DNA from: Rhodocyclaceae bacterium
Lineage (GTDB): Bacteria > Pseudomonadota > Gammaproteobacteria > Burkholderiales > Rhodocyclaceae
Length of the DNA: 40,375 nucleotides
Assembly (NCBI GenBank): GCA_020445665.1
Contig: JAGRGD010000200.1
Location: 1 to 40,375, forward strand
Direction of reading: 5' to 3'
Part shown: in pieces, positions 1 to 40,375 of the stretch
Numbering within the stretch: position 1 is the stretch's first letter
Layout of the letters: the number at the start of each line of letters is the position of its first letter
Made by a program: the position numbers and the translations under genes
Notes under the pieces: generated by a model
What the model saw: only the letters and a program-made list of their open reading frames with translations
The model's database searches: none
What the model was told of the DNA's origin: nothing

Positions 1-583
1 CGAGCCAGCGGATGGTGTTGATGTCGAGGTTGTTGGTCGGCTCATCGAGCAGCAGGATGTCCGGGTTGGCGAACAGCGCCTGGGCCAGCAGCACGCGCAG
101 CTTCCAGCCCGGCGCGACTTCCTTCATGGGACCGAAGTGCTGCTCGGTGGGAATCCCCACCCCGAGCAGCAGTTCGCCCGCCCGGGCCTCCGCCGTGTAG
201 CCGTCGTACTCGGCGAACTTCGACTCCAGCTCGGCGGCGTGCATGTAGTCGTCCTCGCTCGCCTCCGGGTTGGCGTAGATGGCGTCCTTCTCCTGCATGC
301 AGGCCCACATTTCCTCATGGCCCATCAACACCACGTCGATGACCCGCTGCTCCTCGTAGGCGAACTGGTCCTGCTTGAGGAAGGCCATGCGCTCGCCGCT
401 GTCGATGGCGACGTTGCCGGCGCTCGGATCGAGCACCCCGGCGAGGATCTTCATGAAGGTCGATTTGCCGGCACCGTTGGCGCCGATGAGACCATAGCGA
501 TTGCCCTCGCCGAACTTGACGGACACATTCTCGAACAGGGGCTTGGCCCCGAACTGCATGGTGATGTTGTTGGCAATCAGCAC
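1..583 (-). CDS. ybiT: ABC-F family ATPase, YbiT type (3' part outside window)
   Basis: This is the N-terminal 194 residues of a soluble ABC-F ATPase; the gene runs off the left edge. ABC-F proteins act on the ribosome and have no membrane domain. The N-terminus ([12 protein letters not shown], then [12 protein letters not shown]) matches what I remember of E. coli YbiT almost residue for residue. Walker [10 protein letters not shown] lies at about 34-42, a degenerate signature ([15 protein letters not shown]) follows, and Walker B reads [11 protein letters not shown]. The start is the GTG at 583-581, preceded by GGAG with 6 bases of spacing; internal ATGs would cut off the first strand. Family assignment is firm; the cellular role of YbiT is poorly known. 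Confidence 0.93.
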
Positions 584-691
584 GGCGGACTCCGGACAAA
601 AACGCAAAGCCGGCTCGACGGCCGGCGCAAGTAACTGATTCTACCGCGTTGCAGCACCCGCGGGGAATGGCGGGCGCGGCCGGGCCGCGAA

Positions 692-1162
692 CTACTGCAT
701 GCGGGCCTGCTCGGCGATGCGGCGGATCAGGCGGACCGTCTCGATGTCGGAATCCTCGTAAGCCGACCTGACGTACCCGGCCACTGCGACGCCGTCGCTG
801 TCAGGGTCGTCGGCCAGCGTGGTGCGGTATCGGAAGCGCAGGAAGAGTGCGCCGGGGGTCGGCTCCTCGATGAGGATGGTGAGGCTGCCGCCGGCATGGT
901 CCGCGCCCGGCGCCACCTCGAAGCACATCCACTCGAGGGGCTCGAAGGTGACCCGGTCGCGCAGAACCCGCGCGCCGAAGTCCAGGTCGCGCACCAGTTC
1001 CCGTTCGCTTCGCTCAACGATCTCGCAGTGGGCAAGGCCCGGCAGGAAGACAGCCGGATCCTCGGCCCGGTACAGGAGCCCGAACCAGATCTCTTCGCGG
1101 CTCAGGTCCATGATGGCCGGGTTGGCCAGATCGTTGATCTCGACCAGATGTTCGAACTGCAT
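692..1162 (-). CDS. DUF1857 / AtaL-like SRPBCC protein
   Basis: This 156-residue soluble protein begins MQFEHLVEINDLANP and contains EEIWFGLLYRAEDP and a conserved FEVAPGADHAGGSLTILIEEP segment, the pattern of DUF1857 proteins with an SRPBCC (START-like) ligand-binding fold. No enzymatic role is established for bacterial members. I start it at the ATG at 1162-1160, which has AGGGA about 9 bases upstream; the in-frame upstream extension (MVGGYGPT...) runs through intergenic DNA and lacks family similarity. It is divergent from the CobW-type gene, and a perfect DnaA box sits just upstream at 1184-1192. Confidence 0.8.
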   Translation of the reverse strand: MQFEHLVEINDLANPAIMDLSREEIWFGLLYRAEDPAVFLPGLAHCEIVERSERELVRDLDFGARVLRDRVTFEPLEWMCFEVAPGADHAGGSLTILIEEPTPGALFLRFRYRTTLADDPDSDGVAVAGYVRSAYEDSDIETVRLIRRIAEQARMQ

Positions 1163-1183
1163 CGGCGTGGGTCCCTGCTGACC

Positions 1184-1192
1184 TGTGGATAA
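1184..1192 (-). promoter_or_regulatory. DnaA box (perfect TTATCCACA)
   Basis: TGTGGATAA on the plus strand is an exact match to the consensus DnaA box read on the minus strand. It lies in the divergent intergenic region between the DUF1857 and CobW-type genes. It is the first of four perfect boxes in 2.7 kb. DnaA binding is inferred. Confidence 0.5.
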
Positions 1193-1283
1193 ATCCGATT
1201 CTAGGGCATTCGTCGGCCCGTATCCGCCCACCAAAAGGCTTTGCTAGATTGTAGGGCTCTACTGTCCACCGTCTTTCCACACG

Positions 1284-2345
1284 ATGTCCACCGATGATCC
1301 ACAGCACGCCCGGGTGCCAGTCACCGTCCTCTCCGGTTTCCTCGGGGCCGGCAAGTCGACACTCCTCAACGCCCTGGTGCGCCAGCCCGAGATGGCGGGC
1401 GCCGCGATCCTGATCAACGAGTTCGGGGCGATCGGTGTCGATCACCATCTGGTCGAGATGGCCGAGGACCGGCTCGTCGTGCTCGATTCGGGCTGCGTCT
1501 GCTGCACCGTGCGGGGCGACCTGCCGCGCGCCTTCAAGGATCTGACGATGCGCAGCCTCAGGCGCGAGATCCCGCCCATCCGGCGCCTGCTGCTCGAGAC
1601 CACCGGCCTGGCCGATCCGGCACCGCTGGTCCGCACCCTGCTCGAGGACTTCTTCATCGCCGAGCGTTTCCGCGCCGATGGCATCGTGACGGTCGTCGAT
1701 GGGGTCGCCGGCACGGAAACGCTCGCGCGCCACCGGGAAGCCGTGCGGCAGGTCGCGATGGCCGACAGGCTGCTCGTGAGCAAGTGCGACCTTGCCGATG
1801 CAGCGCTGCTCGACGCGCTCGAGGCGCGCCTCGGCCGGATCAACCCGGCGGCCGAGCGGATGCGGATCGAGCACGGCCGCATCGACGCCGGCCTGGTGTG
1901 CGGGCTGGGCCTGTTCGACCCCGCCACCCGCCGCGCCGATGTGGATCGCTGGCTCGCCGACGAGCGGATCTCCGCGGCCGCGCCATCCTACCGCCGGGCG
2001 GAAAATGCCAGCCGTCACGACGAGGCGGTGCGCGCCTACGTGCTGCGCTTCGACCACCCCTTCGACTGGCTCCAGCTCGCCGATGGGCTCGACACCCTGC
2101 TCGAGGCGGCTGGCCAGGGCATCCTGCGGATCAAGGGGCTGGTGCACGTCGCGGGCGAGTCGACGCCGCGCGTGCTGCAGTGTGTCGGCCACCGCCGCTA
2201 CCCGGCGGCGAGCCTGCCCGAATGGCCGCCGGGCCCACGCCACAGCCGCCTGGTCTTCATCGTGGACGGATTGACCCGCGACTACCTGGCGCGCAGCATC
2301 ACCCTCTTCTGCGATGCCTCGCCGATCGAGGACCCGGCCCTGTAG
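1284..2345 (+). CDS. CobW/ZNG1-family metal chaperone GTPase
   Basis: A 353-residue G3E-family P-loop GTPase. Walker A GFLGAGKST is at 18-26, the metal-binding CxCC motif (CVCC) at 71-74, ETTGLADP at 105-112, and the guanine-specificity motif is the variant SKCD at 166-169. A C-terminal CobW_C domain begins near residue 240 and includes HxxR-type metal or nucleotide contacts (VGHRRY). Family members (YjiA, YeiR, ZNG1) bind Zn or Co and hand metal to client enzymes in the cytoplasm. No cobalamin or obvious Zur-box context is seen, so the metal is unknown. The ATG at 1284 opens the frame just before VPVTVLSGFLGAGKST, the usual N-terminus. Confidence 0.9.
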   Translation: MSTDDPQHARVPVTVLSGFLGAGKSTLLNALVRQPEMAGAAILINEFGAIGVDHHLVEMAEDRLVVLDSGCVCCTVRGDLPRAFKDLTMRSLRREIPPIRRLLLETTGLADPAPLVRTLLEDFFIAERFRADGIVTVVDGVAGTETLARHREAVRQVAMADRLLVSKCDLADAALLDALEARLGRINPAAERMRIEHGRIDAGLVCGLGLFDPATRRADVDRWLADERISAAAPSYRRAENASRHDEAVRAYVLRFDHPFDWLQLADGLDTLLEAAGQGILRIKGLVHVAGESTPRVLQCVGHRRYPAASLPEWPPGPRHSRLVFIVDGLTRDYLARSITLFCDASPIEDPAL

Positions 2346-2555
2346 ACAAACCCGGAAGAAGCCGTGGATGGCATGTGAACAAGTGCCGAATCGGACGGCA
2401 GGCGGAATTTCATCCCCGATTCACCCACACCGGTCCCACAGCTTTCTCCGCAATCTTGTCAAACGGACAAGGCATTGACCTGAAAGACGAAAAGGCACTT
2501 ATCCACAGAAAACCGCCGAGCGTATACATTGTTGTTATTTATATAAGACTAAAAA
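2346..2555. other. Convergent intergenic region with DnaA box and AT-rich tract
   Basis: This 210-base gap lies between the 3' ends of the CobW-type gene and rsuA, so neither gene needs a promoter here. It holds a perfect DnaA box at 2499-2507 and, 16 bases further, an AT-rich tract (about 2523-2562, including TTATTTATATAAG) that stands out in this high-GC region. No clear terminator hairpin with a T-run was seen. No ORF is supported. Confidence 0.6.
2499..2507 (+). promoter_or_regulatory. DnaA box (perfect TTATCCACA)
   Basis: Exact consensus DnaA box in a convergent intergenic region, followed by an AT-rich tract. The box-plus-AT layout resembles part of a DnaA-loaded unwinding site, but dnaA, dnaN and the usual origin neighbours are absent from the window. 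DnaA binding is inferred. Confidence 0.5.
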
Positions 2556-3269
2556 CTAAGGAAGAACCCAGTTGGCGAGCGCTGCCTGATGGGATGCCTC
2601 CAGCCAGCACCATTCGCCTTCGGCGAGGTCCTCCGGCAGGGACAACCCACCGACCGTTTCCCGGTGCAGGTGCGTGACGTGATTGCCGGCCGCAGCAATC
2701 ATTCGCCGTACCATGTGGTACTTACCCTCGGTGACGGTCAGCCGGATGCTGCGGTGGTCCAGGAGCTCGCAAGCGGCTGCCAGAATGGGCCCGGGTTCGT
2801 CGGTCAGCTCGACGCCGGCCAGCAGGCGCTCGACCAGGGCACTATCGGCAGGTTCGGCCAATTCGGCCCGGTACACCTTCGGGGTGCGCTTCTTGCCCGA
2901 ACTCCAGGTATGGATGAACTGACCATCGTCGGAAAACAGGATCAGCCCGGTCGTGTCCTGATCGAGGCGTCCGACAGACTGGACGCCCCGGGTCACCAGC
3001 GGCCAGGGCAGCAGCGAGTAGATGCTGGGGTGATACTGGGGCTGATGGGAACACTCGCAGCCGCTTGGCTTGTGCATCATCAGATAGGCCTTGGCCTGAT
3101 ATCGCCATGGCTCCCCCTCCACCTCGAAGCACAGGCCCTCTGGCGGGAAATCGGCATGCGGCCGGGTCTCGACCTTGCCCTCGATGCTGATGTAGCCGGC
3201 GCGGATCAGCGACCGACACTCCTTGCGGCTGCCAAAGCCCTGGCTGTGAATGATGCGTTCGAGCTGCAT
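2556..3269 (-). CDS. rsuA: 16S rRNA pseudouridine(516) synthase RsuA
   Basis: A 237-residue RsuA/RluB/E/F-family pseudouridine synthase that isomerises a single uridine of 16S rRNA. An N-terminal S4-like RNA-binding domain (QLERIIHSQGFGSRKECRSLIRAG) is followed by the catalytic domain. The active-site motif GRLDQDTTGL is at 100-109 with catalytic Asp103, and the family motif YHMVRRMIAAAGNHVTHLHRETVG lies near the C-terminus, which favours RsuA over RluE/F. The start chosen is the ATG at 3269-3267 with AAAGGA just upstream; a longer frame to 3317 adds a hydrophilic tail without family similarity. It is divergent from earP across an AT-rich region. Confidence 0.9.
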   Translation of the reverse strand: MQLERIIHSQGFGSRKECRSLIRAGYISIEGKVETRPHADFPPEGLCFEVEGEPWRYQAKAYLMMHKPSGCECSHQPQYHPSIYSLLPWPLVTRGVQSVGRLDQDTTGLILFSDDGQFIHTWSSGKKRTPKVYRAELAEPADSALVERLLAGVELTDEPGPILAAACELLDHRSIRLTVTEGKYHMVRRMIAAAGNHVTHLHRETVGGLSLPEDLAEGEWCWLEASHQAALANWVLP

Positions 3270-3319
3270 GGTCCTTTCCGATTCCTTGCGTGGATCACCG
3301 TTTTCTCCGGGCTCCATGG

Positions 3320-3410
3320 TATCGGTGACCGGAGAATCCTGTGCAGAACTATTTGTTTACAATAAAAAACAATTGGTTATCGGGTTGATAAGGTGTTGGT
3401 AACGGTGTGG
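3320..3410. promoter_or_regulatory. AT-rich divergent promoter region rsuA/earP
   Basis: The stretch around 3345-3395 (with TTTACAATAAAAAACAATTGG) is sharply AT-rich compared with the flanking genes and lies between the two divergent starts. It probably contains both promoters, but I cannot assign confident -35/-10 pairs by eye. Confidence 0.4.
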
Positions 3411-3490
3411 ATTCATTGGGTAAGAATTCGGAATGGAATCGCCCCGCCAGCCATGTCGGGGCGCCGGACGATGTCGTCACCGGGGGCCGC

Positions 3491-4666
3491 ATGAGCCAGC
3501 AGGGACGGGCTCTTCGTCCTGTCGCAGGTGCCTGGGACGTCTTCTGCCGGGTTGTGGATAACTTCGGGGATATCGGCGTGTGTTGGCGGCTGTGCCGGAT
3601 CCTGGTTCGGGAATTCGGCATTCCGGTCCGTCTCGTCGTCGACCGGCCCGAGTACCTCGAGCGGATCGGTGGCGATCCGCACATCGTCTCGAATGCCGCC
3701 ACCGGCGCGGATATCAGTGTCGTCGAGTGGTCCGATGCGTTGCTCCCGACATCAGACACCGGTGTCGTCATCGAGGCGTTCGCGTGTGATCTGCCCGCCG
3801 GCTATGCCTTGCGGATGGCCGCCGACGGCGTGTCCCGCTTGTGGATAAATCTGGAGTATCTGAGCGCCGAGGCCTGGATCGAGGACTGCCACGGGCTGGT
3901 ATCGCGTCATCCGCAACTGGGTCTCGACAAGCATTTCCTCTTTCCCGGCTTCACCGCGCGGACGGCCGGCTTGCTGCGCGAGACTGACCTGCGCGGGCAG
4001 CGGGACCGGTTCAGGACCGATCCCGCCGCCCGGGCATCGACCTGGCTCGCCCTGGGGATGGGTGCGCCAGGGCCGGGCGAGCACCGCGCGAGCCTGTTCG
4101 GCTACGAAAATCCTGCAGCAGGCCCCCTGCTCGACGCGATGGCAGGCGGCGACACGCCATGGACCGTGCTGGTACCGGAGGGGCGAAGCTGCGCCGGGCT
4201 GGCGGCCATCTTCGGTGTGTCGCTGTCATCCCCCGGCGATGCGGTCGTGCGCGGCGCACTGCGGGTCCAGGTCGTGCCTTTCACGGGACAGGACGCCTAT
4301 GACCGCTTGCTGTGGGCCTGCGACCTCAACCTGGTGCGAGGCGAGGACTCGCTGGTGCGCGCCCTCTGGGCGGGCCGTCCTTTCCTGTGGCAGGCCTATC
4401 CGCAGTCCGACCGTGCCCATCTGGACAAGGTGGAGGCGCTGCTCCTCCGATTGTCCGATGGTGTCGGCGACACCCTAGCGACGGATCGGCTCGGTCTCGC
4501 GATGCGGGCCTGGAACGGCGTTCCGGTGGGGGGCGATCCCTGGACGACCCTGCTTGCAGACCTGCCTGCGCTCTGCGTCGGCGTCGAGCGCTGGTCGGTG
4601 GCACTCGAGGGTGGCCCGGAACTCGCCGAAACACTGGTCAACCTGACCGAATCTCGCGTAATATAA
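3491..4666 (+). CDS. earP: EF-P arginine rhamnosyltransferase EarP
   Basis: A 391-residue inverting GT-B glycosyltransferase that transfers rhamnose from dTDP-L-rhamnose to Arg32 of elongation factor P. The N-terminal signature VVDNFGDIGVCWRLCR carries the two conserved Asp (D23, D27), and the C-terminal nucleotide-sugar site reads RGEDSLVRALWAGRPFLWQAYPQ, with E285 and D286. The start is the ATG at 3491; a GTG at 3407 would add 28 residues without family similarity. The efp gene follows after 57 bases, the usual arrangement in bacteria using this modification. Two perfect DnaA boxes (3553-3561 and 3840-3848) lie inside the coding sequence. Confidence 0.94.
   Translation: MSQQGRALRPVAGAWDVFCRVVDNFGDIGVCWRLCRILVREFGIPVRLVVDRPEYLERIGGDPHIVSNAATGADISVVEWSDALLPTSDTGVVIEAFACDLPAGYALRMAADGVSRLWINLEYLSAEAWIEDCHGLVSRHPQLGLDKHFLFPGFTARTAGLLRETDLRGQRDRFRTDPAARASTWLALGMGAPGPGEHRASLFGYENPAAGPLLDAMAGGDTPWTVLVPEGRSCAGLAAIFGVSLSSPGDAVVRGALRVQVVPFTGQDAYDRLLWACDLNLVRGEDSLVRALWAGRPFLWQAYPQSDRAHLDKVEALLLRLSDGVGDTLATDRLGLAMRAWNGVPVGGDPWTTLLADLPALCVGVERWSVALEGGPELAETLVNLTESRVI
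3553..3561 (-). promoter_or_regulatory. DnaA box within earP
   Basis: TGTGGATAA, an exact consensus box on the minus strand, inside the codons for the conserved Val-Val-Asp-Asn. The conserved protein motif partly constrains these bases, so binding is uncertain. Confidence 0.4.
3840..3848 (-). promoter_or_regulatory. DnaA box within earP
   Basis: TGTGGATAA, an exact consensus box on the minus strand. It falls in codons TTG TGG ATA AAT (Leu-Trp-Ile-Asn); the ATA Ile codon and TTG Leu codon are unusual choices in such a GC-rich gene, so the box is not explained by normal codon use. Confidence 0.45.
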
Positions 4667-4723
4667 GCGGTTATCCAAACGCCGCCGGTACCGGACCGGC
4701 AAGAGACCAGTCAGGAAAATCGC

Positions 4724-5281
4724 ATGAAAACTGCACAGGAACTTCGCTCGGGCAACGTCATCATGGTCGGCGCCGACCCGCTGGTGGTGCAGAAGACCGA
4801 ATACAACAAGTCGGGCCGCAACGCCGCCGTCGTCAAGATGAAGCTCAAGAACCTCCTGACCGGTGCGCCGTCCGAGACGGTTTACAAGGCCGACGACAAG
4901 TTCGAGGTCGTGATCCTCGAGCGCAAGGAAGTGACCTTCTCCTACTACGCCGACCCGATGTACGTCTTCATGGACGCCGAGTACGAGCAGTACGAGGTCG
5001 AAGCCGAGAACATGGAAGACGCGCTGAAGTATCTCGAGGACGGCCTGGCCTGCGAGGTGGTCTTCTACAACGGCAAGGCGATCTCGGTGGAACTGCCCAA
5101 CAGCGTCGTGCGCGAGGTCACCTACACCGAGCCTGCCGTCAAGGGCGACACCTCGGGCAAGGTGCTCAAGCCGGCCAAGATCGGGACCGGATTCGAGCTG
5201 ATGGTGCCGGCCTTCGTCGAGATCGGCGACAAGATCGAGATCGACACCCGGACGGACGAATACCGCAACCGGGTGAAGTAA
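4724..5281 (+). CDS. efp: Elongation factor P
   Basis: A 185-residue elongation factor P, which binds between the P and E sites of the ribosome and relieves stalling at polyproline. The three beta-barrel domains are full length, and the C-terminal signature ([16 protein letters not shown]) is intact. The modified-loop residue is Arg32 (KSGRN at 29-33) instead of the Lys of beta-lysylated EF-P, which fits the adjacent earP. It probably shares a transcript with earP, and an AT-rich TAATATAAG at 4659-4667 in the gap might add an internal promoter. A strong intrinsic terminator follows at 5299-5328. Confidence 0.98.
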
Positions 5282-5298
5282 TTCGTTTCGATCGACAA

Positions 5299-5328
5299 CA
5301 AAGGGGCGCAAGCCCCTTTTTCTTTTTG
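5299..5328 (+). terminator. Rho-independent terminator after efp
   Basis: AAGGGGC-GCAA-GCCCCTT forms a 7-bp stem with a 4-base loop, followed by a T-rich tract (TTTCTTTTT). It begins 18 bases after the efp stop codon, so it should end the earP-efp transcript. Confidence 0.9.
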
Positions 5329-5416
5329 TATTGTTAGATCAAGAGTTGATAGAAAACGCCGTTCAACAGGGCAGGAACTGTTTACGGCGACATGAACGCC
5401 ACCGGCGGAGAGAGGC

Positions 5417-5893
5417 ATGAAGGCGCGGCAAGTGGGAGTCACCCTGGGCATCCTGATCGGGATGGGCCTGGTCGGGTGTTCACCGCAGCAGGGGGAGTCG
5501 GCCGATCGGGCCGGCAAGGCGGCAGAGGAAGCGGTCAAGGCCGCGCGCGAGGCCGGTGACAAGGCAGCCCAGGCGCTGGGCAAGGCCAGCGATGCGGTCA
5601 TCGAAGCCAGTCGCGCGATTGGCGTTCGGCCGGAGGCGAAGGCGCCTGTCGAGCCGACCGGCCCCGGCGATACGGCGAGTGCAACGCCGACAGACCCCCC
5701 CGCGGGTCCGGCCACCCGAGATGCCATGGAGGCCACCCGTGAAGCGGCCGCCAACCTGCTCGAACTCACCCGCAAGGCGGCAGCCTCGGTGACCGGCAGG
5801 GGCCTGGCGGCACCACCGCCCGACGAGGCCCACTCCGAATTGGCCCAGGAAGACCGCAACACGACCAGCGGCGACAACCCCACCGCGAACTGA
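5417..5893 (+). CDS. Small Ala-rich lipoprotein
   Basis: This 158-residue protein has a type II signal peptide with lipobox LVGC ending at Cys21, so the mature protein should be lipidated on Cys. What follows is a hydrophilic, Ala-rich segment (about 28-70) of alternating charged and Ala residues predicted to form a long amphipathic helix, then a Pro/Thr-rich linker and a second Ala-rich helix (about 100-130). No catalytic motif or known domain is visible. GAGAG lies upstream of the ATG. The gene converges with the next one with only 3 bases between the stop codons. Confidence 0.75.
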   Translation: MKARQVGVTLGILIGMGLVGCSPQQGESADRAGKAAEEAVKAAREAGDKAAQALGKASDAVIEASRAIGVRPEAKAPVEPTGPGDTASATPTDPPAGPATRDAMEATREAAANLLELTRKAAASVTGRGLAAPPPDEAHSELAQEDRNTTSGDNPTAN

Positions 5894-5896
5894 TCC

Positions 5897-6169
5897 TCAC
5901 GGCAGCTGGCGGGGCACCGGATACTTCCGGCTGAACGCGGTATAGGCCTTGCGCAGTTGCTTCTCCTCGTCCAGCTGGCCTCTCTCGGCGGCGAGCTCGA
6001 TCAGGCTGCGGTGCATCTGGTGCAATACGAAGATGCCGCGCAGATCGGCCAGCAACTGGTGGCCGAGTTCTGCCGCGACGATCAGGGGCAGATCCTCGTG
6101 CCGTGCGATCACCTCGATTGTCGCCGCGTCCAGATCGACGAAATCCAGGCAGTCCGTCAAACTCAGCAT
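5897..6169 (-). CDS. Small conserved protein of unknown function
   Basis: A 90-residue soluble, mostly helical protein (MLSLTDCLDFVDLDAATIE...). I see no motif that fixes a function. The start at 6169 has an excellent Shine-Dalgarno (GGAGGAGAGAG) and is preferred over an in-frame start at 6247. It is downstream of and in the same direction as the hydrogenase/kinase operon, with about 180 bases between, so cotranscription is possible but not shown. Confidence 0.65.
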   Translation of the reverse strand: MLSLTDCLDFVDLDAATIEVIARHEDLPLIVAAELGHQLLADLRGIFVLHQMHRSLIELAAERGQLDEEKQLRKAYTAFSRKYPVPRQLP

Positions 6170-6351
6170 GTCTCTCTCCTCCCGCCGAGGGTACACACCG
6201 CCGGGGCACCGGATTGGTGCCGACGCTTCGACAATGGTGCGCACCACGGCACTGCCGGCCCGGTGATTCCGGGCTCAACGATCTGATTGAGTGAGCTTAT
6301 TCTGGATCGAGCCCCAGCGCTCGGCAGTCCCGCCCTGAAAACTCAGGCAAT

Positions 6352-8448
6352 TTACGTACCTGTCCCGCGCATGGCCTGGGGCACATCGCTGCAGCGGGGA
6401 ACCAGGACCGAGAACACGGCGCCCCCGTCGGGATGGTTCCCGGCCGAGACATGACCGTCGTGCAACTGCACGATCTCGCGGGTGATGGCCAGGCCGAGGC
6501 CGGTTCCGCCCGCGCCCGTCTTGGTCTTCGAGCTCTGGACGAACTTGTCGAAGATCGACTCCACTTCGTTCTCCGGGATGCCGACCCCCTGATCCCTCAC
6601 GCTGACGCGCAGCGCGGGGCGGCCGTTCGCCAGTTCGCCATCGCTGAAGGAAACGACGATCTCGCTGCTTGGCGGAGAGAACTTCACGGCGTTGGACAGC
6701 AGGTTCTGGATCACCGCGTGGAACTGGCGTGGATCGACCAGCGCGCAGGTGTCCGGCGTGGCGCTGGCAAACCGGATCGTGACCTGTCGTCCATCGGTCA
6801 GGGCACGGAGATCCTGGCCGATCGCCGACGCCAGCCCCTGAACGTCGGTGCGCTCGAGCTGGAGCTTCATCTGCCGCGCCTCGAGCTTGGCGAGGTCGAG
6901 CAGATCGTTGACCAGCTCGCCGAGCCGGTTGCCGCTCTTGATGATGCTCTCGAAGTAGGTGCGCAGCTTGTCCGGCGGCGCGCTGTCCACCTTCTTGAGG
7001 CCCAGCGCCGCGAAGGAGCCAATGCCGTGGAGCGGGGTACGGAACTCGTGGGACATGTTGGCCAGGAACTCGCTCTTGGCCTGGTTGGCCCGCTCGGCCT
7101 GCTCCTTGGCCTCGAGCAGGTCCGCGGTCTGGCTGGAGACCAGCTCTGCGAGGTGATCCCGGTGCAGCTGCAGTTCCTGCTGCGCCAGCTTGCGCTGGGT
7201 GATGTTCTTGAGCGTTCCCCGGTAGCCGGTGAAGTGCCCTTCGTCATCGAATATCGGGCGGCCGCTCGAACTCAGCTAGTCCCATCCCGCGACCGGCTCG
7301 CTCAACTGGAACTCGAAGTCGCGAAACTCCTCATGGCGCGCCATCACCGCATCGATGTCGGCAAGGGATCGACGTTGTGCGTCGGTTTCGTTGCTGGCGA
7401 TCGAGAAGAGGTTGACGCCCACCAGATCCTCGCGCCCGAAGACCGGACGGTTGAAGCATAGCGAGGCATCCACCTCCCAGAAGCCGTCGGACGACACGGC
7501 GCTGAAGTCACGGAAGCGCTGCTCCGAGAGCTGCAACTGCTTCTCGCGCTCCCGCAGCAGGGTGATGTCCGAAGCAACCAGGACCGCCCCTTCGAGCTTG
7601 CCGCTGCGTTCATAGAGGGGGGTGCCCCGGATGATGAAATGCTTTCTGGCGTCGCCACCGGCGGCGTGGGCCAATGCCGTCTCGAAGGCCAGCTGGCCGC
7701 GCTCGAGGATGGTCCGGAAGAGGGTCAGGCCCGTGGGGAGGTAGGCATTGGCGGTGGCCTCGCGCAAGGCCTCAAGGCTCTGGGGGGAGAGCAGGACATC
7801 GCTCGGTTCGTTCAGCACGTCGGCCGCACGGAATCCGAGTTCCCGCGTCACTGCGGCGTTGATCTGGCTGATCCGCCCCTTCGCATCGAGCACGATGAGG
7901 AGGTTCTCCATGCTGTTGATGACGTTGTCGACGAAGCGTCCGAGGCGCCCCTGTTCGCGACTGCGCTTTTCCAGCTGCTGGGATTTCTCCGACAGCTCGG
8001 CGATCATGCCCTCCATCACCTCGCTGATGCTCGTGACCTGCGACTCCAGCACCGAGTTGGCCTCACGCAGGGCGTCGAGTTCCTCGCGCAGGGACGAAAC
8101 CTCGTCCGCCTCACCGAAATCGGGCAGGCAGTCCTTGCGTTGCAGGAAGTACTGGCCATCGCGCTCTTCGACGTCAAAGGACTGGACGTTCGACTCCACC
8201 GGCACCTTCAGGCCGTGGGCGCCACAGATCAGGTTGCCCTCGGCGTCGCTGCGGCAACGATCCATGCGGCTGCCATCGTGGGGGCACAGGGCCGGAATGC
8301 CGATCAGGCGCCCACCGCGCTCGAGGATCAGCACATGGGTTTCTGCCGTGCGGCCGGGCACCTGGATATGGCCACACCAGCGGCGGTCCTGGCCGGCCAC
8401 CGGACTGACCTCGCGAATCGGGATGACGATGGAGCGCATGGAGCTCAC
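6352..8448 (-). pseudogene. Rieske-PAS-PAS hybrid sensor histidine kinase, interrupted by an amber codon
   Basis: A 698-codon sensor kinase, colinear in one frame except for a TAG at codon 391. A Rieske [2Fe-2S] domain (C55-P-H57 and C75-x-x-H78) is followed by a coiled coil (about 113-170), PAS1 (172-295), PAS2 (about 305-425, holding the stop), HisKA with phospho-acceptor His467 in [10 protein letters not shown], and HATPase_c (N-box [10 protein letters not shown], then DQGVGIP and GTGLGLA). No transmembrane segment is present, so it is cytoplasmic. The start is a GTG at 8448 with GGAGG 7 bases upstream and a 4-base overlap with the protease stop. As written, the first ORF is a sensor without kinase, and the kinase half has no good start except ATG 7056. 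No response regulator is adjacent. Confidence 0.85.
7276..7278 (-). other. In-frame amber codon in the kinase gene
   Basis: CTA on the plus strand reads TAG in the kinase frame, immediately after Gly-Trp-Asp in PAS2. The next codons ([21 protein letters not shown]) continue the typical PAS core without loss of frame. The change could be a nonsense mutation, a sequencing error or a recoded stop. Confidence 0.9.
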
Positions 8449-8891
8449 GTCAGCGCCTCCATGACCGCACGGGTCACCTGCGGCAGGGCAGCCGCCACCG
8501 GGGCGGACAGGCCGGGCCGGAAGGCGTCCAGTCGCGCCGCCTCGACACCGATCACGCGTACCCGGGGCGGCCGCGGCAGCGCGGCGCGCACCGTCTCCAG
8601 CAGTCGGCCGACGCCGGCACCGTGCCCGGCGCCGCACTCCGCAGCGACAGCTTCGGCGGGCAGGCAATGCACCGAGCCCGGCTCGCCGAAGCCGCCGAGC
8701 ACGTCCACCACCACCACGGCGTCGCAGGCGTCGAAGCAATCGATCGCAGCCGGGCTTGCCGCGTCGGCGCGCATCAGGCGGACACCCTCAGGCAGCTTGG
8801 TGCGGGACAGGGCCGCGTGCACCGCCGGACCGAATCCATCGTCGGCATGCAGCTCGTTGCCGAAGCACACCACGTGGGTTCTAGACGCCAT
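8445..8891 (-). CDS. [NiFe]-hydrogenase maturation endopeptidase
   Basis: A 148-residue HyaD/HupD-type protease that removes the C-terminal peptide of a hydrogenase large subunit after Ni insertion. It begins with the family motif GNELHADDGFG, and the three Ni-sensing ligands are visible as Glu13, Asp63 (VVVVDVL) and His90 (AGHGAG). The ATG at 8891 lies inside the end of the large-subunit gene (11-base overlap), which fits translational coupling; the frame can extend to 8948 but without similarity. Its partner is almost certainly the adjacent large subunit, which has a 12-residue tail after the last ligand His. Confidence 0.92.
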   Translation of the reverse strand: MASRTHVVCFGNELHADDGFGPAVHAALSRTKLPEGVRLMRADAASPAAIDCFDACDAVVVVDVLGGFGEPGSVHCLPAEAVAAECGAGHGAGVGRLLETVRAALPRPPRVRVIGVEAARLDAFRPGLSAPVAAALPQVTRAVMEALT

Positions 8892-10416
8892 AGCGGAACC
8901 GCCGACCGCTGCCGGCAAAATGGACCGTGCACACCAGGCACGGGTCATGGGAACGGACGATATGGCCCAGCTCCACCGGATCGGCCTCGTCCGCCAGCTG
9001 GAGGCCGATCACACTTTGCTCCCAGTGACCGTGCCGGCCCGCGCTGTCCTTCGGCGAGGCGTTCCAGGCCGTCGGCGTCACGATCTGATAGCGACTGATG
9101 CGCCCATCCTCCACCTGCATCCAGTGGCCCAGCGTGCCCCGCGCGGCCTGCACGATGCCAAAGCCCTCGCCCTGTTCGAATGCGCCTTCGGGGGGATGCC
9201 GGTAGTGGGGTTCCCCGATCCGGCGGGCCAGGGCATCGACCTGCCCGCGCATCAGCGCCAGGGTCCGGGCGGCCCGGCGCAGCCGCGCGAACTGGCGCAG
9301 CCAGGTGTTGGGCCCGAGGGTCGCGAGGATATCCCGGCACAGGGCGTCGCCGGCGGCCAGCAGCTCGGCCAGCGGACCGGTCTCGACCACCTGCTCGCCA
9401 TAGCGGGGTGCCTTGGCCCAGGTGTAGCGATCGCTGCCGGGCTGGTAGTCGGGGACCGTCTCGCCTTCGAACGGGTGGCGGCCGCCCGCGTAGGACCGGA
9501 ACCAGGAATGGCGGACGTGCTCGGTGATCCGGTCCGGATCGAAGGGTGCCAGGGTGCCGCCGTCGGCCTCGAAGATGCCGGCTGCCAGCAGTGTTTTCTG
9601 CTCTCCGCACGGGGGGCCCCAGCTGTCCGGGTCGTGGTAGCTGCCGCCGGACAGGAAGGTGCGGGCCCCGCCACCGATCCGGTCCAGGCCGACGGAGCGG
9701 CTGAAGTTGCAGAACAGGGTCATGGCCCGCTCGGCCCGGACTGGCTCGGCCAGCCAGCGCTCGAGGGCGGCGAGGGTGTCCAGGGCCAGGAAGGCCTCGA
9801 GCCGGTCGCCGAGCACATCGTCCTCGAGCCAGGCGACCGTCGACTCGACCAGCTCGCGGCAATCGACGATATCGCGGGCATTGGCGCCGCGGGTCACGCC
9901 GCCGGGCAGCATGTAGGACGAGTGAGGCCATTGGCCGCCGAAAATCGCCACCACCTGCAGGATGCGGCGCGTCACGCCGAGGGCACCGAGTACCGCGCTG
10001 CCCTTCATGGGCTGGAAGGCCCGCGCCACCGCCGCCGCCATCGGGTGATCCCCGTAGCGGGGATTGAGGAAGTCGGGCACGAAGAACAGGAAGGTCTGGC
10101 GCAGGTCGCTCTGGACGTTCTCGGCCATGAGGCAGAGGTTGCGGATCAGGGTCGCCTGGGGCGGTACCGGCAGCTGAGCGAGCCGCTCGAGGGCCAGCAC
10201 CGCAGTGTAGAGATGTGCTGTGCCGCAGATGCCGCAGACCCGGGGCGTGATGACCAGAGAGTCGCGGGGGGCGCGGTCCACCAGCAATTGCTCGAAGCCC
10301 CGGAACAGGGTGCCGATGCAGCGGGCGCCGACGATCCGACCGTCCTCCAGGTCCACTTCGAACTCCAGGTCGCCCTCGACCCGGTTGAGATCGATGCCGA
10401 GTGTCTTTCGGGCCAT
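8881..10416 (-). CDS. [NiFe]-hydrogenase large subunit (group 2-like)
   Basis: A 511-residue catalytic subunit. The L1 motif RVCGICGTAH supplies Cys61 and Cys64, and the L2 motif DPCLVCTVH supplies Cys493 and Cys496, so the NiFe(CN)2CO site is complete. A tail of 12 residues follows His499 and is the likely target of the neighbouring protease. DPCLVCTVH is the form I associate with cyanobacterial uptake (HupL) and H2-sensing (HupV/HoxC) enzymes of group 2. No transmembrane partner (cytochrome b) or NAD-linked subunit is nearby, so a soluble role is likely. The start is the ATG at 10416, 2 bases after the small-subunit stop. Confidence 0.93.
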   Translation of the reverse strand: MARKTLGIDLNRVEGDLEFEVDLEDGRIVGARCIGTLFRGFEQLLVDRAPRDSLVITPRVCGICGTAHLYTAVLALERLAQLPVPPQATLIRNLCLMAENVQSDLRQTFLFFVPDFLNPRYGDHPMAAAVARAFQPMKGSAVLGALGVTRRILQVVAIFGGQWPHSSYMLPGGVTRGANARDIVDCRELVESTVAWLEDDVLGDRLEAFLALDTLAALERWLAEPVRAERAMTLFCNFSRSVGLDRIGGGARTFLSGGSYHDPDSWGPPCGEQKTLLAAGIFEADGGTLAPFDPDRITEHVRHSWFRSYAGGRHPFEGETVPDYQPGSDRYTWAKAPRYGEQVVETGPLAELLAAGDALCRDILATLGPNTWLRQFARLRRAARTLALMRGQVDALARRIGEPHYRHPPEGAFEQGEGFGIVQAARGTLGHWMQVEDGRISRYQIVTPTAWNASPKDSAGRHGHWEQSVIGLQLADEADPVELGHIVRSHDPCLVCTVHFAGSGRRFRYGV

Positions 10417-10418
10417 GC

Positions 10419-11360
10419 TCAGGGTTCCATCTCGCGCTTGATCAGGCGCACCGGCGCGGCGGCCTTGGCCAGGTTCTTGTACGCCATGTAGCGGGCCCGC
10501 GAGACACCGAGCGGCAGCGTCACCGGCACGTCGCCGATCTTGTCGGTACGGAACAGGTCGCCGTCGCGGGGGAAGTCGGGCGAGGTGCAGCCGAAGCACG
10601 GCACGCCGGCGCGGGTCTTGCTGCTGCGGTTGTTCCACAGCTCGCCGTTGCAGTTGGCCAGCGTGCTCGGCCCCTGGCAGCCGAGATTGAAGTACATGCA
10701 GGCCTTGCCACCGGGCTCGCGGTCCTCGACGTCATACTCGTGGTACTCGTTGCGGGTGCAGCCCTGGTGAACGGTGGAGGCGAAGAACACCTGTGGCCGG
10801 TTCAGGAAGTCCAGTTCGAACGGCGTGCCGGTCGCCAGCATGGACAGGGTGCGGGTGATGGTCAGCGGGTGCACCGGGCAGCCGGCCAGGTTGATCACCG
10901 GCCGGCCGTCGCCGGCACGCCAGTCCTCGCCCAGCAGGCCCCCCGGGTCGGCGTGGTCGTACTGCAGGCCGATGCTGTCGGACGGGTTGGGCGGTGCGGC
11001 GTGGACGCCGCCGAAGGCCGCGCAGGTACCAACCGCCACGACGGTCCGGGCGCGGGCCGCCAGGGCGCTGACGATCTGCATCTTGGGCCGGCCACGGTGG
11101 CTGTCGAACATGCCGGAGCCGTAGGGCCCGGTGACGATGCTGCCCTCGATGCAGAGGATGTCCAGGCCTTGTTCGCCTGACTCGATCCGCTCGACGAGCG
11201 TAGCGAAGTAGCCCGACGGGGCGTCGGTCAGGGACGGGTGCCAGAGCAGTTCGATTGCGCCGCTGCGGATCAGTCCTTCGATGGACGGGCCGTCGGCGGT
11301 CAACAGGGACATGCTGTCGCCGCTGCAGGCGCCGGTCTGCATCCACAGCATATTGGGCAT
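10419..11360 (-). CDS. [NiFe]-hydrogenase small subunit (group 2-like, Asp in proximal site)
   Basis: A 313-residue electron-transfer subunit with three Fe-S clusters. There is no Tat signal, so the enzyme is cytoplasmic. The N-terminal proximal-cluster motif is C12-S-G-D15 where most hydrogenases have CxxC, so Asp15 replaces a Cys. The other ligands are present: VGTCAAFGG, AGCPVHP, the His/Cys set for the distal cluster (TVHQGCT, KACMYF, LGCQGP) and the medial set (NCNGELWNN, CFGCTSPDFP). LLWHPSL and the C-terminus resemble cyanobacterial HupS, which has Asn at the same position as I recall. The start at 11360 has GGAGG 8 bases upstream. It is the first gene of the leftward operon. Confidence 0.92.
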   Translation of the reverse strand: MPNMLWMQTGACSGDSMSLLTADGPSIEGLIRSGAIELLWHPSLTDAPSGYFATLVERIESGEQGLDILCIEGSIVTGPYGSGMFDSHRGRPKMQIVSALAARARTVVAVGTCAAFGGVHAAPPNPSDSIGLQYDHADPGGLLGEDWRAGDGRPVINLAGCPVHPLTITRTLSMLATGTPFELDFLNRPQVFFASTVHQGCTRNEYHEYDVEDREPGGKACMYFNLGCQGPSTLANCNGELWNNRSSKTRAGVPCFGCTSPDFPRDGDLFRTDKIGDVPVTLPLGVSRARYMAYKNLAKAAAPVRLIKREMEP

Positions 11361-11528
11361 GGTTTGCCGCCTCCAAAGCAATTCGCCCCTTGTTTTCGAG
11401 GCGTATCGCTAGAGAACGGGAATCGAAATCATAACTTTAATGAAATCCGACCGATGTCAGGCGGCGCCCGGAACCCGCGCCACGCGACTAGAATCTTCAC
11501 CTCCCCAGCGGCCCGATCCAACCCCTCC

Positions 11529-14500
11529 ATGCCCAAGACTGCGCCCGAGCCAGCCGACGCCATCCGCATCCGCGGCGCCAGCCAGAACAACCTCGCCGGC
11601 CTCGACCTCGACATCCCCCTCAACGCGCTGGTGGTCGTGACCGGCGTGTCGGGTTCCGGCAAGAGCTCGCTGGTCTTCGACACCCTGTATGCCGAGGGAC
11701 AGCGGCGTTACGTGGAGACCTTCTCCCCTTACGCCCGCCAGTTCCTCGACCGCATGGACAAGCCACGGGTGGACCGCATCGAGGGGGTGCCGCCGGCCAT
11801 CGCGATCGACCAGACCAACCCGGTGCGCACCTCCCGCTCCACGGTCGGGACCATGACCGAGTTGGCCGACCACTTCAAGCTGCTCTACGCGCGCGCCTCG
11901 CACCTCGCCTGTCGCGGTTGCGGCGAGCCGGTGCGGCGCGACACCACGGCCTCTATCGCCGACGACCTCGCCAACCGGGCGGCGGCGGCGGGCGACCCGC
12001 GGCTGGTGATCTGCGCGCCGGTGGCGGTCCCTGCCAACTTCAGCGAAGACGAGATCGTCGGCCTGCTCGAGCGCCAGGGCTACACCCGCATCCACGCCCG
12101 CGGTGAGCGCGGCCTTCAGGTGGTGCAGGATCGCTTCCGCCTCGGCGGGGCCGAGCCGGCGCGGGTCGCCGAGGCCCTCGAGGCCGCCCTGCGACTCGGC
12201 CAGGGCCACGTCCATGTCCATGCCCTCGGCGACGACGGCGACGCGGTCTGGCCTTACAGCTCCGGCCTGCACTGCGCCGAGTGCAACATCGACTATCCCG
12301 AGCCGACCCCCAGCCTGTTCTCGTTCAACTCGCCGATCGGCGCCTGCGAGACCTGCCGCGGCTTCGGCCGGGTGATCGGCGTCGATTTCGGCCTCGTCAT
12401 CCCCGACGAGACGAAAACCCTCGCCGAAGGGGCGGTCAAGCCCTGGCAGACCGAGAGCTATCGCGAATGCCAGGACGACATGGCGAAGATGGCCGCGAAG
12501 TACGGCGTCGCAATGGACGTGCCGTTCCGCGACCTGCCGCCGGAGCACCGCCGGTGGGTGCTGGAGGGCGACCCGGCCTGGAAGAGCTGGTCGTCGTCGT
12601 GGCCGCGCAAGTGGTACGGCGTGCGCCACTTCTTCGAGTGGCTCGAGACAAAGGCCTACAAGATGCATATCCGGGTGCTGCTGTCGCGCTACCGCAGCTA
12701 CAGCGAGTGCCCGGCCTGTGGCGGCGCGCGGCTCAAGCCCGAGGCCCTGCTGTGGCGGCTGGGCAGTGAGCCTGCGCTGGCCATGCATGAGTTGATGGCC
12801 CTGCCCATCGACCGGGTCGCCACCTTCATCGACGCCCTCGCCCTGCCCGCCCCCCTCGACGAAGCCACCGAGCTGCTGATGGGCGAGATCCGTTCGCGGC
12901 TTGCTTACCTGCAGCAGGTCGGCCTCGGCTACCTGACCCTCGACCGCCAGTCGCGGACGTTGTCCGGCGGCGAGGTCCAGCGCATCAACCTGACCACCGC
13001 GCTGGGCACCTCCCTGGTCAACACCCTGTTCGTGCTGGACGAGCCGTCGATCGGCCTCCACCCGCGGGACATCGGCCGCATCCTGCAGGTGATGGCGCGC
13101 CTGCGCGACGCCGGCAACTCGCTGGTGGTGGTTGAGCACGACCCGCAGGTGATGTTCGCGGCCGACCGGCTGCTCGACATCGGCCCCGGTCCGGGCGAGC
13201 GGGGCGGCCGTATCGTCGCCTACGACACCCCCCGCGCGGTGGCCGCCGACCCGGCCTCACTGACCGGCGACTACCTCGCCGGGCGCCGGCGGGTGGACCG
13301 CCACCGGGTGCCCCGGCCGGTCGATCCGGCCGGTCCGGCGCTGGCGCTGCGTGGCGCCCGCCAGCACAACCTGGCGGCCATCGACGTGCGCTTTCCCCTC
13401 GGCCACCTGGTATGCATCACCGGGGTGTCCGGTTCGGGCAAGTCGACCCTGGTGCAGGACGTCCTCCACCCGGCGATGGCCAAGCACTTCGGCCAGCCGA
13501 CCGAGGCACCTGGGGCTTTCGATGCCCTCGACGGGGCCGAGGCCCTCGGCGACGTGGTGTTCGTGGACCAGTCGCCGATCGGCAAGAGCTCCCGCTCCAA
13601 CCCGGTCAGCTACGTCGGCGCCTGGGACGCCATCCGCAAGCTCTTCGCGGCCCTGCCCGAGGCCCGCGAGCGGGGCTACACACCGGGCACCTTCAGCTTC
13701 AACTCGGGCAACGGCCGCTGCCCGACCTGTACCGGCTCCGGCTTCGAGCATGTCGAAATGCAGTTCCTGTCGGACGTCTACCTGCGTTGCCCGGACTGCG
13801 ACGGCCAGCGCTACCGGCCGGAGATTTTGGCCCTCGCCTGGCGCGGGCATTCGGTCGCCGACGTGCTCGAGATGACCGTCTCCGAGGCCGTCGCGGCCTT
13901 CGCCGACCAGCCGGCGGTGGTGGCGGCGCTGGCGCCTATTGCCGAAGTCGGCCTGGACTACCTGCGCCTCGGCCAGCCGGTGCCGACCCTCTCCGGCGGT
14001 GAGGCCCAGCGCCTCAAGCTGGCCGGCCACCTGGCGAAGGCCGCCGAGGCCGCCCGCAAGCGCAAGCGCGGCCCCCGGGGCCTGCCCACCCTGTTCCTCT
14101 TCGACGAGCCGACCACCGGCCTGCACTTCGAGGACGTCACCCGCCTGATCGGCGCCTTCGAGCGCCTCCTCGACAGCGGCCACTCGCTGCTTGTGATCGA
14201 GCACAACCTGGACGTGATCGCCGCCGCCGACTGGCTCATCGACCTGGGCCCCGAAGGGGGCGAAGGCGGTGGCCGGATCGTCGCCGAGGGTAGCCCGGCG
14301 GACGTTGCGGGTGATCCGGCCTCCCACACCGGCGTGGCCCTGGCGGCCTACGAGGCCGAGCTCGCGCGGCTCGCGGCCGACGCCGCGGTGCCGGCCGTGG
14401 CCGAGGCGCCGGCCCGCTACCGGGCCCTGGCTGCGCCCGCGATCGAGATCCGACACGCCCGCGAACACAACCTCAGGAACATCAGCCTGACGATCCCCCG

Positions 14501-17000
14501 CGACGCGCTGACGGTGATCACCGGCCTGTCGGGATCGGGCAAGTCCACCCTCGCCTTCGACATCGTCTTTGGCGAAGGCCAGCGTCGCTACCTGGAGTCG
14601 CTCAATGCCTACGCGCGCCAGTTCGTCCAGCCGGCCGCGCGGCCCGATGTGGATGGCCTCTTCGGCATCCCGCCCACCGTCGCCATCGAGCAGCGGGTGT
14701 CCCGCGGCGGACGCAAGAGCACGGTCGCCACGCTGACCGAGATCCAGCCCTTCCTGCGCCTGCTCTACGTCAAGCTGGGCACCCAGTACTGCCCGGACTG
14801 TGATGTGGCGGTACGCCCCCAGAGCTTCGAGGCGATCGCCGCCCAGATCCTGGCCGACTTCGACGGCCGCTCGGTCGAGCTGCTCGCGCCGCTGGTGGTG
14901 AACCGCAAGGGGCTCTATACCGACCTCGCCAAGTGGGCGCGGGGCAAGGGCTTCGAGCAGCTGCGGGTCGACGGTGACTACCTGCCGACCCGCAAGTGGC
15001 CGCGCCTCGACCGCTACAAGGAGCACAATATCGAGCTGCCGGTGGGCATGGTCGCCATCCGGCCGGACCACGAGACCCAGCTGCGCGAACAGCTGACCCT
15101 GGCGCTCGAGCACGGCAAGGGGGTGGTCCAGGTGCTGGCGATCTGCCAGCTCGGCGCGACGCCGCTCACCTTCTCGACCCTGCGCGCCTGCCCGGGCTGC
15201 GGCACCAGCTTTCCCGAGCCGGACCCGCGCCTGTTCTCGTACAACGCCAAGCACGGTTGGTGCCCGTCGTGCTACGGCACCGGCCACAAGACCCATGGCA
15301 AGGTGGAAGACCCGAACGCCCTCGAGCTGGGCGATGCCGAGCAGCTTTCAGACGAAACCTGCCCCGCCTGCGAGGGCGCCCGCCTGAACCCGGTGGCGCG
15401 CGCCGTGCGCTTCCGCGACCTGGGCATCCACGAGCTGGCCGCCCGGCCGGTCAACCGGGTGGCCGACTTCTTCGCGGCCCTGACCCTCGACCGGCGCGAG
15501 GCCGACAGCGCCCGTGACGTGGTCGCCGAGATCGGCGGGCGGCTGGCCTTCCTGCGCCAGGTCGGCCTCGACTACCTGGCGCTGGACCGGGCCGCGCCGA
15601 CCCTGTCCGGCGGCGAGGCCCAGCGCATCCGCCTCGCGGCCCAGCTCGGATCAAACCTGCGCGGGGTCTGCTACATCCTCGACGAACCGACGATCGGTCT
15701 CCACCCCCGCGACAATGACCTGCTGCTCGATACCCTGACCGCCCTGCGCGACCGGGGCAACACCCTGATCGTCGTCGAGCACGACGAGGAGACCATCCGC
15801 CGCGCCGACCACGTCATCGACCTGGGGCCGGGGGCGGGCATCGAAGGCGGCGCCGTGGTCGCCGAGGGCAGCCTGGAAGACCTGAGGCGGGCGCCCGATT
15901 CGGCCACCGGGCGCTGCCTGCGCGAGCCCCTGCGCCGCCCGATGCAGGCCCTCCGCAAGATCGCCGCCGACCACCCGTCGATCACCCTGCGTGGGGCCTC
16001 GCTGCACAACCTCAAGCGGATCGACCTGCGGGTGCCGCTGGGGCGGCTGAGTGTCGTCACCGGCGTCTCTGGCTCCGGCAAGTCCACCCTCGCCCGCGAT
16101 GTACTGCATGCCAACCTGGCGCGCCACCTGGCCGGCGATACCACCATCAGTGGCTGCACCGCCTTCGAGGGCTGGGACCAGGTCGGGCGCGTGCTGGAGG
16201 TTGACCAGACCCCGATCGGCAAGACCCCCCGCTCCTGCCCTGCCACCTACATCGGCTTCTGGGACGCGATCCGCAAGCTCTTCGCCGACACCTTCGATGC
16301 CCGCACCCACGGCTGGAAGGCCAACCGCTTCTCGTTCAATACCGGTGCGGGCCGATGCCCGGTGTGCGAGGGCCAGGGCCAGGTGACCGTCGAGATGAAC
16401 TTCCTGCCGGACGTCAAGGTGCCCTGCGACGCCTGTGGCGGCGCCCGCTTCAACCGGGAGACCCTGGCGGTGCGCTGGCGCGATCGCACCATCGCCGAGG
16501 TCCTGGCGATGCCGGTCGCCGAGGCACGCGGATTTTTCGCTGCGCACCCGTCCATCGCACACCCGCTGGCCCTGCTCGACGACGTCGGGCTCGGCTACCT
16601 GACCCTTGGCCAGCCCAGCCCGACCCTGTCGGGGGGCGAGGCCCAGCGCATCAAGCTGGTGGCCGAGCTGGCCAAGGTGCGGGGCGACAAGGGGGTGCTG
16701 AAGCCGGAGAAGCACACCCTCTACGTCCTCGACGAGCCCACCGTCGGCCTGCACATGGCCGACACCGAGAAGCTGATACGTGTGCTCCACCGCCTCGTCG
16801 ATGCCGGCCACAGCGTGCTCGTGATCGAGCACGACCTGGATCTGATCGCCGAGGCCGACTGGATCATCGACCTGGGCCCGGAAGGGGGCGGGGCCGGCGG
16901 CGAGATCGTCGTGCAGGGGCCGCCGCCGCGCGTCGTGAAGTGTGCCGCCTCCCATACCGGGCGCTTTCTCAAGAGACTCCTGCAGCGGCGAGCGGAATAG
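11529..17000 (+). CDS. Double-length UvrA-family excinuclease ATPase
   Basis: A 1823-residue protein made of two complete UvrA-like units in tandem, about twice the length of ordinary UvrA (about 940). Four ABC Walker A motifs (GVSGSGKSS or GLSGSGKST) lie near 39, 631, 999 and 1512, each with a signature LSGGE[AV]QR and a DEP Walker B. Cys-rich zinc modules recur ([24 protein letters not shown] with [31 protein letters not shown] with CDACGGARF). Such giant UvrA paralogues occur in proteobacteria and accompany a normal uvrA; a role in DNA lesion recognition is inferred. The ATG at 11529 precedes the usual [12 protein letters not shown] start. No interruption is seen. Confidence 0.92.
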
Positions 17001-17179
17001 CGCCGGGTCGGCCGCTGTTCGCTGTCGAGGGCGGCGTCGCCTTGACGTCGTGTCGATGGTGGCGCGATGCACTGGAACATTGTCCTGAATCAACAGTATG
17101 TTTTGTTTGTACTTTTAAGCTTTTCAATGGGTCGACCATGATGGAAAATAGTGCACTGCACAATAAGCAGGCTGAGGAT

Positions 17180-17866
17180 ATGAACAGAAGCATCGCGGTT
17201 TGGGACCTTCCGACGCGGATCTTCCACTGGTCTCTGGTCCTGCTGGTCACCGGCTCTTTCGTCAGTGGCAAGATCGGCGGCAACGCGATGCTCTGGCACG
17301 GCACTTTCGGCGTCGCGATTCTCGGCCTGCTGAGCTTCCGCCTGGTGTGGGGCGTGGTCGGCTCCACCTACGCCCGCTTCACCACCTTCGTCCGCGGCCC
17401 CGGTGCGATCCTGGCCTACCTGCGGGGCGACTGGCACGGCCTCGGCCATAATCCCCTCGGCGCCCTGTCGGTCTGTGCCCTGCTCGGTGTGCTGCTCTTT
17501 CAGGCCTGCAGCGGGCTGGTGTCGAATGACGACATCGCCTTCAACGGACCGCTCTACCCGCTCGTCAGCAAGGACGATTCCGACTGGGCGACCGGCTGGC
17601 ACCGGCGTGCCGAACTGGTGATCATCGGCCTCGTCGTGCTGCATCTGGCCGCCATCGCCTACTACGCACGGGTCCGCAAGCAGAATCTGGTGCGGCCGAT
17701 GATCACCGGCCTGACCGAGTCGGCCGACAGCAACGCCCGCCCGGCCAGCGGCGGCGGCCCGGTGGCCTTCGTGGTCGCGGTGGCGGTCGCGCTGGCCGTG
17801 GTGTGGGCCGCCTCGGGCGGCCTGCTCTCGCCGCCCCCGCCGCCAGCGCCCCCGCCGGCGTGGTAG
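17180..17866 (+). CDS. Cytochrome b561 family membrane protein
   Basis: A 228-residue inner-membrane dihaem cytochrome b of the Ni/Fe-hydrogenase-type b561 family. It begins with the classic VWDLPTRIFHWSL, giving His16, with a further His40 (LWHGTFG) and paired His in the last helices (WHRRAEL, VVLHLAAIAYY). Four core helices are followed by a fifth near the C-terminus and a Pro-rich end. It probably passes electrons between quinone and a periplasmic cytochrome; the convergent cytochrome c' gene is the obvious candidate. I use the ATG at 17180 (GAGG close upstream), but ATGs at 17138 and 17141 are in frame and would add 13-14 residues. Confidence 0.9.
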   Translation: MNRSIAVWDLPTRIFHWSLVLLVTGSFVSGKIGGNAMLWHGTFGVAILGLLSFRLVWGVVGSTYARFTTFVRGPGAILAYLRGDWHGLGHNPLGALSVCALLGVLLFQACSGLVSNDDIAFNGPLYPLVSKDDSDWATGWHRRAELVIIGLVVLHLAAIAYYARVRKQNLVRPMITGLTESADSNARPASGGGPVAFVVAVAVALAVVWAASGGLLSPPPPPAPPPAW

Positions 17867-17891
17867 GCGCCAACCGAACCCGTGCAAAGAA

Positions 17892-17914
17892 AAACGGCCG
17901 CTTTCGCGGCCGTT
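17892..17914. terminator. Bidirectional hairpin between b561 and cytochrome c' genes
   Basis: AAACGGCCGC and GCGGCCGTTT form a perfect 10-bp stem with a short TTTC-type loop, 25 bases past the b561 stop and 26 bases past the cytochrome c' stop. A and T flanks on either side let it work in both directions. Confidence 0.75.
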
Positions 17915-17940
17915 TCGTCGTTCCGGAGCGGCCCGGGCGA

Positions 17941-18420
17941 TTACTTGTCCTCTTCCATCCGGAACTTGTCGTGACAGGCCTTGCAGGCCTTGCCGGTCTC
18001 GCCGAACTGGGCCTTGATCGCGGCCTGGTCGCCGGTGGCGGCGACTTTCTTGAGCTCGTTGGCCTGCTTGACGAAGTTGACCGCCACTTCCTTGACCTCG
18101 TCCATCTTGTCGAAGAACTCCGGCTTCAGGCGGGTCTTCTTCCAGCCGGTGCCATCGAGGGTCTCCTTGGAGTAGAGGGCGCCCATGCCGGAGTTGGCCA
18201 CGGCGGCGACCACATCGGCGGCGGCGGACACCTGCTTGGCGTCGAAGGGGACCTTCTCGTCAACGGCCATGGCCTTGATCTTGCCCATGTTCCAGGCCAT
18301 GAACGTATAGCCGGACTGGCGGAACTTGATCATCTCTTCGGGCTTCAGCTGTGCACTGACGCCAGCGGCGACACCCAGGGTGGCGATGGCGAACAACGAA
18401 CGGGCAACGACTTTCTTCAT
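17941..18420 (-). CDS. Cytochrome c' (cytochrome c prime)
   Basis: A 159-residue periplasmic c-type cytochrome. A Sec signal peptide (MKKVVARSLFAIATLGVAAGVSAQ, cut near residue 23) leads into a four-helix bundle with the haem-binding CKACH at 146-150, close to the C-terminus as in all cytochromes c'. Members bind NO or CO at a five-coordinate high-spin haem and are linked to NO tolerance, or simply to electron transfer. It converges with the cytochrome b561 gene, and that pairing is common in betaproteobacteria. Full length for the family. Confidence 0.93.
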   Translation of the reverse strand: MKKVVARSLFAIATLGVAAGVSAQLKPEEMIKFRQSGYTFMAWNMGKIKAMAVDEKVPFDAKQVSAAADVVAAVANSGMGALYSKETLDGTGWKKTRLKPEFFDKMDEVKEVAVNFVKQANELKKVAATGDQAAIKAQFGETGKACKACHDKFRMEEDK

Positions 18421-18547
18421 GGCGGAGCAACCTCATTCTTGATTGGGAAACCGGCGGTATTCGCGCAGGGCCGGTGGCCTGCTCGTGGAAGGAACATACC
18501 GGTAACTGCGATTATTCCAGAGCCATGCGCGATTTCTGTGTCTTCGG

Positions 18548-19186
18548 TCACCGAGGCTGCTGGCGGTCGCGTTGCGCGGCGCGGTCGGTGGCCCAGGCCA
18601 GGGCATCCTCGAGCCGGTCATTGCCCCAGAACAGCTCCTCGCCGACGACGAAGCTCGGGGCGCCGAAGATGCCCCGCTCGATCGCGGCATCCGTCTGCTT
18701 GCGCAGGGCCGCCTTGCCTGCGTCAGACTCTGCGTCGGCGATCAGCGCCTCGGCCGGCAGGGCCATCGCATCGAGCAGCGCCGCCACTACCTGGCGTTCG
18801 CCAATATCCTGGTTGTCGGCGAAATTGGCCGCCATCACCGCCCGGCAGAAATCACCGATCCACGGCTCCGACTGGCCCCGGCAGGCAATCCGGGCCGCCA
18901 GCAGGCCGTTGCGCGGGAACGCCGAGGGGCGCGTCAGCGGCAGGCCGTAGCGGGCGCACAGGCGCTCCATGTCGCGCCACATGTAGCGTCCCTTGGGCGG
19001 GTAGATGTTGAAGGGTGAATCGTTCCAGCCGAGGCTCATGAAGACCGGCCCGAGCAGGAAAGGCCGCCACGCCACCTCGACGCCGGCTTCCGCGGCCAGC
19101 GCCTCGACGCGCATCACCGACAGATAGGAATAGGTGCTGGCGAACTCCAGCCAGAACTCGAGGCGGGCCCCGCCGGCGCCCCCCAT
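18548..19186 (-). CDS. DsbA-fold 2-hydroxychromene-2-carboxylate isomerase family protein
   Basis: A 212-residue kappa-class GST/DsbA-fold protein. The N-terminal FASTYSYLSV corresponds to the glutathione-contact loop of HCCA isomerases, and the C-terminal GIFGAPSFVVGEELFWGNDRLE is the strongest family signature. Such enzymes isomerise aromatic-degradation intermediates with glutathione, but many homologues have unknown substrates, and no naphthalene pathway is nearby. The start at 19186 shares one base with the stop of the upstream hydrolase gene (TGATG), so the two are translationally coupled. Confidence 0.87.
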   Translation of the reverse strand: MGGAGGARLEFWLEFASTYSYLSVMRVEALAAEAGVEVAWRPFLLGPVFMSLGWNDSPFNIYPPKGRYMWRDMERLCARYGLPLTRPSAFPRNGLLAARIACRGQSEPWIGDFCRAVMAANFADNQDIGERQVVAALLDAMALPAEALIADAESDAGKAALRKQTDAAIERGIFGAPSFVVGEELFWGNDRLEDALAWATDRAAQRDRQQPR

Positions 19187-20073
19187 CAGGCCGCTCCCCC
19201 CGTCATGAAAGCGCGCAGCGACTCGATCGTCCGCTGGGGCGCCTCCTCCGGCAGGAAGTGGCCGCTGGGCAGGGTGTGGCCAGCGACATGGCTGGCGTAA
19301 TCCCGCCAGACCCGCAGCACGTCGTAGCTGCGATGGACGAAGCCATGCTCGCCCCACAGCACCAGCAGCGGACACTCGATACGGCGCTGGCCGAAGTCGG
19401 CGTCGTCGTGCTGCAGGTCGATGCCGGCCGCGGCCCGATAGTCTTCGCAGCTGGCGTGGATGCCTTCCGGCGTCGAGAAGGTGCGCAGGTACTCGCCTAC
19501 CGCGGCCTCGTCGAACACCGCGCCCGGCGCAGCCCAGCGCCGCAGCTTCTCGCGCAGCCACCACGCGGGATCCCCGCCGATCATCCGCTCGGGCAGGCCG
19601 CCGGGCTGGATCAGGAAGAACCAGTGGTAATAGCCGGTGGCGAAGGCCTGGTCGGTGGTGCGGAACATGTGGCGCGTCGGGGCGATGTCCATCACGCACA
19701 CCCGCTCGACCCGGTCCGGGTGGTCGAGCGCCAGGCGGTGAGCGACGCGTGCGCCCCGGTCATGGCCGGCCACCGCGAAACGCAGGTGGCCGAGGGCGGA
19801 CATCACCGCCGCCATGTCTGCCGCCATCGCCCGCTTGGCGTAGGCCGCGTGGTCAGCGCCACCGGGCGGTTTGGACGAATCGCCATAGCCGCGCAGGTCG
19901 GCGCAGATCACCCGGTACGCGCCGGCCAGCGCGGGTGCCACGGCATGCCACATGAAGCGGTTCTGCGGGTAGCCGTGTATCAGCAGCAGGGGTGGCCCCT
20001 CGCCACCCTGGCTGACGCGGATGGTGTGCTCACCAACCGGGATGTCGAGGTCTTCGAAGTGGGCGGGAAACAT
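19186..20073 (-). CDS. Alpha/beta hydrolase, haloacetate dehalogenase-like
   Basis: A 295-residue alpha/beta hydrolase. The nucleophile motif is GHDRGAR (Asp105, Arg106, Arg109), the acid is probably Asp129 (VMDIAPT), and the catalytic His is His272 (SGHFLPEE). His150-Trp151 (YYHWFFL) and Tyr212 (CEDYRAAA) match the halide pocket I recall for fluoroacetate dehalogenase RPA1163 (Asp110, Arg111, Arg114, Asp134, His155, Trp156, Tyr219, His280) with an almost constant offset. An Asp nucleophile excludes esterase-type Ser chemistry; an epoxide hydrolase is the alternative. There is no signal peptide. The ATG at 20073 follows GGAG. It is coupled to the downstream isomerase gene. Confidence 0.88.
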   Translation of the reverse strand: MFPAHFEDLDIPVGEHTIRVSQGGEGPPLLLIHGYPQNRFMWHAVAPALAGAYRVICADLRGYGDSSKPPGGADHAAYAKRAMAADMAAVMSALGHLRFAVAGHDRGARVAHRLALDHPDRVERVCVMDIAPTRHMFRTTDQAFATGYYHWFFLIQPGGLPERMIGGDPAWWLREKLRRWAAPGAVFDEAAVGEYLRTFSTPEGIHASCEDYRAAAGIDLQHDDADFGQRRIECPLLVLWGEHGFVHRSYDVLRVWRDYASHVAGHTLPSGHFLPEEAPQRTIESLRAFMTGGAA

Positions 20074-20130
20074 GGGATGGCTCCGGGAGGACGGCGCGCG
20101 GCCAGTATGGCACGGCCGCGCGCCGCCGCG

Positions 20131-20481
20131 TCAGGCCCGCAGGCCCCCGATGCGCCCTTCCAGGGCTTCGGCCACGCGGCTGCTCCAGCGTGGGTCGAAC
20201 CAGCCCGCGATGCGCTGGATCAGGCCCGGGTGGCGTGTCGGTGCCGGGTCGGTGTGCGCCAGGCACAATTCGGCGCCGACCGCGCTGCTCATCACCAGCG
20301 CGGTGGGCCGGTCCAGCACCATGGTCTGCCCCGGTCCGAGCACGAGGTCCCGGTCGTCGCCGTACTGGGTGATCCAGACGTGACCGGCGACGCAATGCAC
20401 CTGGGCGCCGGCGGCATGGCTCAGGACGCGGGTCTGGCGGGCGCTGAGTCGCAGGGTTTCGCATGAGTGAATTGCATTCAT
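20131..20481 (-). CDS. DUF2917 domain protein
   Basis: A 116-residue soluble protein with a cupin-like core: VHCVAGHVWITQYGDDRDLVLGPGQTMVLDRP is the typical DUF2917 pattern. Function is unknown. The start is the ATG at 20481, with GGAGG 6 bases upstream; longer in-frame starts (20493, 20565) run over that Shine-Dalgarno. It is divergent from the LysR gene, and LysR/DUF2917 pairs of this kind are common in betaproteobacteria, which suggests regulation by the neighbour. Confidence 0.82.
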   Translation of the reverse strand: MNAIHSCETLRLSARQTRVLSHAAGAQVHCVAGHVWITQYGDDRDLVLGPGQTMVLDRPTALVMSSAVGAELCLAHTDPAPTRHPGLIQRIAGWFDPRWSSRVAEALEGRIGGLRA

Positions 20482-20602
20482 AATGACCTCCATCGGTGAG
20501 CGCGGCCAGTCCAGTGACGGGCCTGTCGCTGTGAGTGCAGTATCGGAGCCGAAAAGGGCATTCACAAACGCTCAATTTGCATTGCATGGATGAGTTTTTA
20601 GC

Positions 20603-21520
20603 ATGGATAAGACCGGTGGGCGGGTGCCGCCCCTTGATCCCCTCCGGGGCTTCGTGGCCGCGGCGCGCAGCCTTTCATTCACCCGCGCGGCGGCGGCGCT
20701 CAACCTCACCCAGTCGGCCGTGAGCCGACAGGTTCAGACGCTGGAGCAGGCACTGGGCGTGCCCCTCTTCGAGCGCCGCACCCGCGAACTGCGGCTGACC
20801 GCCGATGGCGCCCGACTCTACGAGGCGGCCCGGGTCTGGCTCGACGAATACCGCCATCTCGCCGACCAGCTGGCGCGGCGCGATAGCCGCCCGCCGCTCA
20901 CCGTGACGGCCAGCATCGGCATCGCGGCCCTGTGGCTGGTGCCCCGCCTGTCCGGCTTTCAGGCCGCCAATCCGGGCATCGACGTGCGCGTCGCGGCCGG
21001 CAATCGCATCCTCGATCTGGCCCGCGACGGCATCGACGTGGCGATCCGCCACTGCGCCGACCGGGACGCCCCGCCCGGCTCGGAGCGCCTGTTCGGCGAA
21101 TCGGTGATCCCGGTGGCCAGCCCGGCCCTCGGCCTCACCCGGCTCGACCACGACACCTTGCCCCGCAGCGTGCTGCTGGATTTCGAGGACAACCGCTACC
21201 CGTGGCTGCGGTGGGACGACTGGCTGGCGGCGATGGGGCTGGAGCATGTCGCGCCGGACGGGCGCCTGGTGTTCTCCCACTATGACCAGCTGATCCAGGC
21301 GGCGGTGGCGGGCCAGGGGGTGGCGATCGGGCGGCTCGAGCTGGTGGATCGCATGACCGCTGGCGGCCAGCTGGTGGCGCTGGCCGGCACGCGGCGGCGG
21401 GTCGAGGGTCGCGGCTACTGGCTGGTGTTGCCGCCGCCGCCGTGGCGCGATGACGTGGCGTGTTTCGCCGACTGGGTGCGTAGCGAAGCGGCGGCGTCGT
21501 TCAGCCAGTCGCTGGATTGA
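20603..21520 (+). CDS. LysR-family transcriptional regulator (GcvA-like)
   Basis: A 305-residue LysR regulator. The N-terminal winged HTH (PLRGFVAAARSLSFTRAAAALNLTQSAVSRQVQTLEQALGVPLFERR) is followed by a substrate-binding domain from about residue 95, with the GcvA-type GIDVAIRHCADRD and a C-terminal GYWLVLPPP. The effector is unknown. It is transcribed away from the DUF2917 gene, and the 121-base gap should hold both promoters and its operator. Confidence 0.92.
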   Translation: MDKTGGRVPPLDPLRGFVAAARSLSFTRAAAALNLTQSAVSRQVQTLEQALGVPLFERRTRELRLTADGARLYEAARVWLDEYRHLADQLARRDSRPPLTVTASIGIAALWLVPRLSGFQAANPGIDVRVAAGNRILDLARDGIDVAIRHCADRDAPPGSERLFGESVIPVASPALGLTRLDHDTLPRSVLLDFEDNRYPWLRWDDWLAAMGLEHVAPDGRLVFSHYDQLIQAAVAGQGVAIGRLELVDRMTAGGQLVALAGTRRRVEGRGYWLVLPPPPWRDDVACFADWVRSEAAASFSQSLD

Positions 21521-21540
21521 GCGCGGCGGGCAGCCTCACC

Positions 21541-22098
21541 TCAGGGCAGGGGTGCCTGGGCGAACAGGTCTGGCTGACGGGCGGCGTCGAGCCGGACCCC
21601 GGGCACGCCGCCGTTGTCCACGTAGAGCTGGACGCTGGCCGGCAGGGCGGCCGTGTCGTTGGTCGCGGGCGAAAACAGGGCCGATAGCGCGGACGATTCG
21701 ATGGCCGCCTGCAGCAGCGGCAGCAGGGCTGGTTCGGACTGGAGCAGCGTGCCGACGCGGGCCGGGTCGAAGTCGGCACCGGCCAGCTCGGGCAGGGAGA
21801 GGGATGCGCCGCTAGCCGGATCGATCACCGGCGGGAGGGGAATCGCCAGGCCCGGATCCTCGAACAGCGCGCCCTGGCCCAAAAGCCGTACCACCTGGCC
21901 CGCGTCCACGGCGGTATCGCTGTCGCCCAGCAGGCTATCCACCAGCGTCGCGAGGCGTCCGTCGGTGCTCAGGCTGACCGCGGCCGACGGCGCCGGCTGG
22001 CTGACCGTGTCGGCGACGGTCTCCCGCAATTGCCGCAGCAATCGCGCGGGGGAGATGTTCTCGGTGTTGACGGCCTGGATGTGCATACTCGTGTCCAT
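21541..22098 (-). CDS. Hypothetical protein
   Basis: A 185-residue acidic protein, rich in Leu, Ala and Pro, with no signal peptide and no motif I recognise. The middle and end (DNGGVPGVRLDAARQPDLFAQAPLP) show no repeat or catalytic pattern. Codon use matches the neighbours, and the antisense frames show shadow ORFs only. The start may be the ATG at 22098 or the ATG four codons later. Confidence 0.55.
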   Translation of the reverse strand: MDTSMHIQAVNTENISPARLLRQLRETVADTVSQPAPSAAVSLSTDGRLATLVDSLLGDSDTAVDAGQVVRLLGQGALFEDPGLAIPLPPVIDPASGASLSLPELAGADFDPARVGTLLQSEPALLPLLQAAIESSALSALFSPATNDTAALPASVQLYVDNGGVPGVRLDAARQPDLFAQAPLP

Positions 22099-22170
22099 CG
22101 GATGCCCCGATGCGAATAGACGCCTGGTTCCGCGTGGACCTTACTCGGCGCGGCGAGTGCCGGCCGCTCG

Positions 22171-22782
22171 TCAGCTGACCGGCTGGCGCCAGGCGCAGAG
22201 GCGGTTGTTGGCGGGCATCGGCTGGTCGGCGTGGGGCACCAGCCCGACCGACCGCGCCAGCCGGTCCACGGCGGCGAAGTCGCGGATGCCGCTCGCCGGG
22301 TCGGCGAGCCGCAATTGCTGGTCGAAGGCCGCGTTACCGGGGCTGGTGGGGCGGCCATCCTGGTGGAAGGGGCCATACACCACCACGCGGCCGCCCGGCA
22401 CCAGCACCTCGGGCAGCCAGGCGAAGAGGCGCTCGACCTGCGGCCAGCCGAGGATATGCAGCGTGTTGGCCGTGAACACCGCGTCGAAACGGCCCGGCCG
22501 CCCCGGAGCGTCCACGTCGAGTACCAGCGGCGGCGGGGTGTTGGCGAGCCCGGTCTCGGCGAGCCACCGGCGGATGCCGGGCAACATCGCGGCCCGGTCC
22601 GAGCACTGCCAGGTCAGCCACCGCATCGCGGCGGCGAAATGGACCGCGTGCTGGCCGGTGCCGCTGCCGACCTCCAGCACCTGCCGGGCGTCGGCCAGCA
22701 GCGGACGCAAGGCGGCGAGGATCGGCTCCCGGTTGCGCTCGCAGGCCGGCGAGAAGGGCTTGTCAGGGGTCACTTCGGTCAT
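22171..22782 (-). CDS. DUF938 / METTL26-type SAM-dependent methyltransferase
   Basis: A 203-residue class I methyltransferase-like protein. It starts with the family hallmark FSPACERNREPILAAL, then the SAM motif VLEVGSGTGQHAVHFA, and ends with RLCAWRQP. FTANTLHILGWPQVERLF and LPEVLVPGGRVVVYGPF are the typical motif IV/V segments. The substrate of this conserved family is unknown. The start at 22782 fits the family length. It is divergent from arsC with about 40 bases between the starts. Confidence 0.9.
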   Translation of the reverse strand: MTEVTPDKPFSPACERNREPILAALRPLLADARQVLEVGSGTGQHAVHFAAAMRWLTWQCSDRAAMLPGIRRWLAETGLANTPPPLVLDVDAPGRPGRFDAVFTANTLHILGWPQVERLFAWLPEVLVPGGRVVVYGPFHQDGRPTSPGNAAFDQQLRLADPASGIRDFAAVDRLARSVGLVPHADQPMPANNRLCAWRQPVS

Positions 22783-22821
22783 CGGCTAAGATCGGGGCTG
22801 TTCAACCACCATGGCGTGACC

Positions 22822-23172
22822 ATGTCCGAATTCGTCATCTACCACAACCCGCGCTGCGGCAAGAGCCGCTCGGCCCTGGCCCTGCTGCGCGAGCGCGGCG
22901 TCGAGCCCGAGATCGTCGAGTACCTCAAGACCCCGCCCGACGCGGCGACCCTCGCGCGCCTGCTGGCGGCCCTCGGCCAGCCGGCCGAGCAGCTGCTTCG
23001 CAAGGGAGAGGCAGTGTTCAAGGAGAAATACAAGGGCGAGAGCCGCGACGAGGCGGGCTGGATCGAGGCGATGGTCGCCGATCCGATCCTGATCGAGCGG
23101 CCGATCGTGGTCCGCGGCAACCGCGCCGTGGTGGGCCGACCCCCCGAGGCGGTGGCGGCGCTGCTCGACTGA
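22822..23172 (+). CDS. arsC: ArsC-family arsenate reductase
   Basis: A 116-residue thioredoxin-fold ArsC. The catalytic Cys12 is in NPRCGKSR, and the anion-binding Arg in IERPIVV is present, so glutathione/glutaredoxin-linked reduction of arsenate is plausible. No arsR, arsB or acr3 gene is nearby, so it may be the stand-alone YfgD-type paralogue rather than a resistance gene. I use the ATG at 22822, directly before SEFVIYHNPRCG; an ATG at 22811 is out of frame. Confidence 0.9.
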   Translation: MSEFVIYHNPRCGKSRSALALLRERGVEPEIVEYLKTPPDAATLARLLAALGQPAEQLLRKGEAVFKEKYKGESRDEAGWIEAMVADPILIERPIVVRGNRAVVGRPPEAVAALLD

Positions 23173-24801
23173 TCAGGCCGCCGCGGCGGCCGCCGGTGTC
23201 GTGGGGGGCGGCTCGCGTTGCAGCAGGTTGCCGGCCTTGGCGGCCTGGTCCAGCGCCCGGTGCAGGGCGCTGAGGGTGTCCAGCACCACGTCCATGGTCT
23301 TCATGTCGAGGCGGTCGCCGCTGGCGCCCGCAGCCAGCACCTCGGACTTGAGGGTCTGGTAGGCCGCCTCGAACTCGCTCTGGCGGTCCCGCTGGGCCGG
23401 CGCGAAGGCCTCGCCCTCGGGGTCGAGCTGGCGCAGCAGCCGGTCCGCCTTGCGACCCAGCTCGTCGAAACCCTGGCGCAGCAGCAGGTCCACCGAGCCC
23501 ATCGCGCGGCGCCCCCGCAGCAGGGCCTCGACCAGCTCGGCGCAGTTCTCGTAGTAATGCAGCACCCGCAGCTGGGCGGCCAGGGTATCGGCCGTGCCCT
23601 GGGACATCGAGCTGCGGCTCAGGCCGGTGAGGAAGGTGGACACCTCGCCTGCCAGGTTCAGGGCGTCGTCGCCCTTCGACGCCGCCTTGCCCGGCTGGGG
23701 CTCGCGCAGCGCGCTGCGGATCTCGGCCGTGACGATGCCGCCCAGGCGGCGCAGCTCCAGGTCGAGGGCATTGACCGCCAGGGCCGGCACCGTGGCCACG
23801 TTGCGATCCAGGTAGCGGGTCCGCACCGCCGCCTGGCGCGGACCGAAGCGGCCCTCCAGGAAGCGCGCCATGCGCCCGGCCAGCGGCCACATCAGCGCCA
23901 CCCCCAGGACGTTGAAGACGGTATGGAAGAGCGCCAGGCTGACGGCCGGCGAGGCCTCCATCTCGAAGGCCTCGCGCAGGCCGTCTACGGCGCGGATCAG
24001 CACCGGCAAAAGCACCAGCGCGACGAGGCCGGTGACCAGGTTGAAGCCGACGTGGGCGGCGGCAGCCCGGCGCGCGTTGGGCGTCGCGCCGATGGACGCC
24101 AGCACCGCCGTGACGGTGGTGCCGATGTTGGCGCCGATCACCGCCGCCGCCGCCTCCGACAGGGGCAGGGTGCCGGTTTCAGCGAGGGTCAGCACCACCG
24201 CCAGGGCCGCGCTGGAGGACTGCATCAGCACCGTCAGCACGGTACCGGCGGCGACGAAGGCCAGCGTGGACAGAATGCCGTGGCCGCCGAGGCGCGCCAG
24301 ATCGACCGCCTCGCCCGCGCCGCCGAAGGCCTGCTGCATGAAGCCGATGCCCAGGAACAGCACGCCGAAGCCGGTCAGCACCGTGCCGATCGCGCCGCGG
24401 CGGGTCTTGGGGCCGGACAGGTGCAGCGCCATGCCGATGCCGATCAGGGGCAGGGCGGCGGCCTCGATCTTGATCTTGAGGCCGATCAGGGCCACCAGCC
24501 AGCCGGTCATGGTGGTGCCGACGTTGGAGCCGAACAGCACCCACAGGGTCTGGGAGAAGGACAGCAGGCCGGCGTTGACGAAGCCGATGGCCGCCACCGT
24601 GACGGCCGAGGAGGACTGCACCAGCGCGGTGACGAGGATGCCCGACAGCAGGCCGCGCAGGCGCGTCTGGGTGGAGGAGCCGAGCACCCGCCCGAGGGCC
24701 GGACCGGCGGCGAGCTTGAGGCCGTCGGTCATGGCCCCCATTCCGAGCAGGAACAGCCCGACCCCGCCGAACAGGACCGCGATGCCCGATGCCTCGCTCA
24801 T
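23173..24801 (-). CDS. Na+/Pi cotransporter (NptA/YjbB family) with PhoU-like tail
   Basis: A 542-residue inner-membrane protein. The two inverted Na/Pi cotransporter repeats carry QSSSA at 62-66 and 194-198, with GSNVGTT at 91-97 and GANIGTT in the second repeat. A cytoplasmic helical, PhoU-like domain fills about 350-530. It probably moves phosphate coupled to sodium; YjbB-type proteins can export phosphate. The start at 24801 has a strong Shine-Dalgarno (GGAGGGGGGAAG); the longer frame to 25107 has no membrane similarity. The stop is adjacent to the arsC stop (convergent, no gap). Confidence 0.92.
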   Translation of the reverse strand: MSEASGIAVLFGGVGLFLLGMGAMTDGLKLAAGPALGRVLGSSTQTRLRGLLSGILVTALVQSSSAVTVAAIGFVNAGLLSFSQTLWVLFGSNVGTTMTGWLVALIGLKIKIEAAALPLIGIGMALHLSGPKTRRGAIGTVLTGFGVLFLGIGFMQQAFGGAGEAVDLARLGGHGILSTLAFVAAGTVLTVLMQSSSAALAVVLTLAETGTLPLSEAAAAVIGANIGTTVTAVLASIGATPNARRAAAAHVGFNLVTGLVALVLLPVLIRAVDGLREAFEMEASPAVSLALFHTVFNVLGVALMWPLAGRMARFLEGRFGPRQAAVRTRYLDRNVATVPALAVNALDLELRRLGGIVTAEIRSALREPQPGKAASKGDDALNLAGEVSTFLTGLSRSSMSQGTADTLAAQLRVLHYYENCAELVEALLRGRRAMGSVDLLLRQGFDELGRKADRLLRQLDPEGEAFAPAQRDRQSEFEAAYQTLKSEVLAAGASGDRLDMKTMDVVLDTLSALHRALDQAAKAGNLLQREPPPTTPAAAAAA

Positions 24802-24860
24802 GCTTCCCCCCTCCGTGCGCGTGAGACGTGTCCGCCTATGGTACGAAGCGCCGCGCGCGG

Positions 24861-25889
24861 CTACCAGTCGTAGCCGAGGCCGAAGACCAGGGTGGTGTCG
24901 TAGGGTTTGCGGCCGTCGCCGGGCTCGCCCTCGTAGTCGACGTTGAGCTGGGCGCTGGCGGACAGGGTATCCACCACCGGGAAGCGCAGACCGGTCTTCG
25001 ACAGCACCGACAGGTTCGACGGCGCGCCCATCTCGACGAAGCCTTCCTGCTCGTGGAAGAACTCCGCCTTGTCCTTCAGCAGCACCTGGTTGTAGCGCAC
25101 GCCCCAACCGGCGGCGGGGTATTTCTCGTCGTCGTCGTCGATGCGCTGCAGGAACACCAGGTCCACGCCGAGGCGCAGGGAGAGGTCGATGTCTTCGGTC
25201 TCGATGACCTGGAAGCCGTAGCCGGCGCCGGTGGTGGCCCGCAGGCGGATGTCGGCGAAGCGGTCGTGCTCGAGGGAGGTCCGGCCATACACGAAGCGCT
25301 TGCGGTCGCGCCGGGTGAAGCGGTCATAGTCGGCGCCCAGGCGCCACTTGAAGGTGTTGGTGGCGTCGTTGTCCTGCTGCATTTCGCCCCCAGCTGCCAG
25401 GGTGTAACGGTAGGCGCGGGCGGCTGCGCCGAACTTGACCTCGCCCTGCACCCGCCGGGTGTCCGAGTTGCCGCTGTTGGCGCTCATGGCCAGGTTGGCG
25501 CGCCCCTTGTAGGTGATGCCACGGCCCGACTCTTCCGGGGTCGGGTTGATGTGGGCCACGTCGTCGCGGGGGATTGCCACCACTTCGCCGATGTCGGTCT
25601 CCACGGCCACCGCGTCGGGCAGTGCGGCCACCAGCCGGCCGCGCACCAGCGAATCGTCGGAGCGGCGCTGGAGCACCAGCGGCTTGTCGCTGGTGACGCT
25701 CACCACGTGGCGCCAGGCGAGCGCGATCTTGCCCGCATAACGGGTGCGGATCTCGAGCCGGGTGTTTCCCTTGTGGGCGATGTGCCCGGTGATGCGGTCG
25801 CCGTTGGAGAGAATCACCACGTCTGCTGACGCGACGCTGGACAGAAGCAGCGCGAGGATCAGGCAGGCGAGGTGCAACAGGCGGCTCAT
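24861..25889 (-). CDS. DUF481 outer-membrane beta-barrel protein
   Basis: A 342-residue secreted protein. A signal peptide (MSRLLHLACLILALLLSSVASA) is followed by a short SH3-like region (DVVILSNGDRITGHI to about residue 110), then a DUF481 barrel made of amphipathic strands and ending in aromatic Trp (FGLGYDW), as outer-membrane proteins usually do. Similar to YdiY; function unknown. The ATG at 25889 is chosen because it opens the signal peptide; upstream extension to 26063 is not hydrophobic. It lies upstream of the Na/Pi gene in the same direction, with 59 bases between. Confidence 0.87.
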   Translation of the reverse strand: MSRLLHLACLILALLLSSVASADVVILSNGDRITGHIAHKGNTRLEIRTRYAGKIALAWRHVVSVTSDKPLVLQRRSDDSLVRGRLVAALPDAVAVETDIGEVVAIPRDDVAHINPTPEESGRGITYKGRANLAMSANSGNSDTRRVQGEVKFGAAARAYRYTLAAGGEMQQDNDATNTFKWRLGADYDRFTRRDRKRFVYGRTSLEHDRFADIRLRATTGAGYGFQVIETEDIDLSLRLGVDLVFLQRIDDDDEKYPAAGWGVRYNQVLLKDKAEFFHEQEGFVEMGAPSNLSVLSKTGLRFPVVDTLSASAQLNVDYEGEPGDGRKPYDTTLVFGLGYDW

Positions 25890-26130
25890 CGGTCGGGCTC
25901 CGTGGGGGTGTCGAGGGGGGTCAGAGATGCAACGGCCATAGGGGGGCGATCTTGACAAGCGGTAACAATTTCGCCTGCGCAACCCGTCACGTCGTCCGCC
26001 AAGCAGCAGAATGACGCCTGCCAGAAGGCATGTCCGAATCCGTCCGCAACGGGTCCGAAACATGGCTTTCTACAGAGGACAAGACGGCGCAACATGATGT
26101 CCACACTATCCACCCTTTCGGAGCCGCCCG

Positions 26131-26736
26131 ATGACCACCCGCCAAGTCGGCATCTACGTGTACCCCGGGGTCGAAGTGCTCGACTTTGCCGGACCGTTCG
26201 AGGTGTTCACGACGGCCAGTCGGGTGGCCGCCCGCCGGGCGGCCGCCGAGCCCCCCTTCAGGGTGTTGACCCTGGCCCGCGAGCCGGGCCCGGTCACCGC
26301 GCGGGCAGGCTTCCGCCACCTCCCCGACGCCCTGATCGGCGATCACCCGCCCCTCGACCTGCTGGTCGTGCCGGGCGGCGACGAGCGGAACGAACGCGAC
26401 GAGCCGGCGCTGATGGCTTGGCTGCAGCGCACCGCGCCGGGCCTCGAGGTGCTGGCCTCGGTGTGCACCGGCGCCTTCCTGCTGGCCGGCGCCAGCCTGC
26501 TCGACGGCCGACGGGTCACCACCCACTGGGAGGACGTGGCAGAGCTCGCCCGCCTGTATCCGGCGCTCGCGGTGGCGGACACCGGCCGTTGGATCGACGA
26601 TGGCGACGTGGTCACCTCGGCCGGCATCTCCGCCGGGCTCGACATGGCCCTGCATCTGGTGGCCCGGTCGGCCGGCGAGGAACTGGCCATGGCGACCGCC
26701 CGCCAGATGGACTATCACTGGCAGTCCCGTCCCTGA
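26131..26736 (+). CDS. DJ-1/PfpI family protein (isonitrile hydratase-like)
   Basis: A 201-residue DJ-1/PfpI-superfamily protein. The nucleophile elbow ASVCTGAFLLAGASLLDGRRVTTHWE includes the conserved Cys and the downstream TTHW of the InhA (isonitrile hydratase)/GlxA N-domain branch; the N-terminal GVEVLDFAGPFEVF carries the conserved acidic residue. The reaction is not known. It is the first gene of a rightward run with LysE, EamA and a GlxA-type regulator. Confidence 0.88.
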   Translation: MTTRQVGIYVYPGVEVLDFAGPFEVFTTASRVAARRAAAEPPFRVLTLAREPGPVTARAGFRHLPDALIGDHPPLDLLVVPGGDERNERDEPALMAWLQRTAPGLEVLASVCTGAFLLAGASLLDGRRVTTHWEDVAELARLYPALAVADTGRWIDDGDVVTSAGISAGLDMALHLVARSAGEELAMATARQMDYHWQSRP

Positions 26737-26748
26737 TCCCGCCATGCC

Positions 26749-27366
26749 ATGAGCCCAGAGAGCGCCCTGTCCTTCTTCATCGCGATCTTCATATTCGGCA
26801 TCACGCCGGGGCCGGGCGTGTTCGCCCTGCTCGCCCGCGCGCTGTCCAGCGGCGCTCGCGACTGCGTCTTCCTGGCCCTCGGCATGGTGGTGAGCGACAT
26901 CGCCTACCTGGTCTTCGCCTGCCTCGGCCTGGCCGCCATCGCGAGCCACTGGGGTGAGCTGTTCACCGTCATCCGCTGGCTCGGCGCCGCCTATCTGGTG
27001 TGGCTGGGGATCGGCATCTGGCGGGCGCCGGTCGCGGAGGGCTTCGACCCGGCCAAGGCACCGCGGACGCCACGCCGGGCGAGCTTCGTGCAGGGCTTCC
27101 TGATCTCCGCCTCCAACCCCAAGGTGATCCTCTTCTACATCGCCTTCCTGCCGACCTTCATGGACCTCACGACCCTGCGCGCTGCCGATATCGTGCTCGC
27201 CGCGGTGCTGACCCTGGTGGCGCTGATGGCGGGGCTGATGCTGATCTCGGTCGGCGCTGCCCGCGCCCGCCGCTTCTTCCGCTCCGCCCGTGCCACACGG
27301 CTGCTGAACCGCAGCGCAGGCGCGATCATGATCGGCGCCGGCGCGTGGCTGGCAACGAGGCACTGA
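26749..27366 (+). CDS. LysE/RhtB-family amino-acid exporter
   Basis: A 205-residue membrane protein of the LysE/RhtB family, with about six predicted helices. The first helix contains GITPGPGVFALLARAL, the family hallmark, and the loop GFLISASNPKVILFYIAFLPTF is typical of RhtB/RhtC. It exports amino acids or derivatives, but the substrate cannot be read. The gap to the upstream gene is 12 bases, and the eamA start lies 1 base after its stop, so this is an operon. Confidence 0.92.
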   Translation: MSPESALSFFIAIFIFGITPGPGVFALLARALSSGARDCVFLALGMVVSDIAYLVFACLGLAAIASHWGELFTVIRWLGAAYLVWLGIGIWRAPVAEGFDPAKAPRTPRRASFVQGFLISASNPKVILFYIAFLPTFMDLTTLRAADIVLAAVLTLVALMAGLMLISVGAARARRFFRSARATRLLNRSAGAIMIGAGAWLATRH

Positions 27367-27367
27367 C

Positions 27368-28258
27368 ATGAAGCCGAGCGATCTGGCGCTGGCCCTGGTG
27401 GTGGTCGTGGTGTGGGGGCTCAACTTCGTCGTCATCAAGGCCGGCGTGGCCGAGGTGCCGCCGCTGCTGCTGGGGGCATTGCGCTTCCTTGCCGCGGCGC
27501 TGCCCGCGGTGGCCTTCTTCCGCGCGCCGCGCCTGCCGCTGCGCTTCTACCTGGCCTATGGCATGACCATCGCGGTGGGCCAGTTCGCGTTCCTGTTCAC
27601 CGCCATCCACATCGGCATGCCCTCGGGTCTGGCGTCGCTGGTGCTGCAGTCCCAGGCCTTCTTCACGATGCTCTTCGCTGCTGTCTGCTTGAAAGAGAGC
27701 TGGCGCGGCAGCCAGCTGGCGGGCCTGGTGCTGGCGGCGGGCGGGCTCGCCCTGATCGGCTCGGCCCACGGCACGAGCATGCCGCTGGCCGGCTTCCTGA
27801 TGACCCTCGCCGCTGCCGTCAGCTGGGGCATCGGCAACATCGTCAGCCGCGGCCTCGCGAAGCACGGGCCGGTGAACCTGCTGGCCTTCATGGTATGGGC
27901 CAGCCTGGTGCCGCCGCTGCCCTTCCTCGCCCTGTCGCTGCTGATCGAGGGGCCGGAGGCCATCGTCTCGGCCCTCGCCGGCTTCAGCCTGCGCTCCGGC
28001 CTCGCCGTGCTCTACCTCGCCTGGGCCGCGACCCTGCTGGGTTACGGCCTGTGGAGCCACCTGATGTCCCGCTACCCGGCCAACCAGGTGGCGCCCTTCC
28101 CGCTGCTGGTCCCGCTGGTGGGGCTGACCGCCGGCTGGCTGGTCTATGACGAGGCCCTCCTGCCGGTGCACTTCGCCGGCGGCGGCCTGCTGATGCTCGG
28201 CCTAGTGGTCAACCTCTTCGGGCACCGGCTGCTGGCGCGGATGCGGCAGCGGGCATGA
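27368..28258 (+). CDS. eamA: EamA/YdeD-like O-acetylserine/cysteine exporter
   Basis: A 296-residue, ten-helix drug/metabolite transporter with two EamA repeats. VVVVVWGLNFVVIKAG and GMPSGLASLVLQSQAFFT match my memory of E. coli EamA closely, and the C-terminal repeat (NQVAPFPLLVPLVGL) also aligns. E. coli EamA exports O-acetylserine and cysteine; the same role is inferred here. The start is 1 base after the lysE-like stop, and the end overlaps the regulator gene by 4 bases (ATGA). Confidence 0.87.
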   Translation: MKPSDLALALVVVVVWGLNFVVIKAGVAEVPPLLLGALRFLAAALPAVAFFRAPRLPLRFYLAYGMTIAVGQFAFLFTAIHIGMPSGLASLVLQSQAFFTMLFAAVCLKESWRGSQLAGLVLAAGGLALIGSAHGTSMPLAGFLMTLAAAVSWGIGNIVSRGLAKHGPVNLLAFMVWASLVPPLPFLALSLLIEGPEAIVSALAGFSLRSGLAVLYLAWAATLLGYGLWSHLMSRYPANQVAPFPLLVPLVGLTAGWLVYDEALLPVHFAGGGLLMLGLVVNLFGHRLLARMRQRA

Positions 28259-29184
28259 GTGGCGCGATCGTCTTCGTCCTGACCCCGGGGGCCCTGCTGC
28301 TCGACTACGCCGGCCCGGCCGAGTCCCTGCGCATGGCAGGTGAGATGGGGGCCGATCTCACCATTGCCGCCTGTGGCCCGAGCCCGAGCGTCGAGGTCTC
28401 CACCGGCCTGTCCCTCGGCGACCTCGCACCGCTGCCCGACCACCTGCCCGACGGCGCCCGGGTCGTGGTGGTCGGCAACGCGAAGGAGGAACGGGACTAC
28501 GCCCGCGCCGAGGCGGCCCGGGTGGTCGACTGGCTCGCCGCCCTGCCCCTGGGCCGGGTCCGCGTGGCGAGCATCTGCTCGGGGGCGATCCTGCTGGCGC
28601 GGGCCGGGCTGCTGCGCGGCCGCGCCTGCACCACCCACCACAATCTGCTCGGCATGCTGCGCGCCGCCGACCCGACGGCGCGGGTCCTGGACGACCGCAT
28701 CTTCGTCGAGGACGGACCGGTGCTGACCAGTGCCGGCGTCACCACCGGTATCGACCTGGCCCTCTACCTGATCGAGCGGGACCACGGCGCCGAGCTGGCG
28801 ATGGCGGTGGCGCGGCGGATGGTGGTGTTCGCCCGCCGCGGGCCGGCAGACCCGCAACTCTCACCGTGGCTGGCCCATCGCAACCACGTGCATCCGGCGG
28901 TGCACGCGGTACAGGACGCCATCAGCCGCGACCCGGTTCGCCGCTGGTCGATGACCGAGCTTGCCGCCCTCGCCCACGTCAGCCCGCGCCACCTCGCGCG
29001 CCTCTTCAAGCGCCACGCCGGCCTCAACGTGCCCGACTACCACCAGGGCCTGCGCCTCGCCCGCGCCCGCCTGCTGATGGCCGACCCCCGCCGCAGCATG
29101 GAGCAGGTGGCCGAAGGGGCCGGCTTCGCGTCGGCCCGGGACCTGCGCCGGGTGCGGGCGCGGCACACCCGGGCCGGCGCCTGA
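28255..29184 (+). CDS. GlxA/FtrA-family AraC-type transcriptional regulator
   Basis: A 309-residue regulator with an N-terminal DJ-1/PfpI-like domain (about 5-190, with the nucleophile-like SICSGAILLARAGLL) and a C-terminal AraC double HTH (about 215-305: WSMTELAALAHVSPRHLARLFKRHAGLNVPDYHQGLRLARARLLM). It overlaps eamA by ATGA, so it is cotranscribed with the two exporters and probably controls them. FtrA, a relative, responds to thiosulfate or other small molecules; the effector here is unknown. Confidence 0.92.
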   Translation: MSGAIVFVLTPGALLLDYAGPAESLRMAGEMGADLTIAACGPSPSVEVSTGLSLGDLAPLPDHLPDGARVVVVGNAKEERDYARAEAARVVDWLAALPLGRVRVASICSGAILLARAGLLRGRACTTHHNLLGMLRAADPTARVLDDRIFVEDGPVLTSAGVTTGIDLALYLIERDHGAELAMAVARRMVVFARRGPADPQLSPWLAHRNHVHPAVHAVQDAISRDPVRRWSMTELAALAHVSPRHLARLFKRHAGLNVPDYHQGLRLARARLLMADPRRSMEQVAEGAGFASARDLRRVRARHTRAGA

Positions 29185-29298
29185 ACCGGCCTGGCCTCAC
29201 CGCCCGCCGGGGAATGCGACAATCGGGATTCCGATGGCATCGACAGGGCCGGCACGGCGCAGTAGCGGATCGACGCGCCCGGCCAGGAGAACTGGACC

Positions 29299-29673
29299 AT
29301 GGCAAGCCCGGCAGAGAAGTTCCGGCAGACCTTTCTGGTACCGCAGGGCGGATTCCTGCGCTGGTTCAGCGCGATACTGCTCTGGCTCACCGCAGCCTCG
29401 AGCGTCGCGGTGTATGTGACGATCGTCCGAGACATCTGCGCGGACGGCGCGTGCGACGGCCTGGTCGTGACCCGCTTCTGGGTGCTCGAATCGACCCGCT
29501 ACCTGTACCTTCTCCACGCCGCCTGCGCGATCGTGCTCGGGGTCTTCGTCGTGCGCGCCCGCAGCCTGTCGCGCCTGGTGAGCTACGCGCTCGGCATCGG
29601 CTTCGGCGTGGGCGGCCAGCTCTCCGGCATGGCGGTCTGGGCCATCCTTCGAGAGCTTGCGGCCGGGGCCTGA
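29299..29673 (+). CDS. Small membrane protein of unknown function
   Basis: A 124-residue protein with about three transmembrane helices (about 20-42, 69-87, 93-116). A short periplasmic loop between the first two contains a Cys pair (DICADGACDG) that could form a disulphide. No known domain is recognised. The ATG at 29299 has AGGAGA upstream. It lies 114 bases after the GlxA-type gene and may have its own promoter. Confidence 0.7.
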   Translation: MASPAEKFRQTFLVPQGGFLRWFSAILLWLTAASSVAVYVTIVRDICADGACDGLVVTRFWVLESTRYLYLLHAACAIVLGVFVVRARSLSRLVSYALGIGFGVGGQLSGMAVWAILRELAAGA

Positions 29674-29734
29674 ACGCAACGCCGCCGACCTGCACCCTGT
29701 CCGGCGGCGAACCCGATGGCTTCAGGGTACGCAG

Positions 29735-30298
29735 CTAGCGACCGAGACCCGGGCTGCCGGCGGGCACCAGGTAGCCCGACACCACGTACTGCGCGCTGCC
29801 GGTCGAACTGCCCGTGGTGCTGTTGAGGTTGAGGGTGACCTCGGTGCCAGGATCGACGATGACCGCGAGTGGCCAGGTGTAGTTGGTGATCTTCTGGGTC
29901 CCGCCGGCCGGCAGGGTGGCGAGACCGGTCGGCACCATCAGGCTGTGCGACACCGACTGGCCGCCACTCGTGAAGCGGATCTCGACGAAGGCCACCTGGT
30001 CATCGTTGGCCTGGGTGGCACGCAGGCTCATCTGCTCGAGCACCAGGGTGGCGTCGGCCGGGCTGACGAAGGCGTCGCCAGCGACCCGGTCGGAGGTGGG
30101 GATCCCCTTGAACAGGCCGAAGGCGACCGACACCCGCGTGGCGAAGCCGGTGCGTGGATAGAGATCCTGTGCCGACAGGACCGGCACCGGGTTGGCAGCG
30201 CCATTGACGACGGTGACCGGGGTGCTGCGCTGGGCCCAGGCCCCGCTGGCGACGAGGATCAGCGCCAGCGCGAACAGGCGATTGAGTTGGATGCTCAT
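29735..30298 (-). CDS. Secreted hypothetical protein
   Basis: A 187-residue exported protein. A Sec signal peptide (MSIQLNRLFALALILVASGAWAQ) precedes a beta-rich, low-Cys domain with many Thr/Ser near the end (NLNSTTGSSTGSAQYVVSGYLVPAG). I do not recognise the fold. The start is the ATG at 30298, which overlaps the stop of the PEP-CTERM-like gene by 4 bases, so the two are translated together and may act together at the cell surface. Confidence 0.75.
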   Translation of the reverse strand: MSIQLNRLFALALILVASGAWAQRSTPVTVVNGAANPVPVLSAQDLYPRTGFATRVSVAFGLFKGIPTSDRVAGDAFVSPADATLVLEQMSLRATQANDDQVAFVEIRFTSGGQSVSHSLMVPTGLATLPAGGTQKITNYTWPLAVIVDPGTEVTLNLNSTTGSSTGSAQYVVSGYLVPAGSPGLGR

Positions 30299-31071
30299 GG
30301 CAGTTTCTCCAGGGTGTCTTGCGGCAGGGAGGCGCGCCGCCGCCGCTCCCGGCGGCGACGCGAAAGCAGTGCGGCGAGTCCCGGGGCCACCAGTGACAGC
30401 ACGCCGGGTGCCGGTACCGACCCGCCGGGCTCGTCGCCGCCCCGGCTCGCGGTGACGATGTCGTCGACGTTGAAGCTGACGAAGCCCAGCGCCGGGTCGA
30501 GGCTGGACAGCAGGGCCGAGGCGAAGGCGGCGTCCGGGTCGATGATCCCGAGGAAGTAGGCATCGTCTTCGGGTACCAGCAGGTCGCCGGTCGGCAGCGT
30601 CTGGTCGGGCAGGAGCGGATTGCTCACCGAGGTGCCCGCGGCGGCGAGGGTGAAGTCGCCGGCGAAGGCGCCGCCGCCGGGGGTGATCACGAAGAGGCCG
30701 ATGGCGTTCACCGGCGTCGCGAAGGCGAGGGACAGGCCATCGTCGTTGAAAAACTGCTCGCTGAAACCGTCGTCGACACCCAGGAAGTTCGATCCCGAGG
30801 TGGTCACGTACTGGTTGCCGATCACCAGATCGAGCCCGGTGCTGGCGGCACTCCGCACGAAGCTCAGGCCGACGTCGTCGATAACCGATCCGTCGGCCAG
30901 CGTGTCGCCGGCGCCGAGACCCTCGAAATCGACCACGTGGGTAGTGAATCCGGCCAGGGCGGCATCGAAAGCACTCCGACTCGTGAAGGTGACCGGTGCG
31001 GCCGTGGCGAGGCCGGCGCCCACGAGCAGCGCGCCAAGCCCGACGGCCGCGCGCAGCAGGCGTGTCGTCAT
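30295..31071 (-). CDS. PEP-CTERM-like sorted surface protein
   Basis: A 258-residue secreted protein. A signal peptide (MTTRLLRAAVGLGALLVGAGLATAA) is followed by an all-beta body with FTTHVVDFEGLGAG. The C-terminus has the exosortase sorting architecture: Ser-Val-Pro-Ala-Pro-Gly, a hydrophobic helix (VLSLVAPGLAALL) and a long Arg run. VPAPG in place of VPEP is a known variant. The Arg-rich end continues for a dozen more residues (ASLPQDTLEKLP), which is unusual. The ATG at 31071 opens the signal peptide. A sigma-54-type promoter lies at 31145-31160. Confidence 0.82.
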   Translation of the reverse strand: MTTRLLRAAVGLGALLVGAGLATAAPVTFTSRSAFDAALAGFTTHVVDFEGLGAGDTLADGSVIDDVGLSFVRSAASTGLDLVIGNQYVTTSGSNFLGVDDGFSEQFFNDDGLSLAFATPVNAIGLFVITPGGGAFAGDFTLAAAGTSVSNPLLPDQTLPTGDLLVPEDDAYFLGIIDPDAAFASALLSSLDPALGFVSFNVDDIVTASRGGDEPGGSVPAPGVLSLVAPGLAALLSRRRRERRRRASLPQDTLEKLP

Positions 31072-31144
31072 GCGTGTCTCCCATGCGTTGATTCGTCGCC
31101 ATGGCCCGTCCGTGGAAGGTGCCCGGCTGTGTCCGAAATCTCCC

Positions 31145-31160
31145 TGCATCAACAATGCCA
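31145..31160 (-). promoter_or_regulatory. Candidate sigma-54 (-24/-12) promoter
   Basis: On the minus strand the sequence is TGGCATTGTTGATGCA, with the -24 GG and -12 GC separated by exactly ten bases, matching the consensus TGGCACG-N4-TTGCA in the key positions. It lies 73 bases upstream of the PEP-CTERM-like start. PEP-CTERM genes are often under RpoN with the PrsK/PrsR two-component pair, which supports the call; promoter activity is inferred. Confidence 0.55.
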
Positions 31161-31328
31161 GCGACGCAGGGCGAAACCGGGTACGCACCCGTTGCACCGG
31201 CCAAGCGCCGCGGAAGGCCCGTGGAATGGGGTTTTGCCGGTTGCTAAGGAAACGCCGGACGAGGCCCTTGGAGCGCCATCTGCGGGTGCCGGTGGGTCCG
31301 ACCCGCCGATCCGCGTCAGGCGCGCCGA

Positions 31329-31349
31329 CACCGGACAGATGTCGGGGTG
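31329..31349. promoter_or_regulatory. Imperfect inverted repeat, possible activator site
   Basis: The central GACA-GA-TGTC is a perfect 4+2+4 inverted repeat, extended outward to CACC and GGTG with one extra base on one side. It lies 169 bases upstream of the sigma-54-type element and 131 bases before the LuxR start, a fitting distance for an enhancer. Function is inferred. Confidence 0.3.
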
Positions 31350-31480
31350 CATCGCCGTCAAGCAGCGGATCTCGCTGAGTATGTTCGGAAAGACTAATAT
31401 TCAAGTAGCAGGAGATACCGCCCCGGCGGTGTCAAATCCGTCGACAGGCGCAGGTCCGAGACCTGGGCCGGGAGCCCACC

Positions 31481-32398
31481 ATGTCCGCTCACGGTGTATC
31501 GGAAGTCCCCGTCGGCTCTTCTGGGGCGGAGCCCCTCGCTGGGCCGCAGGCGCTGGTGTTGGCGAGCGAGCTGATGCGAGCCGCCCGGCGCCCGGCCCGA
31601 TGGCCGGCAGCGATGAGCGCGGTTCGACGCGCCCTCGGCTGCCAAGCTGTCTTTGCCGACGCGGCCGCGTCGCGGGCGCTGACCCGCGCGGCGCTCCGAG
31701 ATGTCGCGCGACGGGCAAGTGCATGTGCGGCCTCCGGCCAGGGAGACTGCGGCCTGCGGGGCGATGCCGGCTGCCGCGCGACCTGCGCCGCCCTGGCGGA
31801 CTGCCTCGCCCTCGCCGTTGAACCGGGCGTGGTCCGTCGCGCCCTCAGGGGCGACTGGCTCGACGCGCTGATCGAGCCGGCGTGGGTATGCGATGGGGAC
31901 CTGACGGTGCTGCATGCCAATGCCCGAGCAAGACGGGCTTGGGACGACGGCGCACCCGGCGTCGATGACGACGGTCGCCTGGCCGTCGGAGCGGCCGAGC
32001 GCGCGATGCGACAGGCGATCGACCGGGTGCAGGCCCGGCGCGAGCACGTGGTGGTGTTCGAACTGGCGTCGGGCGAACGGCTGGCGGTGAGCCGGCTACG
32101 CGATGCCGACGGCATCGGCGACGCCCTGCTGATCCGCCTGCTGGGTTCGGGCCTGTCGCACCTGCGGACCGTCCCCGCGCGGCAGCTGGCCGCGCGCCTC
32201 GCCCCTCTGAGGCTGACGCCGAGGCAAGAGCAACTCGCCGTGCATCTGCTGCATGGGGCGTCCCTGTCGGCCGCTGCGGTCGCGATGGGCATCTGCCGCG
32301 CGACCGCCAACGAGCACCTGGCCGCGCTGTTTCGTCGCAGCGGCACCCATCGCCAGGGTGAACTGCTCGAGTGGCTCGCCCGGCGCCTGGCGCCCTGA
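31481..32398 (+). CDS. LuxR-family (GerE HTH) transcriptional regulator
   Basis: A 305-residue regulator whose C-terminus is a LuxR/GerE HTH (about 240-297: LTPRQEQLAVHLLHGASLSAAAVAMGICRATANEHLAALFRRSGTHRQGELLEWL). The N-terminal 230 residues are Ala- and Arg-rich; a PAS-like segment (about 125-220, EPAWVCDGDLTVLHANARARRAW) precedes the HTH. A Cys cluster (ASGQGDCGLRGDAGCRATCAALADC) sits around 85-108. The ATG at 31481 has GGGAG 7 bases upstream. It is divergent from the PEP-CTERM-like gene and may regulate it. Confidence 0.85.
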   Translation: MSAHGVSEVPVGSSGAEPLAGPQALVLASELMRAARRPARWPAAMSAVRRALGCQAVFADAAASRALTRAALRDVARRASACAASGQGDCGLRGDAGCRATCAALADCLALAVEPGVVRRALRGDWLDALIEPAWVCDGDLTVLHANARARRAWDDGAPGVDDDGRLAVGAAERAMRQAIDRVQARREHVVVFELASGERLAVSRLRDADGIGDALLIRLLGSGLSHLRTVPARQLAARLAPLRLTPRQEQLAVHLLHGASLSAAAVAMGICRATANEHLAALFRRSGTHRQGELLEWLARRLAP

Positions 32399-32424
32399 AA
32401 CGCGGCGAGCCCTAACGCAAAGAG

Positions 32425-32448
32425 GCCGGGCCCCGATCGGGGCCCGGC
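32425..32448. terminator. Perfect 24-base palindrome between convergent genes
   Basis: A perfect palindrome with two 12-base arms (GCCGGGCCCCGA and its complement) lies 27 bases after the LuxR stop and 25 bases after the PhoX-like stop. There is no T-run, so termination would depend on the very GC-rich stem. It may work in both directions. Confidence 0.55.
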
Positions 32449-32472
32449 GATCGTCAGGCCGTCGTTTCGCCC

Positions 32473-33768
32473 TCAGTCGTCGCGGCCGTGGCGCCCACGG
32501 GACGGCGTGATGACCAACGTCATGTCGTTGCCGTCGGCGGCGTGCTGGACGTTGACCATCAGCGTGTTCGGCATCGTCGGCGGGAAGTAGATGCCGGTAC
32601 CCTCGGCGCCGAGGGTGGTCAGGGTCGCGAACAACGAGACCGAATCGGCCACGCCGTCGCCATCGCGGTCCGGACCGGCGACCCAGATGTCGGCCGGCTC
32701 GTTGTCCTCGACGATCCACAGGTTGCCCTGGGGGTCGGAGGCGAGGTTGTCCGGGCTGGCGAGACCGTAGTTGGGCATGTCGCGCTCGTTGGCCACGTTG
32801 CCCACGTTCACCCCGAAGTACTCGGTCACCAGCGGCGCGTCGGTGTCGAGCGGGATGCGCACCACGCGGCGGGTGGTGGTGGTGGCGAAGAACAGGTTCT
32901 TGCCGATGATCTCGGCGTCTTCGGGGCGCATGTAGTCGGTCACGCCGGCCTCGTTGGCCGCGGCGCGGGCATCGACTGCCGGATCGGTGACGACGCCGTT
33001 CATGCCGGGCACGAGGGCCACCCACTCGCCCGCACCGGTGCCGTTGATGCCGTCCTCGCCTTCATCGACGATGTTCAGGGCGTAGAGCACGCCGCTGGAG
33101 AGGTCGCCCCGCTGCGAGGGCACGAACTTGTAGATCGAGCCGCCATTGAGCTCATCCCCGACGTAGACGTTGCCCCGCTTGTCCACCGCGATGCCCTCGT
33201 GGGACATCCGGCCCACCGCCGGGCGATCCACACAGGCCAGCGCCATGCCATCGGCCTCGCACTCGAACAGGCGACCGGCGGCTCCGTTCTCCTCGGCGAT
33301 CAGCAGGGTGCCCCAGGGCGTCCACTCGATGCCGTCCAGGCGGCTGAAGCCCGGCGTGATGCCGAAGTCCTCGGCGGCATAGCTCAGCACCGCCTTGGTC
33401 TTCAGGTCGATCACGGTGACAACGCCGATACCGCCGCCGTTCTCCTGGGTGCGGTACAGGAAGCGGCCGGCGTGGCGGCTGTGCCGCTCGTTCACCGTCA
33501 GCATGTCGTTCAGGTCATTCTGACCGGGCACCGCATCGTGCACGACCGGCGCGCCACACACCGCGATCTCTTCGCTCAGCACCGACTGGGTAAAACCCTC
33601 CGGCAGGTTGAACGGCGCACAGGCCGGCAGGCTGCCCGGCTCGGCCGACTCGGTCAGCGGCGTGAAGCGGAAACCGCCGCCGCCGGACTTCTCGTCGTGG
33701 TCGCGATCGGCCAGAGCCGGCGTGGCAACGAAGGCGGCAAGCGCTACGGCCAGAGTGGTGAATTTCAT
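32473..33768 (-). CDS. Secreted PhoX-like (DUF839) protein
   Basis: A 431-residue exported protein. The signal peptide is MKFTTLAVALAAFVATPALA, and the mature part is a beta-propeller-like DUF839 domain. Family features visible are LDGIEWTPWGTLLIAEEN, MSHEGIAVDKRGNVYVGDELNGGSIYKF, MRPEDAEIIGKNLFFATT and NLASDPQGNLWIVEDN, which hold the conserved Glu/Asp Ca or Fe ligands. PhoX enzymes are Ca/Fe phosphatases; many DUF839 proteins are not proven phosphatases, and no Tat RR motif is seen, so the activity is uncertain. No pho box was identified. Confidence 0.85.
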   Translation of the reverse strand: MKFTTLAVALAAFVATPALADRDHDEKSGGGGFRFTPLTESAEPGSLPACAPFNLPEGFTQSVLSEEIAVCGAPVVHDAVPGQNDLNDMLTVNERHSRHAGRFLYRTQENGGGIGVVTVIDLKTKAVLSYAAEDFGITPGFSRLDGIEWTPWGTLLIAEENGAAGRLFECEADGMALACVDRPAVGRMSHEGIAVDKRGNVYVGDELNGGSIYKFVPSQRGDLSSGVLYALNIVDEGEDGINGTGAGEWVALVPGMNGVVTDPAVDARAAANEAGVTDYMRPEDAEIIGKNLFFATTTTRRVVRIPLDTDAPLVTEYFGVNVGNVANERDMPNYGLASPDNLASDPQGNLWIVEDNEPADIWVAGPDRDGDGVADSVSLFATLTTLGAEGTGIYFPPTMPNTLMVNVQHAADGNDMTLVITPSRGRHGRDD

Positions 33769-33941
33769 GGAGGTCCCTCAGCGTCTGATGGAATGGGACA
33801 TCCATGCTCGGGTTGAGACGTTTCACGCCCGTGACTGCCGGATTGCAGAACGCTGCCGGCGACATGCGTTCGTCACGCGAGCGCCCGCAACGAACGCTGG
33901 CCGCCGCGACCCGGATCCCGCGGCGCGGCGTCGATCACACC

Positions 33942-34493
33942 CTAGCGTTTCGGGTGCTGGGCGAGGTACTGCAGCAGCTCGCGGTAGCGCTCGCCAAAAT
34001 CCGCATCGCTCGACGGATCCGGCGCCTCGGGGGTCGCCGCCTGGGCCGCAGCCCAGTCCTCGTCCCGCAACAGGTCACGGGCGCGCGGCATGACGCGGCG
34101 CTCCTCCGTGGCCAGATGGTGCCGGTAATAAACGAGGTAGGTCGCCGCCGCCATCTCCACATCGGCGCGGGAGGTCATCACATCGTCGGCAATCTCGCCG
34201 AGCCGCTCCAGCAACTCGTCGCTGGCCCGCGCAATGACCCGGTGCTCCTGGAGCAGCCGGTTCACCGGCAGCCGCATCTCCGGATCCCGCTCGACCAGCC
34301 GGGCGAACGCCGCATCCTCCCGCGGATGGTGGAAGCGATCGCCATAGCGTCGCAGGTAATCGACAATGTCCGTCATCAACTCGTAGTTCGGCCGCTCGCC
34401 CTCATGGAAGGCCGCCAACTGGGTGTCGAACAGGTCCAGCAGCCGGGCGAAGGCGACGTGCTCGGCGTGCCACTGGTCAAGGAGCGTAGCCAT
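33942..34493 (-). CDS. Hemerythrin-like (HHE) protein
   Basis: A 183-residue soluble protein with a four-helix hemerythrin HHE domain. Candidate di-iron ligands are visible as His12 (EHVAF), His55/His56 and Glu59 (FHHPRED), His84 (QEHRVIARA), His125/His126 (YYRHHLATEE) and Glu130. Such proteins bind O2 or NO or sense redox state. The start is the ATG at 34493 with GGGAGG upstream; the longer frame to 34694 crosses this Shine-Dalgarno. It is monocistronic. Confidence 0.88.
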   Translation of the reverse strand: MATLLDQWHAEHVAFARLLDLFDTQLAAFHEGERPNYELMTDIVDYLRRYGDRFHHPREDAAFARLVERDPEMRLPVNRLLQEHRVIARASDELLERLGEIADDVMTSRADVEMAAATYLVYYRHHLATEERRVMPRARDLLRDEDWAAAQAATPEAPDPSSDADFGERYRELLQYLAQHPKR

Positions 34494-34816
34494 GGAACCT
34501 CCCAGGACAGGGTTTGGCGCGGTCGGAGCGAGAGTCGGCTGGCACCCGAGCCTCTCGCGGCGGCGCGATGGTCGATCCCATTCTAGGTAGCCGCGTCTGG
34601 CGGCGGGTGGCTGATCGCCACAGCGTTGACCGATGTCAGCAAAAGGGCGCCCGGCTACGCGCCATGAACAGCTGCGCCAGGCATTGCCGAGCACCCGCTC
34701 GCGGCCTTCTCAGTCGGGGTCCCGGCGGGTCTCTCCGTCCAGCGGGCACGCAATCGGCATGCGCGCGGGATCCGACAGATAACGCAGCAGCACGGAAAGC
34801 GCGGCCTGGAGATTCC
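34494..34816. other. 323-base region without a supported gene
   Basis: This gap lies between the hemerythrin start and the end of the accessory three-gene operon. I see no tRNA, repeat or hairpin with a T-run. It marks the transition from the core genes to the accessory island, and it is not AT-rich itself. Confidence 0.6.
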
Positions 34817-35083
34817 TTAGCACGCAAAGACTTCGTTGAAAACATTCCGGAGCCACTGCTTCGCTTCTTCGTCGGTATGAAACTCATTCAAAGTCAATTC
34901 ATTGATTGGCACATAAATTCCTTCGCCAAACTCCAAGAGATAAAGAAACTGTTTCTCGAGAGTTAAAGCATCAAAGTTCTGCCTGCCACCCGCAATCTCG
35001 TCCGCAAGCTCTCCAACCTCAAACCACTCCACGTGACAGTAATCATGTAATACAGAACTCGATAACTCGGGAATCCTCGTCAT
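34817..35083 (-). CDS. Small acidic protein, last gene of accessory operon (immunity-like)
   Basis: An 88-residue acidic protein (EWFEVGELADEIAGG..., ending NVFNEVFAC) of unknown family. The ATG at 35083 overlaps the stop of the 65-codon gene as ATGA, which fixes this start over the in-frame TTG at 35095. Small, acidic, soluble proteins in such islands are typically antitoxins or immunity proteins, but no family motif proves it. Confidence 0.65.
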   Translation of the reverse strand: MTRIPELSSSVLHDYCHVEWFEVGELADEIAGGRQNFDALTLEKQFLYLLEFGEGIYVPINELTLNEFHTDEEAKQWLRNVFNEVFAC

Positions 35084-35277
35084 ATTGTTGTCCAACTATT
35101 CCGGTTGCGGGAACTTCGGTTGAAGCCCAGCTTCGTTACCCACATGCCCGCACCATAAGACATCTCGATGAGCGCCGCGAAGCAGGCATCGCCGTGACGC
35201 ACCGGCGTTGTTCCGGCCATCACGCGGACCTGTTCGCCGAGCTCGGCATGGCAGCCCCGCTGTACTGAACGGGTCAT
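35080..35277 (-). CDS. 65-residue protein, middle gene of accessory operon
   Basis: A short protein beginning MTRSVQRGCHAELGEQ and ending RNRNSWTTI. No known domain or transmembrane segment is visible. The gene is supported by position: its ATG overlaps the upstream stop (ATGA at 35277-35274), and its stop overlaps the downstream ATG in the same way (ATGA at 35083-35080). Two consecutive 4-base overlaps are unlikely for a spurious frame. Confidence 0.55.
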   Translation of the reverse strand: MTRSVQRGCHAELGEQVRVMAGTTPVRHGDACFAALIEMSYGAGMWVTKLGFNRSSRNRNSWTTI

Positions 35278-35999
35278 CGCCACCGAGCCTCCTTCGCCGC
35301 CCGTGCCGCAAGACGCAGGTCGACCCGGTCGATCATGTCGAAGATTTCCTCGAGGCTTGAAAGGCCAGTCTTTTCCAGCACCTCCACGCGATACTGGGCG
35401 AGGCGCTCCGGCGCGAGCTTGAGTTGGGCACAGACGTCGGCGTCCGACATGCCTGTGTGAATGGCGCCGAGCACTTCGCGGTCGCGGGTGATGAGCTGGT
35501 ATATCCGAGCCTCCTCGACCGATTCCTGCTCAAGGCGTTCCCGAATTTCCGACACGTCGGGGATCTCAGGCGTCGGATCATCGGGGAATGGGACTTCAAT
35601 GGGCCCGTGATCGCGATCGGCCAGGAACCGCACATAGGTGCGAAGCGCGAGCGAGAACTGTTCGAAGGTAACCGCACCGTCTTCGCCGTCGGTCTGGCTA
35701 TACTGCCCCTCGAACCAGACTACCTCGGGCGTGAGGAAAAAGACCCAGGCATTGCCGCCGGCCTCAATGTAGGGCTCCTCGCCAGACGCGATCAGTTCGA
35801 CGTTGGTCTGCATGTCACGGCCCGAGCCCTTAGCGGACTGGATATCCTCATCCAGGCTGGCGCAGAGAGTTTCGAACCTCGAAACGATAGCGCCACTGGC
35901 ATCGCATACGTGGAGATTGGTATCCGTACTGTAGTGCTTTCCCTCCTCTGGAATGGTGACCCATTCGCGCGGGCGGCAAGCCAGAGTTAGAACTGCCAA
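35274..35999 (-). CDS. Immunity-like protein with C-terminal LuxR-type helix-turn-helix
   Basis: A 241-residue acidic protein. The central part (about 80-130: GGNAWVFFLTPEVVWFEG, then AVTFEQFSLALRTYVRFLAD) resembles small immunity proteins of toxin islands. The C-terminus (about 168-222: LITRDREVLGAIHTGMSDADVCAQLKLAPERLAQYRVEVLEKTGLSSLEE) has the spacing of a LuxR/GerE HTH. The start is a TTG at 35999 because a stop codon (TAG) precedes it by one codon and GGAGG (36008-36012) lies 8 bases upstream. It is the first gene of a three-gene coupled operon. Confidence 0.6.
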   Translation of the reverse strand: MAVLTLACRPREWVTIPEEGKHYSTDTNLHVCDASGAIVSRFETLCASLDEDIQSAKGSGRDMQTNVELIASGEEPYIEAGGNAWVFFLTPEVVWFEGQYSQTDGEDGAVTFEQFSLALRTYVRFLADRDHGPIEVPFPDDPTPEIPDVSEIRERLEQESVEEARIYQLITRDREVLGAIHTGMSDADVCAQLKLAPERLAQYRVEVLEKTGLSSLEEIFDMIDRVDLRLAARAAKEARWR

Positions 36000-36179
36000 A
36001 GCCTAGCCCTCCAAAGGATAGAAAGTCGTTCGCTAATTGGACCCGTCCGAGTGAAACTGGATTCGAAGGCCTCCCCCTGAACCTTCTCATAATCCTAGAA
36101 GTCAGTCAGTGCCCGGTGTCAGGTGAATACCGTTTCAGTACAACCAGGTCAAACGAATGGGGTCACCACATGATCCATG

Positions 36180-36506
36180 TCACGTGCTCCGCGACAAGCA
36201 ATACAAGAATGACGGATCAGAATCATCAAGTTCCATCGCAGACAGCAATCTACTCAATGCTGTACGATCTTCATCATTCATCGCAATTGCATCTTCAATC
36301 AGATGATCGCAGAGAATCTCTAAAGCTAGCGGATCTTCGTCGTTCTCTACGTACGACATCACCCCGTCTAGCATGTCATCAGCTAGCCGTCCTCTGAAGC
36401 TTTCAGCGAAATACGCAATCTCTTTTTCAAACATGTTGTTCGCTTGAACACCTATCAGGTGATAGATGACATACCGCGCTTCAAAGGTAAGTCGCTTGTA
36501 GGACAT
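36180..36506 (-). CDS. Probable immunity protein (MafI-like)
   Basis: A 108-residue acidic, helical protein. The central sequence SYVENDEDPLALEILCDHLIE follows the pattern of MafI- and colicin-type immunity proteins (acid-rich Y-x-x-N-x-E, L-A-L-E-x-L-C-D). It has no adjacent toxin gene, so it is an orphan immunity gene in the array. The ATG at 36506 is chosen for fit to the family, with a weak Shine-Dalgarno. Base composition is lower in GC than the core genome. Confidence 0.65.
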   Translation of the reverse strand: MSYKRLTFEARYVIYHLIGVQANNMFEKEIAYFAESFRGRLADDMLDGVMSYVENDEDPLALEILCDHLIEDAIAMNDEDRTALSRLLSAMELDDSDPSFLYCLSRST

Positions 36507-36648
36507 GAGGGGCGGCTCCAGGTAGCGTGTGAGGGTCGCACTGCCACACTACCAGCGCCGCTTTTCATGTCCACCCAGGAATACGGAAGTGGTGCGCATG
36601 GATGTTGAATCCACTGCCACCTTTCATGACGCCATTGCAACTGGGAGG

Positions 36649-37029
36649 TCAAACAACGACATCCATTGGAGCTCGGCAGCTCGATTTTACGAATCGACCC
36701 CACTCAACCAGTGCCTGCCGAAATGAAACTAATAAAACTCGTTCCGAACAGTCGTCATCGAAGAGTGAGCAAATTTCTACCTCTGACCTGCTTAGCCTAG
36801 CTCCCCACGCATCCCGATCCCAACTACTCTCTGAGAGAGCCCCCGCAAGAACCTGGTCTACTCTCTGAACCCCTAAATCCAGATACTTCGATGACGCGTC
36901 AAGTCCTTGCCCGCCGTCGTCCATGAGAAGGCACGACAGTGGACTAAGTGCGCCTGGTTCAGTGTCGATTTCTTCACAAACAGGGATTTCAAGCGCGCCA
37001 ACGCGATTCCAAGAAAATCGAAGCTTCAT
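36649..37029 (-). CDS. Small acidic protein, orphan of the immunity array
   Basis: A 126-residue acidic protein (MKLRFSWNRVGALEIPVCEE...) with no family I recognise. Its size, charge, orientation and low-GC composition match the other members of the array downstream of the toxin. EWGRFVKSS near the C-terminus is typical of toxin-island immunity proteins in tone, but this is not diagnostic. A conserved short repeat lies 90 bases upstream of its start (37119-37132). Confidence 0.5.
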   Translation of the reverse strand: MKLRFSWNRVGALEIPVCEEIDTEPGALSPLSCLLMDDGGQGLDASSKYLDLGVQRVDQVLAGALSESSWDRDAWGARLSRSEVEICSLFDDDCSERVLLVSFRQALVEWGRFVKSSCRAPMDVVV

Positions 37030-37118
37030 CCATATACCTCGCGAAGACTGGGGTCTAGATATGTTGCACGCGCGAAGTGACGAGAGGTTGGGAGGCCGTG
37101 GCTGCTACAAGGCTAGAC

Positions 37119-37132
37119 CTGACCCCATTGCT
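37119..37132 (+). repeat. Direct repeat CTGACCCCATTGCT, copy A
   Basis: A 14-base sequence identical to 38192-38205. The core TGACCCCATT also occurs inverted at 36156-36165. All three lie at or near module borders of the accessory island, so they may be insertion-element ends or recombination sites. Confidence 0.6.
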
Positions 37133-37292
37133 CCGCTGCGCTAGGCGATGTCCTCAAAAAACTGCGGCCTGGCACACCCCTCTTAAACGCCTCACTTACT
37201 TCGTACCTGATCCTCGCCTTTGACCAAAAAGGCGGGAAGAACGTTGATCTTTGTGGTTTTCCACTGAACGAAACCTTGTCCACCCAATCGCC

Positions 37293-37490
37293 CTATTCTC
37301 CGGTAATCCGATTCACCCAGTCCGGGTTCCAGATCTGCACCTCAGCCTCGAATGTTCCGTTCGAATTGTATTGAATGGGGCTTCCCGGCTTGATCCGCGG
37401 CCTGCCATTGGCGGCAAACCCGGCCTGAACGACCAGCGTCCACTAATCCGACCCAGGTTTCGTGTTCAAACGAATGGGACCACCTCTGTA
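37293..37490 (-). pseudogene. Possible toxin-tail remnant
   Basis: In one minus-strand frame this stretch reads YRGGPIRLNTKPGSD, a stop (37443-37445), then QAGFAANGRPRIKPGSPIQYNS and a short tail ending WNPDWVNRITGE. The composition and the compact C-terminal look recall displaced CdiA/RHS-type toxin tips. It has no start codon of its own, lies directly downstream of an orphan gene, and has a stop inside. The assignment is tentative. Confidence 0.25.
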
Positions 37491-37501
37491 GCTTTGGCGA
37501 C

Positions 37502-37951
37502 TCAACAGGAATCCGGCTCGTGGACAATCTCGAACCTTGATCCGATGACCCCTTCTCGCCCGAACTCCAACTCAGCTTCCCTAAGCGACCTCCAAACCGA
37601 TAAGCTCGCACGGACCAATCCAAAGTCGAACTCCTTTGGAGCCGCATCTACATCGGACTTGTCTGGCGCGTACTCGTTTGCGACTAGCAACGCAGGTGGA
37701 AAGCCGGACTGGGTTCTGATCCAAGCCGTTTTGCCGTTCATTTCGAAAAGCGGAATATCTCCGCCGTCCAATTGGCTTTCCCTAGAGAGCATTCCTTCAA
37801 CCGAAGCTAGGTCGCTCAACGATAATTCAGAAACAAACTCTAGAAGAAAGTCGGTAACTGTTCTAACCACGGCTCCGCGACAGTTCTCCGCGAAAAGGCT
37901 CGAAACGATCAAGCCGCCGCCTAGATCCTGACACTCTGCAACAATTCTCAT
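37502..37951 (-). CDS. Hypothetical protein, orphan of the immunity array
   Basis: A 149-residue acidic protein (MRIVAECQDLGGGLIVSSLFAENCRG...) with a hydrophobic central strand (GKTAWIRTQSGFPPALLVANEY) and no motif I can name. Its orientation and size fit the immunity array. It is separated from the toxin-linked immunity gene by insertion-sequence remnants, suggesting that the array was rearranged by transposition. Confidence 0.5.
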   Translation of the reverse strand: MRIVAECQDLGGGLIVSSLFAENCRGAVVRTVTDFLLEFVSELSLSDLASVEGMLSRESQLDGGDIPLFEMNGKTAWIRTQSGFPPALLVANEYAPDKSDVDAAPKEFDFGLVRASLSVWRSLREAELEFGREGVIGSRFEIVHEPDSC

Positions 37952-38009
37952 GGTTCAAGTATTGGCCAGCCTCGCCATCTGCTCACGTTAGGATCTAGGG
38001 TAATGGAAA

Positions 38010-38195
38010 ATGGGTCACAATCCCATCCTCAAAGACTTCGGAGAGCGGCTACGGTCTACAGGGCTGGCACCAAAGGCGGTTATCGGTGCGGCCATGCGCA
38101 AGCTCGTGCACCTGATCTATGGCGTCGTCCGATCTCGCTTGCCATTTAGGGCAGATTTCAACCGACCAGCGCTTGACGGGCAAGACGGTATCTGA
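38010..38195 (+). mobile_element. IS110-family transposase C-terminal remnant
   Basis: The 61-residue frame (HNPILKDFGERLRSTGLAPKAVIGAAMRKLVHLIYGVV, ending ALDGQDGI) matches the very end of IS110-type transposases, where MRKLVH and the terminal QDGI are characteristic. A stop lies at 38001-38003, so nothing upstream remains. It is a fragment and cannot be active. Confidence 0.75.
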
Positions 38196-38205
38196 CCCCA
38201 TTGCT
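38192..38205 (+). repeat. Direct repeat CTGACCCCATTGCT, copy B
   Basis: Exact copy of 37119-37132. It lies at the junction between the IS110-type and IS30-type remnants, overlapping the last bases of the IS110 fragment. Confidence 0.6.
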
Positions 38206-38217
38206 TGCATTGCTCCC

Positions 38218-38355
38218 TGCAACTTCAGCGAGATCAGCGACAAGGAACTTGCCGCCGTAGTCAGAAAGATCAAACATCGAGCCCCCAAATGCCTCGGCTA
38301 CCGATCGCCTCACGAGGTCTTTCAGGAAGCCAAACGTGGTGCGCTTGGAATGTGA
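38218..38355 (+). mobile_element. IS30-type transposase C-terminal remnant
   Basis: The frame reads CNFSEISDKELAAVVRKIKHRAPKCLGYRSPHEVFQEAKRGALGM and stops at 38355. The K-C-L-G-Y-R-[ST]-P-x-E-V-F motif is the C-terminal signature of IS30-type integrase-fold transposases. Only about 45 codons remain, with no DDE catalytic core, so it is inactive. Confidence 0.75.
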
Positions 38356-38428
38356 ATTCAGCCTGGCTCTACTGTCTCAAACCGTGGCCGGCTGGACTTG
38401 CGATGCCATGGAAATAATTAGCGTTTCC

Positions 38429-39037
38429 TTAGTAAGCTTGGAGTTTCCAAAGATCCATTGATCCGAATTTCCAATATGCGAATTTGTCGGGAATGAGTAG
38501 ATTGAAGTCTGTTCCGGCGCTGGAGTCCCAAGCCTCGCCAGGAGGTACTAGCATTTCATGAGATTGCTCCCAATCTGTATGCCTAAATATCAGCCTTCGA
38601 AAATTGATATAAAAGGATGGAAGCCTGCACTTAAGTGATCCGAACTCTGGGGCAACGGACGTACCGGTGGACAGCGCCTTCTCCAATTCCGTGTATGCAG
38701 CAGATAGGAAGTCAAGGCTTCGCCCGTGCAAGAGAAGCTTCGCCATAGTCTCATTGGCAACTTCCCATGCGTCCGTAGCGTCAATATAAGTATCGAAGTT
38801 GTCAGCGGTCAGGACCAGAGCGCCTCCTCTGTAGGTCGATAGCGCGGCAGCGTGCTGGTCCGGAGTGATAAATCGTCGCTCCAGCATCGCTGCGAAACTC
38901 AGCCTAGGGTCGATCGAAAAGTTTTGCTTTTCATCTATAACAAAGCGAATGCAATTGCCAAAATCGAATGCAGCAATTGCGAGCTCTCCCGCCCAAAGCT
39001 GTTGAACTGCCTCGTCAAGGTTGATAGCCGAATTCAC
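38429..39037 (-). CDS. Probable cognate immunity protein
   Basis: A 202-residue soluble acidic protein (MNSAINLDEAVQQLWAGELAIAAFDF..., ending MDLWKLQAY) of unknown family. It overlaps the 3' end of the toxin gene by 23 bases and is transcribed in the same direction directly after it, the standard place for the immunity gene of a CdiA-type toxin. Composition is lower in GC than the core genes. Function is inferred from position alone. Confidence 0.7.
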   Translation of the reverse strand: MNSAINLDEAVQQLWAGELAIAAFDFGNCIRFVIDEKQNFSIDPRLSFAAMLERRFITPDQHAAALSTYRGGALVLTADNFDTYIDATDAWEVANETMAKLLLHGRSLDFLSAAYTELEKALSTGTSVAPEFGSLKCRLPSFYINFRRLIFRHTDWEQSHEMLVPPGEAWDSSAGTDFNLLIPDKFAYWKFGSMDLWKLQAY

Positions 39038-40375
39038 TATAGAACTCCTCCTCGCTTAGCACTCTGGCGCCAGACGAGCTGGACTGAAGTTGGTGATCCC
39101 AGATCTTAGGAAACTCGATTGATATAGATGGTTTGCCAATGTTCTCGTCGACCCACTTGGGGGCGGTACGGTCACGAGGTATTCCAGGCACGGGGCGTTG
39201 AGGCACGAGGCTTGACATGATCTCATTGTGCAAATCAGATTCAAGATTGAATACAATCACGCTTCCGCCAGATCTTCGATTTTGCAGATAGTACAGTGCG
39301 TGCGACGGCCCGCCCGTACTCAAGCAGAGCTGCCCTGGGCAGCTAGAATCAATTGTCACGGTACCGTCGGGATTGGCGACCATCCTCTCCACGCTAGTTC
39401 TTGCACCGCTTCCCCCGCCCTGCACCCTAAAGTAGGTTTCAGTATCCTGCACGATGGGGGTGGGCGGCTTAAAGTCGGTAGGAAGCGCCTGTTGGCTGCC
39501 GTCCATTTCGTGCAGTGTGCCCGACCACGATGCCCCTCTATGCTGCGCGGGTGTGTCCCATGTGATGAGCGCAGTTATTGGACGTTCTGCATCCATCAAC
39601 ACTGGACCAAAAGCGTCTGCAAATGCTCTCACTACTGGTCTTAGAACCTTTGGTCCATACCCCCCCGACGCAACCCCCAACACCCCCCACAGCCGACTGG
39701 TCTCTTCGCCAAACAGATCCTGGCCAGTCGTCAGAATCGTATAGCTCTCCACCTCACCACCGATGGGGCTCATGGAGTAGACGAAGGTGCCGCCTCTCAC
39801 CGCGACGCCGCCAACAGAGGCGTCGTAGGCGGTAACGTAGTGCCCTTCGCTGACCAAGGGCATGCCAAGTTCGTCGGTGCCGAACACGCGGCCCGGCACA
39901 AACACCCGCTCGCTCTCGACTGGCCGGCTCAGCAGGCTGGAGATGGCCTGCGCGTTGTGCTCCGGAACTTGCGCGTTCAGTTGGTCGAATTGCCCCGCAT
40001 CGAGGGGGTCACGCTCTTCGGCCTGCCAGGCGAACTGATAGCCCTCTCCAGCCAGGGCGCCCGAGTCAACGAGAGTCTGAAGGTGAGTGACGTCGCCGGT
40101 TTCGGAAGCTTCCAGCGTTGCGATCAGTAGCTCGGTATTGTTCTGGCCCGAGATGAGGTCGTACTTGGTGTCGACGTCTGCCACGTCGCAATCGGCGTCG
40201 CGCTCACACAGCGTGTGCTCTTCGTTGTAGTCGCGCTCTTCCTGATGGGTCAGGAAGTTATTCCTCGCCGCATTCCCCGCCGCCCCCTGCGCCGTATCCT
40301 GATCCACCCCGAACTCCCAGGCGATCCCCCGCGCAAGGAGTTCGTTGCCGAGTTGATACCCGGCAGTGGCGTAGC
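39015..40375 (-). CDS. C-terminal part of a filamentous-haemagglutinin/CdiA-type polymorphic toxin (5' end outside window)
   Basis: The frame is open to the right edge (452 residues visible). It opens with YATAGYQLGNELLARGIAWEFG, then RNNFLTHQEERDYNEEH, resembling the pretoxin junction of CdiA/FHA proteins. An Asp/Glu-rich linker and a beta-rich segment follow. The tip (about 312 to the end) contains YFRVQGGGS at 314-322, a later GTVTI..LCLSTGGPSHALYYL strand (about 338-363), SVIVFNL and APKWVD. I associate FRVQGGGS with a widespread toxin tip whose strands resemble ADP-ribosyltransferases; that assignment is inference. The gene ends 23 bases inside the immunity gene. Confidence 0.8.
   Translation of the reverse strand, partial: YATAGYQLGNELLARGIAWEFGVDQDTAQGAAGNAARNNFLTHQEERDYNEEHTLCERDADCDVADVDTKYDLISGQNNTELLIATLEASETGDVTHLQTLVDSGALAGEGYQFAWQAEERDPLDAGQFDQLNAQVPEHNAQAISSLLSRPVESERVFVPGRVFGTDELGMPLVSEGHYVTAYDASVGGVAVRGGTFVYSMSPIGGEVESYTILTTGQDLFGEETSRLWGVLGVASGGYGPKVLRPVVRAFADAFGPVLMDAERPITALITWDTPAQHRGASWSGTLHEMDGSQQALPTDFKPPTPIVQDTETYFRVQGGGSGARTSVERMVANPDGTVTIDSSCPGQLCLSTGGPSHALYYLQNRRSGGSVIVFNLESDLHNEIMSSLVPQRPVPGIPRDRTAPKWVDENIGKPSISIEFPKIWDHQLQSSSSGARVLSEEEFYSEFGYQP

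Follow-up and report, generated by a model that had tools for sequence, protein, structure and literature searches.

A Rieske module encoded behind a hydrogenase suggests a path from hydrogen to cell signalling

A four-gene unit with an interrupted kinase gene

We analysed a window of 40,375 nt, by which we mean the whole stretch of contig JAGRGD010000200.1 taken from the Rhodocyclaceae bacterium assembly GCA_020445665.1 (genome G000). Four genes follow one another on its minus strand, in the order small subunit (11360-10419), large subunit (10416-8881), protease (8891-8445) and kinase (8448-6352), with a gap of 2 bases between the first two and overlaps of 11 and 4 bases at the next two junctions. 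This bears out an earlier note on the same DNA, which had placed a kinase directly behind a hydrogenase and its protease and had described its start as coupled to the protease by a 4-base overlap; the GTG start of the kinase shares GTGA (8445-8448) with the protease stop. The coordinates given there for the kinase, 6352..8448, also stand, with the strand corrected to minus. A plus-strand reading of 6352-8448 was dropped, as the plus strand holds no such gene.

10419..11360, minus strand: [NiFe]-hydrogenase small subunit, 313 aa (Pfam PF01058 and PF14720)
8881..10416, minus strand: [NiFe]-hydrogenase large subunit, 511 aa (Pfam PF00374)
8445..8891, minus strand: hydrogenase maturation protease, 148 aa (PF01750; TIGR00072 above cut-off)
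6352..8448, minus strand: gene of a Rieske-coiled coil-PAS histidine kinase, interrupted by a TAG; the frame starts GTGAGC
8134..8430, minus strand: Rieske domain, residues 7-105 (boundaries from the model)
8215..8286, minus strand: Rieske ligand motif C55-P-H57 ... C75-G-A-H78 (from the sequence)
7924..8109, minus strand: long helix and putative coiled coil, residues 114-175 (AlphaFold2 helix 114-189)
7552..7935, minus strand: PAS1, residues 172-299 (PF08448, PF00989)
7174..7524, minus strand: second, diverged PAS-like region, residues 309-425, containing the TAG (putative boundaries)
7276..7278, minus strand: in-frame TAG, codon 391 of a frame of 699 codons, final stop included
6877..7080, minus strand: HisKA, behind the TAG (PF00512, E 2.9e-20)
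6397..6735, minus strand: HATPase_c, behind the TAG (PF02518, E 1e-27)

The small subunit has ACSGD at the proximal-cluster position and lacks a twin-arginine signal, and the large subunit carries DPCLVCTVH followed by a 12-residue C-terminal extension. For both, the closest solved structures are those of Huc: the best PDB matches were 7uur_D (Hydrogenase-2 small subunit, E 4.4e-79) and 7uus_A (Hydrogenase-2 large subunit, E 9.7e-101), structures that we take to be from M. smegmatis. The maximum of 19-residue hydropathy was 0.96 for the kinase, 1.41 for the small subunit and 1.65 for the large subunit, and by this measure a clear transmembrane segment was absent from the kinase and the small subunit.

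The PAS-PAS-kinase layout proposed previously held in part. Pfam recognised PAS1, HisKA and HATPase; the second PAS is weak, with Pfam finding a single PAS stretch in the window protein and PAS_3 matching the second region in four of 11 relatives. All four proposed Rieske ligands, C55/H57 and C75/H78, do lie in the minus-strand frame, forming a CxH and a CxxH about 17 residues apart. The Rieske family PF00355 scored 17.2 bits in the window protein, under its gathering score of 20.3 (E 0.0049), and a whole-genome Pfam Rieske search returned eight other places, the window locus not among them. PF00355 matches seven of the 11 A4 members at E 0.01 or better, and eight of the 11 have all ligands. 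In alignment A3, whose rows were chosen for having ligands (two further rows had lost His), the four ligands are invariant in nine of nine ligand-bearing rows, the non-window rows being 26-83% identical to the window. Across six same-genus gene pairs, dN/dS of the Rieske domain was 0.08 between the window and G003 and up to 0.27 elsewhere.

The domain as modelled by AlphaFold2 (pLDDT 85, pTM 0.77) had Rieske ferredoxins and oxygenases as its best 48 PDB matches, with probabilities of 0.66-1.00 and a best E of only 0.011; some of these 48 we took to be Rieske proteins from their titles. The top PDB match of a longer, 190-residue AlphaFold2 model was also a Rieske ferredoxin (E 0.017). On these models, the N-terminus of the window protein is predicted to have a Rieske fold, as in the Rieske ferredoxins of ring-hydroxylating dioxygenases. 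Those ferredoxins carry the CxH...CxxH ligand set and, to our knowledge, are stand-alone electron carriers, unfused to signalling domains.

Of the features of a HoxJ/HupT-type hydrogenase-linked kinase, the gene contains PAS, HisKA and HATPase, but in this copy the TAG splits PAS1 from HisKA and leaves a predicted window protein of 390 aa without the kinase core. The same-genus orthologues G003, G002 and G005, which are 77%, 68% and 67% identical to the window protein over the first 390 residues, are open throughout (3/3). The first start codon listed past the TAG is an ATG at 7056, inside HisKA, and a restarted product would therefore miss part of that domain. The earlier note had overlooked the TAG, and its working relay from H2 to phosphorylation is not borne out for the window copy. 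Since the assembled reading frame stops at codon 391, this genome probably has a broken relay; in relatives the relay is probably intact.

The TAG may reflect a recent inactivation or a base-call error in the draft assembly, both being compatible with the data. We hold it slightly more likely than not that the window copy is a pseudogene in decay; its first 390 residues may keep the ability to bind the hydrogenase, but the unit would have no output in this genome. In addition to the TAG itself, amino-acid changes after residue 311 are in excess on the window branch (24 versus 7 on the G003 branch, compared with 10 versus 11 before that residue; Fisher p 0.039 for the before/after contrast), and dN/dS just behind the TAG was 0.35 for window-G005 versus 0.15 for G003-G005. 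A natural precedent for a kinase-dead protein also exists in C. necator H16: the available text of PMC10073562 describes the phosphorylating activity of its HoxJ as knocked out. However, the nonsynonymous/synonymous comparisons were not significant (p 0.064 between branches and 0.16 within the window branch), dN/dS behind the TAG for window-G003 (0.16-0.17) resembles that of the intact pair G002-G005 (0.16-0.19), the kinase motifs past the TAG look intact by eye, and a base-call error may itself account for the stop. The pseudogene reading concerns the window copy alone and is compatible with the explanation that we favour for the type.

Affinities of the hydrogenase

In a concatenated tree, the 12 Rieske rows that were placed all fell in one 18-row hydrogenase clade (100/100), a clade label tested against 2a and 2b rows only. 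They occupy three places within it, namely a kinase group, G625 and G889 (a long branch of unsure placement), a scatter that an old Rieske domain with several losses, or transfer, would explain. A second clade comprised 11 family members with large-subunit identities of 45-49%, which are accompanied by kinases or a GGDEF protein and gave no Rieske match. Three large-subunit matches, in G347, G104 and G167, have E about 1e-109 and a stop close to their end; we regarded them as HupV-like and excluded them. At L062, L108, L120, L121 and L125, all of the second clade, the frame that comes after the kinase has an HD-GYP-like motif, found by regular expression only, hinting at a possible c-di-GMP output there too.

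The wider clade of 29 rows (96/94) branched separately from group 2a (Huc; 100/100, three rows only) and from group 2b (HupUV/HoxBC; 100/100, two rows only), placing the window hydrogenase outside both. Its proximal motif has Asp (CSGD or CGGD) in 27 of the 29 rows and Glu in G447 and G559; the same position is Asn in the three 2a rows and Cys in the two 2b rows. All but one of the 29 rows have a C-terminal extension, the exception being G548 of the second clade, which also gave no protease match. The final His is the last residue of both HoxC and this genome's HupV, and Cys occupies the proximal position in their partner small subunits, whereas the window enzyme has its 12-residue extension, an adjacent protease and a proximal Asp, and so lacks the 2b trait of no extension and no processing. 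A HupUV identity was ruled out by the extension, the protease, the proximal Asp and the tree position. The comparison with HupUV/HoxBC sensors drawn in the earlier note is an analogy, the 2b branch being separate and the window enzyme resembling HydDB 2c: in HupUV/HoxBC with HupT/HoxJ, as in the window unit, a soluble hydrogenase is paired with a PAS kinase.

A HupU/HupV-like pair is present in this genome too, on C213 (L064:4948-7411). It lacks a C-terminal extension, its small subunit shares 72% identity with HoxB, and a search of its 12-kb stretch at 1e-8 gave neither a HoxJ- nor a HoxA-like match.

GGDEF or GGDEF-EAL proteins are encoded behind the hydrogenases of several relatives (Ideonella, G650, G625, G289, G108 and G889). 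Judged by the genes next to its relatives, the window hydrogenase may be 2c-like, its nearest outgroups being diguanylate-cyclase-linked; the references in the trees were of 2a and 2b only. HydDB's class 2c is described, in the part of PMC5037454 available, as diguanylate cyclase-linked, putative and of undetermined role. Compared by description, 2c and the window unit both have a two-subunit hydrogenase adjoining a PAS-bearing signalling protein, but 2c is linked to a diguanylate cyclase and the window unit to a histidine kinase output with a Rieske receiver.

The closeness to Huc bears on a different reading, in which the hydrogenase would chiefly serve uptake and energy conservation, with the Rieske domain as an electron exit like HucE and the kinase as a secondary passenger. 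We consider this very improbable. Huc, an uptake enzyme, is the closest solved structure, and a C-terminal extension with a protease is what catalytic enzymes have. Like the window kinase, HucE is a Rieske-bearing protein whose gene accompanies a group 2 hydrogenase; according to the available text of PMC6883350, it ends in its Rieske domain, is needed for H2 consumption by a group 2a hydrogenase and is the proposed electron acceptor, with the authors leaving a role in maturation open. A profile comparison joins HucE and the window Rieske domain (E 2.6e-8), but over just 53 columns around the ligands, and HucE is a NifU-Rieske protein and not a signalling protein. Moreover, the unit has no conserved gene for a membrane or quinone partner, and all 29 loci of the wider clade have a signalling gene, for a kinase or a GGDEF protein, in the next place. 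Genes for HucE (NifU-Rieske) and NHL-repeat proteins are not in the four-gene unit at 16 loci, unlike in the three 2a reference operons. As a direct source of the window Rieske domain, HucE is unsupported beyond the ligand region.

Distribution and variation of the receiver

We searched with a profile of the N-terminal region in overlapping samples (369 genomes from the class, 199 from the family, 300 from the order and 147 from the phylum) and with single proteins in 41 relatives and in two genera of 10 and 23 genomes, which overlap with the profile-search samples. E cut-offs were 1e-30 for the two-genus searches and 1e-108 for the large-subunit searches, and several searches scored part of the first-look candidates (16 of 28 for G005, for example). 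Across the sampled genomes we found 18 signalling proteins whose N-terminus is of the Rieske type. All four ligands are kept by the kinases of G000 (the window), G003, G002, G005, G416, G561, G519, G438, G874, G862, G863, G878 and G872; G447, G559 and G857 have Rieske-type kinases lacking one or both His ligands; and G625 and G889 have GGDEF-EAL proteins with a Rieske domain and all four ligands. G889 belongs to another class of the phylum, and G625 was first met through its hydrogenase and not through a Rieske search. Thus, 15 of the 18 keep all four ligands, and the receiver keeps company with the hydrogenase although the output changes, from a kinase core (16 of 18) to GGDEF-EAL (2 of 18).

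Seventeen of the 18 sit behind hydrogenase and protease genes, the fetched stretch holding just the protease and part of the large subunit for G857, G874, G862, G863 and G878. The remaining protein, of G872, begins 8 bases from a contig end, where the neighbourhood is unreadable. The earlier note had made the kinase part of the hydrogenase unit and had named homologues found mostly away from hydrogenase genes as evidence to the contrary. The opposite was seen: among the matches read, no Rieske signalling protein away from a hydrogenase turned up in the overlapping samples of 41, 369, 199, 300, 10, 23 and 147 genomes or in one contig scan. The genomic linkage is therefore stronger than that note had stated, and the case of the window genome, with its interrupted gene, is weaker. 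The contig scan returned three same-genus loci (Rhodocyclaceae MAGs HKST-UBA161 to 163) and one weak Blastococcus stretch, and a plasmid search with the Rieske domain alone matched nothing. A 20-bit hit in the family search, G460, had no match to the window's parts at 1e-5.

The receiver is also found without the domain. Beside the same hydrogenase, nine receivers lack a Rieske domain (G424, G498, G877, G866, G875, G650, Ideonella, G289 and G108; for G875 the fetched stretch held just part of the protease). The Rieske cluster is therefore not essential to the type, since three of 18 proteins have lost His ligands and nine receivers have no such domain.

Two of these relatives show further departures. 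In G498 (L104:7539-10757), the protease and a coiled coil-PAS-hybrid kinase share one frame, giving a protease-kinase fusion behind the hydrogenase. In G447 and G559 (L101 and L102), which have lost both His ligands of the Rieske domain, the small subunit also carries Glu where Asp is usual next to the proximal cluster.

A candidate route from hydrogen to the kinase

Close to evenly balanced in our judgement, with a slight tilt in its favour, is the explanation that the four genes make one soluble, H2-responsive signalling unit in which the Rieske domain is the most likely electron acceptor and sets the PAS/kinase part. The hydrogenase, built from small and large subunits and matured by its own protease, would oxidise H2. 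The receiver would be the next-encoded coiled-coil/PAS dimer, normally driving a histidine kinase and presumably in complex with the hydrogenase. Its N-terminal Rieske domain, carrying a putative cluster, would most likely accept electrons from the small-subunit cluster chain; the redox state of this domain, or electron flow through it, would then set the coiled coil and PAS and through them autophosphorylation, with control probably running from hydrogenase to kinase and on to a target regulator. The cluster would serve as electron acceptor or redox gate. In favour of this explanation we count the linkage of 17 of the 18 proteins to the hydrogenase, the exchange of outputs behind a constant receiver, the four ligands retained in 15 of 18, the signalling gene at each of the 29 loci, the hydropathy of kinase and small subunit, and the example of HucE as a proposed electron acceptor.

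The potential of H2 is about -0.41 V. Rieske potentials are described as above -150 mV in the available part of PMC6883350, and transfer from H2 to Rieske would therefore be downhill. Direct electron transfer from the hydrogenase to the Rieske domain is plausible. H2 sensing by HoxBC is said to require continuous H2 oxidation with electron transfer, according to the available text of PMC10073562. Taken further, the data could fit a family of H2 sensors in which hydrogenase electrons pass straight into the receiver's Rieske cluster, the electron being the message in place of a conformational handshake, and in which one kind of receiver drives a histidine kinase in some members and a c-di-GMP enzyme in others; this broader idea we put forward tentatively.

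Several observations count against the explanation that we favour. The nine Rieske-free receivers and the ligand losses of G447, G559 and G857 indicate that signalling can do without Rieske. The unit is absent from two of six same-genus genomes (G001 and G004), and G865 has a related kinase without a Rieske domain, whose 1.5-kb flank shows no protease and no large subunit. Finally, no conserved response regulator gene was found beside the unit across 16 loci.

An alternative that is possible but which we doubt is that the hydrogenase signals to the coiled coil and PAS by contact, as proposed for HoxBC and HoxJ, and that the Rieske domain is a second input (redox or oxygen) gating the H2 signal, or a docking domain. 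Coiled coil and PAS are common to the close receivers, with or without Rieske, and the ligands are lost in three of 18 proteins though the domain is kept. By eye, the C. necator HoxJ also runs from a coiled-coil-like stretch into PAS, with no Rieske domain, which the window kinase adds. According to the text available of PMC10073562, signal transduction by HoxBC is sensitive to high O2. Nevertheless, the Rieske fusion tracks one hydrogenase wherever the surroundings are readable, including in another class, whereas a redox input of general use should also occur on other kinds of signalling protein. Six further weak Rieske matches of the order sample, those lying in open frames longer than 430 aa (G762, G679, G811, G840, G636 and G788), had no kinase H-box or GGDEF motif.

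A receiver with a built-in, spectroscopically visible putative [2Fe-2S] cluster would make the route by which an H2 signal travels from hydrogenase to kinase directly testable, and the natural ligand-loss and domain-loss variants, together with the two outputs (kinase and GGDEF-EAL), would aid the same test. The Rieske unit is a new form of hydrogenase-linked signalling, a category that is itself not new; among the literature matches listed, judged by titles and abstract openings, no Rieske-kinase fusion was found, which does not imply its absence from print. A Rieske module behind a hydrogen-splitting enzyme suggests that some bacteria convert hydrogen to a cell signal through it.

The surroundings of the unit in the window include a 116-aa gene just 3' of the kinase (5897-6247, minus strand), which occupies the same place in all four same-genus loci and in which no Pfam family was found above cut-off. 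On the plus strand, a gene for an EarP rhamnosyltransferase (3407-5281) lies directly 5' of one for elongation factor P (the latter identified by eye), presumably the known pair. Also on the plus strand, 11238-17000 is a 1920-aa open frame with UvrA domains, which we take to be about twice the usual UvrA length; the corresponding frame is 1832 aa in one same-genus locus and is cut by the stretch end in another. Finally, G+C falls to 0.52-0.55 at 36001-40000, compared with 0.62-0.72 elsewhere in the window, and this stretch is possibly foreign DNA.
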